The translations under genes and the position numbers were made by a program. Below the pieces are notes generated by a model. The model did no database searches and had not been told where the DNA came from. It worked only from the letters and a program-made list of their open reading frames with translations. A stretch of 64,000 nt of DNA from an uncultured Pseudomonadota bacterium (GTDB lineage: Bacteria > Pseudomonadota > Gammaproteobacteria > Burkholderiales > Methylophilaceae): assembly GCA_903876765.1 (NCBI GenBank), contig CAIRBH010000031.1, positions 1 through 64,000 on the forward strand. Reading direction: 5' to 3'. Positions 1-64,000 of this stretch are shown here, in pieces. The stretch's first letter is position 1. Each line of letters opens with the position of its first letter.

Positions 1-1528
1 GCTTTTTATCGAGTAAGACATATTCACGATCTTGCAAAGTACTAATAATGCTCGCATAGGTAGATGGTCGACCTATGCCATATTCTTCTAAAATTTTCAC
101 TAAACTTGCTTCACCGTACCTAGGTGGCGGTTCGGTGAAATGCTGTTCACCATAAATTTTTTCTACAGTAAGCACTTCGCCGGTTTCCAGATGTGGCAAT
201 TTACTCTCGCCTTCCTCTTCTTCGTCATCTGTGCCTTCCATATAAACCGCGATAAAACCTGCAAACACTAGCGTCTGTCCTGAGGCGCGGAATAAGTTAG
301 CGTCACTGCCCACGCTTAAATCTACACTCACCGCATCAAACTTAGCTGGCGACATTTGGCAGGCCAAGGCGCGCTTCCATATCATTTCATAGAGCTTAAA
401 TTGTTCGTCAGTCAGATATTGTCTAACTTTAGCTGGTGTGCGACTAATATCAGTCGGGCGTATCGCCTCATGAGCCTCTTGGGCGCTTTTAGACTTAGTT
501 TTATACATGACGGGGGACTTTGGCAAGTACGCCGCATCAAAATTCTTTTTAACATAGTCGCGAATTTGCATAATGGCTTCTGTCGCCATGTTAAATGAGT
601 CGGTACGCATGTAAGTAATCAAGCCCACTGTGCCACTGCCGACGTCTATGCCTTCGTAAAGTTGTTGGGCAATACGCATGGCACGGGCGGTGGTAAAGCT
701 TAGTTTACGCACGGCTTCTTGTTGCAGCGTGGACGTGGTAAACGGTGCGGCAGGGCTGCGACTGCGTTGCTTCTTTTCAACACGAGAAACCGTGGTTTTA
801 CCCGCACTCGCTAGCAGCAATTTGCCAACTATGTCGCTTTGTTGGTCATGGTTAATCACCGAAAATTGTTCAATTTTTTGATTATTTAATTGCACGAGCT
901 TTGCGCTAAAGCCATGGCTGTGCTTTAGGGCATCTAAATGTACTGACCAATATTCTTGCGATTTAAACGCTTCTATTTCTAGTTCGCGCTCTACAATAAG
1001 CCGCAACGCTGGGCTTTGTACACGACCTGCGGACAGTCCGCGGCGAATTTTTTTCCAAAGTAGTGGGGATAAATTAAAGCCTACTAAATAATCTAAGGCG
1101 CGGCGTGCTTGCTGCGCATTCACCATAGGCATAGAAATGTCACGTGGTTCGGCAATGGCGTGCTCGACTGCACTTTTGGTAATTTCATGAAACACCACAC
1201 GTTTCATGATCTTGTTTTTGAGTAGGTTCTTAGATTTTAGAATCTCTGCAATATGCCATGAAATCGCCTCACCCTCACGGTCAGGATCGGTTGCGAGGTA
1301 AATGCTATCAGCACTTTTCACGGCTTTGGCAATGGCATCCACATGCTTGCTATTACGCTCAATAATGTCGTATTTCATGGCAAAGCCATTAGCGGTATCA
1401 ACCGCGCCATTTTTAGGAATTAAGTCTCGCACATGTCCATAAGAGGCCAGAACTTCAAAGTCGCTGCCCAGATATTTTTTGAGCGTTTTGGCTTTGGAGG
1501 GAGATTCAACAATTAACAGTTTTGACAT
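1..1528 (-). CDS. topA: DNA topoisomerase I (3' part cut by window edge)
   Basis: This is the N-terminal two-thirds or so of type IA topoisomerase, which relaxes negative supercoils through a 5'-phosphotyrosine intermediate. Reading the minus strand from the ATG at 1528 gives a start of MSKLLIVESPSKAKTLKKYL, the hallmark TOPRIM N-terminus. The active-site segment ITYMRTDS is at about 593-620, which puts the catalytic tyrosine near residue 306. The frame is open to base 1, so the C-terminal zinc-finger part lies outside the window. The next gene on this strand upstream is ttcA, separated by about 150 bp. Product identity is certain; only the 3' end is missing. Confidence 0.96.
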   Translation of the reverse strand, partial: MSKLLIVESPSKAKTLKKYLGSDFEVLASYGHVRDLIPKNGAVDTANGFAMKYDIIERNSKHVDAIAKAVKSADSIYLATDPDREGEAISWHIAEILKSKNLLKNKIMKRVVFHEITKSAVEHAIAEPRDISMPMVNAQQARRALDYLVGFNLSPLLWKKIRRGLSAGRVQSPALRLIVERELEIEAFKSQEYWSVHLDALKHSHGFSAKLVQLNNQKIEQFSVINHDQQSDIVGKLLLASAGKTTVSRVEKKQRSRSPAAPFTTSTLQQEAVRKLSFTTARAMRIAQQLYEGIDVGSGTVGLITYMRTDSFNMATEAIMQIRDYVKKNFDAAYLPKSPVMYKTKSKSAQEAHEAIRPTDISRTPAKVRQYLTDEQFKLYEMIWKRALACQMSPAKFDAVSVDLSVGSDANLFRASGQTLVFAGFIAVYMEGTDDEEEEGESKLPHLETGEVLTVEKIYGEQHFTEPPPRYGEASLVKILEEYGIGRPSTYASIISTLQDREYVLLDKK

Positions 1529-1680
1529 GAATGCCTATAAAAAAGGGATTTAAGTAAAATGGGTTTACAACACTGGCACTTTTGCTAAAGCGTCTACCTC
1601 GGCATAATAACAAGGTAAGTGGCTGTAAGACAACAACTTACCATAGATACTGGACGAATTGCTGGCTATATTGATTAGAA

Positions 1681-2604
1681 TTAGCTATTTCGTACAAACT
1701 CAATCCTAGTGCCATCTGAACTATTTAAACTTAACGCGGCACTTTCTTTGCTCTGCGCGTCAAATTTTGCTATATCAGAAAACAGCGGGTCTTCATCTTC
1801 GGCTTTAGCTTGCGTGAGGTTTTTAAAATCGTATAAATTAAAATCTGCCAGATGCGACGGCTCTACATTTCCTATGGCGCGAAATATATTGTTGACGCGG
1901 CCTGGCTGCTCCAGCTCCCAAGCGTGCAGCATGTCTTTGACCTTTTGCCGCTGTAAGTTTTCTTGGCTACCGCATAAATTACAAGGAATAATCGGAAAAT
2001 TCATTTGGCGGGCGTAGCTTGCGATGTCTTTTTCACTGCAATAAGCTAATGGCCGAATGACAATATTTTGCTTGTCATTGGTGGCTAATTTAGGCGGCAT
2101 GGCTTTCATTTTTGCACCAAAAAATAGGTTTAAAAATAGCGTTTCTACGATGTCATCGCGATGATGCCCCAGCGCAATTTTATTAGCGCCTAGCGCCTTA
2201 GCCGTGGTGTAGATAATACCTCGACGTAGCCGTGAACACAGCGAGCAAGTGGTTTTACCTTCGGGTATTTTTTCTTTGACTATGGCGTAAGTGTCGGCAT
2301 CGACAATGCGGTAATCAATGCCAAGTTTTTCAAAATAGGCGGGCAAAATATCCGCTGGAAAGCCAGGCTGTTTTTGATCTAAATTCATCGCGATCAGCTT
2401 AAAGTTGATAGGTGCACGTTCTTGCAATGCCAGTAATAGCATGAGCATGGCATGAGAATCTTTGCCGCCACTCATACATACCAGCACGGTGTCGCCTTCT
2501 TCTATCATGTTGTAATCACCTATGGCTTTGCCAGTGGCGCTTATTAAACTATTTCTAAGTTTAATAAAGTTATTCGAGTGTGGCTCTGGTAAATGTTTAA
2601 TCAT
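1681..2604 (-). CDS. ttcA: tRNA 2-thiocytidine(32) synthetase TtcA
   Basis: The 307-residue protein matches TtcA, which thiolates cytidine 32 of certain tRNAs using ATP and a [4Fe-4S] cluster. Visible are the PP-loop SGGKDS at residues 45-50 and two CxxC pairs, C120/C123 and C208/C211, the arrangement family members use for cluster binding. GHHRDD, about 25 residues after the first pair, is also typical. Length is normal for proteobacterial TtcA. It lies downstream of the SDR gene on the same strand with a 37-bp gap, so the two may be co-transcribed. Confidence 0.95.
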
Positions 2605-2641
2605 GGCGGGCTTTTTTAGGTATTTGCCGAAGGTGGCAAAT

Positions 2642-3394
2642 TTAAAGATTTAAGGAGCGCCCACCATCAACGGCCAAGATGTGGCCGGTAATAAAAGGCG
2701 CATCGGCTATTAAAAACTTCACCGCTTTGGCTACATCCTCGGCTTCGCCTACACGTTTGAGTAAAGTTTGGTTAATCACACGCTGACGATACACTTCGTC
2801 AAATTGTGGGTTATTTTCTGGCCACTGCACTGGCCCTGGCGCTACCGCATTCACCCGCACTTCTGGACCTAATTCATAGGCCAAAGACTTGGTCAGGGTA
2901 ACTAAACCTGCTTTGGCGACACTATAAACCACATAACCTTTTTTAGGGCGTTCTACGTGCATATCGGTGATATTGACGATGCAGCCGTTATTTTTGCGTA
3001 ATTCTGCCGCTGCCGCTTGCGACAAAAACAAAGGTGCTTTTAAGTTACTACCCATGAGGTCTTGCCACTTATTTTCGTCAATATCGCCAATTTCGCTGGC
3101 ATAATAAGTCGATGCATTATTGATGAGTACGTCAAGATGACCAAAATGCTCAATGGTTGCGCTAATTAAATTGGGCAAGCTGGCAATATTGAGTAAATCA
3201 CCATGAATAATCGCTACAGAGTTTGGCCGCTGTAAATTGAGCTCGGCTTGCAGGGACCGCGCTTCGTTAAGTGAGCTTTTGTAGTGAATCATCAAGTTCA
3301 TGCCTGTAGCATGTAGCTTGCGACAAATAGCCGCGCCTACCCGTTTAGCACCGCCAGTAATTAAAACTACTTTATTTGTAATGTTTGATTCCAC
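2642..3394 (-). CDS. Pteridine reductase / FolM-like short-chain dehydrogenase
   Basis: This is a 250-residue classical SDR. The cofactor motif is TGGAKRVG (residues 13-20), whose arginine points to NADPH. The catalytic pair is Y157-x-x-x-K161. In place of the usual SDR serine there is D144, 13 residues before the tyrosine, exactly the Asp/Tyr/Lys arrangement known for pteridine reductases (PTR1 type) and FolM. It is therefore likely to reduce dihydromonapterin or dihydropteridines in folate/pterin metabolism. The start codon is GTG at 3394, preceded by a weak GGATTA ribosome site. The gene is divergent from the MidA-type gene, and the two share a 43-bp promoter region. Substrate is inferred, not shown. 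Confidence 0.8.
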
Positions 3395-3421
3395 GCTTTA
3401 ATCCAATCTTGATCGTTAACT

Positions 3422-3429
3422 ATTATAAT
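3422..3429. promoter_or_regulatory. Overlapping divergent -10 boxes
   Basis: The octamer ATTATAAT holds a perfect TATAAT on the plus strand (3424-3429) and another on the minus strand (3422-3427). On the plus strand the start codon of the MidA-type gene is at 3438, so transcription would begin about two bases before it. On the minus strand transcription would begin near 3415, leaving about 20 nt before the GTG of the SDR gene. No convincing -35 boxes are seen. Inferred from sequence only. Confidence 0.5.
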
Positions 3430-3437
3430 CTAACTGT

Positions 3438-4601
3438 ATGACTACATTACCTACCCCATCAGCAGAAGCACAAAAACATAGTGAGCAACTCACTGCGCTC
3501 ATTCAGCAAAGAATATCAGAAGCTGGCGGTTGGATAGATTTTGCACAGTTTATGCAATTGGCGCTTTATGCGCCGCACCTTGGTTATTACAGTGCAGGCA
3601 GCCAAAAGTTCGGCGATGCTAAAAAAACTGGTGGCGATTTTGTCACTGCACCAGAGATTTCAGCGCTATTTGCACAAACCATTGCTAGACAAATGCAGCA
3701 GAGTTTACAGCAGGTGGATGGCAATATACTGGAGTTGGGCGCAGGGACGGGTAAATTTGCAGCGGATATATTGCTCAGTTTGGCCAGTTTAAATAGCTTG
3801 CCCGATCACTATTTTATTTTAGAAATCAGCAATCATTTGCGCCAAGTGCAGCTAGAAACGCTGCAAAGCAAACTGCCACCAGACTTAATGCAGCGTGTAG
3901 CATGGCTAGAGGCCTTGCCGACAAGTTTTAACGGCCTGGTAGTGGCTAACGAAGTGCTAGACGCCATTCCAGTGCATATTGCGCATATTCAAAAGCAAGC
4001 TGTATATGAGCGCGGTGTGGCTTGGTGCGATGGATTTATTTGGCAAGATCAAGCAATCACTGATAAAGATTTAGTAGCCGCGATAGATAAACAGCAGCTG
4101 GCCGCAGATTATCTGACAGAATTTTGCCCAGCCGCCAGCGGCCTGATAGCGAGCATTGCTGGCATGTTGCAGCACGGCGTAGTGTTGCTGATTGACTACG
4201 GATTTTCAGCGCGTGAATATTATCACCCGCAACGCAATCAAGGCACACTGATGTGCCATTATCAACATTATGCACACACAGAACCGTTGATCAATGTTGG
4301 CCTGCAAGACATCACAGCGCATGTAGATTTTACTAGCATTGCTGATGCAGGTATCCAGCATGGTTTAACTTTAGGTGGCTTTTGTAGCCAAGCACAATTT
4401 TTAATCAATTGCGGTATTTTAGATTTGATGTCACTAGTCTCGCCGCAAGATGTGGCAAACTATTTACCGCTAGCGGCGGCTGCTCAAAAACTATTATCAC
4501 CAGCTGAAATGGGTGATTTATTTAAGGTGATAGCCTTTACTAAAAACATTGCCGAGCCGCTGCTAGGCTTCTCAAATGGCGATAAATCATACACTTTATA
4601 A
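3438..4601 (+). CDS. SAM-dependent methyltransferase, MidA/NDUFAF7 family (DUF185)
   Basis: The 387-residue protein belongs to the family (COG1565) that includes mitochondrial NDUFAF7, which dimethylates an arginine of a complex I subunit. Bacterial members are common but mostly uncharacterised. Visible family signatures are GYYSAG near residue 50, GDFVTAPEIS near 70, the SAM-binding ELGAGTG near 100, VVANEVLDAIPV near 170 and LLIDYGF near 250. There is no ribosome-binding site before the ATG and the -10 box ends only 8 nt upstream, so the message may be leaderless. The substrate in this organism is unknown; complex I assembly is the reasonable guess. Confidence 0.85.
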   Translation: MTTLPTPSAEAQKHSEQLTALIQQRISEAGGWIDFAQFMQLALYAPHLGYYSAGSQKFGDAKKTGGDFVTAPEISALFAQTIARQMQQSLQQVDGNILELGAGTGKFAADILLSLASLNSLPDHYFILEISNHLRQVQLETLQSKLPPDLMQRVAWLEALPTSFNGLVVANEVLDAIPVHIAHIQKQAVYERGVAWCDGFIWQDQAITDKDLVAAIDKQQLAADYLTEFCPAASGLIASIAGMLQHGVVLLIDYGFSAREYYHPQRNQGTLMCHYQHYAHTEPLINVGLQDITAHVDFTSIADAGIQHGLTLGGFCSQAQFLINCGILDLMSLVSPQDVANYLPLAAAAQKLLSPAEMGDLFKVIAFTKNIAEPLLGFSNGDKSYTL

Positions 4602-4648
4602 GTTTTGTGCTCATGTCGTGGATGAAACAGCGCAGATAAACGGCTAGT

Positions 4649-4657
4649 TGCTATAAT
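4649..4657 (+). promoter_or_regulatory. Extended -10 promoter of trmB
   Basis: TGCTATAAT is a perfect extended -10 element. It overlaps the first in-frame ATG (4656) and would start transcription at about 4664, directly at the second in-frame ATG (4665). This favours 4665 as the true start and a leaderless transcript. Confidence 0.5.
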
Positions 4658-4664
4658 GTCGCTT

Positions 4665-5396
4665 ATGACCCTATTTAATCAAACAGAACAAACCTCTAGT
4701 CAATCAGCAACACAACAGGCCGATTTAAAAAATCGCCGAATTCGCAGTTTTGTCTTGCGTCAAGGTCGAGTGACTAAAGGCCAAGCACATGCGTTAGAAA
4801 TTGGCTTACCCAAATTTGGTATTAGCTACGCAGCAACAACACTAGATTTAAATGAACAATTTAACCGTACAGATAGCAAAAAAATATTAGAAATTGGCTT
4901 TGGTATGGGTGAGACAACAGCGAAAATCGCCCAAACTTTGCCTGACTATGATTTTTTAGCTGTCGAGGTGCATACGCCAGGTGTTGGCGCTCTGCTTAAG
5001 TTAGCAGAAGAGCATGCACTTACAAATATACGCATTATTCAGCACGATGTGGTGGATGTGCTACACAATATGCTGGCAGATGCCAGCCTAGATGGCATAC
5101 ACATATTCTTTCCTGACCCTTGGCATAAAAAGCGTCATCATAAGCGCAGATTAATACAAGCAGAATTTGTAAAGCTGCTCTGCGCCAAATTAAAATCAGG
5201 GGCATATTTACACGTAGCAACTGACTGGCAAGAATATGCAGAATGGGTGTTAGCCGTATTGACTGCCGAAACGCAATTGCAGAACAGCGCTGATACTTAT
5301 GCCGAAAAGCCTAGCTACAGGCCGCTTACTAAGTTTGAAAATCGTGGCATCAAGCTCGGCCATGGCGTATGGGATATGGTCTTTATTAAGCGTTAG
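4665..5396 (+). CDS. trmB: tRNA (guanine-N7-)-methyltransferase
   Basis: TrmB methylates G46 in the variable loop of tRNAs using SAM. The protein shows the SAM site [11 protein letters not shown], the VEVHTPGVG segment, the [12 protein letters not shown] catalytic and tRNA-binding signature, and a C-terminal TKFENRG motif, all diagnostic. I chose ATG 4665 (243 residues) over ATG 4656 because the upstream ATG lies inside the -10 box. Using 4656 would only add MSL. The gene is convergent with engB, with 14 bp between the stop codons. Confidence 0.93.
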
Positions 5397-5410
5397 GATG
5401 GCTATGAGTG

Positions 5411-6097
5411 CTAGTCTTCAGTTTCTTTATCATCCAAATTATCTTTATGATCTAAATTAAAGGACTTTCGCACCAAGTCCTCAGGCTCTTCAGCAAATAG
5501 CCATTTACCTATTACTTTTTCCGCTTCTTCTACTCCCAGCTTTTTTAAACTAGAAAAAAGCTGTATGGTGCATTCGCTGTGATAATGGTTGCCCCAAGTT
5601 TCAATCAGCTCTTTGCGCACGCGGTTTAGGGTTAAGCTAGCTTCGCCGCGCGATAATTTATCCGACTTAGTCAATAATACATGTACTGGTTTGCCGCTGG
5701 GACAAAACCAATCTAACATTTGCCGGTCTAGTGGAGTGAGCGGATGGCGACTATCCATGACTAATACTAAACCACCTAGGCTAGAACGTTCGCTTAAGTA
5801 GCGAGCAAGTACGTTTTGCCAGTGGGCACGCATGGCCTCAGGTACTTTGGCATAGCCATAGCCTGGCAAATCCACTAAATGGCGGTCATTGCCTAGGGTG
5901 AAGAAGTTAATAAGCTGCGTGCGCCCCGGCTGTTTACTAACAAAGGCTAGGCGATTATGGTTGGCTAAGGTGTTAAGTGCGCTAGATTTTCCTGCATTAG
6001 AACGGCCAGCAAAAGCCACTTCTATGCCGCTGGCAATAGGTAAATCTCGTAAGTGATGTGCTGAGATATAAAACGCAGCATTTTGAAACAATGGCAT
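5411..6097 (-). CDS. engB: Ribosome biogenesis GTPase EngB/YsxC
   Basis: The 228-residue TRAFAC-class small GTPase is needed for 50S subunit maturation in studied bacteria. The P-loop GRSNAGKS is at residues 31-38, the G3 motif DLPGYG at about 76-81, and TKSD (G4) about 65 residues later. The start [10 protein letters not shown] is typical of proteobacterial YihA. The last 25 residues form an acidic, charged tail that is not part of the core fold. It is monocistronic on the minus strand, divergent from the cytochrome c4 gene. Confidence 0.93.
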
Positions 6098-6305
6098 GAA
6101 AATCCGATTCTATTTGGCGGAACTAAATTACTGGTGGCATTGTATATTACGGGAAGGTTTTGAACGTAACATTAACAATAGCGAAAATGCTATCACGAAT
6201 AGGGGTTTTTCGCTAAAATACTGACTTAATTGATTGAATAATTTAGGTTAGTCAGTTTTATAAATGACTTAATACGCAAGTTAATTTGATATTTTAGGAG
6301 TTGTA

Positions 6306-6971
6306 ATGCCATTTTGCCACCTAATGAAGATAACTACTGTAAGACTCAGTTTGCTAAAACTTAGCCTAGCAAGCTTAACGTTAAGTTTTGCTGTGAGTGC
6401 GCTAGCGGCAGAAAAGCCAGCAGATACTGCCCCCGTTGAAAAAAATAAAGTAGCGCAAATCACCAGCACAGTATGTGCCGCCTGCCACAATGCAGATGGC
6501 AATAGCCTGATTACGCTCAATCCTAAATTGGCCGGCCAACATCCTGATTATCTGGTAAAACAACTCACAGAGTTTAAATCTGGTAAACGCGCTAATGCCG
6601 TCATGTCAGGCATGGCAGCCATGTTAAGTGATGAAGATATGCAGGGCGTCGCGATTTATTTTTCTGAGCAAAATTTAGTGCTAGGTAAAGCTAAAAGCAA
6701 CGGTGCAGGATCATTAGGCGAAAAAATCTATCGTGCTGGCATAGCGGCAACTAACGTGCCTGCTTGTGCGGCTTGTCATGGGGCAAATGGGGCAGGCTTA
6801 TTAAAACAGTTTCCACGTTTAGGTGGCCAGCATGCAGATTACACCTTGGCACAATTAAGAACCTTCCGAACAGGTGAGCGTGCTAATGCGCCTATGATGA
6901 TGGCGATAGCCACTAAAATGACAGATGCAGAAATGGCGGCAGTGGCTGATTATGTGCAAGGCTTACGCTAG
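6306..6971 (+). CDS. Dihaem cytochrome c4
   Basis: A periplasmic electron carrier of 221 residues with two homologous haem c domains. A hydrophobic leader ends around ALAA-EKP (residue 35). The haem motifs are CAACH at 57-61 and CAACH at 154-158, and each domain has the GQHPDY/GQHADY and ANAxM signatures of the c4 family. Cytochrome c4 usually passes electrons from the bc1 complex to terminal oxidases, which fits the oxidase operon 3 kb downstream. AGGAG lies a few bases before the ATG and fixes the start. A strong terminator follows. Confidence 0.92.
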   Translation: MPFCHLMKITTVRLSLLKLSLASLTLSFAVSALAAEKPADTAPVEKNKVAQITSTVCAACHNADGNSLITLNPKLAGQHPDYLVKQLTEFKSGKRANAVMSGMAAMLSDEDMQGVAIYFSEQNLVLGKAKSNGAGSLGEKIYRAGIAATNVPACAACHGANGAGLLKQFPRLGGQHADYTLAQLRTFRTGERANAPMMMAIATKMTDAEMAAVADYVQGLR

Positions 6972-7031
6972 CGATAGACGCTAATTTATCAGCATTTAAA
7001 GGTATAGAACTTAAGTGCTGATAAAAGCTAA

Positions 7032-7060
7032 AAATAGCAGCTTATCGCTGCTATTTTTTT
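7032..7060 (+). terminator. Rho-independent terminator after cytochrome c4
   Basis: A perfect 10-bp stem (AAATAGCAGC / GCTGCTATTT) with a TTATC loop runs into seven or more T. A second, longer hairpin lies just upstream at 6985-7025 (TTTATCAGCA ... TGCTGATAAA). The pair also separates the gene from the convergent histidine kinase. Confidence 0.85.
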
Positions 7061-7092
7061 GCCTAACAATTCATCGCTGTATTAATTTGTTG

Positions 7093-8787
7093 CTAGGCAA
7101 TCATCGCTAATCTAAAGCGCACAAGCCCTGCTTGGTTATCGACTAAGCTTAATTGGTAGCCCGCTTGCATGGCTTGCTGGTAGGCGTGGAATAAGCCCAC
7201 ACCTAAGCCATTATTTGAGCTAATGTGTGAGTGGAATAGCTGCATAGCCACGTCATTCGGTATAGCCGAGCCCGTATCTGTCACTTCTATGCAAAACTGA
7301 GGTGCAGGCAACAAGTTGACTGTAATTTTGACCTCAGCTTCTAATTTTGCTTTTTCTAAGGCATTTTGCAGTAAGTTATCTATTACGCTATCTAACACAT
7401 CGGGGTCTATCTCGTTATTGGGTATATCAGCGGGGCCTACAAATTTGATCAGCTGGTGATTGTTGATACGCCTAAAATTTCTCCACCAAGTGCTTACTTT
7501 ATATTGACGTTTTTTCATAAGACTAGGTTCTACTAGCTTATTAAGCGTATTAGCCAAGCGTTGGTTAAGTCTAGGTAGTTGTTTTTTAATTAGGCTAAGC
7601 AATTTACTATCGTCTGCTTTATCAGCCGATAATTCAGCCGCCGAGGTTAAATTACCCAGCGATTGCAAAATATTTTTAATGTCGTGCGTAAGCCTAGACC
7701 CCGTTTCATAAAAACTTTGCATATAAGTATTTTGGCTAATAATTTCTTCACGGCGCTTAGCCTCATAGAATTCGCTTAGTATTTGCGTCACCAACTGGCT
7801 GTGCAAATATAAAGCAGGCTTAAACTGCCAGCGTGAATATAAGGTTAAGTGCAAATGCTCAAAGCTAAAGCTAGAAATAAAAGCCGTTGTTTTGCCAAGC
7901 TGATACTTATTATTTTCAACCTGCCAACTTAACCCACTTACCCAGTTCAGGCTAGCTAACTCTTGCATGGCCACTTGCAAAAAATCATGGGCGGTTGATT
8001 CTATTTCAGCATGGGCAGCGATTTTTTTTATCCATAATTCAAAGGGCTGGCCGATATTTAATAAATAGTGCGACATTAACAGCTCTAAGCCAGAGAACGT
8101 CGCGCTAGGGTTCCATAGCCAGCTTAAAATGACCAAAGTAAGCGCTAGGCCCATCACACTATAAATAAGTGGTTTAATGTAGTGTATTTTCCAAGTGATG
8201 CCGATGGCAAAGCTGCCAAGAACGACAATCAGCGTGAGTAGAAAAATCAGCAAGGTATAAAAGAAATCGACATTGACTGACAGATTGTTATCATTCTTTT
8301 TGGGTAAGAATAAAATAATGACTGGCAATATGGGTAGCAGGTAAATTAGTAAAAACTCAGCTGCCGCAAGGTCAGCTTCAGCGTGAAGCAGCTTAGGCAC
8401 AACCCATAAAAGCAAAATAGCAAGTAAGTAACTAGAGGCTAGAATATTGGCTAACTTAACTGGTCCAGTTGGGTTAGAAAAAACACGGCCACCTATCAGT
8501 GCAAATAAGCAGGCGATCCAAATGGCAGTTAACCACCAATTCATTAATAGAATACCTACAGCAGCCCCTGCCAAAATGAACAAGGCGGATTGCCAAGATA
8601 GCTTATTGGCATGCCGCATTAAAGGCTGCCACACTAAAAAGCAACCGTAATGGCATAAGAATAAGGTGTTGTGCAAATTAGTGACACCCGTCCATACCAA
8701 CGTGGCGTGCAATGATAAAAGCATCAGCGCCATGATGCGATTAGGATGATTAAATTGTATCTGGCTAAATTTTGATAATAATTGCAT
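7093..8787 (-). CDS. Orphan membrane-bound sensor histidine kinase
   Basis: This is a 564-residue kinase. Roughly the first 230 residues are a run of hydrophobic segments (about eight membrane spans). A GAF-like or undefined linker follows, then the kinase core. The H box is THDIKN with the phospho-acceptor at H368. The N box is DNLLQNALEKA, G1 is VTDTGSAIP and G2 is GLGVGL near the C-terminus. The HDIKN form resembles the H box of PrsK/PilS-like kinases. No response regulator gene lies within the window, so its partner is elsewhere. It is divergent from the pilin gene, which has a sigma-54 promoter; a role in controlling it is possible but unproven. Confidence 0.82.
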   Translation of the reverse strand: MQLLSKFSQIQFNHPNRIMALMLLSLHATLVWTGVTNLHNTLFLCHYGCFLVWQPLMRHANKLSWQSALFILAGAAVGILLMNWWLTAIWIACLFALIGGRVFSNPTGPVKLANILASSYLLAILLLWVVPKLLHAEADLAAAEFLLIYLLPILPVIILFLPKKNDNNLSVNVDFFYTLLIFLLTLIVVLGSFAIGITWKIHYIKPLIYSVMGLALTLVILSWLWNPSATFSGLELLMSHYLLNIGQPFELWIKKIAAHAEIESTAHDFLQVAMQELASLNWVSGLSWQVENNKYQLGKTTAFISSFSFEHLHLTLYSRWQFKPALYLHSQLVTQILSEFYEAKRREEIISQNTYMQSFYETGSRLTHDIKNILQSLGNLTSAAELSADKADDSKLLSLIKKQLPRLNQRLANTLNKLVEPSLMKKRQYKVSTWWRNFRRINNHQLIKFVGPADIPNNEIDPDVLDSVIDNLLQNALEKAKLEAEVKITVNLLPAPQFCIEVTDTGSAIPNDVAMQLFHSHISSNNGLGVGLFHAYQQAMQAGYQLSLVDNQAGLVRFRLAMIA

Positions 8788-9002
8788 TACAATGATAATT
8801 AATGAATATATATAAAATATAATTTAGCTAATAAGTCATTTTTGCTTGAAAATTGAGGCAAGATTCGGCTAATTCAGTTTTAATTAAGGCGGATTATCGT
8901 TTAAATTTTAACGTAATTGTTTGTTTTTCAACATAGCTCACACTATTTTTTACCAATAACCACCGAAAAAGCTAATTATAGGCAAAAAACCCTAAATATA
9001 AC

Positions 9003-9017
9003 TGGCACAGTTATTGC
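9003..9017 (+). promoter_or_regulatory. Sigma-54 (-24/-12) promoter of the pilin gene
   Basis: TGGCACAGTTATTGC matches the RpoN consensus, with GG at 9004-9005 and GC at 9016-9017, exactly 12 bp apart. Transcription would start near 9029 and leave a leader of about 150 nt. In many bacteria pilA is RpoN/PilSR-dependent, which agrees with the downstream gene. Confidence 0.75.
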
Positions 9018-9072
9018 CTTATCATATTTTGTATAATTAAGATTAAATTTAATAGCTTTACACCTAAAATTT

Positions 9073-9127
9073 TTTTAACTAACTTTATTTTAACTAACTT
9101 TATTTTAACTTAGTTTATTTTAAATTT
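9073..9127. repeat. 15-bp direct repeat, three copies plus a partial
   Basis: The unit TTTTAACTAACTTTA occurs at 9073-9087 and 9088-9102. A variant with two changes is at 9103-9117, and a partial copy follows. It lies in the leader between the sigma-54 start and the pilin ribosome-binding site. Confidence 0.8.
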
Positions 9128-9181
9128 AACAGAGCATAGTTAACTTTAATAGATAACTTTAAATGTGCATCGGGGAATTAA

Positions 9182-9826
9182 ATGAAAAAACATCAATCAG
9201 GTTTTACGCTAATAGAATTAGCGATCGTATTAGTGATCATAGGCTTGCTTTTGGGCGGGGTATTGAAAGGGCAAGAATTGATTTACAGTGCTAAGGTAAA
9301 AAATATGGCGGCGGATTTTAAAAACACGCAAGTTTATATATACGGTTATCAAGACAAATACAAGGCTCTGCCTGGGGATGATAAAAGTGCGAGTACGCAT
9401 TTAACTGGTGGAACAAACGCATCGAACGGTACTTTAGGCAATGGTGTTATTGAGGGTGAATGGAACTCTACTACTGCAACACATGAATCTGCTTTATTTT
9501 GGCAGCATGTTAGACTTGCAGGCCTTGCCGCTGGGCCAACATCCACAGGGGATGCAAATTATTACCCAACCAATGCTGATGGTGGGAGAATCGGCGTGCA
9601 AAGTGTGTCAGGATTTACTAAAATTACTACTATGACAGGTACATTTGTTGTATGTTCAGATGCTATTTTAGGTAGATTTGCAAAACAATTAGATACCACG
9701 CTGGATGACGGTGAAACTTCAACTGGCTCTGTTAGAGCAGTGTTATCAGCTACAGCTACCGGGGCAGGGCTTACAACCGCAAATGTATCAGACTCATCAA
9801 GTTACACCGTTTGTTTAGCATTCTAA
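9182..9826 (+). CDS. Type IV pilin-like protein (prepilin)
   Basis: The 214-residue protein has a short basic leader followed by GFTLIELAIVLVIIGLLLGG, the class III prepilin signal that PilD cleaves after glycine 8. The mature protein begins with F, and the conserved glutamate at position 5 of the mature form is present. The remainder is rich in Thr, Ser, Ala and Gly, with two cysteines (FVVCSD and YTVCLAF at the very end) that could form the usual C-terminal disulfide loop. No pilus assembly genes are near. It could be a major pilin or a pseudopilin; the sequence does not decide. The sigma-54 promoter favours a regulated surface pilin. Confidence 0.85.
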   Translation: MKKHQSGFTLIELAIVLVIIGLLLGGVLKGQELIYSAKVKNMAADFKNTQVYIYGYQDKYKALPGDDKSASTHLTGGTNASNGTLGNGVIEGEWNSTTATHESALFWQHVRLAGLAAGPTSTGDANYYPTNADGGRIGVQSVSGFTKITTMTGTFVVCSDAILGRFAKQLDTTLDDGETSTGSVRAVLSATATGAGLTTANVSDSSSYTVCLAF

Positions 9827-9845
9827 ATCAATAATCAGATGCTCT

Positions 9846-9872
9846 AAAAGCCCACTTAGCTGGGCTTTTTTT
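9846..9872 (+). terminator. Rho-independent terminator of the pilin gene
   Basis: The stem AAAAGCCCA / TGGGCTTTT (9 bp) has a 6-nt loop and is followed by more T. It starts 20 bp after the pilin stop codon. Confidence 0.85.
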
Positions 9873-10190
9873 ATTGGTTACGGGCGTTACTACGCTAATG
9901 ACGCATTTACTATTACCTAGTAAATACATTCCTTTTTTTATAAAACTGGGATGTCTAAATTAAATGATTTTAAATCTGGGTTGCCGATGCAAAAAATGTC
10001 ACTTACAGGCTACCACTAGTTATTAGCCCTTAGTAGAGAAGCGTGTGCAGGATTGTAGGATGAAGGGACAATCTATCCGTATTGCATACGGCCCAATAGC
10101 TTAGCAGAGGATCGGATTTAGATGATTGAACAGTAATCAATGAGGTAGTAAAAAGGCTAATAATGATAGACTTTAAAGTCTATATAAAAT
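9873..10190. other. Intergenic region with no recognised content
   Basis: About 320 bp lie between the pilin terminator and the coxC-side terminator. All frames are broken by frequent stops, and I see no SD-ATG pair, tRNA or clear repeat. The segment near 10020-10110 is richer in G and C than its surroundings and may be a remnant of an older gene, but I cannot identify it. Confidence 0.4.
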
Positions 10191-10229
10191 AAAAAAACAC
10201 CTGAGACATTACTGTCTCAGGTGTTTTTT
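10191..10229. terminator. Bidirectional terminator downstream of coxC
   Basis: An 11-bp perfect stem (CACCTGAGACA / TGTCTCAGGTG) with a TTAC loop is flanked by A7 on one side and T6 on the other, so it can act on both strands. On the minus strand it ends the oxidase operon. Confidence 0.9.
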
Positions 10230-10273
10230 ATTCAAAGTCTTTATTAAAGCTTAGCCTAACAATTAGGCTTTAA

Positions 10274-11179
10274 TTATAGCCAGTAAACAAAAACAAATAG
10301 ACCTAACCAAACCACATCGACAAAGTGCCAGTACCAAGCTACCCCTTCAAAGCCAAAATGGTGTTCTGGGGTGAAATGGCCTTTCATGCACCGCAGCAGA
10401 ATAACAATCAGCATGATGGTACCTAATAAGACGTGAAAGCCATGAAAGCCCGTCAGCATAAAGAAGCTAGCGCCATAAGCACCAGATCTTAGCGTTAAAC
10501 CCATTTCAGTATAAGCCTCGTGATATTCAGTTGCCTGACATAACAAGAAAGCAATACCAAGTGCTACTGTAAGTGCCATGCCAATAATGAGCTGTTTGCG
10601 ATTGTTTTTAATCAGGCCCCAATGTGCCCAAGTGATGGTGGCGCCAGATGAAAGTAAAAGGGCGGTGTTAATAGCAGGCAAACCCCATGCTGCCATTGGG
10701 TGTAATACACCAGGCTTAAACTCGCCAGATACCGTCATGCCACCTGGGCCAGTAGATGGCCATGTACCTAAAAATTCTTTATAGGGGGTGATGTCTAAAT
10801 CATAGCCGCCTAGCTCTGGCACAGAAAGTACGCGCATATAAAATAGCGCGCCAAAAAATGCCGTAAAGAAGGCAATTTCTGAGCAAATAAACACTATCAT
10901 GCCGATGCGGAAGGATTTGTCTTCCCAGCTTTTAAATTGGCCAGTGACGCTTTCGGTAATTACAGCGCCCATCCACTTAAATACCATGCTTAAAATTAGT
11001 ATGGCCCCTAGTATCATCATCCATTTACCAGGCGCTTGCAAATAAGCTAAATCTTTGCTTTTGTCTGTGGCTACGCTAAAGATAAAACCTGAAGCTAAAG
11101 ATAATAAGCCTGTGGCGATAATTGCCGGATAAATACTACCGTGAGGTACGTAATACTGATTGTTAGAATGTGTCGCCAT
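10274..11179 (-). CDS. ctaE: Cytochrome c oxidase subunit III
   Basis: This is subunit III (coxC/ctaE) of an aa3-type haem-copper oxidase, an inner-membrane protein with about seven helices. Diagnostic segments include MATHSNNQYYVPHGSIYP at the start, FICSEIAFFTAFFGALFYMR, and near the end GFHGFHVLLGTIML and VAWYWHFVDVVWLGLFVFVYWL. The ATG at 11179 is used because AGGAG sits 7 nt upstream; a longer reading would add six unlikely residues. It is the last gene of the oxidase operon and is followed by a strong terminator. Confidence 0.95.
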   Translation of the reverse strand: MATHSNNQYYVPHGSIYPAIIATGLLSLASGFIFSVATDKSKDLAYLQAPGKWMMILGAILILSMVFKWMGAVITESVTGQFKSWEDKSFRIGMIVFICSEIAFFTAFFGALFYMRVLSVPELGGYDLDITPYKEFLGTWPSTGPGGMTVSGEFKPGVLHPMAAWGLPAINTALLLSSGATITWAHWGLIKNNRKQLIIGMALTVALGIAFLLCQATEYHEAYTEMGLTLRSGAYGASFFMLTGFHGFHVLLGTIMLIVILLRCMKGHFTPEHHFGFEGVAWYWHFVDVVWLGLFVFVYWL

Positions 11180-11265
11180 GCAATAACTCCTGTGCATTTA
11201 TTATTAATATGATGGCCATTATTCAGCCATTCCCTCGCCTAAACTACCACTTACATAAATACTTG

Positions 11266-11835
11266 TTACTTTAATTGCACTGCTGGAAAAAATGAATAAG
11301 ACAAGGTCATGTCTGATACATCTTTTGGCAAATCAGGGCTGACGAAAAAGCGTAAGGGCATTGCTTTTTCTTCGCCAGGTTTAAGTGATTGCCTAATAAA
11401 ACAAAAACACTCAATTTTTTTAAGGTTGGCTGCCGCTATACCTGGTGTAACGCTTGGTATTGCTTGACCCACCACCACCTCATTGGTGGTATTTTTTGCC
11501 ACAAAAATTACAGTTTCTATTTGTCCTGGGTGCACTCTGACGCTAGTGGTTTTGGGGTAAAAATTCCACCCTAAGCCTGACATCACGCTAGAAGTAAACT
11601 GCACATTCACCCATCTACTATTATCTATTTTTGCTTTGGCCAGCAGCGTTGCCGAGTTCTGTGTTTTGCCATTTAAGCCTGTCATGGTACATAGCACGTT
11701 GTAAATAGGTACAAGCGCAAAGGCAAACAATAAAGAACCCAGCAACATCCATAAAAGCTTGCGTACTAAACGCTGGTTTTTTACATCAAGTTGCTGTTTT
11801 GCACTTAATACCTTGCTTTCGTCTATTGATGCCAT
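11266..11835 (-). CDS. ctaG: Cytochrome c oxidase assembly protein CtaG/Cox11
   Basis: CtaG/Cox11 delivers copper to the CuB site of subunit I. The protein has one N-terminal membrane span (LLWMLLGSLLFAFALVPIYNVLC) and a periplasmic immunoglobulin-like domain. The copper-binding motif is IECFCFIRQSL, followed by PLRFFVSPDLP. The start MASIDESK at 11835 overlaps the end of the small upstream gene by 13 bp, suggesting translational coupling. The length of 189 residues is usual for the family. Confidence 0.94.
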   Translation of the reverse strand: MASIDESKVLSAKQQLDVKNQRLVRKLLWMLLGSLLFAFALVPIYNVLCTMTGLNGKTQNSATLLAKAKIDNSRWVNVQFTSSVMSGLGWNFYPKTTSVRVHPGQIETVIFVAKNTTNEVVVGQAIPSVTPGIAAANLKKIECFCFIRQSLKPGEEKAMPLRFFVSPDLPKDVSDMTLSYSFFPAVQLK

Positions 11836-11936
11836 ATAGCAAACATTGACATTACATACCAAGCTAAAGCAATACCCCCTAACAGCAAGGCAATTTTCGT
11901 ATTACTAATACTCTTATTTTTTACTGGCTTATCCAT
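11823..11936 (-). CDS. Cytochrome oxidase small assembly protein (37 residues)
   Basis: A very short gene lies between coxA and ctaG. The minus strand from ATG 11936 gives a basic N-terminus (MDKPVKNKSISNTK), then a single hydrophobic span (IALLLGGIALAWYVMSMFAI) and WHQ, ending in TAG at 11823. Betaproteobacterial oxidase operons commonly carry a one-span protein of this size in exactly this position, annotated as a cytochrome oxidase small assembly protein. Its 3' end overlaps ctaG by 13 bp. The ribosome site is weak. Identification rests on position, size and topology. Confidence 0.75.
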   Translation of the reverse strand: MDKPVKNKSISNTKIALLLGGIALAWYVMSMFAIWHQ

Positions 11937-11984
11937 ATAGACCCAAATGAAGCTCGGCTTAAATACTTAAGCCGAGTATTGTAT

Positions 11985-13577
11985 TTATTTAACTGTTGGT
12001 TGCTCAGTAAAGCTATGGTATGGCGGTGGTGAGGGCAGTGTCCACTCTAAACCTTGTGCGCCTTCCCAAACTTGAGCTGTCGCTTTTTTACCACCACGGG
12101 CACAGGTCACAATGTTATAAACAAATAATAGTTGTGATAGACCTAGTGTAAATGCGGCAATGCTTGAAATCATATTGAACTCTGCAAATTGTAATGCATA
12201 GTCAGGAATACGACGTGGCATACCAGCCAGTCCTAAGAAGAACTGAGGGATGAAGGTTAAGTTAAATGAAATTGCAGTGAGCCAGAAGTGCAGTTTACCT
12301 AGCTTCTCGTTATACATATGACCAGTCATTTTAGGTAACCAGTAATAAGTGCCGGCCATAATACCCATAATGCCACCCGCAAATAGCGTGTAGTGGAAAT
12401 GCGCTACGATAAAGTAGCTGTTGTGATATTGCGCATCAGCGGCAACGTCAGCTAGCACTAGGCCCGTCAATCCACCAATACCAAAAAGAATAATCCAGCC
12501 TACAGTAAACAACATAGGCGTTTCAAAGCTCATAGAGCCTTTCCACATGGTTTTAATCCAGCAGAAGAACATCACGGCTAATGGTAATGAAATTGCCATG
12601 GTGCTATACATAAAGTAAAGCAGAGCTGGTACAGGCATACCTGATGTGAAGAAGTGATGCGCCCAAACAACCACAGAAAGTACGCCTACTGCCCAGAATG
12701 AGTAAACTTGAGCTTTGTAGCCATACATAGGTTTGCGTGAGAATGTTTCTAGAATTTGTGGAATGAAGCCCCACACTGGTAATAACAAAATATACACTTC
12801 TGGGTGGCCAAAGAACCAGAATAAATGTTGGAACATAATTGGATCGCCACCGCCAGCCGCATCAAAGAAGTGCGTACCAAAGTGACGGTCTGTTAATAGC
12901 ATGGTCACTGCTCCAGCTAATACAGGAATAGTTGCAATCAATAAGAAAGCAGTAATTAACCAGCCCCATACGAACATAGGCATTTTCATTAAAGTCATGC
13001 CAGGGGCTCGCATGTTAAAGACAGTAACGATAATATTAATTGAACCTAGTACTGAAGAAATGCCCAATAAGTGAACAGCAAAAATGGCAAAGTCAACACC
13101 AATGCCACCTTGTATAGACAGAGGTGGATAAAATGTCCAGCCAGTAGCTAGCGCACCATCACCAATGCCAAATAAGGCCAAGGTAAATGGTAATGTTAAT
13201 AAAATTGCAGAAGGCGGCAGCAACCAGAAGCCCCAGTTATTCAAGCGCGGCAAAGCCATATCTGGCGCACCAATTTGCAATGGAATCATCCAGTTAGCAA
13301 AGCCGGTAGCGGCTGGCATTAATGCGGCAAAAATCATAATTAAGGCGTGTACGCCTATCAGCTGGTTAAAGAACTCAGGGTTGATTAATTGCAGGCCTGG
13401 TTTAAATAATTCAGCTCGAATGCCTAAAATCATTGCCCCACCAACAAAAAACATAATCAGCGAAAATGTTAAATACATGGTGCCTATGTCTTTATGGTTG
13501 GTGGTGGTTAGCCAACGCATAATACCCGTTGGGTGTTCAGCATGATCATCATGATGCGCTACTGTTGTTGTACTCAT
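11985..13577 (-). CDS. ctaD: Cytochrome c oxidase subunit I
   Basis: The catalytic subunit (coxA/ctaD) is 530 residues with twelve helices, binding haem a and the haem a3-CuB centre. Visible are the TTNHKDIGTMYL start signature, FWFFGHPEVYILLLP carrying a CuB histidine and the cross-linking tyrosine region, VWAHHFFTSG with two CuB histidines, and VAHFHYTLFAGG with the haem histidines. AGGAG precedes the ATG. It is second in the operon after coxB, then comes the small assembly gene. It is an A-type oxidase by overall character. Confidence 0.97.
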   Translation of the reverse strand: MSTTTVAHHDDHAEHPTGIMRWLTTTNHKDIGTMYLTFSLIMFFVGGAMILGIRAELFKPGLQLINPEFFNQLIGVHALIMIFAALMPAATGFANWMIPLQIGAPDMALPRLNNWGFWLLPPSAILLTLPFTLALFGIGDGALATGWTFYPPLSIQGGIGVDFAIFAVHLLGISSVLGSINIIVTVFNMRAPGMTLMKMPMFVWGWLITAFLLIATIPVLAGAVTMLLTDRHFGTHFFDAAGGGDPIMFQHLFWFFGHPEVYILLLPVWGFIPQILETFSRKPMYGYKAQVYSFWAVGVLSVVVWAHHFFTSGMPVPALLYFMYSTMAISLPLAVMFFCWIKTMWKGSMSFETPMLFTVGWIILFGIGGLTGLVLADVAADAQYHNSYFIVAHFHYTLFAGGIMGIMAGTYYWLPKMTGHMYNEKLGKLHFWLTAISFNLTFIPQFFLGLAGMPRRIPDYALQFAEFNMISSIAAFTLGLSQLLFVYNIVTCARGGKKATAQVWEGAQGLEWTLPSPPPYHSFTEQPTVK

Positions 13578-13635
13578 TACCTTCTCCTAATTACTCAAAC
13601 TAAATAATTGCTGTTGATTCAAATTATATCAATAC

Positions 13636-14808
13636 TTATTGACGCGCGGCTTTAACTTGCGCTGGTTGCAATAGATCGCCAACGCTATTGCCTAGGGCGT
13701 TTCTTTCATAGGTAATCACTGAGGCAATTTCTGTGTCATTTAACAACGCTTTCCATGAGGGCATCACGCGGATTCCGTTTAATACGCGATCTAAATGACT
13801 ATCTTTAAGATATTTCCCGTCGGCACCAAAAATCGGGCCATTGGCAATTTTGCTGCCAGTGAGCGCTGGGAATGCAGGCGGCAAGCCAGCACCGGACACT
13901 TGATGGCAAACCGCACAATTTTTCTCATATACAGTTTTGCCATTGGCTACCAACTCATCTTTGGTCCATTCTTTGTCTGCGCCTGCGGAAGCTTTAGCTA
14001 GCTCTTCTTTTTTGGCAGCTACCCAAGTTTTATATTCTTCTACTGGTAAGGCGTCTACGACCACTGGCATATAGCCATGGCCTTTACCACAGAGCTCTTT
14101 ACATTGGCCACGATAAGTACCGGCTTTTTCTACCTGTACCCAAGTTTCACGTATGAAGCCAGGCACAGCTAGGCGTGAAGAGCCAAATTGTGGCACCCAC
14201 CAGTTATGCATAACGTCGGCTGAGGTCATTAAAATACGCACTTTTGCGCCTACAGGAAGCACTAGGTGGTTATCGACTTCAAGTAAGTAATTTTCATCTT
14301 TTTTACCATCAAAGCCTTTATCTGTTTGCTCTTTTGGGGTGGATAGATTGCTGACAAATTTAATGCCTTGCGCATCACCATCCATATACTCATACTGCCA
14401 GCGCCATTGTGAACCAGTGATTTTAATCACCATATTCGCTTTGTCACGAGTGTTTTCCATCATAATCACGCTGTGATAAGCTGGGATGCCCATAATCACA
14501 AAGTCTATCAGTAGCAGAATGGCGAACGGAATTAGTGTCCAAAAAATTTCAACTGCGGTTGATGGTGCCTTATCTGTTACAGGCTTGAAGTTTTTACTTT
14601 TGCGATGTGCAAAAATAGAATAAATCATGATAGCCAACACGATGAAGAAAATCGCCATGGCAATCAACATAAACTTATTATGTACATGCAATGTATCTAA
14701 GGCCATAGGCGTTACTGGCTCTGGGAAGTTCCAAGAGTAATCAGCATGTGCGCTTAGTGAAGCCAACATTGCTGAAATACCTAAACTAATCTTTCTATAA
14801 CCTCGCAT
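13636..14808 (-). CDS. ctaC: Cytochrome c oxidase subunit II with fused cytochrome c (caa3 type)
   Basis: Subunit II (coxB/ctaC) accepts electrons from cytochrome c. The 390-residue protein has a signal peptide, two N-terminal membrane helices, and a cupredoxin domain whose CuA motif is CKELCGKGHGYMPV. About 60 residues later comes a C-terminal class I cytochrome c domain with CAVCH and a distal VMPSW methionine. The fused domain makes this a caa3-like enzyme that can dock directly with c-type donors such as cytochrome c4. TGGAG lies about 10 nt before the ATG. Confidence 0.95.
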   Translation of the reverse strand: MRGYRKISLGISAMLASLSAHADYSWNFPEPVTPMALDTLHVHNKFMLIAMAIFFIVLAIMIYSIFAHRKSKNFKPVTDKAPSTAVEIFWTLIPFAILLLIDFVIMGIPAYHSVIMMENTRDKANMVIKITGSQWRWQYEYMDGDAQGIKFVSNLSTPKEQTDKGFDGKKDENYLLEVDNHLVLPVGAKVRILMTSADVMHNWWVPQFGSSRLAVPGFIRETWVQVEKAGTYRGQCKELCGKGHGYMPVVVDALPVEEYKTWVAAKKEELAKASAGADKEWTKDELVANGKTVYEKNCAVCHQVSGAGLPPAFPALTGSKIANGPIFGADGKYLKDSHLDRVLNGIRVMPSWKALLNDTEIASVITYERNALGNSVGDLLQPAQVKAARQ

Positions 14809-14829
14809 AACACTTACTCCAAAACTATA

Positions 14830-15309
14830 TTAGTTAATATTTTTTAATTTTTTTCTGAGATCACGCGCCAATAGAGCGCGCTGCTCGTCAGTGATAAAAT
14901 TCCGACCAAACTCTACTTCGTTACCGTGTGAACTGATAAAAAGAGCACTTTTACCATTGCTACCTTGAAACTTTAAGACATCACGCACGTTGACTTGTGC
15001 CCAATATCTTTGAAAAACCGTTTTAGTGATTTTTTGATCGTGCTTTTTTTCTACTATCACCTGGTCTTCTTCTATGGTGATGCTTTCAAAATCGTCCGCA
15101 TGCAAATACACCGTATAAAAGGCATAGGCGAAGGCTAAAATTTCTAGTCCAGCAAACGGCAAAACCAACCATGCCCCTATGCTGGCAAAACCTAAAGCTA
15201 TTACCAATGCTAATGATGCCAGCGCTGCCAGAAGCTTAATGCTGTCATTAGGTGATAGCGAGTTATTTGGTCTTGTAATAATCTTATAACCAAAGTCTGA
15301 CACCGGCAT
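14830..15309 (-). CDS. DUF2244 family membrane protein, first gene of the oxidase operon
   Basis: A 159-residue protein with two adjacent membrane spans (about residues 27-65, LLAALASLALVIALGFASIGAWLVLPFAGLEI region) and a soluble C-terminal half. DUF2244 proteins are frequent neighbours of cox operons in proteobacteria; their role is unknown. I chose ATG 15309 because AGGA is 6 nt upstream; a TTG two codons earlier is less likely. It leads the coxB-coxA-ctaG-coxC transcript. Confidence 0.8.
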   Translation of the reverse strand: MPVSDFGYKIITRPNNSLSPNDSIKLLAALASLALVIALGFASIGAWLVLPFAGLEILAFAYAFYTVYLHADDFESITIEEDQVIVEKKHDQKITKTVFQRYWAQVNVRDVLKFQGSNGKSALFISSHGNEVEFGRNFITDEQRALLARDLRKKLKNIN

Positions 15310-15739
15310 AGTCAATCCTGAATTAAAAAACTTTACAGGCTACTTTTAAGTCGCCTAATTTCAAGTCTAAGAAATAAATTTTAGAGTTAAAGCCTAGCTT
15401 AAGCGCTTTTTTAACATGCGACACTTTGACGCAGTGCAAAAATAACACGAAAAGTCATTTAGCTCAAGAAAATAATTACATTTTATTAACAATTCTAGGG
15501 TTTTTATGTGGGGGTTTATTCACGGAAATGGCGCTGCATATTCTTATGCGGTTTTGACTTATATGAGTGAATATGACACTATCTAATCATTAATAAAAGT
15601 AAAAAGTCTTATGGTTCTATGCTTAAATGATGCACAGGCTCAATAGGCTCAATAGGCTCAATAGGCTATATAGGCAAATTATCAATGCACATTCATAAGA
15701 TCAATTCCCTAGAAATATCTCTCTACGGTAATCGCAATA
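15310..15739. other. Divergent control region between the oxidase operon and the redox cluster
   Basis: These 430 bp hold no gene I can support. They must contain the promoters of the oxidase operon (minus) and of the three-gene redox cluster (plus). A 9-bp tandem repeat sits at 15636-15675. No sigma-54 site or clear FNR box was found by eye. Confidence 0.55.
15636..15675. repeat. 9-bp tandem repeat upstream of the redox cluster
   Basis: AGGCTCAAT occurs three times in a row (15636-15662), then a variant AGGCTATAT and a final AGGC. It ends about 65 bp before the GTG start of the next gene. Confidence 0.85.
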
Positions 15740-18229
15740 GTGGCAAAAACTAAGAACCCAGTTGTAGTAGCTGCCAAAACACATTTTAACGTCATCATTA
15801 TTGGTGCTGGTCCTAGCGGCTTATCTGCCGCCGTTCGTGCCACCGAGCAACAGGTGGATTATTTGCTAGTCGAAGCTGCGGCGGCGCCCGCTTCTACTAT
15901 TCGTAGTTATCAACGCGGTAAATTAGTCATGTCTGAGCCGCGGGGCTTGCCTTTGCGCAGCACATTGCCTTTTAGTGCTTCGTTGCGCGAAAACGTGCTC
16001 GAGACTTGGGAAAAAACCATAGCAGATTTTAACGTCAACGTGCGTTATGAAACTAAAGTAGTGGGTTTAACGCGCGGTGAAAATCTACTTGAACTGGTGT
16101 TGGCTGATGGTGGCAAGTTAACGGCGCATCATGTGGTGTTAGCGATGGGCGTGCAGGGCAATCTGCGTAAGTTGGAGATTCCAGGCGGCGACTTACCTCA
16201 AATTCAATATCAGTTAGACGACCCGCAAGCCTACCAAAATGAAACCATAGTGGTGGTCGGTGGTGGTGATAGTGGCGTTGAAAACGCCTTGGCACTGACT
16301 GGCCGCAACCAAATTATCATACTCAATCGTGCAGAAGACTTTAGCAATTGTAAAGATAGCAATCTAAGCCAACTGACCGAAGCGAGAAAGCGTGGTGCGC
16401 TAGACTGGTTGCTAGAAACTAAGCCGCAATCTATAGAAGTGAATACTAAGGGTGATTTTCCTATTACTGTTTATGCCAATACCTTAAATGGTGTGGAACG
16501 CATCCCTTGTCATCGTGTGATTGCGCGGCTTGGCGCTCTGCCATCTCGACCAGTACTTGAAAGCTTTGGCGTCGGTTTTGCAACGCCAGATTTAGAAGCC
16601 CTGCCACAATTGACTTCACATTACGAATCTAGCATTCCTGGCTTATATATTATTGGCGCATTAGCCGGCTACCCTTTGATTAAGCAGGGGATTAATCAAG
16701 GTTATGAGGTAATTGAATACATCTTAGGCAACCCAGTAGAGCCAGCAGATAATGCTTTGTTAAGAGAAAAGTTCGCCAACTTCTGCGATGACAGAGGGGT
16801 GGATGATGTATTAGAGAAAATTCGCAAAAGCGTGCCTTTGCTGGCTATGCTCAACACCTTGCAATTACGAGAGCTAGTCTTAGAAAGCAATATTTTATTA
16901 CCCAAAGCCGGCGAGGTCATTTTTAAAAGGAATGATTACAGCACCACCTTCTTTTTTATAGTGGATGGCGAGCTAGATATTCTGATAGACGATGATGAGG
17001 TGCCAGATGGCAGGCTTAAGGCAGGTGAGTTTTTTGGGGAGTTAGCTTTGGTGTCGGGTCGTCGTCGGGCTGGCACGGTTCGCACTAGCACGCCCTGTGT
17101 CTTAATCGAAACGCCTAGACGGGTGATGCAAAAATTGATTGATTCCGTGCAGTCTATGCGGCGCATACTCAATGAAGTGGCGATTAAGACCATAGTGCAT
17201 CTTTGTATCGGTTTGTCGCTGAGTGAAGAAGACCTCAATGATGTGGCCAATAACGCGACACTAAAAAACTATGCAGCGGGTGAGGAGCTATTTCATGAAG
17301 GCGATGAGGCCGATGGGCTTTATCTTATTCAAAGCGGCTCGGTCACAGTGTCACGCATGATAGGCGGCAGAGAGGTTGTGTTATTTTATGTAGCGGCTGG
17401 CCATTATGTGGGTGAAATGTCGCTGGTTTCTGGCGAGCCACGCTATGCAACGGTGCGAGCTGCGATTGCTACCGAAGCCGTGTTAATTGAGGCTGGGCGC
17501 ATGAGAGACATCATTGCCCGTAATCCAGAAATCCGCAGCGAGCTAGATGCCCGTTACCTACAGCATTTGCAGGATAACGAAAACCGCCAGCAGCTAGAAA
17601 CTGCTTTTGATAGCAATAATGCCACAGGTACAAAATCTACCCCGTCTAATCTCATCTCTTTCTTAATTCAGCAAGGGGTAGGTGAGGCGACCGATGTATT
17701 GCTCATTGATGAATCTTTGTGTGTACGTTGCAATCATTGTGAGCAAGCTTGTGCCGACACGCATGGCGGCGCAACCAGATTAGATCGCGATGCTGGGCCG
17801 ATTTTTGCCAATATTCGAGTCCCTACCTCATGCCGCCATTGCGAACATCCGCATTGCATGAAGGATTGCCCACCTGATGCGATTCACAGAGCGCCACATG
17901 GCGAGGTGTATATTGATGACAGTTGTATTGGTTGTGGTAATTGCCAACAAAACTGTCCTTACGATGTGATTCAGATGTCAGTCATACATGATCAGCCTGA
18001 GCCCAGTATTTTACAGATGCTACTGGGCATACGGCCAAAAGCATTGCCAGTGGTAGATGGTGCAAAAGTAGCGGTTAAATGCGATATGTGTAAAGACATC
18101 ACTGGCGGGCCAGTGTGTGTTCGGGCTTGTCCAGTCGGGGCGGCTTTACGTGTTAAGCCAGAAGAACTGCTCAGCTACGCCAGTGGCCATGCGGGTGATT
18201 CTAATTTAATCAGTTCAGATGAAAGTTAA
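15740..18229 (+). CDS. FAD/NAD(P) oxidoreductase fused to two cyclic-nucleotide-binding domains and a four-cluster ferredoxin
   Basis: An 829-residue multidomain protein without signal peptide or membrane span, hence cytoplasmic. Residues 16-330 are a thioredoxin-reductase-like flavoprotein: GAGPSG (22-27) for FAD and VVVGGGDSG near 170 for NAD(P)H, but no CxxC redox pair, as in YpdA-type enzymes. Two cNMP-binding domains follow at about 355-480 and 485-620. Both have intact phosphate-binding cassettes (GEFFGELALVSGRRRAGTV and VGEMSLVSGEPRYATV) with the nucleotide-binding arginine. Residues 655-810 form a DmsB/HybA-like ferredoxin with four cysteine clusters: CVRCNHCEQAC from C661, CRHCEHPHCMKDCP, CIGCGNCQQNCP, and CDMCK...CVRACP. 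The start is GTG. It leads a cluster with a b-type membrane protein and a decahaem cytochrome. It probably feeds NAD(P)H electrons to them under nucleotide control; this is inference. Confidence 0.85.
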   Translation: MAKTKNPVVVAAKTHFNVIIIGAGPSGLSAAVRATEQQVDYLLVEAAAAPASTIRSYQRGKLVMSEPRGLPLRSTLPFSASLRENVLETWEKTIADFNVNVRYETKVVGLTRGENLLELVLADGGKLTAHHVVLAMGVQGNLRKLEIPGGDLPQIQYQLDDPQAYQNETIVVVGGGDSGVENALALTGRNQIIILNRAEDFSNCKDSNLSQLTEARKRGALDWLLETKPQSIEVNTKGDFPITVYANTLNGVERIPCHRVIARLGALPSRPVLESFGVGFATPDLEALPQLTSHYESSIPGLYIIGALAGYPLIKQGINQGYEVIEYILGNPVEPADNALLREKFANFCDDRGVDDVLEKIRKSVPLLAMLNTLQLRELVLESNILLPKAGEVIFKRNDYSTTFFFIVDGELDILIDDDEVPDGRLKAGEFFGELALVSGRRRAGTVRTSTPCVLIETPRRVMQKLIDSVQSMRRILNEVAIKTIVHLCIGLSLSEEDLNDVANNATLKNYAAGEELFHEGDEADGLYLIQSGSVTVSRMIGGREVVLFYVAAGHYVGEMSLVSGEPRYATVRAAIATEAVLIEAGRMRDIIARNPEIRSELDARYLQHLQDNENRQQLETAFDSNNATGTKSTPSNLISFLIQQGVGEATDVLLIDESLCVRCNHCEQACADTHGGATRLDRDAGPIFANIRVPTSCRHCEHPHCMKDCPPDAIHRAPHGEVYIDDSCIGCGNCQQNCPYDVIQMSVIHDQPEPSILQMLLGIRPKALPVVDGAKVAVKCDMCKDITGGPVCVRACPVGAALRVKPEELLSYASGHAGDSNLISSDES

Positions 18230-18240
18230 CGGATAGGCTG

Positions 18241-19071
18241 ATGCAACATAGTAATATTTTTGACTATAAAAGATACCGCTACTTTAAATTAGCCGTCATC
18301 ATCATTTTAATTGCATTTGCTGCTTACTTGCTGTTTGAGCCAGCGGTGGGGCATTACGGTGGCAGCTGGTTAGGCTATGCCTTAGGCACGGCCTCCGCGC
18401 TATTGGTGTTTATTTTAGCTTGGTATGGGGTTAGAAAACGTCGCTATCGCAGCAGAGGCACTACCCAAGGGTGGTTGTCTGCGCATATTTATTTGGGCAC
18501 AGCCCTTACTTTTCTTGCGACCTTTCATAGCGGGCTGCACTTTGGCCTTAATGTTCATACCGTCACATATGGCCTATTGCTGGTGGTGGTGGTCAGTGGT
18601 TTTTTTGGCAATTACGCCTATATGATTTATCCGCGCCTAATGACGGAAAACATGGGGGAAGAAAACCTAGACGGCTTGCTGCTGCGCATCGCTGAATCAG
18701 ACAAAATGGCGCGGCAGATAGCCTTATTAATGCCAGATGACATTAATGACACTGTGGCTAGGGCTTGTAGAGAAACGTCTATAGGCGTGAGCTTGCTCGA
18801 GCAACTTAAAGGTTTTCAGCCAGATTGCCCATCAGCCATGGCAGTACAAAAATTAACCTCGTTGGGTAATGATTTGTCCGTCGAGCACCGAAAATTATAC
18901 CGTGACCTTTATTCTATTATGGTGAGACGTGAATCTTTGGTCAGGCGCGCCAGGCAAGATTTGATGTACCGCGCTAGGATGGGTTTCTGGTTGTATTTTC
19001 ATGTGCCGTTTTCAATCGCCCTATTAATGGCCATGATAGCCCATGTGTTGGCGGTGTTTTTTTACTGGTAA
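18241..19071 (+). CDS. Five-span membrane protein, probable b-type cytochrome subunit
   Basis: The 276-residue protein has hydrophobic helices at about 15-33, 45-65, 80-100, 104-130 and 250-275. Histidines sit in or at the ends of helices in haem-ligand-like positions: SAHIYLGTALTFLATFHSGLHFGLNVH in two neighbouring helices, and FHVPFSIALLMAMIAHV in the last. A charged 110-residue cytoplasmic loop rich in Arg and Glu separates helices four and five. No named family can be assigned with certainty; it resembles cytochrome b or ferric-reductase-like membrane domains. It starts 12 bp after the flavoprotein gene and ends 16 bp before the decahaem gene. The obvious reading is an electron carrier across the membrane between them. 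Confidence 0.6.
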   Translation: MQHSNIFDYKRYRYFKLAVIIILIAFAAYLLFEPAVGHYGGSWLGYALGTASALLVFILAWYGVRKRRYRSRGTTQGWLSAHIYLGTALTFLATFHSGLHFGLNVHTVTYGLLLVVVVSGFFGNYAYMIYPRLMTENMGEENLDGLLLRIAESDKMARQIALLMPDDINDTVARACRETSIGVSLLEQLKGFQPDCPSAMAVQKLTSLGNDLSVEHRKLYRDLYSIMVRRESLVRRARQDLMYRARMGFWLYFHVPFSIALLMAMIAHVLAVFFYW

Positions 19072-19086
19072 TTTAAAAATATTAAT

Positions 19087-20718
19087 ATGATTAATTGCCT
19101 GTTAATGAAGATTTCTCATAACTCCCGCGGCTTGCTGTCGCGAAGTTATCGCACTATTTCGTCTGAAGAAATTAGCATAGGTCGCGGTGCCGAATGCACC
19201 ATCCATCTTTTAGATCCGCGTTTGGCCATGCATCATGCGGTGATTAAAAAATTAGACGATGGTCAGCTCTATCTAGTTGCCATTAATGGTGAGCTTTCGG
19301 TTGATGGTGCCCAGCTGCAAAACGTAGAGTTAACACACGGCAAAACGGTGAATATTGGCCCGTATCAATTAAAAGTTGAGCCAGCACCGCCCGATGTCAA
19401 TCTAGCAGTGTCGCTATCGTTGCAGCAACGATTGCCTGACGACTTTCAAGATTTAAAATTGCGCACTCACGAGCCGCTTCGGGGTGCGGCAAGCTTTAAG
19501 CGCCAATTTTCTTTGTGGATGGTTGCATTGATAGCGCTGATATTCTTGGTTTTGCCCTTAGCGCAGAATTTAATACCCGCAGTGCACAAAGCCATGGCAG
19601 AGCTGCCGCTAGGCTTTGATCGGGTGTGGAGCCCAGGGCATATTTCTAATTCTCACCTACATTTTGGTGCACAATGTTTTAATTGCCATGAAGTACTGAC
19701 GCGTAAAGTGGCAGATAAAGCTTGCATCAAATGCCATCGCGACACACCACCGCATATTGCTGACCCCGCATTGCAAAAACGTGTATTTAAAACCACAAGC
19801 TTGTTTTCTGATGGCATACGCTGCGCTGAGTGCCATAGAGAGCATAAAGCACCACACCCCATAGCGCGGCAAGATAATGCCACTTGTGTCAAATGTCACG
19901 CCAACATTAAAGCGGCTGATGCAAACACTAAGCTGCCTAATATTCACGATTTTGATCTTGATCATCCTGACTTTGATCTAACCTTTAGAACAGGCTCCAC
20001 TGAGGGAGGTGCGGCGCAAAAGACAGAACGTATTCCACAGGCAGAAACGGCGCGCTTAATTGAAAAATCTGGCCTAAAATTTCCGCATTCGCAGCATGTG
20101 GGCTTAGTGCAAGGGCCTAATGGAATATGGGATGTACGTGAACTTTCATGCACCAATTGCCATCAGCAAGAAGGCAAAGAATTGCGTTTAAAACCGATAG
20201 TCTATCAACGTGATTGCCAGCTTTGTCACGCCAATCAATTGCAACTTGGCAGTAAAAATAATACATTCAGCGTGCCGCATGGTGCAGAACAAAATGTACT
20301 CAATGCGCTAAAGGCGCAAGCACCTAAAGACTTGGCGCGCCACTTGGATACGCTAAAAACTACTGGTTGTGCTTATTGTCATGAAGTGCAAACCGCGCAA
20401 AAAGACGAAGCCTTGCCTTGGCGCATCACGCCAGTGCAAATCAACCAAGATTGGTTTAGCAAAGCACATTTTAATCACGCCTCACACCGCACGCAGCAAT
20501 GCCAGTCTTGTCACAAAGTGGAACATTCCGAGAGCAGTGCAGACGTTGCCATGCCAGATAGAAAATCTTGCCTGCGCTGCCATTCTGGCAATAAGCCAAA
20601 ATATAAGCGCATTACCAGTACTTGCATGTCTTGCCATGACTTTCACAGCTCTCACATACCGCAAGAGACTATCAAAAAGATAGATGGTAAAAAGCTCAAT
20701 GACACAGCGCCAGATTAG
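19087..20718 (+). CDS. FHA-domain decahaem cytochrome c
   Basis: A 543-residue protein joining three parts. Residues about 10-100 form a forkhead-associated domain (ISIGRGAECTIHL, then HHAVI), a phosphothreonine-binding fold. One membrane span lies at about 140-162 (FSLWMVALIALIFLVLPLAQ). A multihaem domain then holds ten CxxCH motifs from C197 (CFNCH) to C513 (CMSCH), with additional histidines for second axial ligands. The topology implied is FHA in the cytoplasm and haems in the periplasm. The first four haems are spaced like cytochrome c3/c7 or NapC-type arrays. There is no signal peptide; the span must serve as uncleaved signal anchor. A second ATG at 19105 is possible. It is the last gene of the three-gene cluster, and a long hairpin follows. 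Confidence 0.85.
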   Translation: MINCLLMKISHNSRGLLSRSYRTISSEEISIGRGAECTIHLLDPRLAMHHAVIKKLDDGQLYLVAINGELSVDGAQLQNVELTHGKTVNIGPYQLKVEPAPPDVNLAVSLSLQQRLPDDFQDLKLRTHEPLRGAASFKRQFSLWMVALIALIFLVLPLAQNLIPAVHKAMAELPLGFDRVWSPGHISNSHLHFGAQCFNCHEVLTRKVADKACIKCHRDTPPHIADPALQKRVFKTTSLFSDGIRCAECHREHKAPHPIARQDNATCVKCHANIKAADANTKLPNIHDFDLDHPDFDLTFRTGSTEGGAAQKTERIPQAETARLIEKSGLKFPHSQHVGLVQGPNGIWDVRELSCTNCHQQEGKELRLKPIVYQRDCQLCHANQLQLGSKNNTFSVPHGAEQNVLNALKAQAPKDLARHLDTLKTTGCAYCHEVQTAQKDEALPWRITPVQINQDWFSKAHFNHASHRTQQCQSCHKVEHSESSADVAMPDRKSCLRCHSGNKPKYKRITSTCMSCHDFHSSHIPQETIKKIDGKKLNDTAPD

Positions 20719-20746
20719 CCTAAGCTTGAGTTTAAGCTTAGGCTAA
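20715..20746. terminator. Long perfect hairpin between convergent genes
   Basis: TTAGCCTAAGCTT and its exact inverse AAGCTTAGGCTAA (13-bp stem, GAGTTT loop) overlap the stop codon of the decahaem gene and end at the stop of the converging small gene. There is no T-tract, so termination would be weak or factor-assisted on either strand. Confidence 0.6.
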
Positions 20747-21048
20747 TTAGCCTGAGTTGTATTGCTCTGGGTATATAGCGTTACCCGATACTTAGCCCAA
20801 TAATAAGCATCCAGTATAGAAATAGCATAGATAAAAATCCCACCTGACAACTTGCCGACCATGGAAATATGCGGCTGCGCTAAATTGAAGGTGATGAGGC
20901 CAAGAATCACCATGAAACTGACCATCAAAAATCCGCGTTTAGGCGTATTGTTGAATACCTGCCCCATGCCAGGCAATAGAATGGCAATGAGTAGTATCCA
21001 CTTGGCGTCAAATGGAGGTTTTTTGCTATTGTTATGTATGTTTGTCAT
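20743..21048 (-). CDS. Small membrane protein of unknown function
   Basis: The 101-residue protein has a charged, lysine-containing N-terminus and about three hydrophobic segments (WILLIAILLPGMGQVF, GFLMVSFMVILGLITFNL, and IFIYAISILDAYYWAKY). The sequence LPGMGQVFN followed by RGF recalls small membrane proteins of the TM2/DUF5683 type, but I cannot assign a family. AAGGTAA precedes the ATG. It is on the strand opposite the redox cluster, downstream of the 223-residue gene with a 35-bp gap, so those two may be co-transcribed. Confidence 0.55.
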   Translation of the reverse strand: MTNIHNNSKKPPFDAKWILLIAILLPGMGQVFNNTPKRGFLMVSFMVILGLITFNLAQPHISMVGKLSGGIFIYAISILDAYYWAKYRVTLYTQSNTTQAN

Positions 21049-21082
21049 CGCTTACCTTTAATTTTGTATTTTTTAATTTTGG

Positions 21083-21754
21083 CTAGTTGATTAACTTAAA
21101 TTCAGGGTTTTCTATGTGCTGCCTAATGGCGATTGCTTGTTTTAGCAGCGCTTCCACCAAGTCTTTGCTGACCGGCGTATTTTCATAAACCGCATTACGC
21201 ATAATCAGATATTCACCTCGCTCAGCCTGCTTAATCATACAGGTCAATCTGACCATGCTGGGGGTGATGAGTAATTCTTTCATGTTGATATCAGCGAATA
21301 ATGTTGGCACATACGGGCCTAATAAAGTTAAATCTACCGGCTGCGTTTTAAATTTAATTATGGCATGTTGCGGCCAATTGGGGGGTATTGCTAAATTGCC
21401 ATCCCACTGCCAAGATGGGCTATAAAACTCGTTATTACTGGGTCTGATGATGATGTCTAGGCTACCATGGCTAGGTTTTTTTGCCGCTACTTTAATGAGT
21501 AACCAAAGCGGGGGCAGCTTGCGCCAACCCAGCGTATCTTCAACAACGCTCAAGCTCACAGGGTAATCTGCGTAACTGCCATGTACTATAGGCAGCTTGG
21601 CCTTATCTTGGCTTGTGTGTGCGTCTTGAAATAAAGACAGGCAATCATCAAACAGATGTTCTCGTGCCTGAATTTTATAATGGACGGCAAAACGATGTTT
21701 GCGATACATCAGCACGACCATTATCACGAGTAAAGCTAATACCACTATATTCAT
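21083..21754 (-). CDS. Membrane-anchored protein of unknown function
   Basis: The 223-residue protein has one N-terminal membrane span (MNIVVLALLVIMVVLMYRKHR) and a soluble remainder with no motif I recognise. ATG 21754 is chosen because AAGGGTGA lies just upstream; the longer reading starts at TTG and has no such site. It follows the permease gene by 66 bp on the same strand. It could be part of the permease transcript or a separate unit. Function unknown. Confidence 0.55.
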   Translation of the reverse strand: MNIVVLALLVIMVVLMYRKHRFAVHYKIQAREHLFDDCLSLFQDAHTSQDKAKLPIVHGSYADYPVSLSVVEDTLGWRKLPPLWLLIKVAAKKPSHGSLDIIIRPSNNEFYSPSWQWDGNLAIPPNWPQHAIIKFKTQPVDLTLLGPYVPTLFADINMKELLITPSMVRLTCMIKQAERGEYLIMRNAVYENTPVSKDLVEALLKQAIAIRQHIENPEFKLIN

Positions 21755-21820
21755 GTTCACCCTTGGCTGGCAAAAGTCCGAAGACAATTGCCAGTTTGCT
21801 GTAAAAACTCAAATCAAAAT

Positions 21821-23212
21821 TTAATAGCCTTTAGGGCGTGGCCAGGGCATGGTGAACTGGTCGGCACGTTTGACGTATTTGTAACGGCGTAATACAAACC
21901 AGATAGAAGCTAAAATGTAAAATGCCATGATAGATAATAGTGAAGCGCCATAGCCTAAGAATGTCGCAAAGTAGGTGGCACAGCACAAAGTGAGCAATGT
22001 AATGGCAGGAATAGGGTGGAAAGGATGTATGTAACCACGATGTATGCTGCCTAAAGGCCACATTTTTCTGAACTTAATCATGTTAAATGTCATGAAGGTG
22101 TAGCTGAGCAAGCCTGACAAGATAGAGAAGGTGATGACCTGATCTAGCAAGCCAGTAAATGCAAATGATATAGCAATCGGCACTAAAAACAGTACTGAGC
22201 GATAAGGCGTGCGATATTTAGGGTGGATAGCACCGAAAAATACTGGCATATAACGATCCCGTCCTAGCGAGAACCAAGCGCGTGATGCATCGTTGATACA
22301 GCCATTGGCTGAGGCAATCGCCGCAAAAGCGGTTGCGACAAACAACATTAATTGCAATTGACTACTACCTAGTAGTGTTGCAGCATCATACATAGGCGTT
22401 ACAGCTTGCCCCAAGTATTGCCAAGGCATTAAGCCCGCTGCCACAAACCAAGTGATAGTGGCCGCTACCAGCAATGTCATCATGCCGCCCATGGTGCCAA
22501 GTGGAATAGAACGCCCCGCGGAACGAACCTCTTCAGCGGCTTGACAGGTGCCCTCAATGCCGAGGTAATACCACATACCAAATTGCAAGGACGCCACGAC
22601 GCCTATCCAGCCATAAGGTAGATCTGTCAGCAAGCCCTCGTGTTGCAGAACCACGCCTTGGTGCAAAGGGTCGACTGAAAAGAACAGTACCACCAAGGAC
22701 ATAAAGGCGAGAAAAGTGATCACCAGATTAAGCGTCAAGGTGGCAAACACACCGCGATAGTTGAGCCATGCTAGAAAAACCACCGTCAGCACCACAAACG
22801 GCTTGGTATCGAGGCTGGTATAACCCATCACTTCTGCGCCAGACTTCATGAGATCGCCAACCACCAGCGCGTCAGCTGCACACAGCATGGTATAAGCCAT
22901 GACCAAGTACAGCCCCACATTAAACGCCATTAAGGGCCCAATAATGTGTTTGGCTTGCGTGTATTGCCCGCCAGCCGCGGCTACGGTAGAGGTGACTTCA
23001 GAATCTATCATCGCCACACAGGTATAAAGCAAGCCTATGACCCAACAAGCGATCAGTGAAGCGTATGCGCCTCCCTTGCCTACGGTAAAGTTCCAGCCCA
23101 TAAATTCACCCACTAGCACTATGCCAACGCCCAACGCCCATATATGAAACGGGTTGAGCACTTTGAGCATGGCGATAGGTTTGCTGCTACTGCTTATTTT
23201 TTCGCTAGCCAT
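21821..23212 (-). CDS. APC-family amino acid / ethanolamine-type permease
   Basis: A 463-residue secondary transporter with about twelve helices. The N-terminal segments (GVGIVLVGEFMGWNFTVGKGG, SEVTSTVAAAGGQYTQAKHIIGP) and YYLGIEGTCQAAEEVRSAGRSIP closely resemble the ethanolamine permease branch of the APC superfamily. Placed directly downstream of the NMG operon, it is a candidate carrier for methylamine-related compounds, for example an N-methylated amino acid, gamma-glutamylmethylamide or an amine. That assignment is inference from context. Its ATG overlaps the stop of the preceding 60-residue gene (TAATG), with GGAG upstream, so the two are translationally coupled. Confidence 0.8.
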   Translation of the reverse strand: MASEKISSSSKPIAMLKVLNPFHIWALGVGIVLVGEFMGWNFTVGKGGAYASLIACWVIGLLYTCVAMIDSEVTSTVAAAGGQYTQAKHIIGPLMAFNVGLYLVMAYTMLCAADALVVGDLMKSGAEVMGYTSLDTKPFVVLTVVFLAWLNYRGVFATLTLNLVITFLAFMSLVVLFFSVDPLHQGVVLQHEGLLTDLPYGWIGVVASLQFGMWYYLGIEGTCQAAEEVRSAGRSIPLGTMGGMMTLLVAATITWFVAAGLMPWQYLGQAVTPMYDAATLLGSSQLQLMLFVATAFAAIASANGCINDASRAWFSLGRDRYMPVFFGAIHPKYRTPYRSVLFLVPIAISFAFTGLLDQVITFSILSGLLSYTFMTFNMIKFRKMWPLGSIHRGYIHPFHPIPAITLLTLCCATYFATFLGYGASLLSIMAFYILASIWFVLRRYKYVKRADQFTMPWPRPKGY

Positions 23213-23394
23213 TATGTCATCTCCTTATCCATATGCACGCCATGCACTACCTCATCTTCACTGCCTTCGCGTGAACTCATGAGATATGCTTCATCATATT
23301 GTGACGAAATCATAAATGCATCGACCAACATCCATATCAGCATGGTCGCTGATAGGCTCCAAGTTACATAGACCAAAATATCCCAAAATCCCAT
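23212..23394 (-). CDS. 60-residue single-span membrane protein, permease-linked
   Basis: The protein begins with one hydrophobic helix (FWDILVYVTWSLSATMLIWMLVDAFMI) and ends in an acidic hydrophilic tail of about 30 residues. GAGGAG sits before the ATG, and the stop overlaps the permease start by one base, strong evidence that it is a real gene of the permease operon. Not recognised as a named family. It may be an accessory subunit of the transporter. Confidence 0.7.
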   Translation of the reverse strand: MGFWDILVYVTWSLSATMLIWMLVDAFMISSQYDEAYLMSSREGSEDEVVHGVHMDKEMT

Positions 23395-23424
23395 GATGCT
23401 TCTCCTCTATTAGTGTACAACTAA

Positions 23425-23817
23425 TTATTTATTATCGAATTTTTCTCTAATGACTTCACGGTATTCTTTGTCTGATACCTTTAACATAAACCAAAAATAG
23501 CCGCCAACCACCACTATGGTAATGATCAACATCACAGGATCTATGGTGTAATCAAAACGACTATTAATTAAACTAGCCGCCTTATCTGGGTCGTAGCCTA
23601 GCTTAATCCATTGCGCTTGCTGTACAGCGTTTTGCCCTAATGACTCCCAAGTTGCCTTGACCGCAGTTGCAGCCGCAGCCGCAGCATCTTCTGCCTTAGC
23701 GGCAGCCTTAAAAAGCAAGGGTAGCATTAAGCTGGAGTAAACCAGCACCAGTACTAATATGGTGTCAAAAATTTGGCCAAACATGCCCTGATTGGGCGGG
23801 GTGTAGTTTTTATTCAT
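23425..23817 (-). CDS. Two-span small membrane protein, permease-linked
   Basis: The 130-residue protein has hydrophobic helices near residues 14-35 (IFDTILVLVLVYSSLMLPLLF) and 97-118 (VMLIITIVVVGGYFWFML), joined by an alanine-rich stretch and a loop containing WIKLGYDPDKAASL. The start ATG 23817 follows TAAGGAGA at good spacing; the longer open frame has no such site. Both termini are probably cytoplasmic. Unknown family; third gene of the putative four-gene permease operon. Confidence 0.65.
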   Translation of the reverse strand: MNKNYTPPNQGMFGQIFDTILVLVLVYSSLMLPLLFKAAAKAEDAAAAAATAVKATWESLGQNAVQQAQWIKLGYDPDKAASLINSRFDYTIDPVMLIITIVVVGGYFWFMLKVSDKEYREVIREKFDNK

Positions 23818-23827
23818 CAGATTCTCC

Positions 23828-24124
23828 TTAATGATTAATTCTAGCGGCACGATTAGCATCAAAATGCTTGAGGTCTAGGCCGTATATAAAATCTTTATCT
23901 TCTTTGAAATGCTTAGTCATGGAGTAGACAGAGGCGGTGTTGAAAAGCATGAGCATAAAGCTAGAAACGTAAAGTACTAGACGGATATTGCTATCTTTTA
24001 CGATACCCAGCATAGCAACTAGCAGAAAAATAACAGTAGCCCACAATAAGAAAACATCAAACCAAGCCATGAAGCAGTCACGCAAGTACATATCGTGCAT
24101 TCGTTTTTTAAGGTCATTACTCAT
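23828..24124 (-). CDS. Two-span small membrane protein, first gene of the permease operon
   Basis: The 98-residue protein has two membrane helices (AWFDVFLLWATVIFLLVAMLGIV and LVLYVSSFMLMLFNTASVYSM) and a charged C-terminal tail. GGAG precedes the ATG at 24124. It lies 10 bp before the 130-residue gene, in the same direction. No family recognised. With the next two small proteins and the permease it forms a tight set transcribed away from the mgs genes. Confidence 0.65.
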   Translation of the reverse strand: MSNDLKKRMHDMYLRDCFMAWFDVFLLWATVIFLLVAMLGIVKDSNIRLVLYVSSFMLMLFNTASVYSMTKHFKEDKDFIYGLDLKHFDANRAARINH

Positions 24125-24315
24125 TATTATCTCCATATATATTTTTTATTTATTTTAGAATTAAAAATCAGCGTACTGATGGCAGTAGTCAGCCAAACGG
24201 TGGACATAATAGGTAGTGACAAGGCGGTGATAGGGGGTTGTGACTGGGGTAAAGGCAAGATGAATCTTGCGCTGATGCGTCATCAGTGAGAAATACTGGC
24301 GCGTATAAAAGTGAA

Positions 24316-24410
24316 GGTATGCGCATTAAATATGAATAATTGATTAACATTATTGAGGCCGTTGGAGGTCAGCCCCATATTCCAGTAAAAAATTGTTCAT
24401 TGCGCATACC
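24316..24410. repeat. Inverted repeat with 10-bp arms spanning 95 bp
   Basis: GGTATGCGCA at 24316-24325 is matched by the exact inverse TGCGCATACC at 24401-24410. Partial complementarity continues inward (TATGAA-AATT against AATT-TTCAT). The element stands in the leader of the permease operon and could fold into one long stem. Confidence 0.65.
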
Positions 24411-24411
24411 C

Positions 24412-24438
24412 TCATTAAACCCAACACAACATGTTGGG
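24412..24438 (-). terminator. Hairpin after mgsC
   Basis: CCCAACA and TGTTGGG form a 7-bp stem with a 5-nt loop 26 bp past the mgsC stop. On the minus strand only TTT follows, so it may be a weak terminator that allows readthrough to the permease genes. Confidence 0.5.
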
Positions 24439-24464
24439 GGGTGCTAAAAAACGCTAGAAAATAA

Positions 24465-25817
24465 TCAGAATTTCGTGATTCCTGGTATCCAATTTGTGCC
24501 AGCAAGCGGCACTTGCGCCATTGCTGAGGCTTCTATGGTTAACGCCACTAAGTCTTCAGGCTCAAGATTATGTAGATGTGACTTACCACATGCTCTTGCA
24601 ACGACTTGCGCTTCCATAGTCATGACCGCAATGTAATTCGCTAATCTATGCCCAGCTTTAATCGGGTCTAGGCGCTTCATTAGCTCAGGGTCTTGGGTGG
24701 TAATACCAGCAGGGTCTTTACCTTCATGCCAGTCATCGTAAGCGCCAGCTGTGGTGCCTAGTTTGTTATATTCAGCTTCAAGATGTGGGTCATTGTCGCC
24801 CAGGGCAATCAGCGCTGCCGTACCAATGGCTACGGCATCTGCGCCTAGGGCAATGGCTTTTGCCACATCAGCACCATTACGAATGCCGCCAGAAACAATA
24901 AGCTGCACGCTGTTTTTGCCGTTACGATACAAGCCTAAATCTTGTAGCGCTTTAACAGCGGGGCGAATAGCCGCCAAAATCGGCAAGCCTACGTGCTCAA
25001 TAAAGACTTCTTGTGTGGCCGCTGTGCCGCCTTGCATACCGTCCAATACCACCACATCCGCACCCGCTTTAACCGCAAGCGCAACATCAAAGTAAGGGCG
25101 AGTTGCGCCAATTTTGACGTAGATAGGTTTTTCCCAATCGGTAATTTCACGGATTTCAGCGATTTTAATTTCAAGGTCATCAGGCCCAGTCCAATCTGGA
25201 TGGCGGCAAGATGAACGTTGGTCTATGCCTTCTGGCAAACAACGCATTTTTGCCACACGTTTGGTGATTTTTTGGCCAAGCAACATGCCGCCGCCGCCTG
25301 GTTTTGCGCCTTGACCTATGACTAATTCGATGGCATCGGCCTTGCGTAAATCATCGGGGTTCATGCCATAGCGAGAAGGCAAATATTGATAGACCAAAGT
25401 GGTTGAGTGACCGCGCTCTTCTTGGGTCATGCCGCCATCACCAGTGGTGGTACTGGTACCAGCTGCACTGGCGCCACGGCCTAATGACTCTTTGGCTTGG
25501 CCCGATAATGAGCCAAAACTCATACCAGCGATGGTGACTGGCGTTTTGAGGTGAATAGGCTTTTTAGCAAAGCGGGTGCCCAACACCACATCCGTGCCGC
25601 ATTTTTCACGGTAGCCTTCTAATGGATAACGGCTAACGGATGCACCTAAGAATAGTAAGTCATCAAAATGTGGTAATTTACGTTTAGAGCCACCGCCACG
25701 AATATCATAAATACCCGTTGCGGCAGCACGCCTGATTTCTGAGTTGGTATATTCATCAAATGTTGCCGATTGACGCGGAGTCGTTTGCGGTGTTTTATGT
25801 ATTGGATTATCACTCAT
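24465..25817 (-). CDS. mgsC: N-methylglutamate synthase subunit C (glutamate synthase FMN domain)
   Basis: The 450-residue protein corresponds to the FMN-binding, 3Fe-4S central domain of glutamate synthase. It contains GGSKRKLPHFDDLLF, TIAGMSFGSLSGQAKESLGRGAS, VIGQGAKPGGGG and VVLDGMQGGTAAT, typical of the GltB alpha/beta barrel, and CRHPDW, which may belong to the cluster site. With MgsA and MgsB it makes N-methylglutamate from methylamine-derived nitrogen and glutamate. ATG 25817 follows AGGAG; longer readings add an unlikely leader. It is the last gene of the mgd-gmaS-mgs operon and starts 2 bp after mgsB ends. Confidence 0.93.
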   Translation of the reverse strand: MSDNPIHKTPQTTPRQSATFDEYTNSEIRRAAATGIYDIRGGGSKRKLPHFDDLLFLGASVSRYPLEGYREKCGTDVVLGTRFAKKPIHLKTPVTIAGMSFGSLSGQAKESLGRGASAAGTSTTTGDGGMTQEERGHSTTLVYQYLPSRYGMNPDDLRKADAIELVIGQGAKPGGGGMLLGQKITKRVAKMRCLPEGIDQRSSCRHPDWTGPDDLEIKIAEIREITDWEKPIYVKIGATRPYFDVALAVKAGADVVVLDGMQGGTAATQEVFIEHVGLPILAAIRPAVKALQDLGLYRNGKNSVQLIVSGGIRNGADVAKAIALGADAVAIGTAALIALGDNDPHLEAEYNKLGTTAGAYDDWHEGKDPAGITTQDPELMKRLDPIKAGHRLANYIAVMTMEAQVVARACGKSHLHNLEPEDLVALTIEASAMAQVPLAGTNWIPGITKF

Positions 25818-25818
25818 T

Positions 25819-26511
25819 TTAGTATGCTCCTGCATTATCGACATGGAAATGGTAAAGCGTGCGCGCTGAACCATATTGCTGAAAGCTGTCTGGATTTACA
25901 TCAGCGTAGCCAGCTTTAACAAGTAAGTCTGCCAGAATTTTACGGTCTTCTGCACTGGTGGTTTTCTTTTCGCAATCTGCGCCCAGGCTTTTTACGGTGC
26001 CGCGAACAAACACTTTGGCTTCATAAATAGAATCACCTAAGCCTTCACCGGCATCGCCTAAAATAATAAAGTTGCCAGCTTGTGCCATAAAGGCCGAAAA
26101 GCTGCCCACCGAGCCGCCCACGATGATATCGGCACCCTTGAGCGCAATGCCGCAGCGCAAGCCCGCATCGCCATCAATCACCAGTAAGCCGCCATTGGCA
26201 GTCGCGCCAGCGGCATTCGAGGCAAAGCCTTTGACATGCACATGGCCAGACATCATATTTTCTGCCACACCACTGCCAGCGCTGCCTTCTATGGTGACTT
26301 TCGCTAGTTGGTTCATGCCCGCTGCATAATAGCCCGCATGGCCTTTAATCGTCACATCTACTTCGGACTTTAAGCCAACGGCAATGTTATGTGCGCCATT
26401 GGGGTTCTCGATAACGACTTTTTTGCCATTTAAACCACTTGCATCGCCGTGAAGAAATTGGTTCACTTCACGCAGTGGCTTAACATCTAAGTCAAAATTT
26501 AGAGTTTCCAT
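25819..26511 (-). CDS. mgsB: N-methylglutamate synthase subunit B (GXGXG domain)
   Basis: A 230-residue beta-helix protein matching the C-terminal GXGXG domain of glutamate synthase. Repeated glycine patterns (VTIKGHAGYYAAGMNQL, VTIEGSAGSGVAENMMSG, LLVIDGDAGLRCGIAL, IIVGGSVGSFSAFMAQAG, FIILGDAGEGLGDSIYE) form the right-handed helix. It is structural, and known partners are MgsA and MgsC. Its ATG lies inside the end of mgsA (13-bp overlap), so translation is coupled. Confidence 0.93.
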   Translation of the reverse strand: METLNFDLDVKPLREVNQFLHGDASGLNGKKVVIENPNGAHNIAVGLKSEVDVTIKGHAGYYAAGMNQLAKVTIEGSAGSGVAENMMSGHVHVKGFASNAAGATANGGLLVIDGDAGLRCGIALKGADIIVGGSVGSFSAFMAQAGNFIILGDAGEGLGDSIYEAKVFVRGTVKSLGADCEKKTTSAEDRKILADLLVKAGYADVNPDSFQQYGSARTLYHFHVDNAGAY

Positions 26512-27395
26512 ACATACATCTCCTTAGGTGAAGGTTCAAAAACCTTCGCATTTTTGATATCTGGCAAGTGCGCTAATGACCTAAACTCTGAAGCAATCGC
26601 CACGTAATCATCATGCTCAGCAATAATGGCTGGCTTGCATCCATAAGGGTCACGCACTAAGGCTAGTTCGGTACTGGTGCCCATGAGCAAGGTATAAAAA
26701 CCATCTAATTCTTCAAAGCCATGATTTAAAGCAGTTTGTAGATCATCGCCTTCACGCATGCGCCATTGCAGAAAACGGCACGCCGCTTCGGTATCGTTAT
26801 CTGTTTCAAATTCTATGCCTTCATGTTGCAGTTTGCGGCGCAGGCTGTTGGCGTTTGATAATGAGCCGTTATGCACCAAGCACCAATCTTCTCCGGCGGT
26901 AAATGGATGGGCATGTGCAGGCGTCACGGCTGATTCTGTCGCCATGCGAGTATGACCTACTAAGTGTGTGCCTTTGAAGTTTTTAAAGTCATAACGCTCT
27001 GCCACTTGGGCAGGGGTGCCTATGTCTTTGTAAATATCCATTAACTGGCCAACTGATAGCAGGTGCAATTGCGGATAATGTTCTTTGAGCCAGATTTTTA
27101 CGGTTGCTGGCTCTAATGTGGTGGTCATCACCGCATGGTTGGCCTTTGGCTCTATCGTCGCTTTAATACTTAAATGTTTTTCAAAATCATGGCCTAATTT
27201 AGTCCAATTAAAATCCGTGACGCCCGCATACAGGCTAAATTTTCTGGCATCCGCAGCCACCGGTGCGGTAAACATCGCCATGCCCGCAGAATCAGGGCCG
27301 CGCTCGGTCATGCCGATCAGCATAGGCAGCATGAGCTCACCGATAGAGTCACGCAGCTTGGGGTTTCTAACTAATAATCCTACAATTCCACACAT
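26499..27395 (-). CDS. mgsA: N-methylglutamate synthase subunit A (class II glutamine amidotransferase)
   Basis: A 298-residue N-terminal-nucleophile amidotransferase. It starts MCGIVGLL, leaving Cys2 as the catalytic nucleophile after Met removal, and keeps RMATESAVTPAHAHPF, the NGSLSN motif of the glutamine site, and ETDNDTEAACRFL. In the NMG pathway it is thought to release methylamine from gamma-glutamylmethylamide for transfer to a carbon acceptor by MgsC. AAGGAG sits before the ATG. It is 50 bp downstream of gmaS, on the same strand. Confidence 0.93.
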   Translation of the reverse strand: MCGIVGLLVRNPKLRDSIGELMLPMLIGMTERGPDSAGMAMFTAPVAADARKFSLYAGVTDFNWTKLGHDFEKHLSIKATIEPKANHAVMTTTLEPATVKIWLKEHYPQLHLLSVGQLMDIYKDIGTPAQVAERYDFKNFKGTHLVGHTRMATESAVTPAHAHPFTAGEDWCLVHNGSLSNANSLRRKLQHEGIEFETDNDTEAACRFLQWRMREGDDLQTALNHGFEELDGFYTLLMGTSTELALVRDPYGCKPAIIAEHDDYVAIASEFRSLAHLPDIKNAKVFEPSPKEMYVWKL

Positions 27396-27445
27396 TCTAG
27401 TCTCCTTACAAATTCAGTTAAATTAGGCTTATTACAAAATAAACC

Positions 27446-28780
27446 TTAGAAAAATTCTACATAGCGATTGATTTCCCAATCCGAAACATGTCGTTGATAT
27501 TCCATAGACTCTGCACGTTTCAGTTTTATAAATTCCTCAGATAGGCCATTACCTAAGGCGTCACGAATAACCTGATTATTTTCTAGCTTGTCTATGGCTT
27601 CACTCAGGCTTTGCGGCAAAATGCCTATGCCTTGTTCGCGCATTTGGGCAGGGGATAAGTCATATAAATTGTTAGCATGACCAGCGCCAGGGTGTAATTC
27701 ACGCTTCACTCCATCAAGACCTGCGGCAATCACTGCGGCGGTGGTCAAATAAGGGTTGCAGCTACCATCGGGCAAACGTAGCTCTAAGCGGCCATAAGGG
27801 ATGCGCACCATAGTTGAGCGATTATTATTGCCATAAGAGATATAAGCAGGCGCCCAAGTTGAGCCTGTCAGAGATTGGCTGACCACTAGGCGTTTGTAGG
27901 AGTTAATGGTGGGGCAGGCCAGTGCGGTAATGGCTGGGGCATGTTCTAGCACACCACCCATGAAGTGATAAGCGAGTTTGGATAAACCATGGCCAGTTTT
28001 GTCGCTATCGTCATGAAACAAACTTTTTTTGCCGTCGCCGATGGACATGTGCATATGCATACCATTGCCTGGTCGGTTGCCAAAAGGTTTAGGCATAAAT
28101 GAGCAAATCATGCCTAATTCGTGGGCAATATGGCTGGCAGCCATTTTGAACATCAGGTAATCATCTGCGCTTTTCAGGCAATCGGCATAGGTGTAATTAA
28201 TTTCAAATTGGCCATTAGCATCTTCGTGGTCAATTTGGTAGATATCTAAGCCTGCGGCAATTAAGGTTTCGGTGAGTCGCTCTAAAAATGCGGCTTGCCT
28301 AGTCATGCCCTTGTAGTCATAACAAGGTTTTTGCAAGGTGTCGCTGTCATCATAAGGATGTATCAGGCCTTTTTCATCTTTACGCAGCAAGGAAAATTCA
28401 GGTTCTAAGCCAGTGTAGAAAGTCCAGCCATTTTTAGCCAGTCTATCGGTTTGCGATTTGAGTACCACGCGAGAGTCGTAAGCATAAGGCTTTTCGTTCA
28501 CATGCCCATCACAAACGATGCGGGCATAGCCAGGCTGCCAAGGAATGAGTGTTAAGGTCGACAAATCACCAACCGCCATGTAGTCTGGGCCATTAGGCGC
28601 AATCCCCATCCCCCAAATAGCGCCACCGGCAAAGCCAGCGCCAGTGGTTAAGATATCATTTAAGTGCGATGCGGGCACCGATTTAACTTTTGCAACCCCG
28701 TGAATATCGACAAACTGAGCCAAAATGTATTTAACATTATTGTCTTTTAAAAACTTTTTTGCTTCATCTAACGTTTTCAT
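27446..28780 (-). CDS. gmaS: Gamma-glutamylmethylamide synthetase
   Basis: A 444-residue glutamine-synthetase-like ligase that joins methylamine to glutamate with ATP. It shows the GS beta-grasp start ([20 protein letters not shown]), the catalytic [30 protein letters not shown] and the ATP/glutamate-site SYKRLV and [13 protein letters not shown] segments. Type III/GmaS proteins are close to this length. Its position between the mgd and mgs genes makes the methylamide assignment firm as opposed to ordinary glutamine synthetase. GGGGAG is a strong ribosome site. Confidence 0.95.
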
Positions 28781-28854
28781 TTATTTCTCCCCGAAAATCT
28801 AAAATGTTCAAATTTGTGAATTCAGTTGTTGCTTAAAAAGCTGTCATGCCAATC

Positions 28855-29553
28855 TTAATTTTGATACTGAGCTAGCCCCACTGCACCACCACCTAATTCC
28901 ACAGCAATATCTAACAGCACCTGCCACATATATGCCCCATACGTGCCATCACACCAAAGCCGATACACGGGCTCACCCGCAATGGTTTGGCGTAAAACAG
29001 TGGCAGAAATACCCGCTACTTGGGTCATGACCACCTCTTTACTTGATAAACTCTGTTCGCTTAAATCAATCGCACATAATTCAGACAGTAAATTAAGCAC
29101 AGCGCTACCGCTCAAAATAAACGCAGCATCAGCACGCGCCACTTTATAAACATTAGCTTGCCGTGAGCTATCTGCAGCTAGTTGCTTGCAAGCCCCGCCA
29201 CCCCATTGGTCTTCTAGCAAGAACTCACTGCTGCCAAGTCTCATAACTAAGGTTTTTTGGTCGCACATTGTCCAGCTGTTTGAGTTAGCGGGGATGGCTA
29301 TTTCATGGTCGGCCAGCCATTGCGCGGCTTGTGGACCTTTGACGCCATAACGCGCTAAACAACTGACATCGGTAACACCTAAGACTTTTTTTCTATATTT
29401 TTCAATATCTGCGCCTTCAAAGCCTACGGCAATTTTCATGTCATTGACTATCTGCCATTGGGTAATTTCAGCAGATTGTGCGTGTGCAGTAGGCGAAACC
29501 TGCACTATTTTGTTCACATCAAACCCTTGTTTGTTCACATCAAAGCCTTGCAT
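28855..29553 (-). CDS. mgdD: N-methylglutamate dehydrogenase subunit D (SoxG-like)
   Basis: The 232-residue protein is related to the gamma subunit of heterotetrameric sarcosine oxidase. It has GVTDVSCLARYGVKGPQAAQWL near 60-80, the R-G-SSEFLLE segment and a C-terminal half poor in motifs, as usual for this subunit. Its start is one base after the mgdC stop, with AAGGA upstream. The N-terminus carries an in-frame duplication, QGFDVNK twice in a row (residues 2-15), from a 21-bp repeat differing at one base. MgdD is needed for the assembled dehydrogenase that oxidises N-methylglutamate. Confidence 0.9.
   Translation of the reverse strand: MQGFDVNKQGFDVNKIVQVSPTAHAQSAEITQWQIVNDMKIAVGFEGADIEKYRKKVLGVTDVSCLARYGVKGPQAAQWLADHEIAIPANSNSWTMCDQKTLVMRLGSSEFLLEDQWGGGACKQLAADSSRQANVYKVARADAAFILSGSAVLNLLSELCAIDLSEQSLSSKEVVMTQVAGISATVLRQTIAGEPVYRLWCDGTYGAYMWQVLLDIAVELGGGAVGLAQYQN
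29509..29550 (-). repeat. 21-bp in-frame duplication at the mgdD start
   Basis: Two adjacent copies of a seven-codon unit (CAA GG- TTT GAT GTG AAC AAA) directly follow the start codon. They differ only in the third base of the glycine codon. The near identity indicates a recent slippage event. Confidence 0.85.
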
Positions 29554-29554
29554 T

Positions 29555-32449
29555 TTAGGCGTCCTTTTGATTGTTTAAGAAGGGCGTTGCCACCACCGTT
29601 GCCGTCACCAATGAGCCATTATCTGTACGTATAGAGAATGTAGAGCCCAGCGCTGTTTTATCTGGCGTGACATAGGCAAAGCCTATGCAGCGGCCGATGA
29701 ACTGGCTGTAACTAATACTGGTGACGCGGCCAATAATGTCCTGACCCTCTATGACCAGATTGCAATCCATAGGCATCTCGCCAGCAAAGTTTTGCGCTAA
29801 CACAAACGGCACTAATTGTTTTCTTAATGGCCGTTTTGCTAAAATCGCCAAACTTCTTTGCCCAATAAAATAAGCTTTATTCATCTTAATTGCCCAGTCA
29901 GCAGCAATTTCGAATGGGTTGGTGAGACCGTCAGTATCTACCCCAGGCATGGCGTGACCCATTTCCAGGCGCAATAAGCGTTGGGTATCACTACCAAACG
30001 GGCGTAAGCCATGTTTTTCGCCGACTGTCATCAGCGCATGCCAAACATGCGGCACTTGGCTCATAGGCACATGCAATTCATAGGTTTTGTCAGAAACAAA
30101 AGATAGCCGTATCACTCTGGCCGCTACCCCAGCCACTTTCGCCTCACGCACGCAGCTGATTGGGAATGCCTCGTCTGATAAATCAAGATCAGTGAGCGTA
30201 GCTAAAATGATCCGTGCGGCAGGCCCTGCGATGCCGATTGCGCCAAATGCACCAGTGACATTGACTAGACCTAAATTCAGTTGCCACATTTGTTGGTAGC
30301 GCTGCATTTCTCTATACACGGCCGCCGCATTGGATGTGCCAATTGACAGATAGAACAAATCTTCCGCTAGGCGACTGGCAATGCCGTCATCTACCACCAC
30401 ACCGGATTCATCTAATAGCATTAAGTAACGGCACGCGCCGACTTTTTGCGTTTTATAAACGCCAGTAAAAAAGCGCTCAAGAAACTCAGCCGCATCTGGC
30501 CCATGTAATTCAATTTTGCCGAACGAGCTGCTGTCTATTATGCCAGCGCTGTGACGCACGGCCATGGCTTCAGCTTGAATGGCGTCCTGCTTGGCTTGGC
30601 CTGGTGCAGGATAGTAAGCGGCTCTTTTCCATGCGCCAATATCAGTAAATACCGCGCCATGAGTATGATGCCAATCATGCAAGGAGGTTAATCTGTGTGC
30701 ATGAAAGCCACGCCCAGCCAAATGGCCTATGGGCGTTGGATGAAAGAATGGTCTTGACGTGGTCGTACCGATTTTTTCTACAGGTAGATTGCGTATTTTC
30801 GCTAAGATGCGAATGGCATTCATATTGGAATGCTTGCCTTGGCTAGGCCCCATGCCTACCGTGGTAAAGCGCTTCATTAGCTCGATATTATCAAAGCCTT
30901 CTTTGGCGGCATTAACAAAGTCTTTAATTTGAATGTCTTCATCAAAATCTACAAAATTTTTGCCTTTTTCATGTGGCACCATAGGGTAGGGGTGGCTAGG
31001 TGAGCTGCCTGTGTGGGTTATGGCTTCAGTTTGCACTGCTTTTAAACCTAAATAGCCTATGGCGGCATTAGCGGCGCGTACACCATCTTGCAAGCGTTGC
31101 TCAAGATTAAACACGCCGTTGACTTTGCCCGCAGCAAACATGCCATCGGGCAGGCGGCTGGGGATAAATTGCTCTATTTGATAGTTAAATTGCATACCAG
31201 TGCCCGCCTGATATAGCAAGGCGCTCGCTCCTGTCCAGCCTGCACTCATGGCAATGCCATCGCACGCTAGGGTAAATTTATTGCTGGTCAGTGCTAGATT
31301 ATTTTTATCATCATAGGCGCAAATGACCGCACCCTTAACGCTAGATTTATCTGAGCTAGCCAGCGCTTCATAGACGCAGTGGCCAGTATAAATTTTGACG
31401 CCATGCTCGATTAGCTTAGCGGTATAAGCGGCATCGCCTGCTTTTCGCATATCCACCACAGCGACTACCTTAGTGCCCGCTTGCAATAAATCTAAGGCTA
31501 CCCGATAGCCGTAATCATTGGCTGTGAGCACCAAGCCATGGTTAAAGGGTTTGACGCCGTAGCGATAGATTAAGCGTTGTGCCGCAGAACCCAGCATCAC
31601 CGCTGGTAAATCGTTATATCTAAATACTGGCGGTTGCTCAAAGGCGCCGCTGGCAACGATAACTGCCCTTGCCCTAACTTTGCTGATGCCCTGCGCCGAG
31701 ACGATGGGGATCAAATGGTCAGGATAATAACCCGCAGCATAGCTGGCGGTAAGCAGGGTGATGTTATCTTGGCTAGTGACTTTATTGAGTAAATCTTGCA
31801 ATTGTGCAACTGACGCAGCATCACCTGCACGGTCGTAGCCCAAGCTACCCCCTGCTTGTTTGTTTTCATCAACTATGGTGACGGTCAACCCAGCTTGTGC
31901 AGCAAGGTAGGCAGCAGTGAGGCCAGAAGGCCCTGCGCCTATCACCAGCACATCACAATGGGTATGTTGTTTGCGTTTTAATATACGAGGGTAGTTAAAA
32001 TTGACTATGCCTAAGCCTGCGGCTTTGCGTATGATGTTTTCCCAAAATGGAAACAAGCGGCGCGGCGTATGGAATGCCTTGTAATAAAAGCCCACTGGCA
32101 GTAGCGGCGAAATAGAATCAATGTAGCTATTTTTGTCTTTTTTAACGCTACCACTGGTATTGACTGCGCTAAGTTTCATGCCTTCTGTCACTTCAACCAC
32201 ATCGGCGCGCATATTGGTGTCAATGCCATCGGTCACCAGTATATTCACATCATGGTTCGCTAGGCTTAATATGCCGCGTGCACGGTGATATTTAAAGCTG
32301 CGGCCTAAGACGGTTAGCCCAGCGGCCCACAGTGCGCTGGTAATAGTGTCCCCTTTAAATGCGGTCAGTGCCTGACCTTCAAATTCAAAGTGTATTTTTT
32401 TATCACGGTTTAGCCACTCACCCGTTTGTTTAGCTATGCGTAATGTCAT
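29555..32449 (-). CDS. mgdC: N-methylglutamate dehydrogenase large subunit (SoxA-like)
   Basis: A 964-residue subunit resembling the alpha chain of sarcosine oxidase. The N-terminal 100 residues are a ferredoxin-like fold (LTAFKGDTITSALWAAG, RSFKYHRARGIL). Next is an FAD/NAD domain with VIGAGPSGLTAAYLAAQAG and VIVASGAFEQPPVFRYNDLPAVM. A linker of 4Fe-type cysteines is absent. The C-terminal 380 residues are a GcvT-like folate-binding domain (FHPTPIGHLAGRGFHAHR onward) that can capture C1 units on tetrahydrofolate. ATG 32449 gives a 4-bp ATGA overlap with mgdB; the longer open frame is rejected. The folate domain suggests direct transfer of the methyl-derived carbon to H4F. Confidence 0.93.
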   Translation of the reverse strand: MTLRIAKQTGEWLNRDKKIHFEFEGQALTAFKGDTITSALWAAGLTVLGRSFKYHRARGILSLANHDVNILVTDGIDTNMRADVVEVTEGMKLSAVNTSGSVKKDKNSYIDSISPLLPVGFYYKAFHTPRRLFPFWENIIRKAAGLGIVNFNYPRILKRKQHTHCDVLVIGAGPSGLTAAYLAAQAGLTVTIVDENKQAGGSLGYDRAGDAASVAQLQDLLNKVTSQDNITLLTASYAAGYYPDHLIPIVSAQGISKVRARAVIVASGAFEQPPVFRYNDLPAVMLGSAAQRLIYRYGVKPFNHGLVLTANDYGYRVALDLLQAGTKVVAVVDMRKAGDAAYTAKLIEHGVKIYTGHCVYEALASSDKSSVKGAVICAYDDKNNLALTSNKFTLACDGIAMSAGWTGASALLYQAGTGMQFNYQIEQFIPSRLPDGMFAAGKVNGVFNLEQRLQDGVRAANAAIGYLGLKAVQTEAITHTGSSPSHPYPMVPHEKGKNFVDFDEDIQIKDFVNAAKEGFDNIELMKRFTTVGMGPSQGKHSNMNAIRILAKIRNLPVEKIGTTTSRPFFHPTPIGHLAGRGFHAHRLTSLHDWHHTHGAVFTDIGAWKRAAYYPAPGQAKQDAIQAEAMAVRHSAGIIDSSSFGKIELHGPDAAEFLERFFTGVYKTQKVGACRYLMLLDESGVVVDDGIASRLAEDLFYLSIGTSNAAAVYREMQRYQQMWQLNLGLVNVTGAFGAIGIAGPAARIILATLTDLDLSDEAFPISCVREAKVAGVAARVIRLSFVSDKTYELHVPMSQVPHVWHALMTVGEKHGLRPFGSDTQRLLRLEMGHAMPGVDTDGLTNPFEIAADWAIKMNKAYFIGQRSLAILAKRPLRKQLVPFVLAQNFAGEMPMDCNLVIEGQDIIGRVTSISYSQFIGRCIGFAYVTPDKTALGSTFSIRTDNGSLVTATVVATPFLNNQKDA

Positions 32450-32730
32450 TGCGCTGACTCCAAAGCTGGATTTAGGTTGGCATTGCTCAGCAAATAGGTG
32501 CGCGATACTTTGTCGGTCAGGGTGTTGCGTTCGGCAATAAACCAAGTGCCGCTGGGGGAGTGATACCACCATTCTTTTTTATCGCCAGGGGAGCCGTTGC
32601 GGTTATGTACATAAGCCGCCCATTGTGCATCGCTACAGCTGTCTTGGTCTGGCGCTACTCTATACTCACCACCGAATATAAATTCGCTGAGTGGTCTAGT
32701 GCCATTAATCGGACAATTGAGTAATTTCAT
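32446..32730 (-). CDS. mgdB: N-methylglutamate dehydrogenase small subunit (SoxD-like)
   Basis: A 94-residue zinc-type small subunit matching sarcosine oxidase delta. It shows MKLLNCPINGTRPLSEF near the start, then WAAYVHNRNG, KKEWWYHSPSGTWFIAERNT and TYLL. SoxD usually holds a CxxC...HC zinc site. Here a C at residue 6 and one at about 32 are present, fewer than in some homologues. The stop overlaps the mgdC start (ATGA). Second gene of the operon. Confidence 0.9.
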   Translation of the reverse strand: MKLLNCPINGTRPLSEFIFGGEYRVAPDQDSCSDAQWAAYVHNRNGSPGDKKEWWYHSPSGTWFIAERNTLTDKVSRTYLLSNANLNPALESAQ

Positions 32731-32768
32731 GTCATATTCCTTGTGATAATTCGGCGCTATCAGGTCAA

Positions 32769-34010
32769 TTAATGACCCACGGACGCCGCGCCTTTTTCCC
32801 CAGTCAGTTCGTAATCTTCAAAACGTGACAGGCGGAATGAGTGTATTAAATCTGGTGCGCTATCATTGGCAATGGTTTGCGCCATAGTTTTGCCGCTAAT
32901 AGGCGTGGCTTTAAAGCCCCAAGTGCCCCAGCCTGCATCTAGGTAAAAACCTTCAATCGGCGTTTTTCCCATAATCGGCGCAAAGTCTGGCGTCATATCA
33001 GCCATGCCAGCCCATTGGCGCACCACTTTGACGTTAGATAAAAACGGAAACATATCTAACATGTGCGAGGTGAGGCCTTCGACAAAATCTAGTGTAGAGC
33101 GGGTAGAATGGACTTCGTAAGGGTCAAGGGAGGAACCCATGACTAACTCGCCACGTGAGGATTGGCTAACATAAACATGTAAGCTGCCAGAAACTAAAAT
33201 GCTATCCAACCAAGGCTTCATGGGCTCAGTGACGCAGGCTTGCAAAGGGTGGATGACAATAGGCGTTTCAAGGCCAACCATTTCAGTGATGCGTGGGGTA
33301 AATCCAGCCACGGCAGATAGCACTTGCTTGGTTTCAATGTAGCCTTTGTTGGTCTTTACGCCACAGACTTTGCCATTTTTAACATCAATACTTAATACTT
33401 CGGTATTTTGAAAGATTTCAGCGCCTAATCTATCTGCACCGCGCGCATAACCCCACGCCACGCCATCATGCCTAGCAACTGAGCCTGGCGCATGGAACAG
33501 TGCGCCTAAAATAGGCGCTTGTCCGCTACAGCTTAAATCTAATTGTGGGCAGGCTTTGGCAATTTCATCTGGCCCTACCACGCGGCTTTCAACGCCCACG
33601 TGCTTATTGACTTCAGCACGCCAACGCATAGTCCGTATGGCAGATTCGGTATGAGCAAGGGTAAAGTGCCCGCGTGTTGAATAAAATAGGTTTAAATCTA
33701 GTTCTTCAGAAAGACCTTCATAGATTTTAACGCTAGCATCGTAAAAATTGACCCCCTCAGGCGTCAGATAGTTAGAGCGAACTATCGTGGTATTGCGGCC
33801 AGTATTGCCGCCACCTATATAGCCTTTTTCTAGCACCGCTACATTGGTAATACCATGGTCTTTGGCCAAATAATAGGCGGCCGCCAAGCCATGTCCGCCA
33901 CCGCCGATAATCACTACATCATAGGATTTTTTGGGAGTCTCATGCGCTTTAAAAAAGCGCGGTGCTGGGTGCTCTTTCGATAGTGCATATTTTAGTAGTC
34001 TTAACGGCAT
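32769..34010 (-). CDS. mgdA: N-methylglutamate dehydrogenase subunit A (SoxB-like FAD amine oxidase)
   Basis: A 413-residue FAD-dependent oxidoreductase matching the beta subunit of sarcosine oxidase, the chain that oxidises the N-methyl group. The Rossmann motif VVIIGGGGHGLAAAYYLAKDHG is near residue 32. Then come EKGYIGGGNTGRNTTIVRSNYL, typical of the FMN/FAD attachment region of SoxB, and a C-terminal GFYLDAGWGTWGFKATPISG for FAD. It is the first gene of the operon; GGAG is upstream of the ATG. The promoter region is shared with the hutG-like gene. Confidence 0.94.
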   Translation of the reverse strand: MPLRLLKYALSKEHPAPRFFKAHETPKKSYDVVIIGGGGHGLAAAYYLAKDHGITNVAVLEKGYIGGGNTGRNTTIVRSNYLTPEGVNFYDASVKIYEGLSEELDLNLFYSTRGHFTLAHTESAIRTMRWRAEVNKHVGVESRVVGPDEIAKACPQLDLSCSGQAPILGALFHAPGSVARHDGVAWGYARGADRLGAEIFQNTEVLSIDVKNGKVCGVKTNKGYIETKQVLSAVAGFTPRITEMVGLETPIVIHPLQACVTEPMKPWLDSILVSGSLHVYVSQSSRGELVMGSSLDPYEVHSTRSTLDFVEGLTSHMLDMFPFLSNVKVVRQWAGMADMTPDFAPIMGKTPIEGFYLDAGWGTWGFKATPISGKTMAQTIANDSAPDLIHSFRLSRFEDYELTGEKGAASVGH

Positions 34011-34289
34011 TGATAAGCTCCAAGAACCCTGTGTTTTTTGAAAAGCATATAGATTGAATGATAACTTTTAAATTGATAAACTTTTTTAATCTGTGTGAAA
34101 CTAATGAATGGTATTAAGCCATAGTTAAAGAGCGAGTGTCAACACTTGTATGAAACTTTTTTAATTAAAATTAAACTTTATGCTAGAGTTGTTTAACTAC
34201 GATAATAATTATTAATGCGTGTGCTAGTTAGTCAATTAAGTAGTACTTCTTAAGTAGTAATAGGCAAACCAATATGGCGCATATTCAAC
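34011..34289. promoter_or_regulatory. Divergent control region of the NMG operon and hutG-like gene
   Basis: A very AT-rich 279-bp region. The motif AAACTTTTTTAAT appears at 34078-34090 and, with TG before it, at 34151-34166. The same core (TGAAACTTTTTTT) occurs at 35808-35820 just before the XRE-cupin regulator gene. These are candidate operator or autoregulatory sites of that regulator. No sigma-54 site is seen. Promoter positions could not be fixed by eye. Confidence 0.5.
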
Positions 34290-35105
34290 ATGAAAACCAC
34301 CTTTAATTTTTGCGGTAGAAGTTCACCCATACTTATCTCTATGCCGCACGTCGGTGTTGAAATTCCAGCTACCATTGCCAACGACATGCGCACTGCGGCC
34401 TTAAAAGTACCTGATACTGACTGGCATTTACCACTTTTGTATGACATGGCAGAAGCTTATGAAGTTTCAGTCTTGTCCGCGCAATATTCACGTTATGTGA
34501 TAGACCTGAACCGCCCGCCTGATGATGTCTCGCTATACCCAGGGCAAGATACGACAGGGATATGCCCAGTGGATACTTTTGATAGGCGGCCGATTTACCT
34601 AAAGGGCAGAATACCCAATGAAATAGCGGTAAACCAGCGGGTGGCGCAGTATTGGCAGCAATACCACGATAAACTGGCTGAGGAGTTGCGCAGCATACGT
34701 GCAAAGCATGGCATCGCCATACTATGGGACGCGCATTCTATTGCATCTCATGTGCCTAGATTTTTTTCAGGCAAATTAGGCGATTTGAATTTTGGCACTG
34801 CGGATGGGCAGTCTTGCCAGGCCACTTTGCAACAAGCGCTGATGCAGCTTATGCAAACATCGCAATATGCGAAAAAATATAGCTATGTATTTAACGGTCG
34901 TTTTAAAGGCGGTTACATCACGCGTCATTATGGCCAACCCGCTAACAATATACATGCCCTACAGCTAGAGCTCAGCCAATGTACCTATATACAAGAAAAG
35001 TCACCTTATGAATACGATGCAAAACTTGCCCAAGACCTGCAATTATTGTTGGGCGACCTGATAGCCACATGTCTTGACTGGGCAAGCCGCCATAAACAAA
35101 TTTAA
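34290..35105 (+). CDS. hutG: N-formylglutamate amidohydrolase (HutG type)
   Basis: The 271-residue protein matches the N-formylglutamate deformylase family: SPILISMPHVGVEIP near the start, DTDWHLPLLYDMAE, SRYVIDLNRPP, RRPIYLKG, and LWDAHSIASHVPRFFSGKLGDLNFGT, the zinc-site region. The family hydrolyses N-formyl-L-glutamate to formate and glutamate. Here it is divergent from mgdA rather than in a histidine-degradation cluster. This suggests a role in recovering N-formylglutamate formed around N-methylglutamate oxidation or from formaldehyde and glutamate. That link is inference. The stop overlaps the converging Fae homologue by 4 bp. Confidence 0.85.
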   Translation: MKTTFNFCGRSSPILISMPHVGVEIPATIANDMRTAALKVPDTDWHLPLLYDMAEAYEVSVLSAQYSRYVIDLNRPPDDVSLYPGQDTTGICPVDTFDRRPIYLKGRIPNEIAVNQRVAQYWQQYHDKLAEELRSIRAKHGIAILWDAHSIASHVPRFFSGKLGDLNFGTADGQSCQATLQQALMQLMQTSQYAKKYSYVFNGRFKGGYITRHYGQPANNIHALQLELSQCTYIQEKSPYEYDAKLAQDLQLLLGDLIATCLDWASRHKQI

Positions 35106-35650
35106 AGTTTGCCGTCTAAGCCCATTTGATAATATTTATGAATAATTTTATCTTGATTATCTAGCAACCAGTCAATATCAGGCTTGTTAGTCATGGCCTT
35201 GTGAATAGCCAAGGCAGTAGCTCTGCGATGAATATCGAATAAAATTTTGTGATCAAGATTGGCATCTTTGGCCACCAATGGGTTAAGCCAAACAGACACA
35301 ATGATGCCCAAATCATTGGCGCGCTCTTTAGGAATATCGCCAGCACGTACAGCATCTAGCACGCCGTTAGCAATGGCCGCCTGCACCGTACCCATCAAAA
35401 TATTGGTATATTTACTATCTTTAACCGTCACCTTGCTCACCATTAAAGTAATAGGGCGCACTTGAATATCGGTATTTAATAAGGCAAAAACACGCGTATG
35501 TCCAGCCACTTGGTCACCTGTTAGGTTGGCAATCGCCGCGCCCACTGGCCCGTCTAATTCGCCGATAATAATTTCTGGTTCCGCCGCTGTTCCTGGTGGT
35601 CCTCCAGCAATCAAGGCTTCACCGCTACGCAATACAATTCTTTGGTTCAA
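35102..35650 (-). CDS. Formaldehyde-activating enzyme homologue without the usual catalytic histidine
   Basis: The 182-residue protein aligns with Fae: GEALIAGG, IIIGELDGPVGAAIANL, HTRVFALLNTDIQVRPITLMVSKVTV, MGTVQAAIANGVLDAVRAG and ANDLGIIVSVWLNP. Fae condenses formaldehyde with tetrahydromethanopterin. In canonical Fae a histidine lies three residues before the IIG (HIDLIIG); here the corresponding text is EPEIIIG, so the histidine is a glutamate. It is therefore one of the divergent Fae-like proteins found in methylotrophs, possibly a sensor or carrier of formaldehyde, not the main enzyme. The start is TTG at 35650, backed by AGGAG upstream. Co-regulation with the NMG operon is plausible. 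Confidence 0.78.
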   Translation of the reverse strand: MNQRIVLRSGEALIAGGPPGTAAEPEIIIGELDGPVGAAIANLTGDQVAGHTRVFALLNTDIQVRPITLMVSKVTVKDSKYTNILMGTVQAAIANGVLDAVRAGDIPKERANDLGIIVSVWLNPLVAKDANLDHKILFDIHRRATALAIHKAMTNKPDIDWLLDNQDKIIHKYYQMGLDGKL

Positions 35651-35956
35651 AACAGTCTCCTAAAATAATTAGATGTTATTAATGCATAGATGTTATTAAT
35701 GCATAAGATGGCCTAATAAACGACAAGTAAAAAATTAATCATGTCTGATACACACAAGCTACATCATAAAACTAATTTTTAGTTTAAATAAACAATTTTA
35801 ATTTAAATGAAACTTTTTTTGCTAAGAATTGGCATATTGATATATTATTTTTCAGGTTCATTGCTAAAATGAACGTCTATACAAGAATTGCTTACACTTT
35901 TGTGATGTTTAAATCGAATGTAATATTTAAATCGAAGATGATTGATAGGTATCAGC
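35651..35956. promoter_or_regulatory. Divergent control region of the Fae homologue and the XRE-cupin regulator
   Basis: Three hundred AT-rich bases without a gene. TGAAACTTTTTTT is at 35808-35820, matching the motif in the mgdA control region. A short direct repeat of TAGATGTTATTAATGCATA occurs twice near 35670-35705, just upstream of the Fae homologue. Confidence 0.5.
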
Positions 35957-36589
35957 GTGGCAATACAACATGACAATGTAAAAGTAGACGTCCAACCCAA
36001 GTCACTTGGGCGGCACTTGGGCGCAACAATACGCCAACTGCGCTTAGAACATAACCTTACCATAGCCGAAGTATCAGAGCGGGCAGGCATTAGCCGCGGC
36101 ATGTTAAGTAAAATCGAAAACAGCCTAGCCGCCACCAGCCTAGAAACACTAGAACAGTTGGCCAACGCTCTGGGTGTGACTTTATCTAAGCTATTTCAAA
36201 ATTACAATCTGCCGCGTGGCGCAGCGCAATTGGTTAAAAAAGGTGAAGGCATGGAAGTGGTCAGACGCGGCACGCGGGTAGGCCATACCTACCAACTGCT
36301 GGCTTACGACCAAGGCCCACATAAAACCTTTGAGCCATTTTTAATCTCGCTTGAAGATTCAGGTGAAGAATTTCCTGCGTTTGAACATCCGGGTACAGAA
36401 TTTATACACATGCTAGAAGGCGTGCTGGAATACCGCGTAGGCGAAGAAACGTTTGTGCTTAGCACTGGCGATTCACTGACTTTTCAAGGCGGTGTGCCGC
36501 ATCGCCCAGAAAAACTAATCAAAACGCCAGTTAAGTTTCTCGCCATTATCCACTACGACTCCCCCAACCAAGACTACAGCGAAGAATGA
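35957..36589 (+). CDS. XRE-family regulator with C-terminal cupin domain
   Basis: A 210-residue transcription factor. Residues about 25-85 are an HTH_3 domain (GRHLGATIRQLRLEHNLTIAEVSERAGISRGMLSKIENSLAATSLETLEQLANALGV pattern), and residues about 120-205 a cupin (FEHPGTEFIHMLEGVLEYRVGEE, GDSLTFQGGVPHRPE). Proteins of this design sense small ligands such as amino acids or amines; PuuR is an example. Start is GTG 35957 with AGGT upstream; TTG 35942 is an alternative. It is likely to control the NMG island, from position and the repeated upstream motif. Its stop overlaps the acetyltransferase start (ATGA). Confidence 0.82.
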   Translation: MAIQHDNVKVDVQPKSLGRHLGATIRQLRLEHNLTIAEVSERAGISRGMLSKIENSLAATSLETLEQLANALGVTLSKLFQNYNLPRGAAQLVKKGEGMEVVRRGTRVGHTYQLLAYDQGPHKTFEPFLISLEDSGEEFPAFEHPGTEFIHMLEGVLEYRVGEETFVLSTGDSLTFQGGVPHRPEKLIKTPVKFLAIIHYDSPNQDYSEE

Positions 36590-37044
36590 TAGACAACATT
36601 ACTTATAGCCAAGCCCACCCAGCGGATATCGCCAGCCTAGTCAGCCTTTTGTCCGTTTTATTCAATATAGAAAAAGACTTTAATCCCGATTTAAGCAAGC
36701 AACAAACGGGCTTAGCGTTACTCATGCAAAACCAAGCCAGCGCCACCATACAAGTGGCAAAAAACTCAAGAGGGCAAGTTATAGGCATGGTTACCGCGCA
36801 ATTGGTTATTTCAACGGCCCAAGGCGCCCCCTCAGCTTGGGTGGAAGATATGGTGGTAGATGCTGGCTATAGAGGGCGTGGCATAGGCAAGGAATTACTA
36901 CAACACACGCTGGCATGGGCGAAAGCAAAAGGCGCAACCCGCGCCCAATTGCTGGTAGATATAGAAAATGAAGGTGCGCTAGGCTATTACCAACACCTCA
37001 ATTGGCAAACCACACAATTGCAGGCGCGTAGGGTGTTTTTTTAG
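36586..37044 (+). CDS. GNAT-family N-acetyltransferase
   Basis: The 152-residue protein has the acetyl-CoA motif (VVDAGYRGRGIGKELLQHTLAWAKAKGATRAQLLV) at about 88-122, preceded by AWVEDMVV, and ends in YYQHLNWQ, the normal fold end. The acceptor is not predictable. Translational overlap with the XRE-cupin gene (4 bp) implies a functional link, perhaps acetylation of an amine or amino acid that the regulator senses. Confidence 0.82.
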   Translation: MIDNITYSQAHPADIASLVSLLSVLFNIEKDFNPDLSKQQTGLALLMQNQASATIQVAKNSRGQVIGMVTAQLVISTAQGAPSAWVEDMVVDAGYRGRGIGKELLQHTLAWAKAKGATRAQLLVDIENEGALGYYQHLNWQTTQLQARRVFF

Positions 37045-37250
37045 CTGATTTTTGTTAGCTTAAATAAAGTTGTTTAGGGTGGCGGTCTCACCAATCTAGT
37101 TTAGTGTCGAGCTCGCTGTGTGGACAACCAAAAAAGCCCTTCTAAGAATTAGGCTTTATTGATCTTTTTGCCTCTACCATCTTAGTAAAGATTAAATCTA
37201 ATTCTTCCAATTTATACGCCTTAATAACTATTCCCAGATTTTTAGGCGTA

Positions 37251-37283
37251 AAAAAAGCCTAACCTGTGGTTAAGCTTTTATTT
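37251..37283 (-). terminator. Terminator of tRNA-Leu
   Basis: On the minus strand AAGCTTAACC and GGTTAGGCTT pair with one mismatch around ACA and run into a T7 tract. This lies directly after the tRNA 3' end. A similar weaker hairpin with T6 follows at about 37126-37155 on the same strand. Confidence 0.75.
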
Positions 37284-37287
37284 ACTG

Positions 37288-37374
37288 TGGTGCCGGGAGG
37301 GGGAATCGAACCCCCACGCCCTTTCAAGCGCGGGATTTTGAGTCCCGTGCGTCTACCAATTCCGCCATCCCGGC
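37288..37374 (-). tRNA. tRNA-Leu (anticodon CAA)
   Basis: The minus-strand 87-nt sequence runs GCCGGGA at the 5' end, D-arm TGGCGGAATTGGTAGACGC, anticodon stem-loop with CTCAAAA (anticodon CAA, stem CGGGA/TCCCG), a long variable arm of class II type, and a T-arm GGGGGTTCGATTCCCCC. It closes with TCCCGGC, discriminator A and an encoded CCA. All features are those of leucine tRNA. Its promoter is probably the extended -10 at 37416-37424. Confidence 0.96.
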
Positions 37375-37415
37375 ATGATTGAAAAATACATTGCTGTATA
37401 ATTTGCGATTTCGCT

Positions 37416-37424
37416 ATTATAACA
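37416..37424 (-). promoter_or_regulatory. Extended -10 box, probable tRNA-Leu promoter
   Basis: The minus strand reads TGTTATAAT, a perfect extended -10 element about 42 bp before the tRNA 5' end. Its -35 region would lie over the queA start codon. Confidence 0.45.
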
Positions 37425-37437
37425 AGCTCTGAGATTT

Positions 37438-38493
37438 ATGCGTACAGAAGATTTTGATTTTTATTTACCTGATGAATTAATCGCTCAAAACCCCACCGCC
37501 GATAGAACAGCAAGCCGTATGTTGCATCTGCATGGGGTTGACGGTCGCTTGAACGATGCGCTTTTTGTTGATTTGCCTAGCTATTTGCAGGCGGGTGATC
37601 TAGTGGTGTTTAACGATACGCGGGTGATTAAAGCACGCTTTTTTGGCCATAAGCATACGGGTGGTAGCGTTGAGGTGTTAATAGAGCGCGTCATTAATCA
37701 GCATGTGGCTTATGCGCATGTGCGTGCTTCCAGAGCGCCAAAAGTGGGTAGTTTAATTAAGCTGGCGGATGCGTTTGATGTAGAGGTCACCGCTAGGCAT
37801 GATGATTTATTTGAGTTGCGGTTTTTAAGTGAAGCCGCAGTATTAGATTTGCTTGAGCAATATGGCGCATTGCCGCTGCCGCCTTACATTACCCATGCCG
37901 CCACCAGTGATGACGAAACCCGTTATCAAACCGTATTTAGTAAGCATTTAGGGGCAGTGGCAGCGCCTACAGCGGGTTTGCACTTTAACGAGGACATGCT
38001 AGATAGACTAAAACAAAAAGGCATAGGTGTTGCTTATGTGACTTTGCATGTGGGGGCTGGCACGTTTCAACCAGTGCGCGTTGAACATATTCATGAGCAT
38101 AAAATGCATAGCGAGCTTTATACTATTTCTCAGTCTACGGTGGATATGATTGCACAAACGAAACAGCGTGGTGGCAAAGTGACGGCAATAGGCACCACGG
38201 CTTTGCGCGCTTTAGAAAGTGCAGTGCGAGTCAGCACATCTAACCCTGCTGGGGTTTTGCAAGCGGGCAGTAGTGAGACCGATATTTTTATCACCCCAGG
38301 CAGTCAGTTTAAGGTGGTAGATCGCTTATTTACTAATTTTCATTTACCTAAAAGTACGTTACTCATGTTAGTGTCTGCCTTTGCTGGATTTGAGAATATT
38401 AAAAAAGCCTATGCTCATGCCATAGCACAGCAGTATCGTTTTTTTAGCTATGGCGATGCGATGCTGATAGAAAAGCAAGAATTCAGTGTATAA
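37438..38493 (+). CDS. queA: S-adenosylmethionine:tRNA ribosyltransferase-isomerase
   Basis: QueA builds the epoxycyclopentane ring of queuosine on preQ1-modified tRNA. The 351-residue protein has the canonical start [19 protein letters not shown], then [42 protein letters not shown] and [19 protein letters not shown]. Length is standard. No tgt gene follows directly, unlike in many bacteria. Confidence 0.97.
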
Positions 38494-38591
38494 ATTGCTG
38501 GCGCTTGAACGAATATCGTCAACAGCTTGACTAAACCCAGAGCATTAAACTTTAAGCATGACTTATGACCACACAACAAGAAAGAATCATT

Positions 38592-39467
38592 ATGCGTATT
38601 TCTACCTTATTATTAGCCTTAACACTAAGCGCAGCATGGCTGCCCGCACAAGCAGAAATTTTAGCAGAGGCTCAGCTAGGCATTAAAATTCCTTTAGCTA
38701 AAAAGCCTAGCACACGGCCTATGACGGTGGCTTATATTCCTGGCTTAAAGCACTATTACATTGCCGATGGCGGCTTGGCGCCTATGGGTAGTGAAACGGA
38801 AGCGCCTATCTCAAAATCAGAAGTGCATAGCTATGACAGCGAAGGCCGTTATGTGAATTCAGCGCACCCTGGTTACGATAATCGGTCAATTTATTACAAC
38901 GTCAACAGCAATAAGTTAGAAACGATTACCTACAATATTTCTAGCTTTGGCGGCTTTTCTCCCAATACTGGCCTATTTTCTATAGACTTGACCGAAACAG
39001 GCGAGGTGAAAGACAGCTCTAATGATGTGTTCGGCTTTAATCCTGCCTTTGGCGATGCCAATACCATGCCTAGCTACAACCCAGAAACTCATCAGTATTA
39101 TGCAAAACAAGGGCGCAGTAATATGGTGCTAGTGGTTGATTTAAAAGTGCGTGAAGCCGTTGCACAAATCAATTTAGACTTAGCCAAGGCTGGCGTGGCA
39201 TTTGATGATGTGAGTGATTGCTTTATTGCTTATACTGCTATTAAAGGTGAAGAGTTGGCATTATTAGATATTGATCATAAAGCGGTATTGATATTTGATT
39301 TGACGGGTAAGTATGTGGGCAAGAGCGAATTGCCAAAAACCTTAAAATTGCGCTCGCATAATCATCTCAACGGGGCAGGCTATGCTAATGACATGATGTT
39401 TGTCTATCACGAGTCTGAGGGTGAGTTTGGCACCTATTATGGATTTAAAGTACAGCTTGCTCACTAA
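38592..39467 (+). CDS. Exported protein of unknown function
   Basis: A 291-residue protein with a clear signal peptide (MRISTLLLALTLSAAWLPAQA, cleavage after AQA). The body is rich in Tyr, Asp, Asn and Gly, with short alternating segments such as MTVAYIPGLKHYYIADGG, VHSYDSEGRYVNS and VLIFDLTGKYVGKS, suggestive of a periplasmic beta-propeller. No family is recognised. ATG 38592 is preferred to 38565 because it leads directly to the signal peptide. A bidirectional terminator follows. Confidence 0.65.
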   Translation: MRISTLLLALTLSAAWLPAQAEILAEAQLGIKIPLAKKPSTRPMTVAYIPGLKHYYIADGGLAPMGSETEAPISKSEVHSYDSEGRYVNSAHPGYDNRSIYYNVNSNKLETITYNISSFGGFSPNTGLFSIDLTETGEVKDSSNDVFGFNPAFGDANTMPSYNPETHQYYAKQGRSNMVLVVDLKVREAVAQINLDLAKAGVAFDDVSDCFIAYTAIKGEELALLDIDHKAVLIFDLTGKYVGKSELPKTLKLRSHNHLNGAGYANDMMFVYHESEGEFGTYYGFKVQLAH

Positions 39468-39521
39468 AACTAGATTAACCGTGAACTAAGTGAGCCGTGA
39501 ATTAAATGAGCATATAGCAAT

Positions 39522-39547
39522 AAAAAACCGCCCGTAGGCGGTTTTTT
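39522..39547. terminator. Bidirectional terminator
   Basis: AAAAAACCGCC and GGCGGTTTTTT form an 11-bp stem around CGTA. It separates the exported protein gene from the convergent DUF1097 gene. Confidence 0.9.
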
Positions 39548-39569
39548 ATTTTTTACATTCAAGAAAGAA

Positions 39570-40073
39570 TTATTTACCTAGTACGCCTGCTAGTTTGCCT
39601 GAAGCCATGCCAAACAGTGCGCCGATGATGACTGATATTGCCACCACGATCACAGGGTTAGTTAAGTTGGCTGCTGTTACATTGCCTGCTGTACCGGCGG
39701 TTAAAGCTAAGCCAGCGGTCGCCGCATAACCATAAACATTAGCTGGCACGACTGAAAGCAAATTCACGCCCGCTACGATGACTAATGCGAATACAGTCAC
39801 TGCAATAATGACAGGTGCAGCTAAAGCGCCTAAGCCAGCTAAAGCACCAGAGCTTACCAAGAACAGTGCAACGCCTGCTAAAACAGCCCCATAAATCATG
39901 CCGCCTATAGTTTTTTGCAATGCGGCATCATCTCCACCTGTATGAAAGTAGCAACCCCATGCAATAAAACCAACCCATACTAAAGCAACGCCAGCGAGTG
40001 GATTTAATGCTAAAAATGCCCACACGCCCCCCAAAATAGCAATACTTAATGCAAGTGCAGTTAATTTCGACAT
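39570..40073 (-). CDS. DUF1097 family inner-membrane protein
   Basis: A 167-residue, highly hydrophobic protein with about five spans (ALALSIAILGGVWAFLAL, ALVWVGFIAWGCYF, GMIYGAVLAGVALFLVS, VIIAVTVFALVIVAGVNLLS, PVIVVAISVIIGALFGMASG). The CYFHTGG segment and overall character match DUF1097 (YcdZ-like) proteins, whose function is unknown. ATG 40073 follows AGGAGA; the longer open frame upstream has no ribosome site and a non-hydrophobic extension. Confidence 0.75.
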   Translation of the reverse strand: MSKLTALALSIAILGGVWAFLALNPLAGVALVWVGFIAWGCYFHTGGDDAALQKTIGGMIYGAVLAGVALFLVSSGALAGLGALAAPVIIAVTVFALVIVAGVNLLSVVPANVYGYAATAGLALTAGTAGNVTAANLTNPVIVVAISVIIGALFGMASGKLAGVLGK

Positions 40074-40248
40074 ACTTAATTCTCCTAAATTATTATGATG
40101 AATATCAGTTAATGCGAACAGCGGCGTACTATGCGGGACTTTTTGTGACTGAAGTTGCCCCGTCATAAAAACGCTAGGGCAATACTGAACGATTTTGAGG
40201 TAAATGTAAACTTTTTTTAGCACTAATATAAAGCAAGCGCCTAGATTA

Positions 40249-40282
40249 GTTAGAAAATCTATTGATTTTCTAACTGTTTTTT
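40249..40282 (+). terminator. Hairpin overlapping the stop of the lytic transglycosylase gene
   Basis: GTTAGAAAATC and GATTTTCTAAC form a perfect 11-bp stem with a TATT loop, followed by TGTTTTTT on the plus strand. For the minus-strand transglycosylase the hairpin covers the stop codon but lacks a T-tract on that side. Confidence 0.6.
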
Positions 40283-40920
40283 AGAGCGGAATTTTCAGTT
40301 TTTTGTGTGTAAGTATTTTTCATTGGGCTGTAATCCCAGTGTTTACGCCATGCGGCTAATACCATGTTGGGGTATTGCGGCTGACCTAAGCTGCCGTTGT
40401 AGCGACCTAGCGCACGATATAAATCGCCATGTTCTAGGTCTAAATAATGCCTTAAAATTGTGCATCCATAACGTAGATTAGTCCGAATTAGAAATAAATT
40501 ATGGTCATTTGCACCAATACTACGCGGCCAAAATGGCATCACCTGCATAAAGCCACGTGCCCCAGCCGATGATACGGCGTATTTTTTAAAGCCACTTTCT
40601 ACGTGTATTAAACCTAATACCAATTGCGGGTCTAGGCCAGCGCGAGTTGCCTCATAGTGCACGGTGCGTAAAAAATCTTCACGATAGCCATCTTCTGGGA
40701 TGCGCTTTTTAAGGCGCTGCGACATCTCATTGAGCCAAGCATTACCCTCTTCTACACTGGCAAACATGAGTTTAGGTGCGGCTTTATCGCTAATGCTGCG
40801 CTGCATCATGGCTTTTACGCTGTTAGATAAGGGCTCTTCAATCTGAGACCCAGCAAAGCTGATGCTTGAAACCAAGGTTCCAATCAATAGCAGCAAAGCA
40901 CATGACAAGATTTTAACCAT
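40270..40920 (-). CDS. Lytic transglycosylase (SLT domain)
   Basis: A 216-residue peptidoglycan hydrolase that cleaves the MurNAc-GlcNAc bond. The N-terminus is a signal peptide (LSCALLLLIGTLVSSISFAG). The SLT domain spans about 90-200: HYEATRAGLDPQLVLGLIHVESGFKKYAVSSAGARGFMQVMPFW has the catalytic glutamate in HVESGF, and LRYGCTILRHYL plus ALGRYNGSLG complete it. It lies 6 bp after proS on the same strand. TATAAT spans the proS stop region and could give a separate leaderless transcript. Confidence 0.88.
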   Translation of the reverse strand: MVKILSCALLLLIGTLVSSISFAGSQIEEPLSNSVKAMMQRSISDKAAPKLMFASVEEGNAWLNEMSQRLKKRIPEDGYREDFLRTVHYEATRAGLDPQLVLGLIHVESGFKKYAVSSAGARGFMQVMPFWPRSIGANDHNLFLIRTNLRYGCTILRHYLDLEHGDLYRALGRYNGSLGQPQYPNMVLAAWRKHWDYSPMKNTYTQKTENSALKNS

Positions 40921-40925
40921 AGTGA

Positions 40926-40931
40926 ATTATA
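40926..40931 (-). promoter_or_regulatory. Possible -10 box for the lytic transglycosylase
   Basis: TATAAT on the minus strand ends 5 nt before the ATG at 40920, and no ribosome-binding site is present. It overlaps the proS stop codon, so chance occurrence is possible. Confidence 0.35.
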
Positions 40932-42648
40932 AGATAGCTTTTTGTATATATTCAAGCACATGCGTTACTAATACTGACTGCGTATCTGCACTGGTTCTCG
41001 ACTTATATTCCACCATACCCTCGGCTAGGCCGCGCTCACCGATGACTATTCGATGCGGCAATCCCATCAAGTCTGCCTCTGCAAACATCACCCCTGGTCG
41101 CTCACCTCTGTCATCTAACAACACATCCACCCCAGCTTCGACTAATGACTCATACAAAGTATTGGCCGCTAATTTAACGGGTTCAGACTTGTCATAGCCT
41201 ATCGGGCAAATGACCACTGAAAATGGCGCCATACTTTTAGGAAAAATAATGCCGCGTTCATCATTGCCTTGCTCAATGGCCGCACCAACAATGCGCGATA
41301 CGCCTATGCCATAACAGCCCATTTCCATGACTTGGGTTTGGCCATTTTCATCCAGATAAGTCGCGTTCATCGCCTCAGAATATTTAGTGCGCAACTGAAA
41401 AATATGCCCGACTTCAATGCCACGACAAAGCGACAAGGTGCCCTTGCCATCTGGGCTAATATCGCCTTCAACCACGTTGCGAATATCTGCCACTTGCGAG
41501 GGTTCAGCTAAATCTCTGGCAAAATTGACGCCAGTTAAATGATATTTTGGCTTATTCGCCCCACAGACAAAATCACTCATGGCGGCAACGGTTTTGTCAG
41601 CAATCACATGCACATTTGCCGCTACATCGACTGGGCCAATAAAGCCTGGCGGGCAGTTTAAGTGAGCGCGAATTTCCTCTTCTGTGGCTAGACGAAAATC
41701 GGCAAACCCAGCTAATTTGGCTAGTTTTACTTCATTTAAATGATGGTCGCCACGTAACAAGGCTAGGTGAAATTGGCTGACGCCTTGGGCGGTATTGACC
41801 ATCAGCGCGATTGCCTTAACCGTTTGCTCAATACCAATATTGAGTAACTGGGCAACATCGGCACAGGCGGTTTGTTTAGGTGTTTCAACTGCTTGCATTA
41901 GCGCACTTGGTGCACTGCGCGTTGCAAGTGTCACGGCTTCTGCAAGCTCTACATTGGCCGCATAATCTGAGCTAGCACAATAGGCCAAGCCATCTTCACC
42001 GGAATCAGCTAACACATGGAACTCGTGCGATCCATCGCCGCCTATAGCACCTGTATCGGCTTTTACTGCCCTAAACTTAAGGCCCAAGCGGTTAAACACA
42101 TTGCTGTAAGCTTGATACATCGTTGCATAGGTGAGTTCTAATGATGCAAAATCGGTATGGAAGGAATAAGCATCTTTCATCATAAATTCACGGGCACGCA
42201 TCACACCAAAACGGGGACGAATTTCATCGCGAAACTTAGTTTGAATTTGATAAAAATTAAGCGGCAGCTGTTTATAACTACGAATCTCTGAACGCGCAAT
42301 GTCAGTAATGACTTCTTCGTGGGTAGGGCCAAAGCAGAATTCTCTTGAGTGACGGTCGGTAATTTTAAGCATTTGCGGGCCAAACACCGCCCAGCGCCCC
42401 GTTTCATCCCACAGCTCTCTAGGCTGCACGGCTGGCATAAGCAATTCCAGCGCCCCAGCTTTGTCCATTTCATCTCGTACTATCGCTTCTACTTTGCGCA
42501 GCACACGCAGCCCTAGAGGCATCCAGCTATAAAGTCCTGCGCCTAAACGTTTAATCAAGCCAGCGCGCACCATTAAAATATGGCTTGCTAGCTCAGCATC
42601 ATTAGGAGCTTCTTTTTGTGTGTTAAAGAAAAAGTTTGAGGCGCGCAT
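40927..42648 (-). CDS. proS: Prolyl-tRNA synthetase
   Basis: A 573-residue class II synthetase of bacterial (ProRS type 1) form. Class II motif 2 region is [21 protein letters not shown]. An editing (YbaK-like) insertion is at about 225-390 ([15 protein letters not shown] through [21 protein letters not shown]). Motif 3 is [17 protein letters not shown]. The C-terminal anticodon-binding domain starts near [15 protein letters not shown]. Start [19 protein letters not shown] is canonical. Length is normal. Confidence 0.97.
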
Positions 42649-42760
42649 GGTAGGGTCTAGTTTGCTAAAAAAATAAAAGAGCGAATATTACATTTTAACA
42701 GCGATTAAGTCAGCATTATTGATGACATCAGTTATAACAAACTGGGCGAATTGCCTCGCC

Positions 42761-43339
42761 CTACAAGCTAAGCTCAGCTAGGCTGCGCATGGCCAGTCGC
42801 AAATCTTCCCATGTTTTGGCTTTATCTGGCAGATTTTGCAATAAATGCGCCGGGTCTAAGGTCGCAATTAGCGTGATGCCCTGATATTGATAAAGCTGGC
42901 CGCGCAAGGCTGTGATGGGCGCTGTTGATTTTAGTAGGGTTTGCGCGGCGACCTCGCCCATGGTGATGATGATTTTTGGCGGCCTAGTTTGAATAATCGC
43001 CATAGTGTCCATAGATAGCTGCGGCGCCTGTGCAGTCATACGGATGGCTTTAAATATATTATTTAACAATAGCGCTTCATCGGCCTGCAAGGTTGGCCTA
43101 GCCGTGACAAATAACCAAGCGCCATCTTCACTGGCGATGTGTAATAGCGCTGCATAGTCTGGCTTTTCAATCTCTTTAACCTCAGCTTCTAATATGCTCG
43201 CTTCGGTCATGCTAGGTTCAGCTATATTAGGTTCAGCCATTTTAGTGCTGGTCTGCAATGCAGTGGGGAAAGCTAACGCCGTGCGCAACTGCCAGACCGG
43301 CAATAGTTCTAGTTCCCGTAATATGTCTTCACGCTTCAT
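42761..43339 (-). CDS. Shortened uracil-DNA-glycosylase-like protein
   Basis: A 192-residue protein whose last 90 residues resemble family 4 uracil-DNA glycosylase: PPKIIITMGEVAAQTLL, ALRGQLYQYQGITLIATLDPAHLLQNLPDKAKTWEDLRLAM. Family members have a GEAPG...GRAG catalytic segment and four cysteines for a 4Fe-4S cluster in the first half. Here the first half is short and has neither. The gene holds the usual position next to rimI and tsaB in betaproteobacteria. It is either a degenerate glycosylase or a protein with another role. Start ATG is 9 bp after rimI. Confidence 0.65.
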   Translation of the reverse strand: MKREDILRELELLPVWQLRTALAFPTALQTSTKMAEPNIAEPSMTEASILEAEVKEIEKPDYAALLHIASEDGAWLFVTARPTLQADEALLLNNIFKAIRMTAQAPQLSMDTMAIIQTRPPKIIITMGEVAAQTLLKSTAPITALRGQLYQYQGITLIATLDPAHLLQNLPDKAKTWEDLRLAMRSLAELSL

Positions 43340-43348
43340 ATTTTATGC

Positions 43349-43828
43349 TCACAGCGCTAATCCCATTAAAATCGCATCCTCACGGCTATGTTTAGCGGGA
43401 TAATAACCGCGGCGAACTGCCATTTCATTAAAACCCAAATTTTCGTACAAGGCTATGGCACTGCTGTTGCTGGCGCGCACTTCTAAAAACATATTCGCTG
43501 CTTGATTATTTTTAGCGATTTGTATCATGTATTCTAGCAGTATTCTGCCTAGGCCTTGTTTTTGGTAGTCTTTTGCCACACTTAAGTTGAGTAAATGTGC
43601 CTCATCTAACACCATCATAACCAAGGCGTAGCCTATGATGCTTTGGTTATGCAACAACAGCCATGCACTATAACCAGCACTTAATGAATCACTAAAATTG
43701 CCGCGCGTCCAAGGGTAAGGGTAAATCTGCGGCTCTATTGCCATCACCGCATCTAGGTCACTTAACTGCATGGGCCTAAACTGAACATCCGTGCTTAATG
43801 CATAGCGGCTGCTGGGCTTCACCATCAT
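43349..43828 (-). CDS. rimI: Ribosomal-protein S18 alanine N-acetyltransferase
   Basis: A 159-residue GNAT protein with YPYPWTRGNFSDSL near the start and the acetyl-CoA motif VAKDYQKQGLGRILLEYMI. FLEVRASNSSAIALYENLGFNEMAVRRGYYP is the characteristic RimI C-terminal pattern. RimI acetylates the N-terminal alanine of S18. Its start overlaps tsaB by 4 bp. Confidence 0.92.
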   Translation of the reverse strand: MMVKPSSRYALSTDVQFRPMQLSDLDAVMAIEPQIYPYPWTRGNFSDSLSAGYSAWLLLHNQSIIGYALVMMVLDEAHLLNLSVAKDYQKQGLGRILLEYMIQIAKNNQAANMFLEVRASNSSAIALYENLGFNEMAVRRGYYPAKHSREDAILMGLAL

Positions 43829-44514
43829 AAACGCAGCCCTTGCTCGCGTTCTAAGGTTTTAAGAGCAACGCGATTACGAATATAAATAGGCATGGCCTCA
43901 TGGGCGGGTTTTGCCTTGCCGCTAGCAAAAATTGGCTGTGCCAAGGCTAATATGGCGCTAGCGCTAGGCAATAACGTTGGTTGCGTTGCCTGTAACTGAC
44001 CCGCATATACTAGACTTAAAGCCGTTTCATAGCTTTGCCAACCACTGCCAGCACCTATCCAGCCAGCAGTTTGTATAGTCGGAACGGCCTCAGGTTTATA
44101 TACACCAGCTTCTAGCTTTGTTTGCCATTGCCCAGCTATTTTTTCATAAGCAGCATGATAAACCTCACCCATGCGTGCATCTAGACAAGCAATGACTTTC
44201 TCTGCGCCAGTGACTTGTGCCAAAGCGAGCAAAGTTGAGATGGCAACCACGGGTAATTGCAGGCCTAAACCTAGGCCTTGTGCTACCCCGGTAGCAATTC
44301 GCACCCCAGTAAATGAGCCAGGTCCTGCGCCAAAGGCTATGCCTTGTAAATCGTCTAACTGTAAGCCCGCTTGATCCAATAAGGCCTGAATTTGCGGCAA
44401 GATAATCTGTGAATGGGTTTGCCCTGCATGAATATCAAAGGTGGAATAGGCGTCGCCCTTCATGATGGCGAGCGATAAATATTCAGTAGAGGTGTCGAAT
44501 GCGAGTAAATTCAC
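43825..44514 (-). CDS. tsaB: tRNA threonylcarbamoyladenosine biosynthesis protein TsaB
   Basis: TsaB partners TsaD/TsaE in forming t6A37 on tRNA. The 229-residue protein shows LAFDTSTEYLSLAI, HAGQTHSQIILPQIQALL, FGAGPGSFTGVRI and CLDARMGEVYHA, all signature segments of the ASKHA-fold family. Its end overlaps rimI (ATGA), giving the usual tsaB-rimI pair. A 6-bp gap separates it from arfB. Confidence 0.94.
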   Translation of the reverse strand: MNLLAFDTSTEYLSLAIMKGDAYSTFDIHAGQTHSQIILPQIQALLDQAGLQLDDLQGIAFGAGPGSFTGVRIATGVAQGLGLGLQLPVVAISTLLALAQVTGAEKVIACLDARMGEVYHAAYEKIAGQWQTKLEAGVYKPEAVPTIQTAGWIGAGSGWQSYETALSLVYAGQLQATQPTLLPSASAILALAQPIFASGKAKPAHEAMPIYIRNRVALKTLEREQGLRL

Positions 44515-44520
44515 GTTAGT

Positions 44521-44931
44521 TTAATGTTCATTTTTTTGAGATGCTATTTTGCCACGCATCTGTTTAATTTGCCCGCGTTGCGTTTTACTTTGTAATCTTC
44601 GCTGCTTAGCGCCGTAAGTCGGTCTGGTGGCATAGCGCATTGGTTTTACATGATTGGCTGCGTTGATAATCTCATGTAAGCGCCTTATAGCGTCTTTTTT
44701 GTTGGCTTCTTGAGTGCGGTATTGTTGCGCTTTTAACACTAAAACGCCTAAATCAGTAATGCGGCTATCGGGCAAATGCAGCAACCGCTGTTTTAAGCTA
44801 TCAGTCAAACTTGAGGCCAAAATATAAAATCGCAAATGAATCGCACTGGAAACTTTATTGACATTTTGACCGCCTGCGCCTTGGGCGCGAATCGCGCTTA
44901 ATTCGTATTCAGTTTCTGCGATTAAAATCAT
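44521..44931 (-). CDS. arfB: Alternative ribosome-rescue factor / peptidyl-tRNA hydrolase ArfB
   Basis: A 136-residue release-factor-like protein (YaeJ) that frees stalled ribosomes. It has the GGQ catalytic motif in IRAQGAGGQNVNKVSSAIHLRF at about 14-35. The long basic C-terminal tail (RRLQSKTQRGQIKQMRGK) is needed in ArfB to enter the empty mRNA channel. Length matches the family. It follows the helicase gene by 11 bp. Confidence 0.94.
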   Translation of the reverse strand: MILIAETEYELSAIRAQGAGGQNVNKVSSAIHLRFYILASSLTDSLKQRLLHLPDSRITDLGVLVLKAQQYRTQEANKKDAIRRLHEIINAANHVKPMRYATRPTYGAKQRRLQSKTQRGQIKQMRGKIASQKNEH

Positions 44932-44942
44932 CGGTGATGCGC

Positions 44943-46919
44943 CTAACGTAAATCTTCAAAAAATTGCTGTACCTCAGACAATTCACGCGTTCTCTTAAAG
45001 GGCGGCAAACTTTGCCAGATTTTCTTGCCGTAAGACTTGCTGATTAAGCGCGGATCGCAAATCATCAACACGCCGCTATCATTTTCATCGCGTATCAAAC
45101 GCCCCGCACCCTGTTTGAGGGTGATTACCGAATAAGGCAGCTGATATTCCATAAAGGCATTTTTGCCTTCAGCATTGAGCTTATCGACGCGGGCCGACAA
45201 TACGGGGTCATCAGGCGGCGCAAAAGGCAGTTTGTCAATAATCACTAGGCTTAGCGCTTCGCCGCGTACATCAACGCCTTCCCAAAAGCTTTGTGAGCCC
45301 ACCAATACCGCATTGCCTAGCTTACGAAAACGGTCTAACAATTCGGTGCGCGAGCTTTCGCCCTGCAATAGCAATGGGCTTTCTATGCCGTTTTCAGAGA
45401 AGGCCTCTTTCAATAAAGCATGAATTTCGCGCATGGCGCGCAAGCTGGTCGATAGCACAAAAGCACGGCCACCACTGGCCTGCAACACCGGTAAGGCCGC
45501 TGCCACCACAGATGCCGTATAACTTGCGCTGTTGGGGTCTGGCATGTCTGGCGGCACATATAAAAGTGCTTGTGCTTGATAATTAAACGGGCTTTCCCAA
45601 AAGCCAGTTTTAGCCTCTTGCAAGCCCATTTGCGCCAGATAATGGCTGAAGTCAGCTTTTACAGCGAGTGTTGCTGAGGTGAATATCCATGCACGAGGCT
45701 GGGCGTTTAGCTGTTTTCCAAAGCCTTCAGCCACACTTAACGGTGTGGCGTGTAACTGCACAGAATGGGTAAACACTTCTACCCAACGCACTAGATTATT
45801 ATTTTCGGCAGATTGCCAGCGGCTAAATAGCTCATGTAAAGCCTCGCTGCGTTGCCAACATTTTTCTAACAAGGGATCGCGGGCAGCTTGCGATTCAAGC
45901 ACGGTTTTAAGGGCGTTTAATTGGCTTAGCATGTGATCAAATGCCGCTGCAAAGCCTGCTAAAGCCAGCGCTTTTTGCACAGGTAAGCGTGAGCCTTCAT
46001 AGGCAAAAATCAGTCTAAAATCTTTGGCAGATTTTTCTAATTTTGTAATCGTTGTGCCTAATTCTAGACAATCTTTAGCTAGCGTTAAATGCGCGGCGTT
46101 GCAGTCGTGCGCTAATTCTAGTAATTGACTGGTTGAAACATCTTCACCAAAAAATAGCCCTGCGACTTCAGGCAATTGATGCGCCTCGTCAAATATGACG
46201 GTGTTTGCGCTAGGTAATAGTTCTGCCACGCCTTCGTCGCGCAACATGACGTCGGCAAAAAATAGATGATGATTCACCACGACAATATCCGCGGCCAATG
46301 CCTGTTTGCGCGCCTCCATGACAAAACATTCTTTGTAGTAGGCGCAATCGCCACCTAAGCAGTTGTCGCGTGTAGACGTGACGCTGGGCCAAATCATGGC
46401 ATTTTCTGGCACCGTATTGAGCTCACTTTTGTCGCCTGTTTTGCTATTTTCAGCAAAAGTTTTAATGAGGTGCACGTATTTAGCGTCTTCACGTGAGGCA
46501 AAGCGGCCTTCTTGCTCAGCACGTTCAAGATGGTAATGACACACGTAATTTGCGCGGCCTTTTAGCATGGCGACTGTCACTGGCACTCTTAAGGCGTCGC
46601 GCACATTAGGCAAGTCGCGGCTATACAATTGGTCTTGCAAGTTTTTAGTGCCAGTAGAAATAATCACCTTGCCACCCGTTAGCAAGGCGGGTACTAAGTA
46701 GGCAAAAGTTTTGCCCGTGCCAGTCCCCGCTTCGGCAACTAATTGCGTGTTTTGCGTGATGGCCAGTGCAATGGCTTCGGCCATTTCTAATTGTTGGCTG
46801 CGCTCGCTATAGCCTGAGATGTGCTTGGCTAACAGGCCGTCTTTTTCAAAAACTTCGCGCATGGTGTATGGGGTCATAAGGGCTGCTATTATCCCATGAC
46901 TTGGCGCATTAAAGGCCAT
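44943..46919 (-). CDS. DinG/YoaA-type ATP-dependent DNA helicase
   Basis: A 658-residue XPD-like superfamily 2 helicase. Walker A is AGTGTGKTFAYLVPAL, Walker B is DEAH (VIFDEAHQLPE). Four cysteines between them (YVCHYH, NCLGG, DCAYY, ECFV) form the expected 4Fe-4S site. C-terminal motifs include LLVGSQSFWEGVDVRGEAL and GAGRLIRDENDSGVL. The ORF begins MAFNAPSHG, but starts at codon 15 or 20 (MTPYTMREVFEKDG) fit homologues better; the ribosome site does not decide. It probably works in repair of damaged or stalled DNA. Confidence 0.9.
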   Translation of the reverse strand: MAFNAPSHGIIAALMTPYTMREVFEKDGLLAKHISGYSERSQQLEMAEAIALAITQNTQLVAEAGTGTGKTFAYLVPALLTGGKVIISTGTKNLQDQLYSRDLPNVRDALRVPVTVAMLKGRANYVCHYHLERAEQEGRFASREDAKYVHLIKTFAENSKTGDKSELNTVPENAMIWPSVTSTRDNCLGGDCAYYKECFVMEARKQALAADIVVVNHHLFFADVMLRDEGVAELLPSANTVIFDEAHQLPEVAGLFFGEDVSTSQLLELAHDCNAAHLTLAKDCLELGTTITKLEKSAKDFRLIFAYEGSRLPVQKALALAGFAAAFDHMLSQLNALKTVLESQAARDPLLEKCWQRSEALHELFSRWQSAENNNLVRWVEVFTHSVQLHATPLSVAEGFGKQLNAQPRAWIFTSATLAVKADFSHYLAQMGLQEAKTGFWESPFNYQAQALLYVPPDMPDPNSASYTASVVAAALPVLQASGGRAFVLSTSLRAMREIHALLKEAFSENGIESPLLLQGESSRTELLDRFRKLGNAVLVGSQSFWEGVDVRGEALSLVIIDKLPFAPPDDPVLSARVDKLNAEGKNAFMEYQLPYSVITLKQGAGRLIRDENDSGVLMICDPRLISKSYGKKIWQSLPPFKRTRELSEVQQFFEDLR

Positions 46920-47067
46920 TTAACCGACCTTAAAAAGGTATTTATCCAGGCCTTAGATAACTATTGTTAAGCAAAAAGGCGGTAAATTTAGCCACTAATT
47001 TTAATAAAAATAACTATATAAAACAGCATATTAAGTAAAAAAGTAGGTGATTTATGGGGTGTTGGGT

Positions 47068-47073
47068 TATAAT
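47068..47073 (+). promoter_or_regulatory. -10 box placing the transcription start at the NlpC/P60 start codon
   Basis: A perfect TATAAT ends 7 nt before the GTG at 47080. No ribosome-binding site is present. This supports GTG 47080 as start and a leaderless message. Confidence 0.45.
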
Positions 47074-47079
47074 CAAACC

Positions 47080-47634
47080 GTGATTAAATATATTCAAAAT
47101 CGTTTACTGGTTTGTTGCTTGCTGGGTTTGGCAAGTAGCTCATGCGCCGCCATTGTTCCTGCGCCAGAAGATGCCCCTATGGACACGCAAATTCGCGCAG
47201 AATCGATAGATATCAATGATGCCAGTTGGTCAGCCCGCGCTCGCGAGGTGCTGGTTAGCGCATTAAGTTTGACTGGCATACAGTATAAATACGGTGGCAA
47301 TTCCCCTGAAACTGGCTTTGATTGCAGTGGTTTTGTGCGCTACGTGTTTAAGCAGGCAACCAGCCTAACATTGCCGCATAGCGCATTGGCTATCAGCCAA
47401 GTAGGCAGAACTATCCCAAAAAATGAACTGCAGCCTGGCGATTTAGTGTTTTTTAATACCTTAAAAGCGACTTTTTCTCATGTAGGCATTTACTTGGGCA
47501 ATAATCGCTTTATCCATTCGCCGAGTAAAGGCGGGCAAGTGCGGGTAGAAAATATGCAAGATGGCTACTGGGCAAGGCATTTTAACGGCGCACAACGCAT
47601 AGAGCACGCTAGAGCCATCAACCAAGAGCAATAA
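47080..47634 (+). CDS. NlpC/P60 family peptidoglycan hydrolase, probable lipoprotein
   Basis: A 184-residue exported cell-wall endopeptidase. The leader IKYIQNRLLVCCLLGLASSSCAA could be a lipoprotein signal (cysteine after ASSS) or an ordinary signal peptide. The catalytic domain occupies the last 120 residues. FDCSGFVRYVF carries the nucleophile at about C82, and FSHVGIYLGNNRFIHSPSKGG supplies two histidines. The ORF can be extended upstream to 47047, but GTG 47080 sits exactly at the predicted transcription start. Confidence 0.85.
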   Translation: MIKYIQNRLLVCCLLGLASSSCAAIVPAPEDAPMDTQIRAESIDINDASWSARAREVLVSALSLTGIQYKYGGNSPETGFDCSGFVRYVFKQATSLTLPHSALAISQVGRTIPKNELQPGDLVFFNTLKATFSHVGIYLGNNRFIHSPSKGGQVRVENMQDGYWARHFNGAQRIEHARAINQEQ

Positions 47635-47646
47635 AATCTATCAAGC

Positions 47647-47928
47647 TTAAGTGCTTGTGTCAGAATGGCCTAAATCTCGGCTAGGGTCTATGCAATCGCG
47701 CACCAGTTGTTTGACTTCTTTAGCTTCAGGAAAGCGCCCCGCAACTTTACGCGAAAACAGCAGTTGCTGATTTAGGCGAATGTCAAAAATACCATTAGTT
47801 CCAGGTTTAAGAGACACGCTAGTTAAATCTTGCTCAAATGTGCTCAGTAGTTCTTGTGCCAACCAAGCGGCCCGCAATAGCCAGCGACATTGTGTGCAAT
47901 AACTAATTTCGATATGGTGTTCAATCAA
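47647..47928 (-). CDS. SelT/SelW/SelH family (Rdx) thioredoxin-like protein
   Basis: A 93-residue protein with the family start HHIEISYCTQCRWLLRAAWLAQELLSTF. The CxxC pair is at residues 11 and 14, where selenocysteine versions have CxxU. GTNGIFDIRLNQQLLFSRKVAGRFPEAKEVKQLVRD completes the fold. Redox function is assumed, physiological role unknown. Start is TTG at 47928, with AAGGA upstream. It is convergent with the NlpC/P60 gene. Confidence 0.85.
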   Translation of the reverse strand: MIEHHIEISYCTQCRWLLRAAWLAQELLSTFEQDLTSVSLKPGTNGIFDIRLNQQLLFSRKVAGRFPEAKEVKQLVRDCIDPSRDLGHSDTST

Positions 47929-48069
47929 TTTACAAGTCCTTACTGCTATACTTTCATTTGTAAATATTTACATTTGTGAATATTTATATAGATATTCACA
48001 CTCATTGGAACTATTAATGCTAAGTTTGTCATAAACTTGTACGCTTTCTTTAGCTAGGGATAATAATAC

Positions 48070-49518
48070 ATGCAAGCTAGAAATAAATATCAAGGTTTTA
48101 CTAAAGTAGCTCTGGTTTGTTCTGGGCTAATACTCGGGCTGATGTTGAGCTTAACTTACTCGGCAGTGGCTGAGCGTATGGAAAAGCCACAACTCCCCCT
48201 AGAAGACTTGCGTGCCTTTGCCGAAGTGTTCGGTAAAATCAAAAGCGACTATGTTGAGCCAGTAGAAGACAAAAAACTCATCTCTGAGGCCATTAGCGGC
48301 ATGCTTACTGGTTTAGATCCTCATTCAACCTATATGGACGTAGATGCTTTTAAAGATATGCAAGCCGCTACGCAAGGCGAATTTGGCGGCCTAGGCATAG
48401 AAGTCGGTATGGAAGACGGCTTAGTGAAAGTGGTCTCGCCTATTGAAGATTCGCCCGCCTATGTGGCAGGCATTAAAAGCGGCGACCTCATCATGAAGTT
48501 AGATGAAAAGCTGGTTAAAGGCATGAGCCTGAATGACGCCGTAAAAATTATGCGTGGCAAGCCAGACACCTCTATTACCCTGACAATATTGCGCAAAAAT
48601 GAAGCTAAGCCATTGTTGCTTACTTTAGTTCGCGCCATTATTAAGAATAAAAGTGTGAAATACAAAATGACTGAGCCAGGCTATGCCTACGCTAGGGTCA
48701 CACAGTTTCAAGAGCACACAGGAGAAGACTTAGCCAAAGCGATTAAAACCATGGCTGAAGAAAATAAAGGCCCATTTAAAGGCTTTGTATTAGATTTACG
48801 CAATGACCCAGGTGGCCTGCTGAACGGTGCCGTAGGTGTTGCAGCGGCGTTTTTACCCAAAGACAGCTTGGTCGTGTATACCGAGGGTCGTGCGCCAGAT
48901 TCAAAAATGAACCTTACCGTTAATCCAGAAAACTATGCACGTGGCGGCGCGGTAAACGATTATATGCGCGATATTCCTGCGGATTTAAAAACCGTGCCTA
49001 TGGTCGTGCTGATCAATGCTGGTTCGGCCTCTGCATCAGAAATCGTCGCAGGAGCCCTACAAGACCACAAGCGTGCTACCTTGATAGGCGTTCGCACCTT
49101 TGGTAAGGGCTCGGTACAAACCATTATGCCTATGAATAATGGTGCGGCGATTAAGCTTACTACTGCGCGTTATTTCACACCTAAGGGCCGCTCAATTCAG
49201 GCCAAAGGCATAGAGCCAGATTACTACGTAGAAGACGGCACGGATCAGTCCAACAATATCCACGAGGCTGATTTATCACGCCATTTATCTAACCCTAAAG
49301 ATGCACAAGCGGGGGTAGCTACCAAATCTGAGGCATCTTCACCTAGCAAAGAGGCCGCTCAAGCTAAGTTAAATGAGAAAAAATATGCAGAAGCGATGGC
49401 GCCTATTGAGCCTGCCAGCAAAGAAGATTTGCAGTTTGCCCAAGCTATGAATTTTCTTAAAGGTAAACCAGTCGTTAAGTCTGAGCCACCAAAAGTAGAA
49501 GCGACGCCTAGTAAATAA
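48070..49518 (+). CDS. ctpA: Carboxy-terminal processing protease (S41 family)
   Basis: A 482-residue periplasmic serine protease. It has an N-terminal signal or anchor (VALVCSGLILGLMLSLTYSAVA), a PDZ domain at about 95-180 (GEFGGLGIEVGMEDGLVKVVSPIEDSPAYVAGIKSGDLI pattern), and the S41 domain with the catalytic serine in NAGSASASEIVAG and the lysine in TFGKGSVQT. The last 100 residues are a low-complexity Lys/Glu/Ala/Ser tail. AGGGA precedes the ATG. A terminator follows. Confidence 0.93.
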   Translation: MQARNKYQGFTKVALVCSGLILGLMLSLTYSAVAERMEKPQLPLEDLRAFAEVFGKIKSDYVEPVEDKKLISEAISGMLTGLDPHSTYMDVDAFKDMQAATQGEFGGLGIEVGMEDGLVKVVSPIEDSPAYVAGIKSGDLIMKLDEKLVKGMSLNDAVKIMRGKPDTSITLTILRKNEAKPLLLTLVRAIIKNKSVKYKMTEPGYAYARVTQFQEHTGEDLAKAIKTMAEENKGPFKGFVLDLRNDPGGLLNGAVGVAAAFLPKDSLVVYTEGRAPDSKMNLTVNPENYARGGAVNDYMRDIPADLKTVPMVVLINAGSASASEIVAGALQDHKRATLIGVRTFGKGSVQTIMPMNNGAAIKLTTARYFTPKGRSIQAKGIEPDYYVEDGTDQSNNIHEADLSRHLSNPKDAQAGVATKSEASSPSKEAAQAKLNEKKYAEAMAPIEPASKEDLQFAQAMNFLKGKPVVKSEPPKVEATPSK

Positions 49519-49557
49519 AGTGCTAGCTGGGTAATTGTAGTTTTATCAGCGTGCTAA

Positions 49558-49590
49558 ATAACCCGCCTTGCAAACAGGGCGGGTTTTTTA
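49558..49590 (+). terminator. Terminator of ctpA
   Basis: ACCCGCC and GGCGGGT pair around a 10-nt loop and are followed by T6. Confidence 0.85.
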
Positions 49591-49624
49591 TGGCATACGC
49601 GGCTTTAGATAACCATGCGAGGTT

Positions 49625-49630
49625 TATAAT
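49625..49630 (+). promoter_or_regulatory. -10 box placing the transcription start at the glcF start codon
   Basis: A perfect TATAAT ends 7 nt before the ATG at 49637, and there is no ribosome-binding site. It predicts a leaderless glcF mRNA. Confidence 0.45.
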
Positions 49631-49636
49631 AAACAA

Positions 49637-50818
49637 ATGACTTTATCGATTACTGACTTGATTGCAGAGGCAGATCGCTGCGTGGCTTGCGGCTTATGTT
49701 TGCCGCATTGCCCTACTTACAGAAAAACTGGCTCAGAGGCAGATTCGCCGCGTGGCCGCATTCAGCTCATGCGGGCCGTGGCTCAAGATATTCTGCCCAA
49801 TAACCAGCGTTTTAAACAGCATATAGACCTGTGTTTAAGTTGCCGCAGTTGCGAATCTGCTTGTCCTAACAATGTAAATTATGGTGCTTTGGTTGATAGT
49901 ACGCGGGCGATTTTGCTGCCGAAAAAAAGTATCTGGTATCGCCTAGCCAAGCCATTAATACGTTCTCGCTTATTCAGTAATGGCTTAATGTGGCTAGTTT
50001 GGCTCATACAGCAATGCAAGTGTGATGCCTTGCTTAAATGTTTTAACCCAGCGGCAAAATTATTGCCAGCCATCAATCATCCTGTAAGTTGGCAATCGCT
50101 ATACCCGACGACGGTCGCTTTTAGGCAGGGTAGCGTTAGCTTGTTTTTAGGCTGTGCTAGTCAGGCGTTGGATAACCAGACGCTAAAAGCCAGTATTTAT
50201 CTATTAAACACGCTGGGGTTTGATGTGTATGTGCCCGCGCAACAAACGTGTTGTGGCAGCATCGCTAGGCAAATGGGCGATGAGCTTGAAGCTAATCAAC
50301 TCTTGGCAATGAATCAGCACAGCTTTAATGCAACCATGCCCATATTAACCGTGGCTAGTGGCTGTGGCGCTGGCTTGGCTGATTATATGCCCAGCCATCA
50401 GGTGCAAGACATTAGCGCATTTTTAGCAGCTTGCGATTGGTCTAGGGTCAGCATTAGCCCGCTTAAGCAGCGTATTTTTGTGCAAGACCCCTGCAGCTTA
50501 CGAAACGGGCAAAAAAGTCACGCCGCTGTTTATAGCTTGCTTAAAAAAATCCCACAAGCTGAAGTCCTTGCATTAGCGGGTAATAGCCAATGTTGTGGGG
50601 GTGCAGGGTCTTATATGTTAACGCAAGCAAGCATGGCCAATGACTTACTGAATGATAAATTAATGGTCATTGAGGCGGCGAGCGCAGCCATACTTGCCAC
50701 GTCAAATATTGGCTGTAGCTTGCACATAGCAAAAGGTTTACGTGAGCAAAATATGCCTGTGGTTATATTGCATCCTGTACAGATTATGGCCAAACAATTG
50801 GGATTTGTTAATCAATAA
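49637..50818 (+). CDS. glcF: Glycolate oxidase iron-sulfur subunit GlcF-like protein
   Basis: A 393-residue protein with two N-terminal 4Fe-4S motifs (CVACGLCLPHCP and CLSCRSCESACP) and two C-terminal CCG domains (CCGSIARQMGDE and CCGGAGSYML). This is the layout of GlcF and of lactate-oxidation LutA/LldE-type subunits. Length fits GlcF. The flavin subunits glcD and glcE are not adjacent in the window, so the substrate is uncertain. Its stand-alone position is somewhat unusual. Confidence 0.8.
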   Translation: MTLSITDLIAEADRCVACGLCLPHCPTYRKTGSEADSPRGRIQLMRAVAQDILPNNQRFKQHIDLCLSCRSCESACPNNVNYGALVDSTRAILLPKKSIWYRLAKPLIRSRLFSNGLMWLVWLIQQCKCDALLKCFNPAAKLLPAINHPVSWQSLYPTTVAFRQGSVSLFLGCASQALDNQTLKASIYLLNTLGFDVYVPAQQTCCGSIARQMGDELEANQLLAMNQHSFNATMPILTVASGCGAGLADYMPSHQVQDISAFLAACDWSRVSISPLKQRIFVQDPCSLRNGQKSHAAVYSLLKKIPQAEVLALAGNSQCCGGAGSYMLTQASMANDLLNDKLMVIEAASAAILATSNIGCSLHIAKGLREQNMPVVILHPVQIMAKQLGFVNQ

Positions 50819-51027
50819 CCAAATACTGGTTTAACAAAGGAATTTAAGCGTAAACTATGTACTAGCTTAAAAACTATGTGCTAGGTTAAATAGACATCAC
50901 ATACGGCTTGTTTGATTGGATGCCGCACTAGCAAGACGTCTATTTGCCTTGGCTGCCAATTTTTAATCTAGCGTATGGCAAAGTTGATGGTGATTTAAAA
51001 TGACTTTTTATAAAAAGGTAAGTATTA

Positions 51028-51351
51028 ATGCAAAAATTTAGTGACGTATTATTAACGCTTGACGACGCCTCACATGTGCAGCGTATAGAGCTGTTTAATA
51101 CTGATGGCAGTGCTGCGGGTGTAATAGAAAATAAACCCGGCAGCCAAGGTTCAGTCAAGGTCTACTATCACCTCTATCGTATGTATGGTGAAATCTCTTT
51201 AGACGCTGCGGTGGAGGGTTTAAGTCTTTTTGCTGAGCACACCAGTGATGCAGAAAACTGCCCAGGCAAGCATCCTAATGTAGATCGATTATTAAATCTT
51301 TTAGAAGATGAAAAGCCACTTAAAGTGAAGGTTACAGAGACTCGCTCTTAG
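51028..51351 (+). CDS. DUF2322 family protein
   Basis: A 107-residue soluble protein. SQGSVKVYYHLYRMYGEISLDAAVEGLSLFAEHTSDAENCPGKHPNVDRLLNLL matches the conserved core of DUF2322, widespread in betaproteobacteria with unknown function. AAAAGGTAAG lies before the ATG. The 209 bp upstream contain no gene. It is a single gene ahead of lgt. Confidence 0.8.
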   Translation: MQKFSDVLLTLDDASHVQRIELFNTDGSAAGVIENKPGSQGSVKVYYHLYRMYGEISLDAAVEGLSLFAEHTSDAENCPGKHPNVDRLLNLLEDEKPLKVKVTETRS

Positions 51352-51537
51352 TTTTAATTGTTTGGTTATTCGCCCATGGTCGATTAAAAATGGCCGGTAA
51401 AACGTCCTACCTTCATCATTCTAGGCAACTAAGTTAAACCGCCTAATTGCCAATACTGCCGCAATATTCTTTTATTTAAGCCTGTATCTAGTAAAACTTA
51501 GGTAAAATTCAGCTTTTATTTTTCCCTTTAGCCCAAT

Positions 51538-52317
51538 ATGTTTGTTCACCCACAATTTGACCCTATCGCAGTTCATCTAGGTAGCTTTGGTATTCATTGG
51601 TACGGTCTCATGTACTTAATTGGCTTTTTAGCATTTATCGGCTTAGGTAAATGGCAAATTAGCCATCGCCCTTGGCATGCTTGGAGCATCCCCATGCTCG
51701 ATGACGCACTGTTTTTTGGTGCACTAGGCGTTATTTTGGGGGGGCGATTAGGCTATGTGCTGTTTTACCAGTTTGGTTATTTTGTGCATCATCCCTCAGA
51801 AATTTTAGCAGTATGGCAGGGCGGCATGAGTTTTCATGGTGGGTTTTTAGGTGTGCTAGTGGCCATGGGCTTATTTGCACGCAAGTATCAATTGCAGTGG
51901 CTGAGCATCATGGATTTTGTCGCACCCTTAGTGCCGATTGGTTTAGGTGCTGGGCGTATGGGCAATTTTATTAATGGCGAACTATGGGGACGCGTCACCA
52001 ATAGCCAATACGGCATGGTGTTTCCTAGGGTTGATGACCTATTGCGTCACCCCTCACAGCTCTACGAATTTACCCTTGAAGGGATAGCCTTATTTTTAAT
52101 TCTTTGGATTTATTCTGCAAAACCTAGAGAAACGGGTGCAATTTCCGCTTTATTCTTGATAGGCTATGGTAGCTTTAGATTTATTGCCGAATATACCCGT
52201 GAGCCTGATAGCTACTTAGGCTTGCTGTCTATGGGATTTAGCATGGGCCAGTGGCTAAGTTTACCTATGTTGCTAGTGGGCATTGCGATGTGGGTGCGAG
52301 TGCAGCAAAAAAGATAA
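51538..52317 (+). CDS. lgt: Prolipoprotein diacylglyceryl transferase
   Basis: Lgt attaches diacylglycerol from phosphatidylglycerol to the lipobox cysteine of lipoproteins. The 259-residue membrane protein has seven helices. Diagnostic are [37 protein letters not shown] and [14 protein letters not shown], the Lgt signature, then [12 protein letters not shown]. Length is normal. A bidirectional terminator separates it from amtB. Confidence 0.96.
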
Positions 52318-52452
52318 GCTCAAAAAGATAAACATAAGATGAACCCTAAGACTAGACCTAATATTAGATCTAAGATTGGATTGTTAAACTTAACAATAGG
52401 CTGACTGAAATGATTTAAGTCACACCGTTTAATAGTGATGAATTGCAGGGAT

Positions 52453-52482
52453 AAAAAACGGACGCCTAGGCGTCCGTTTTTT
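52453..52482. terminator. Bidirectional terminator between lgt and amtB
   Basis: A perfect 30-bp palindrome, AAAAAACGGACGC and its inverse around CTAG, gives A6 and T6 tracts on either side. Confidence 0.9.
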
Positions 52483-52513
52483 ATTACAACAACAGCTTAA
52501 TTAAGTTAATTCA

Positions 52514-54010
52514 TTAAGCGTGGTAAGCACGTTCACCGTGCTCAGTGGTATCCAAGCCTTCACGTTCAACTTCTTCACTTACACGTAAGCCGATCACTGC
52601 ATCAACTATTTTGTAAGAGATAAATGCTACCACACCAGACCATACCAAGGTTGTACCTACACCCCATGCTTGGCTAGTCATTTGCGCAACCATATCGTAA
52701 GGGGCAACAGCATTAGCCACATAGTCGTAAACGCCTGTGCCGCCTAATGCTGGGTTGACTAAAATACCTGTAGTGAGCGCACCAAAGATACCGCCAACAC
52801 AGTGCACGCCAAACACGTCAAGTGAATCGTCATAACCCATCATAGATTTGACTTTACTTACAAAGAAGAAGCAAAGTGGTGAAACGATTAAGCCTTGCAC
52901 GATAGCGCCCATAGGACCCACATAACCACAAGCTGGGGTAATAGCCACTAAACCTGCGATCGCACCTGAAGCAGCACCTAACATTGAAGGTTTACCTTTG
53001 AAGAACCATTCTGTAAACATCCATGAAGTCGCAGCCGCACATGTAGCAAGTAAGGTATTAGCAAACACTAGTGTTGCAAAGCCGCTTGCTTCTAAGTTTG
53101 AGCCTACGTTGAAGCCAAACCAGCCAACCCATAGCAATGCTGCACCTACCATTGTTAAAGTCACGCTGTGAGGCGCCATTGCTTCTTTACCGTAACCTAC
53201 ACGTTTGCCTAGTACTAAAGCACCTACCAAACCAGCAATACCAGCATTGATATGCACGACCGTACCACCAGCAAAGTCAAGTGCACCCTTTTGCCAAATA
53301 AAGCCAGCCGTTGCGGAAGCCGCTGTAGCAGCATCAGCACTGGTGTAAGCATCAGGGCCTGCCCAGTACCAAACCATGTGTGCAATTGGCAAGTAAGAGA
53401 AAGTGAACCACAACACCATAAAGAACAAGATGGCAGAGAACTTCATACGTTCAGCAAAAGCACCCACAATCAACGCTGGGGTAATGACCGCAAAAGTTAA
53501 CTGGAATACCATGTAAATGTATTCAGGAATCACAACGCCTTTGCTGAATGTTGCCACATTTGAGTCTGGCGTAATACCATGCAAGAAGGCACGACCAAAG
53601 CCACCGAAGTAGGCATTGCCTTCAGTAAAGGCCACACTGTAGCCGTATAGCGCCCAGAGCACACCTAATACACAGGTAATCATAAATGTTTGCATTAACA
53701 CTGAAAGCATATTTTTTTGACGTACCATGCCGCCGTAAAATAAGCCTAAACCAGGCACACACATCATTAATACCAATACTGTTGCCACTATCATCCAAGC
53801 AATATCACCCTTATTCGGCACGGGTGCAGGCGCCGCAGCTACTGCCGCCGCTTCTGCTGGTGCTGGTGCCGCCGCATCGGCTGCAACTGGTGTTGGTGCT
53901 ACTACGGCTGCTGCGTCAGCGGCGGGTGCAGCGTCCTCAGCATAAGTATTAGCAGTAAAGCCTAAGCCTAGTGCCGCAACTAAAGCAAACATCGAAAGTA
54001 ATTTTTTCAT
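52514..54010 (-). CDS. amtB: Ammonium transporter
   Basis: A 498-residue Amt channel. After a cleavable signal peptide (LLSMFALVAALGLGFTANTYA) comes a 45-residue segment made almost only of Ala, Pro, Asp and Val, which is unusual, then eleven helices. Conserved parts include MCVPGLGLFYGGMVRQKNML, FAVITPALIVGAFAERMKF, DFAGGTVVHINAGIAGLVGAL, LLWVGWFGFNVGSN and FGVHCVGGIFGAL with the twin-histidine pore residues. Amt proteins also carry methylammonium. It is the last gene of a porin-glnK-amtB operon; AAGGGGAT precedes the ATG. Confidence 0.95.
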   Translation of the reverse strand: MKKLLSMFALVAALGLGFTANTYAEDAAPAADAAAVVAPTPVAADAAAPAPAEAAAVAAAPAPVPNKGDIAWMIVATVLVLMMCVPGLGLFYGGMVRQKNMLSVLMQTFMITCVLGVLWALYGYSVAFTEGNAYFGGFGRAFLHGITPDSNVATFSKGVVIPEYIYMVFQLTFAVITPALIVGAFAERMKFSAILFFMVLWFTFSYLPIAHMVWYWAGPDAYTSADAATAASATAGFIWQKGALDFAGGTVVHINAGIAGLVGALVLGKRVGYGKEAMAPHSVTLTMVGAALLWVGWFGFNVGSNLEASGFATLVFANTLLATCAAATSWMFTEWFFKGKPSMLGAASGAIAGLVAITPACGYVGPMGAIVQGLIVSPLCFFFVSKVKSMMGYDDSLDVFGVHCVGGIFGALTTGILVNPALGGTGVYDYVANAVAPYDMVAQMTSQAWGVGTTLVWSGVVAFISYKIVDAVIGLRVSEEVEREGLDTTEHGERAYHA

Positions 54011-54020
54011 TGTGATCCCC

Positions 54021-54368
<348 letters not shown>

Positions 54369-54402
54369 CTAGTGAGGCAGGGATTAGCCTGCCAAAATTA
54401 AA

Positions 54403-55191
54403 TTAGAATGTTTTTTGTACGAATGCAGTGAAAGTGCTTTTGGCAATACTACCGCCAGTATAAGCACTAGCACCATATAGTGCATCACTAGCATTGGTGT
54501 CTGTGTAATAACCACCGACATTTACACCATTACTGAAGGCCTTGGTTGCACCAATTTTCCAGTCAGTATATGAAGCTTCAGATAATGCTGCACCATCATA
54601 CTTTTGCCGACCAGCATGTAAGTTAGCGGTGATGCCTGTTTCACCAATTGGGTAATTGGCATTTAATTCAACATAATAAGTACCACGTGCATCTGGAGAA
54701 CCTAAGCCATTTTTGGACGCTACGTAAGACAGTTTAGCCTGTAGCCATTGATAACTTAAAGCACCTGATACTTCAGTGGTATCAGCGGTTGTTTTATCAG
54801 CTAGCTTATCGCCTGGGTAAATGTATTGTAGTACCGTGAAATCGTAACCCAAGCCCGTTGCACCTATAGTATTGCGATAACCACCGTAAACATCTATTTC
54901 TAAGCTAGAGTTAGCATACACGCTAGCATCTTCTAGCCAGCTGATGTTAGATGCCCAAGTGCCTAGGTAAAAACCGCTGGCATGAGTAAAATCTACCCCA
55001 CCTTGTAAAGCTGGTTTTTGTGAAGTTTGTGATAAGCCGCGAAACAGGTATTGGCTATACAAACCCACGTTGTAGCTAATGGTATAAGCTGGCGCTGGGG
55101 CTGCTGCGGGCGCTGCCGCTTCTTCAGCAAAAACTGCGGTTGGAACTGATAGTGCGGTGAGCACGGCTAGTGATAATAAAGATTGACGCAT
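54403..55191 (-). CDS. TorF-family outer-membrane porin
   Basis: A 262-residue protein with a signal peptide (SLLSLAVLTALSVPTAVFAE) and an Ala/Pro-rich start of the mature region. It is made of short amphipathic strands (YNVGLYSQYLFRGLSQTSQKPALQGGVDF, typical of the TIGR02001/TorF family) and ends with phenylalanine (FVQKTF), the outer-membrane signature. It is the first gene of the operon with glnK and amtB, so it may serve as the outer-membrane entry for ammonium or methylammonium. AAGGAGA precedes the ATG. Confidence 0.88.
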   Translation of the reverse strand: MRQSLLSLAVLTALSVPTAVFAEEAAAPAAAPAPAYTISYNVGLYSQYLFRGLSQTSQKPALQGGVDFTHASGFYLGTWASNISWLEDASVYANSSLEIDVYGGYRNTIGATGLGYDFTVLQYIYPGDKLADKTTADTTEVSGALSYQWLQAKLSYVASKNGLGSPDARGTYYVELNANYPIGETGITANLHAGRQKYDGAALSEASYTDWKIGATKAFSNGVNVGGYYTDTNASDALYGASAYTGGSIAKSTFTAFVQKTF

Positions 55192-55259
55192 GTTACTTCT
55201 CCTTGATTAACGTTTAGAATAAATAAAAGACTATTCGAAGATACATAAGCAAGCAACGT

Positions 55260-55274
55260 GCCATAAAATATTAT
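55260..55274 (-). promoter_or_regulatory. Sigma-54 promoter of the porin-glnK-amtB operon
   Basis: The minus strand reads TGGCACGTTGCTTGC, a complete -24/-12 element with GG and GC 12 bp apart. The predicted start, near 55248, leaves a 57-nt leader. This agrees with NtrC/RpoN control of glnK-amtB known in other proteobacteria. No clear NtrC site was found upstream by eye. Confidence 0.82.
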
Positions 55275-55372
55275 GTTTATAATCAGCAACATAGATAAAA
55301 TTTTTATGTACTTGCGTTTTGTCTTTATGCGCTAAAACCTGATAAACTAACGTCTAAACCTAAGGAGCTGAT

Positions 55373-55609
55373 ATGTTTAACGCAGATAAACTTAACGAAA
55401 TATCTAATAAAATCAAAGAGGTAGTCAACAACTCCCCTTTGGGCGATACGGAAAAAAATATACACGCACTATTAAAGAGCGTCTTCACCAAAATGGAGCT
55501 AGTCACGCGCGAGGAGTTTGATGTTCAAACTGAAGTGCTGCGCAACACGCGTGAAAAGTTAGAAGCACTAGAAAAAAAGCTAAGCGAATTAGCCGCTCAA
55601 ACCAAGTAA
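55373..55609 (+). CDS. ubiK: Ubiquinone biosynthesis accessory factor UbiK (BMFP domain)
   Basis: A 78-residue, mainly coiled-coil protein. MFNADKLNEISNKIKEVVNNSPLGD matches the start of UbiK/YqiC, and the C-terminal half (REEFDVQTEVLRNTREKLEALEKKLSEL) is the coiled coil that trimerises it. UbiK helps the UbiJ-containing complex of aerobic ubiquinone synthesis. AAGGAG precedes the ATG. It lies 14 bp before comM. Confidence 0.88.
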   Translation: MFNADKLNEISNKIKEVVNNSPLGDTEKNIHALLKSVFTKMELVTREEFDVQTEVLRNTREKLEALEKKLSELAAQTK

Positions 55610-55623
55610 GCGCATAGCCTGCC

Positions 55624-57147
55624 ATGAGTTTAGCCGTTCTGCATAGCCGCGCCTTAAGTGGTATGGATGCGCCAGAGGTGGTGGTTGAGGTGCATCTTGC
55701 CAATGGCTTGCCTAGCTTTACTATAGTCGGCTTGCCAGAAGTAGAGGTAAAAGAAAGTAAAGACCGTGTGCGTGCGGCCTTGCAGACCGCTCAATTTGAG
55801 TTTCCAGCACGGCGTATCACGGTCAACCTTGCACCAGCAGATTTACCCAAAGAAAGTGGCCGTTATGATTTGCCGATAGCGCTAGGCATATTGGCCGCTT
55901 CTGGGCAAATTCCAACAGCGCCATTAGCCCATTATGAATTTGCTGGTGAATTGGCGCTCACTGGCGAGCTGCGGCCGATACGTGGGGCGCTGGCCATGAC
56001 TTCTAGTATCATGCGCGACACTAATAACTCGGCTTATCAGGGGGCGCGCCAAAAGCGTGCGTTCATACTGCCACAAACTAGTGCGACAGAAGCTGCTTTG
56101 GTGCGTGACGCCATTATTTACCCAGCCACTAGCCTACTTGAAGTCTGCGCGCACCTGGCTGGACACAGCTCATTAAGCCAGTTAGCGGCCAATGATAGTG
56201 TCAAAGAAATTGCTTATCCTGATTTTAGCGATGTCAAAGCGCAAAGTATGCCCAAGCGAGCCTTAGAAATAGCAGCTGCTGGCGGCCATAGCCTGCTTAT
56301 GAGTGGTCCGCCAGGCACAGGCAAAAGTATGTTGGCATCAAGATTTGTTGGCATATTGCCGCAATTGACCGAGTCAGAAGCGCTAGAATCTGCAGCCATA
56401 CAGTCGCTTAATGGCAATTACAAGTTAGAAAATTGGAAGCGCAGGCCTTACCGAGCGCCGCACCACACTGCATCAGCGGTGGCATTAGTCGGTGGCGGTG
56501 GCATACCGCGCCCTGGTGAAATTAGTTTGGCACATCACGGTGTATTGTTTTTAGACGAGCTGCCCGAGTTTGACCGTAAAGTATTAGAGGTATTGCGCGA
56601 GCCGCTAGAAAGTGGTCGTATTACCATCTCACGTGCGGCGCGGCAGGCGGACTTCCCAGCAAATTTTCAGCTGATTGCTGCGATGAATCCTTGCCCTTGT
56701 GGTTATTTAGGCCATCACAATCAAAAATGTCGCTGCACGCCAGATCAAATATCGCGTTATCGAGCAAAAATTTCTGGCCCTTTATTAGACCGCATAGACT
56801 TGCACATTGAAGTGCCTGCGCTGAAAGAAGAAGAGCTGATGAGCGCTAATGTGAGTGAACCCTCACAAGCGATTAGAGCTAGGGTAGAAAAGGCGCGAGC
56901 CAAGCAACTGGTCAGACAAGGCAAACCTAACCATTTGCTGGGGACTAAAGAAATAGACATTTATTGTGCAACGACTGAAGCGAGTTTAACCCTATTAAAA
57001 ACAGCTATAACACGCCTCAACCTATCTGCTAGAGCTTACCATCGCATTTTAAAAGTGGCGCGCAGCATTTGTGATCTAAGCGACCAAAGCAATATTCAGC
57101 CTGCCCATATTGCCGAAGCGATTCAATACCGCAGACACGATAGTTAA
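55624..57147 (+). CDS. comM: YifB/ComM family Mg-chelatase-like AAA+ ATPase
   Basis: A 507-residue protein with an N-terminal Lon-like domain (LPSFTIVGLPEVEVKESKDRVRAAL) and an AAA+ core. Walker A is GPPGTGKSMLASR, Walker B is LFLDELPEF, and AAMNPCPCGYLGH is the cysteine segment of this family. The C-terminal Mg-chelatase domain is near 400-500. ComM is a helicase promoting branch migration in natural transformation in Vibrio; it is widely conserved. Confidence 0.93.
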   Translation: MSLAVLHSRALSGMDAPEVVVEVHLANGLPSFTIVGLPEVEVKESKDRVRAALQTAQFEFPARRITVNLAPADLPKESGRYDLPIALGILAASGQIPTAPLAHYEFAGELALTGELRPIRGALAMTSSIMRDTNNSAYQGARQKRAFILPQTSATEAALVRDAIIYPATSLLEVCAHLAGHSSLSQLAANDSVKEIAYPDFSDVKAQSMPKRALEIAAAGGHSLLMSGPPGTGKSMLASRFVGILPQLTESEALESAAIQSLNGNYKLENWKRRPYRAPHHTASAVALVGGGGIPRPGEISLAHHGVLFLDELPEFDRKVLEVLREPLESGRITISRAARQADFPANFQLIAAMNPCPCGYLGHHNQKCRCTPDQISRYRAKISGPLLDRIDLHIEVPALKEEELMSANVSEPSQAIRARVEKARAKQLVRQGKPNHLLGTKEIDIYCATTEASLTLLKTAITRLNLSARAYHRILKVARSICDLSDQSNIQPAHIAEAIQYRRHDS

Positions 57148-57184
57148 CAAACCAAGGCGATACAAAGTAATACTGATAAGCCAA

Positions 57185-57193
57185 TGTTATAAT
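57185..57193 (+). promoter_or_regulatory. Extended -10 promoter of metH
   Basis: TGTTATAAT is a perfect extended -10 element. Transcription would start at about 57200 and give a leader of less than 30 nt, too short for a cobalamin riboswitch. Confidence 0.5.
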
Positions 57194-57227
57194 TCGCCAT
57201 CTATTAAAAAACAGCCCCACATCTTTT

Positions 57228-60200
57228 ATGTCTCAAGCATTGTCGTCCAGCACTGAAAAAATCCTCAGAGATTTACTCGCTCAACGTATTCTGATACTAG
57301 ACGGTGCCATGGGCACGATGATTCAGCAATACAAATTGACCGAAGCCGATTATCGCGGCCAGCGTTTTGCTGATTTTGCCGCCCCAGCAGGGCAACGCGA
57401 GCTATTTGTTAAAGGTAATAATGAGCTGTTGACAATCACCCAGCCGCATATTATTCAAGAAATTCATGAAAAATATTTAGCTGCTGGGGCGGACATTATT
57501 GAAACCAATACTTTTGGCGCCACCAGTGTAGCGCAAGATGACTACCACATGGCGCACTTGGTGTATGAAATGAACTTGCAAGCGGCCAAGTTAGCCAAGG
57601 CCTCATGCCAGAAATATAGCACGCCCGATAAACCGCGCTTTGTGGCAGGCACCCTAGGCCCCACGCCTAAAACAGCCAGTATTTCGCCAGATGTGAATGA
57701 CCCTGCCGCACGTAATGTGAATTTTGACCAATTGGTCACCGCTTATTTAGAACAAACGCGTGCCTTAGTTGAAGGTGGCGCAGATATTTTAATGGTAGAA
57801 ACCATTTTTGATACGCTAAACTGCAAAGCGGCCTTATTTGCCATTGACGCATACTTTGCAGAAGCGGGTGTACGTCTACCTATCATGATTTCAGGCACAG
57901 TGACCGATGCTTCTGGGCGAATTTTATCTGGCCAAACCGTTAGCGCATTTTGGCATTCTGTACGCCATGCAAAACCGCTGACCATAGGGCTAAATTGCGC
58001 TTTAGGCGCGACCTTAATGCGACCTTACGTAGAAGAGATTGCAAAAATAGCCGATACTTTTGTCTGCATTTACCCAAATGCTGGCTTGCCTAACCCCATG
58101 TCGGATACTGGCTTTGATGAAACACCAGACGTGACATCAAGCTTAGTCAAAGAGTTTGCAGAAAGTGGCTTTTTAAACATAGCTGGCGGCTGCTGTGGCA
58201 CAACGCCAGCGCATATTCATGCAATCTATCAGGCCATTAAAGACATCGCGCCAAGACCCGTCCCAACATTAGCGCAAACGCTTAAATTATCGGGTTTAGA
58301 GCCCTTTACCATTGATGATAACGCATTGTTCGTCAACGTCGGTGAGCGTACCAATGTCACAGGCAGCAAAGCTTTTGCACGCATGATTATTAATGAACAA
58401 TATGATGAAGCCTTAACCGTGGCGCGCCAGCAGGTAGAAAACGGTGCGCAAGTGATAGACATTAACATGGACGAAGGCATGTTAGATGCCGTGAAAGCCA
58501 TGACGCACTTTTTGAACCTGATTGCCTCAGAGCCAGATATTGCTCGTGTGCCGATTATGATTGATTCTAGCAAGTGGTCAGTCATAGAAGCGGGTTTAAA
58601 ATGTGTGCAAGGCAAAGCGATAGTCAACTCCATCTCTATGAAAGAGGGCGAGGCAGAATTTTTACGCCAGGCTAAACTTTGTCGGCGCTATGGCGCAGCC
58701 ATTATCGTCATGGCGTTTGATGAAAAAGGCCAAGCTGATACCTTTAACCGTAAAACTGAAATTTGCCAGCGTGCCTATGACTTATTGCTCGGTATTGACT
58801 TTCCGCCAGAAGACATTATTTTTGACCCCAACATTTTTGCCATTGCCACAGGCATAGAAGAACACAATAACTATGCGGTGGATTTTATTGAAGCCACTCG
58901 CTGGATTAAACAGCATTTACCACACGCTAAAATTTCTGGTGGCGTTTCTAATGTCAGCTTTAGCTTTAGGGGCAACGACCCAGCGCGTGAGGCGATACAC
59001 ACAGTATTTTTATACCATGCCATTCAAGCGGGCATGACCATGGGCATCGTCAATGCCGGCATGATGGGGGTGTATGACGACCTAGCCCCAGAGCTAAGAG
59101 AATGTGTTGAGAATGTCGTACTCAATCGCACGATTGATGTAGATAACCCCTTAGCCGCTACCGAGCGCATGATAGAAATGGCAGGTACGCTAGTGGCAGG
59201 CGGTAAAAAAGAAGCGGCAACACTGGCCTGGCGTGGTACGCCAGACGCGCCCAGCCCAGTAGAAAAGCGCCTAAGTTACGCGATGGTGCATGGCATTACC
59301 GAGTTTATTGTAGCTGATACCGAAGAAGCGCGTGCCGCGACTGCAACAAATGGCGGCAGACCTATTCATGTGATTGAAGGGCCGCTGATGGATGGCATGA
59401 ATATCGTCGGCGACTTGTTTGGGCAGGGTAAGATGTTCTTACCGCAAGTGGTTAAATCGGCGCGGGTGATGAAGCAAGCGGTGGCGCATTTAATTCCTTA
59501 CATTGAAGCAGAAAAAGCCGCCGATGAAAAACGTACTGGCGTGCAGGCCAAACCTAAAGGCAAAATGGTCATCGCCACGGTGAAGGGCGACGTACATGAT
59601 ATTGGTAAAAATATCGTCTCGGTGGTGTTGCAGTGTAATAATTTTGAAGTGGTAAATATGGGCGTGATGGTGCCCGCGGCTGAAATTTTAGCCATGGCTA
59701 AAGCAGAAAATGCAGACATTATTGGCTTATCGGGGCTCATTACGCCTTCCTTAGAAGAAATGACACATATCGCCAAAGAAATGCAGCGCGACCCGTATTT
59801 TAAAGCCTTAAAAATGCCGTTGCTGATAGGTGGCGCCACGACCTCACGTGCTCATACCGCCGTAAAAATTGCCCCGCACTATGATGGGCCAATTATTTAC
59901 GTGCCCGACGCTTCCCGCTCAGTGTCTGTCATGCAGTCGCTACTTACCCTAGAGACGCGCGCCGCTTATATTGATGAAGTGGCGGCGGACTATGAAAAAG
60001 CGCGTCATCAACATGCCAATAAAAAAGGCACGCCTATGTTGACTATTCAAGCCGCGCGGGCGAATAAAGCTAAACTATCTTTTACGGGTAAATATGCGCC
60101 AGTCAAACCCAAATTTATTGGTAGAAGAGAGATTAAAAACGCTGATTTAAGCGTGATTGCCCAATATATAGACTGGACACCGTTTTTTCAGACTTGGGAT

Positions 60201-61016
60201 TTAGCGGGCTTTTACCCAGCCATCTTAACTGACGCACTGGTCGGTGAAACGGCGACAAAACTCATGGCCGACGCACAAGCCATGTTGAAAAAAATCATAG
60301 ATGGCCGCTGGCTAACAGCCAATGGCGTGATTGCCTTATTGCCTGCCAATACAGTCAATGATGATGATATTGAAGTCTATACCGATGAAAATCGCAGCCA
60401 ACTGGCTTTCACCTATTATGGTATGCGTCAGCAAACGGTAAAACCAGTGATAGACGGCGTGCCGCGCCCCAACTTATGTTTGGCAGACTTCATTGCCCCT
60501 AAAGGCAGTGCAGATTATATCGGGATGTTTGCCGTGACAGCGGGTTTGGGCATAGAGAGTCGCATCAAAAAATTCGAAGACGCGCATGACGATTACAGCA
60601 GCATTTTACTCAAGGCTTTGGCTGACCGATTGGCCGAGGCCTTTGCCGAATATATGCATGAACGCATACGCACCGATTTTTGGGGCTATGCGGCCAATGA
60701 AAATTTAGAAAAAGCGGATTTAATTAAAGAGCAATATCAAGGCATCAGGCCTGCGCCTGGCTACCCAGCTTGTCCAGATCATACGGTCAAACCAGAGATG
60801 TTTAAAGTATTGCAATGCGACGCCATAGCGATGCACTTAACTGAATCATTCGCCATGACGCCAGGCGCGGCTGTATCTGGCTTTTATTTTGCCCACGCGG
60901 ATGCGAAATATTTTAGTGTAGATAAAATAGCAGAAGATCAATTGCTAGATATGGCCAAGCGTAGAGGCCTAACAACAGAATATTTAGCGCGCTGGTTAGC
61001 GCCAAATTTAAGCTAG
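57228..61016 (+). CDS. metH: Cobalamin-dependent methionine synthase
   Basis: MetH transfers a methyl group from methyl-H4F to homocysteine. The 1262-residue protein contains all four modules. The homocysteine domain has [11 protein letters not shown] near 25 and zinc cysteines in GLNCALG and GGCCGTTP. The folate domain starts at about 370 ([19 protein letters not shown]). The B12 domain has DVHDIGKN with the cobalt ligand at H790. The activation domain is at about 930-1250 ([13 protein letters not shown]). Full length, no frameshift. It works downstream of the C1-folate pool that the NMG pathway can feed. Confidence 0.97.
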
Positions 61017-61025
61017 GTAAAGCGT

Positions 61026-62414
61026 ATGCACATTCACATTTTAGGTATTTGCGGCACGTTTATGGGCGGCATTGCCGTATTGGCAAAAGAATCTGGCCAT
61101 AAAGTCACGGGCTGTGATGCCAATGTTTATCCACCCATGAGCACCCAGCTTGAGGCGCAAGGCATAGAACTTATCGAGGGTTTTGACCCCGCGCAAACTA
61201 CCCTCAAACCAGATATTTACGTGATAGGCAATGTGGTGACGCGCGGCAATCCCTTGATGGAAGAAATTTTAAATCGCGGCTTGCCTTATATTTCTGGCCC
61301 GCAATGGCTGGCGGAGAATGTCTTGCAAGGTAAATGGGTACTAGCGGTGGCAGGCACCCATGGCAAAACCACGACCAGCGCTATGCTCGCTTGGCTATTG
61401 GAGTATGCAGGTTTAGCGCCAGGCTTTTTAATTGGCGGCGTACCGCAAAACTTTTCGGTTTCGGCGCGTTTACCGCAAGCACCGCAACAAGATAGCAAGA
61501 GCATTTCGCCATTTTTTGTCATAGAAGCCGACGAATACGATACAGCGTTTTTTGATAAGCGCTCAAAGTTTGTGCACTATCACCCACGCACTGCGATATT
61601 GAATAATCTAGAATATGACCATGCCGATATATTTGAAAATTTAGCGGCCATAGAAAAGCAGTTTCATCATTTAGTGCGTACTGTGCCTGCACAAGGCTTG
61701 CTGGTAATCAACGGGAAAGAGGCCAGTTTGCAAGGTGTGATTGATAAAGGTTGCTGGACGCCCGTTGAAAAGTTTGGCTCAGATAGTAACTGGCAAGCGG
61801 CTAATGCGCAGGCGGATGGCAGTTTTGATGTAATGTTTGCCGGTGAGCTGCAAGGTCATGTTGCTTGGGATTTGCTCGGTGAACATAACCGTATGAATGC
61901 CCTAGCCAGTATTGCTGCGGCTCGCCATGTAGGGGTTAGTGTGGCAGTAGCCATAGAGGCATTGGCACAATTTAAAAATGTAAAACGCCGCATGGAGTCT
62001 CGTGGGGTGGTCAATGGCGTCACGGTTTATGATGATTTTGCTCATCACCCCACCGCTATTAGCACCACGCTGGCAGGCTTACGCAGCAAAGTGGGCAAAG
62101 CGCACATTCTGGCGGTATTAGAGCCGCGCTCAAATACCATGAAGCTCGGCGTCATGAAAAATGCCTTACCAGAGAGCTTGGCTCAAGCTGATTTAGTGTT
62201 TTGCTACGGCGCAAATTTAGGCTGGGATGCCAGCGCAGCACTAGCCCCCATACAAAATAAAGCCCGTGTTTATGATGATTTAGCGGTGATGGTGGCAGCT
62301 ATTGTTGCTGCGGCTTACTCTGGCGACTACGTATTAGCCATGAGTAATGGTGGCTTTGGCGGCGTACACCAAAAAATACTTGATGGGCTAAAGCTAAAAT
62401 TTTTGGAAGCGTGA
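61026..62414 (+). CDS. mpl: UDP-MurNAc:L-alanyl-gamma-D-glutamyl-meso-DAP ligase
   Basis: Mpl reuses the murein tripeptide in peptidoglycan recycling. The 462-residue Mur ligase begins MHIHILGICGTFMGGIAVLAKESGHKVTGCD and has the ATP site AGTHGKTTTSAMLAW. ViEADEYDTAFFDKRSKFVHYHPRT-type text follows, and DDFAHHPTAI with EPRSNTMKLG is typical of Mpl as opposed to MurC. It starts 9 bp after metH. Confidence 0.95.
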   Translation: MHIHILGICGTFMGGIAVLAKESGHKVTGCDANVYPPMSTQLEAQGIELIEGFDPAQTTLKPDIYVIGNVVTRGNPLMEEILNRGLPYISGPQWLAENVLQGKWVLAVAGTHGKTTTSAMLAWLLEYAGLAPGFLIGGVPQNFSVSARLPQAPQQDSKSISPFFVIEADEYDTAFFDKRSKFVHYHPRTAILNNLEYDHADIFENLAAIEKQFHHLVRTVPAQGLLVINGKEASLQGVIDKGCWTPVEKFGSDSNWQAANAQADGSFDVMFAGELQGHVAWDLLGEHNRMNALASIAAARHVGVSVAVAIEALAQFKNVKRRMESRGVVNGVTVYDDFAHHPTAISTTLAGLRSKVGKAHILAVLEPRSNTMKLGVMKNALPESLAQADLVFCYGANLGWDASAALAPIQNKARVYDDLAVMVAAIVAAAYSGDYVLAMSNGGFGGVHQKILDGLKLKFLEA

Positions 62415-62418
62415 AGCC

Positions 62419-63420
62419 TTGCACAAGCAACGCATAAAACCAGCTTATCGCGCTCAAGCAAGTTTAATTGTTAGGTTTACAACAAAGTTAACAACCATGA
62501 GCGCGATGGCCATTGCCATCTGGCTATCCATTTTTGCACATGCCGTGTTGTTAAGCCTGCATTTTGAGCCTGAGCTTAAAAAAATTGCTGATAGGTTGCC
62601 AACTTTGCAGGTAATGTTGGTGAACGCTAAAACAAAAACCAAACCTAATAAGGCGGACGTATTAGCACAGGCCAATTTAGACCGTGGTGGCAATACTGAG
62701 CAAGATAGAAAAAAGCAGTCAGCATTACCTGCCATAGTGCGAAAAAAACTAGAGTCTACTGAGCCTGCTATGCTGCAAATGCAGCCCATAAAAAAAGCCA
62801 GTACCTTGGCAGATACCGAAACAAAAGAGCAAAAACGTGTGGCCGCGCTGGAAAAGCAAGCGCAAGCATTGCTGTCACAGCTACAGTCTAGTCATAAAGT
62901 TCAGTCGCAAACGCTAGAGAAATCTGTGGCTCAGCAGCCAGAAACTGGTCAGCAAGAACAAGCGAGCAAAACCCTGAATATGCAAGATTTAACTGCCGCC
63001 GCGCTAGAAATGGACAGGTTAGAGGCGCTGATCTCAAAACAGCAAGATGACTATCAAAAGCGCCCTAGACGTAAATTTATTGGTGCACGGGCCAGAGAAT
63101 ACAAATATGCCATGTATGTTGAATCTTGGCGGCAAAAAGTAGAAAAAGTCGGTAATCTGAATTACCCTGAGGCGGCCAAAAATCTAAAACTTTATGGTCA
63201 GCTACAAATGACAGTGTCAATTAAAGCTGATGGTAGTATAGAAGCGATAGAGCTCAACCGCAGTTCAGGGTCTAAAATATTAGATCAAGCGGCAAGGCAC
63301 ATTTTAGAATTGGCCGCACCCTACGCAAAGTTTTCTGACCAGATGCAAAGTGAAACGGATATTTTAAGCATCACCCGCACTTGGACCTTTACTAAGGAAG
63401 ATAGCTTGGCCACAGAATAA
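62419..63420 (+). CDS. TonB-like energy transducer
   Basis: A 333-residue inner-membrane protein. It has a basic N-terminus, one membrane span (MAIAIWLSIFAHAVLLSLHF), a long charged alpha-helical periplasmic region with Lys/Gln/Ala-rich text, and a C-terminal TonB-type domain (YPEAAKNLKLYGQLQMTVSIKADGSIEAIELNRSSGSKILDQAARHILELAAPYAKF). The start is TTG 62419, with GGAAG upstream, 4 bp after mpl; ATG 62500 is an alternative that removes the basic extension. No exbB/exbD genes are adjacent. Its partner receptor is unknown. Confidence 0.8.
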   Translation: MHKQRIKPAYRAQASLIVRFTTKLTTMSAMAIAIWLSIFAHAVLLSLHFEPELKKIADRLPTLQVMLVNAKTKTKPNKADVLAQANLDRGGNTEQDRKKQSALPAIVRKKLESTEPAMLQMQPIKKASTLADTETKEQKRVAALEKQAQALLSQLQSSHKVQSQTLEKSVAQQPETGQQEQASKTLNMQDLTAAALEMDRLEALISKQQDDYQKRPRRKFIGARAREYKYAMYVESWRQKVEKVGNLNYPEAAKNLKLYGQLQMTVSIKADGSIEAIELNRSSGSKILDQAARHILELAAPYAKFSDQMQSETDILSITRTWTFTKEDSLATE

Positions 63421-63421
63421 T

Positions 63422-63512
63422 TACCAACTACCAACTACCAACTACCAACTACCAACTACCAACTACCAACTACCAACTACCAACTACCAACTACCAACTA
63501 CCAACTACCAAC
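63422..63512. repeat. Heptanucleotide tandem repeat, 13 copies of TACCAAC
   Basis: Thirteen perfect head-to-tail units fill almost the whole space between the TonB-like gene and the ferredoxin gene. The array ends 9 bp before the ferredoxin ATG, so it occupies the place of its ribosome site and leader. Confidence 0.98.
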
Positions 63513-63521
63513 TAACTCCAC

Positions 63522-63836
63522 ATGACAAATCACTTCCAGCATCACGTTTTTTTCTGCCTAAATCAGCGCGAAGATGGCCAAGCATGCTGCATGGATAAAG
63601 GCGCAGAGCAGGCGTTTGACTATATGAAAGCCAGCGTTAAAAAATTAGGCTTAAATGCTAAAGGCAAGGTGCGTATAAATCGGGCGGGCTGTTTTGACCG
63701 CTGCGATCAAGGCCCGCTAATGGTGATTTATCCGCATGCCGTTTGGTACACATTTATTGATAATGATGATATTGATGAGATTATTGCCTCGCACTTAATT
63801 AAGGGTCAGGTAGTGGCGCGACTAGTGATTAGTTAG
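63522..63836 (+). CDS. Thioredoxin-like [2Fe-2S] ferredoxin
   Basis: A 104-residue protein of the thioredoxin-fold ferredoxin family. Cysteines lie in VFFCLNQREDGQACCMDKGAE and NRAGCFDRCDQGPLMVIYP, the usual four ligands of a 2Fe-2S cluster plus one extra. Such proteins are common in betaproteobacteria, often near mpl and tonB-like genes. No normal ribosome site is present; upstream is the heptamer array. Role in the cell unknown. Confidence 0.88.
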   Translation: MTNHFQHHVFFCLNQREDGQACCMDKGAEQAFDYMKASVKKLGLNAKGKVRINRAGCFDRCDQGPLMVIYPHAVWYTFIDNDDIDEIIASHLIKGQVVARLVIS

Positions 63837-63865
63837 CAGTCAAAATCCAGCCGCTAGTAGACAAT

Positions 63866-64000
63866 CTAAGCCAGCGAGGCGGCAAGCTGGTCTAGCAGTA
63901 ATTTTTTGCTGTTGCTGTCCAGCAACTGGGCGTGGCTATCTCGCTGTGCTGGTGCCCAGTGTGAATTAGGAAAATGCGCGTCATGCTCAAAACGTGGAAT
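63866..64000 (-). CDS. C-terminal end of an unrecognised protein (cut by window edge)
   Basis: On the minus strand an open frame enters at 64000 and ends with TAG at 63866-63868. It reads IPRFEHDAHFPNSHWAPAQR near the edge and ends SKKLLLDQLAASLA. Forty-four residues are visible, with codon use like its neighbours. I cannot name the family from this fragment. Confidence 0.55.
   Translation of the reverse strand: MPRFEHDAHFPNSHWAPAQRDSHAQLLDSNSKKLLLDQLAASLA

Follow-up and report, generated by a model that had tools for sequence, protein, structure and literature searches.

The described systems closest to the locus studied here are the PCC3 and PCC4 clusters (PMC5566968). The inner-membrane protein (IMP) of both has five transmembrane (TM) helices, the motif WX3HX13H on TM3 and TM5 and the motif SGXXG on TM4, and these motifs were assigned to two b haems. 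PCC4 also comprises a porin and multihaem cytochromes (MHCs) with 4, 5 and 10 haems, and in its subgroup II the gene of an FeS protein (PF13247) lies upstream of the IMP gene. Electron flow in these clusters was modelled from the outside to quinone, the reverse of the outward direction that we favour below, and the word "cyclic" does not occur in the main text of that work (He et al. 2017, PMC5566968).

Three-Gene Locus

The window is the whole stretch of 64,000 nucleotides that was analysed, and the locus consists of three genes, P1, P2 and P3 (Table 1). They run in one direction, as given in the preliminary description of this DNA, with intergenic gaps of 11 and 15 bases in the ORF list instead of the 12 and 16 stated there. 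P2 has all the IMP features listed above, and P1, which matches PF13247 (E 4e-8), lies directly upstream of it, as in PCC4 subgroup II. The earlier statement that no named system has this make-up was thus incomplete, since P2 carries the PCC3/PCC4 motifs (PMC5566968) and PCC4-like clusters share the gene order, although our literature searches brought up no description of the full combination of domains and genes, nor any biochemistry for a member of it.

Two related loci, L162 and L163, can be labelled PCC4 from the published description (PMC5566968): L163 encodes cytochromes with 5, 4 and 10 haems, the truncated L162 with 4 and 10, and the FeS gene is upstream of the IMP gene. Their order of FeS protein, IMP and decahaem cytochrome is that of P1-P2-P3; cNMP and Fer4 domains are present in both FeS proteins, which are hit by the P1 profile (E 5e-55 and 2e-53), while the IMPs and decahaem cytochromes match the P2 and P3 profiles. 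Unlike P1, however, the PCC4-like FeS protein has only one intact cNMP cassette (by eye) and no fused thioredoxin-reductase-like module, the flavin reductase being encoded on its own as an FNR/2Fe-2S protein; the decahaem proteins have no FHA match, and the cluster also includes genes for a tetrahaem protein and for a candidate porin. Of the PCC4 set of porin and 4-, 5- and 10-haem MHCs, the present operon has only the decahaem gene. No other multihaem ORF of at least 100 aa is listed at 12000-25000, and Pfam finds no porin or 4-/5-haem MHC family on three neighbour genes. PCC3 shares with P2 the double WX3HX13H and the SGXXG, and the IMP of L161 (PCC3) matches the P2 profile (E 1e-17). Its cytochromes, in contrast to P3, are giant repetitive MHCs, the IMP gene of L161 being followed by that of a 27-haem cytochrome, and a divergent 435-aa protein, about half as long as P1, matches the P1 profile (E 3e-64).

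The proposed path from pyridine nucleotide over FAD to a transmembrane b-haem pair with HX13H recalls the NADPH oxidases and ferric reductases, an analogy already named by He et al. (PMC5566968). Nevertheless, P2 has no match at E<=0.01 to PF01794, the transmembrane domain of those enzymes, and the module has an unrelated flavin domain, FeS clusters in between and a decahaem outlet. As a trans-envelope multihaem conduit it may also be compared with MtrAB/MtoAB with NapC/NirT, but P2 shows no NapC match in Pfam or NCBIfam and the MtoAB-like genes of the host lie elsewhere in its genome (G000:C40).

Scans for promoters and terminators, and for FNR boxes, gave counts at chance level, and the CRP-box scan was slightly above it, with at least as many boxes in 6 of 100 shuffles; no FNR or CRP site was found at 15316-15739, upstream of P1. 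The inverted repeat at the end of the operon is a possible two-way terminator.

Table 1. Features of the operon in window coordinates.
Feature	Coordinates	Strand	Remarks
P1 gene	15740..18229	+	829 aa, GTG start; FAD/NAD(P) oxidoreductase, two cNMP domains, four ferredoxin-type clusters; predicted cytoplasmic
P1 FAD/NAD(P) module, residues 16-321	15785..16702	+	thioredoxin-reductase-like
P1 cNMP domain 1 phosphate-binding cassette, residues 432-447	17033..17080	+	E434 and R443 in 63/63
P1 cNMP domain 2, residues 509-595	17264..17524	+	best Pfam stretch of PF00027
P1 cNMP domain 2 cassette, residues 557-572	17408-17455	+	E559 in 63/63, R568 in 61/63
P1 four ferredoxin-type Cys clusters, residues 661-797 (C661-C797)	17720..18130	+	16 Cys in 63/63
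P2 gene	18241..19071	+	276 aa; five-helix, probably dihaem-b inner membrane protein, PCC3/PCC4 IMP superfamily
P2 W78-x3-H82-x13-H96 (TM3)	18472..18528	+	motif and alignment
P2 S119-G-x-x-G123 (TM4)	18595..18609	+	motif and alignment
P2 helical domain between TM4 and TM5, residues 143-211	18667..18873	+	AlphaFold model
P2 W250-x3-H254-x13-H268 (TM5)	18988..19044	+	motif and alignment
P3 gene	19087..20718	+	543 aa; FHA, TM anchor, decahaem cytochrome; decahaem part predicted periplasmic
P3 FHA domain, residues 29-91	19171..19359	+	R33 kept; Ser position is A47
P3 single TM helix, residues 134-162	19486..19572	+	
P3 ten CXXCH, residues 197-517	19675..20637	+	ten candidate distal His between H190 and H520
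Inverted repeat, perfect 12-bp, 6-base loop	20716..20745	.	covers convergent stops of P3 and next gene

Domains of the Three Proteins

The make-up first described for P1, with FAD and NAD(P) sites, two intact cNMP cassettes and four ferredoxin-type clusters, is borne out by Pfam and by the alignments. The flavin region matches PF13738 (19-306) and PF07992 (16-321), and its closest solved relatives are Bdr/YpdA and the thioredoxin-reductase-like ferredoxin-NADP reductases (7a7b, E 5e-15), from which it differs in being fused to cNMP and ferredoxin domains. The redox-active CxxC of thioredoxin reductase is absent from the first 345 residues of P1 in 20/20 representatives. PF00027 matches in two stretches (E 8e-38), and the tandem resembles the regulatory domains of PKA and PKG in sequence (best E 4e-30), with the difference that it has no kinase and sits inside an oxidoreductase. 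PADLOC matches to Pycsar effector and cyclase models all fall on this cNMP region, and we have discarded them as a sign of a defence system. Several Fer4 models match between residues 692 and 801, and the FeS clusters are not due to chance because all 16 cysteines are invariant in the 63 P1 proteins. N-terminal extensions of 350-480 residues in the P1 of five loci (L148-L152) are, by eye, out-of-frame GC-rich translation and not fusions. Five of the P1 matches were reported with one internal stop codon.

P2 matches no Pfam or NCBIfam family above cut-off, and Foldseek gives no fold match at E<=0.001, the VIA rows being generic helix bundles. Its AlphaFold model has five long helices (13-31, 43-68, 75-97, 105-129 and 214-275), and the four motif histidines are invariant in 47/47 aligned proteins, so the five-span protein with helix histidines noted earlier holds. 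P2 is probably a dihaem-b protein. The domain between TM4 and TM5 is probably cytoplasmic and would be a candidate docking site for P1.

P3, with its multiple CXXCH and distal histidines, is a multihaem c-type cytochrome. In the 80 P3 proteins of more than 500 aa, eight candidate distal histidines are present in 80/80 and the other two, H223 and H253, in 79/80; one of the ten motifs is CX4CH in eight Gallionellales/Magnetococcales-type loci. The FHA domain reported at first is confirmed by PF00498 (E 3e-8), by the model and by Foldseek (best E 3e-6, with the FHA domains of GarA and OdhI on top), and it would lie on the cytoplasmic side.

Conservation and Spread

The three genes form one cluster also in relatives, and the absence of co-conservation that would have spoken against the initial proposal was not observed. 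P3 is downstream of P2 in 78/80 loci, the other two being cut off by contig ends. In 59/80 the gene directly before P2 is P1, and in two loci of Magnetococcales the two are fused (61/80 together); the 19 genomes that lack it at the locus all carry it elsewhere, three of them as partial matches (G065, G068 and G078); many of the 80 loci come from one genus, and these counts are not independent. In a phylum sample of 397 genomes, P1 is found in 17 (E<=1e-100), always with P2 adjoining, and P2 in 18 (E<=1e-60), genome-wide scans having scored at most six or two candidates per genome. Within the genus, P1 occurs in 34/41 genomes and in 25/26 of the high-quality ones. The P2 profile gives at least 573 confirmed stretches in a collection of 84,980 species, among which there may be distant IMP relatives; P2 relatives occur in Gallionellales, and Methylotenera oryzisoli La3113 and Sphingobium herbicidovorans MH are among the named carriers. 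The P1-P2-P3 module is related to known cytochrome conduits, and it is widespread but has been little studied. The parts, their order, their co-conservation and the conserved ligand residues are read directly from these genomes.

Proposed Electron Path and Its Control

It is rather probable, in our view, that the three genes encode a module for electron transfer in the inner membrane, similar to NADPH oxidases and ferric reductases, with a cytochrome c outlet and a nucleotide switch. What follows is a proposal for the cofactors, the pairing of the haems, the complex, the outward direction and the acceptor. NAD(P)H would be oxidised at the flavin module of P1, and the four FeS clusters of the same protein would take up the electrons. 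P2 would carry them across the membrane on two b haems, with H82/H254 as the inner and H96/H268 as the outer pair, to the ten bis-His c haems of P3, anchored beside P2. This path, suggested already in the preliminary description, remains plausible from the sequences. Outward flow from NAD(P)H is downhill in redox potential and in the inside-negative gradient. P3 would then deliver to a partner in the periplasm or outer membrane that depends on the lineage: in many Alphaproteobacteria and Burkholderiales an HbpS-like/barrel/decahaem-LVIVD module, the genes of which adjoin the core in 32/80 loci, in the present genome possibly the MtoAB-like proteins, and in other cases the common pool of periplasmic cytochromes. 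None of the 41 genus genomes has the LVIVD decahaem protein, an informative result because the same query found the family in other genomes (LVIVD-only matches in G091 were not counted as outer cytochrome), and in 17/41 the doubled-CXXCH (PF09699) matches are confined to P3; therefore, extracellular transfer is not general.

The electron exit is probably gated by a cyclic nucleotide, judging from the cNMP domains. Both are predicted to be nucleotide-competent, each having the Glu and Arg of the phosphate-binding cassette, and the conservation of these contact residues comes close to that of the FeS cysteines. A cyclic nucleotide, most likely cAMP, bound between the flavin and FeS modules would switch the flow; without such a switch, NAD(P)H and membrane potential would be lost. 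NOX enzymes, for comparison, are gated by calcium. We consider it possible, somewhat short of an even chance, that cAMP or another nucleotide directly opens or closes the NADPH-to-cytochrome current, the gating and its sign being part of the proposal. Encoded in the host genome (G000:C25) is a class III cyclase, presumably an adenylyl cyclase by its motifs, with relatives in 2/127 stretches scanned. PF00211, the cyclase family that this search covered, has no match in eight of the 41 genus genomes, and all eight carry P1 (two as partial matches). A metallophosphoesterase, named CpdA in one record, directly follows P3 in two Sphingobium records, and this neighbour is confined to those two loci among the loci compared.

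Cyclic-nucleotide binding is absent from many cNMP domains of bacteria, and those of P1 could be purely structural. That binding can be lost in relatives is suggested by two PCC4-like proteins without the Glu/Arg cassette in the second domain (by eye); even so, we regard this as unlikely for P1, the two cassettes being retained among 20 representatives that share less than 70% identity (E434, E559 and R443 in 20, R568 in 19).

A conduit working inward, from outside or periplasmic cytochromes over P3 and P2 to P1 with reduction of NAD(P)+ or FeS centres, would run uphill against redox and membrane potential unless energy is put in. Carriers such as Methylotenera and Sphingobium are not known to be iron oxidisers, which also counts against it. 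We find this direction improbable, even if PCC3 and PCC4 come from iron oxidisers and were modelled as electron uptake (PMC5566968), P2 relatives and MtoAB-like genes occur in Gallionellales and in this genome, respectively, and a cluster with a 10-motif "Forkhead-associated protein" is found in 27/87 iron-oxidising Gallionellaceae (PMC10734462). There is an equally small chance that P2 exchanges electrons with the quinone pool. P1 would then pass electrons from NAD(P)H to quinone, or P3 would be an outlet supplied by quinol, and the halves need not be one wire. A quinone-active cytochrome b was suggested by He et al. (PMC5566968), and one genome (G039) has P2-P3 with no P1 match at E<=1e-100; against this, P1 adjoins P2 in 17 of the 18 sampled genomes with P2, besides the Magnetococcales fusions.

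The preliminary description had given the conduit two sensory inputs. Intact cNMP sites agree with the first, but the second, a phosphothreonine protein at the FHA domain, is unsupported because the domain keeps the Arg but not the Ser and the host shows no Hanks kinase. Phosphothreonine-binding FHA domains have a conserved Arg, Ser and Asn, and P3 does not keep this set: the Arg is present in the 82/82 P3 that have the domain, the SxxH Ser in 15/84 (Ala here) and N at columns 67 and 73 in 34/84 and 35/84, and two relatives have no FHA domain. Despite the true GarA/OdhI-like fold, the retained Arg and Pkinase matches in 35/41 genus genomes, we judge docking of a phosphorylated regulator very unlikely, with no Pkinase match in five operon carriers, namely the host (90% complete) and G006, G015, G020 and G027 of the same genus, some of them incomplete. 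In the outward, nucleotide-switched module that we prefer, the FHA domain would be a docking or assembly module.

Conclusions

Studies on the control of electron export, whether extracellular or periplasmic, usually deal with gene expression. Nucleotide sensors fused into the dehydrogenase of the conduit would give direct post-translational control. Inner-membrane proteins like those of PCC3 and PCC4 were linked by He et al. to the quinone pool (PMC5566968), and the operon suggests NAD(P)H as an electron donor for them. As there are isolates among the carriers, we think that the idea is testable now. If true, a second messenger would act on electron export within seconds and not via transcription, and the family concerned is represented in hundreds of sequenced genomes.

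Conservation of the operon

The host genome (G000; 1.9 Mb, 53 contigs, 90% complete) carries the three genes on one strand, with gaps of 11 bases between P1, the 829-aa FAD/NAD(P)-cNMP-ferredoxin protein, and P2, the 276-aa five-helix putative b-haem membrane protein, and of 15 bases between P2 and P3, the 543-aa FHA-TM-decahaem cytochrome. A search of 84,980 species genomes with a profile of P2 confirmed at least 573 stretches, and the locus counts rest on the best 80 of them. In this set P3 lies directly 3' of P2 in 78 of the 80 loci, both misses being contig edges, and P1 lies directly 5' of P2 in 59. P1 and P2 are fused in two loci, both from Magnetococcales, and P1 is outside the fetched locus in the other 19, in all of which it was found elsewhere in the genome (as partial matches in G065, G068 and G078). 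In the seven of these separate P1 loci that were fetched (L148–L154) the gene comes after that of the LVIVD decahaem protein described below.

These 80 loci are non-independent events, many of them coming from one genus, and 397 genomes sampled evenly from the phylum are a cleaner test of co-conservation. In this sample strong P2 matches (E ≤ 1e-60) were found in 18 genomes and P1 (E ≤ 1e-100) in 17, and in 17/17 of the latter P2 is on the same strand, at most ~330 bases away. Thus, the three genes, seen as one cluster in the preliminary description, are co-conserved, as shown both by P3 following P2 and by P2 accompanying P1. In the genus of the host, P3 was matched in 27 of 36 other genomes of a first set, and P1 is present in 34 of the 41 genomes of a second set and in 25 of its 26 high-quality ones. 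Among the matches listed, 18 of the 29 nearest loci (P2 identity ≥68%) bear the label Methylotenera, and the nearest P2 locus that of Sulfuritalea.

The surroundings of the operon include the short tandem repeat AGGCTCAAT and what look by eye to be the genes coxA and coxB, the latter with a cytochrome c motif at its C-terminal end; coxA adjoins the operon in just six of the fetched loci.

Coordinates of the operon genes and of the related features in fetched loci (L numbers)
Feature	Location	Strand	Remark
P1 ORF	window 15740-18229	+	ORF listing
P2 ORF	window 18241-19071	+	ORF listing
P3 ORF	window 19087-20718	+	ORF listing
Short tandem repeat	window ~15636-15675		intergenic, 5' of P1
coxA + coxB	window 11985-14808	opposite to operon	just 5' of operon; identified by eye
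Outer module (HbpS-like, barrel candidate, decahaem LVIVD protein)	L107:13014-20585		equivalents in L083-L133
NapC/NirT, MtrB/PioB barrel and DmsE-family decahaem genes	L156:2412-7205 (G000:C40)		host genome
Cytochrome c554-like protein, 456 aa	L154:8177-9547		between LVIVD decahaem gene and P1
Second P1, with class III cyclase-domain protein nearby	L169:2469-9962 (G100)		P2 and P3 absent from fetched stretch
Short IMP-like protein, then 10- or 8-haem cytochrome	L164:4675-6251
Short IMP-like protein, then 10- or 8-haem cytochrome	L166:5976-7318
435-aa protein matching P1 profile	L161:4649-5956		E 3e-64
449-aa protein matching P1 profile	L165:1477-2826		E 5e-61

The membrane protein and its relation to PCC4

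P2 matched no family above its cut-off. Its residues H82, H96, H254 and H268 are invariant (47/47) and form part of the pattern W-x3-H-x13-H, S-G-x-x-G, W-x3-H-x13-H. The sequence of P2 is in this respect exactly like the published description of the inner-membrane proteins (IMPs) of the putative conduits PCC3 and PCC4, which He et al. took as binders of two b haems (PMC5566968). Six weak matches from the 397-genome scan and one PCC3-like locus of the genus are IMP-like proteins adjoining multihaem cytochromes. All seven align with P2 on the four histidines, Trp78 being absent in the two shortest. An unrooted FastTree tree places the seven in one clade (support 0.98) with long branches; the point at which this clade joins the P2 sequences has no support (0.13). 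In L164 and L166 the short IMP-like proteins (192 aa) form one more branch of the IMP superfamily. The 435- and 449-aa proteins in the region of the PCC3-like IMP genes of L161 and L165 presumably correspond to the flavin part of P1.

Two further loci, L162 and L163, show the gene order tetrahaem cytochrome, FeS/cNMP protein, IMP and decahaem cytochrome, with an FNR/2Fe-2S protein preceding the tetrahaem gene and, in L163, an additional pentahaem protein. Both loci fit PCC4 subgroup II as published, the label being assigned from the description and not from the sequences of He et al., and therefore we consider the operon of the window a relative of PCC4. The preliminary description knew of no named system of this make-up. 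That view no longer holds for the order FeS/cNMP protein, IMP and decahaem cytochrome, which PCC4-like loci share, whereas the different reductase, a fused flavin module, and the FHA domain do set the operon apart. The FHA domain was either gained by the window-type decahaem cytochrome or lost by PCC4.

Flavin, cNMP and ferredoxin parts of P1

P1 combines a FAD/NAD(P) module with Fer4 domains and two stretches that match PF00027. The nearest solved structures to the flavin module are Bdr/YpdA and thioredoxin reductases. No CxxC was found in this module in 20 representatives, and TrxR-like ferredoxin-NADP reductases are likewise not known to have one. The conservation of R197 in 58/63 sequences hints at NADPH over NADH as the substrate. 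All 16 ferredoxin cysteines are kept in 63/63. In the two cNMP cassettes the Glu is present in 63/63 and 63/63 and the Arg in 63/63 and 61/63, both exceptions being His; among 20 representatives below 70% identity, the cassette residues are found in 20, 20, 20 and 19. Both cassettes are thus intact, as had been described, and the tandem resembles the regulatory domains of PKG/PKA.

Haems and FHA domain of P3

P3 joins an FHA domain to cytochrome c3/c7-type domains. Ten CXXCH motifs are present in 70 of 84 sequences. Of the remaining 14, eight combine nine CXXCH with one CX4CH, whereas the last six do not reach ten: four are truncated at 210–386 aa, and the other two, L106 and L098, have seven and nine motifs. 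Each of ten candidate distal histidines is conserved in 79 or 80 of the 80 sequences longer than 500 aa.

Structure prediction and structural search confirm the FHA fold as genuine. Its phosphate-contacting Arg is kept in all 82 P3 having the domain, which is absent in L035 and L036. The Ser position is Ala in 37, Ser in 15 and Asn in 7 of 84, with others in the rest, and at the two columns that are candidates for the Asn, N is present in 34 and 35 of 84. Pkinase matches are lacking in six of 41 genomes (G000, G005, G006, G015, G020 and G027, several of them incomplete), five of which have the operon; the other 35 possess kinases. With Ser in 15/84, mixed Asn columns and no Pkinase match in the host, the phosphothreonine input formerly proposed for this domain is not supported. 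A 10-motif "Forkhead-associated protein", placed under "Other", with no role given to it, in the part of PMC10734462 concerned, occurs in 27 of 87 iron-oxidising Gallionellaceae and, from its description there, is taken to be P3.

Outer partners

At least one outer-module gene lies beside the core in 32 of the best 80 of at least 573 loci: an HbpS-like protein in 31, a barrel candidate that matches Alginate_exp at a borderline level also in 31, and an LVIVD protein in 28. The LVIVD protein (~1290 residues) has ten CXXCH in 30 of 32 copies, the other two being truncated. Distant members of a nine-member alignment retain 63–68% identity to its first sequence, a degree of sequence conservation more suggestive of an enzyme than of a plain wire. 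Of 18 chosen genomes, 7 gave matches to the LVIVD protein, one of which (G091, with LVIVD-only matches) is not counted; of the 41 genus genomes, none did.

The outer module also gave a weak local match to ExtM. Relatives of the cytochrome c554-like protein of L154 occur in 15 other loci, at other places in the neighbourhood.

On contig C40 of the host genome the MtrB/PioB and DmsE-family matches are above the cut-off and that of NapC/NirT just below it. In 17 of 41 genus genomes doubled-CXXCH matches are confined to P3, and therefore an outer-membrane multihaem partner of such kind is not required. In published work, Methylotenera from a humic bog was noted to have putative genes for PCC and Cyc2 (PMC6344600), and M. 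versatilis 301 to have PCC3 (PMC5566968).

Proposed mechanism

Of the 41 genus genomes, 33 gave a class III cyclase match; the host is one of them, and its protein has what we take to be adenylyl cyclase motifs. The eight genomes lacking such a match all have P1, two as partial matches. A metallophosphoesterase directly follows P3 in two Sphingobium records, and none of the other loci among the 102 mapped shows this arrangement. In G100, ~1.7 kb separate the second P1 from a divergent protein of 1092 aa that has a class III cyclase domain.

We think that the most economical reading is a route in which electrons would pass from NAD(P)H to FAD, the FeS clusters, two b haems and finally ten c haems, and in which the cNMP domains, located between the flavin and FeS modules, would act as a gate; the steps past domain content and co-conservation are those that we infer. 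Outward flow is downhill in both redox potential and membrane potential. An ungated module would therefore be a leak, which would give a reason for a built-in switch.
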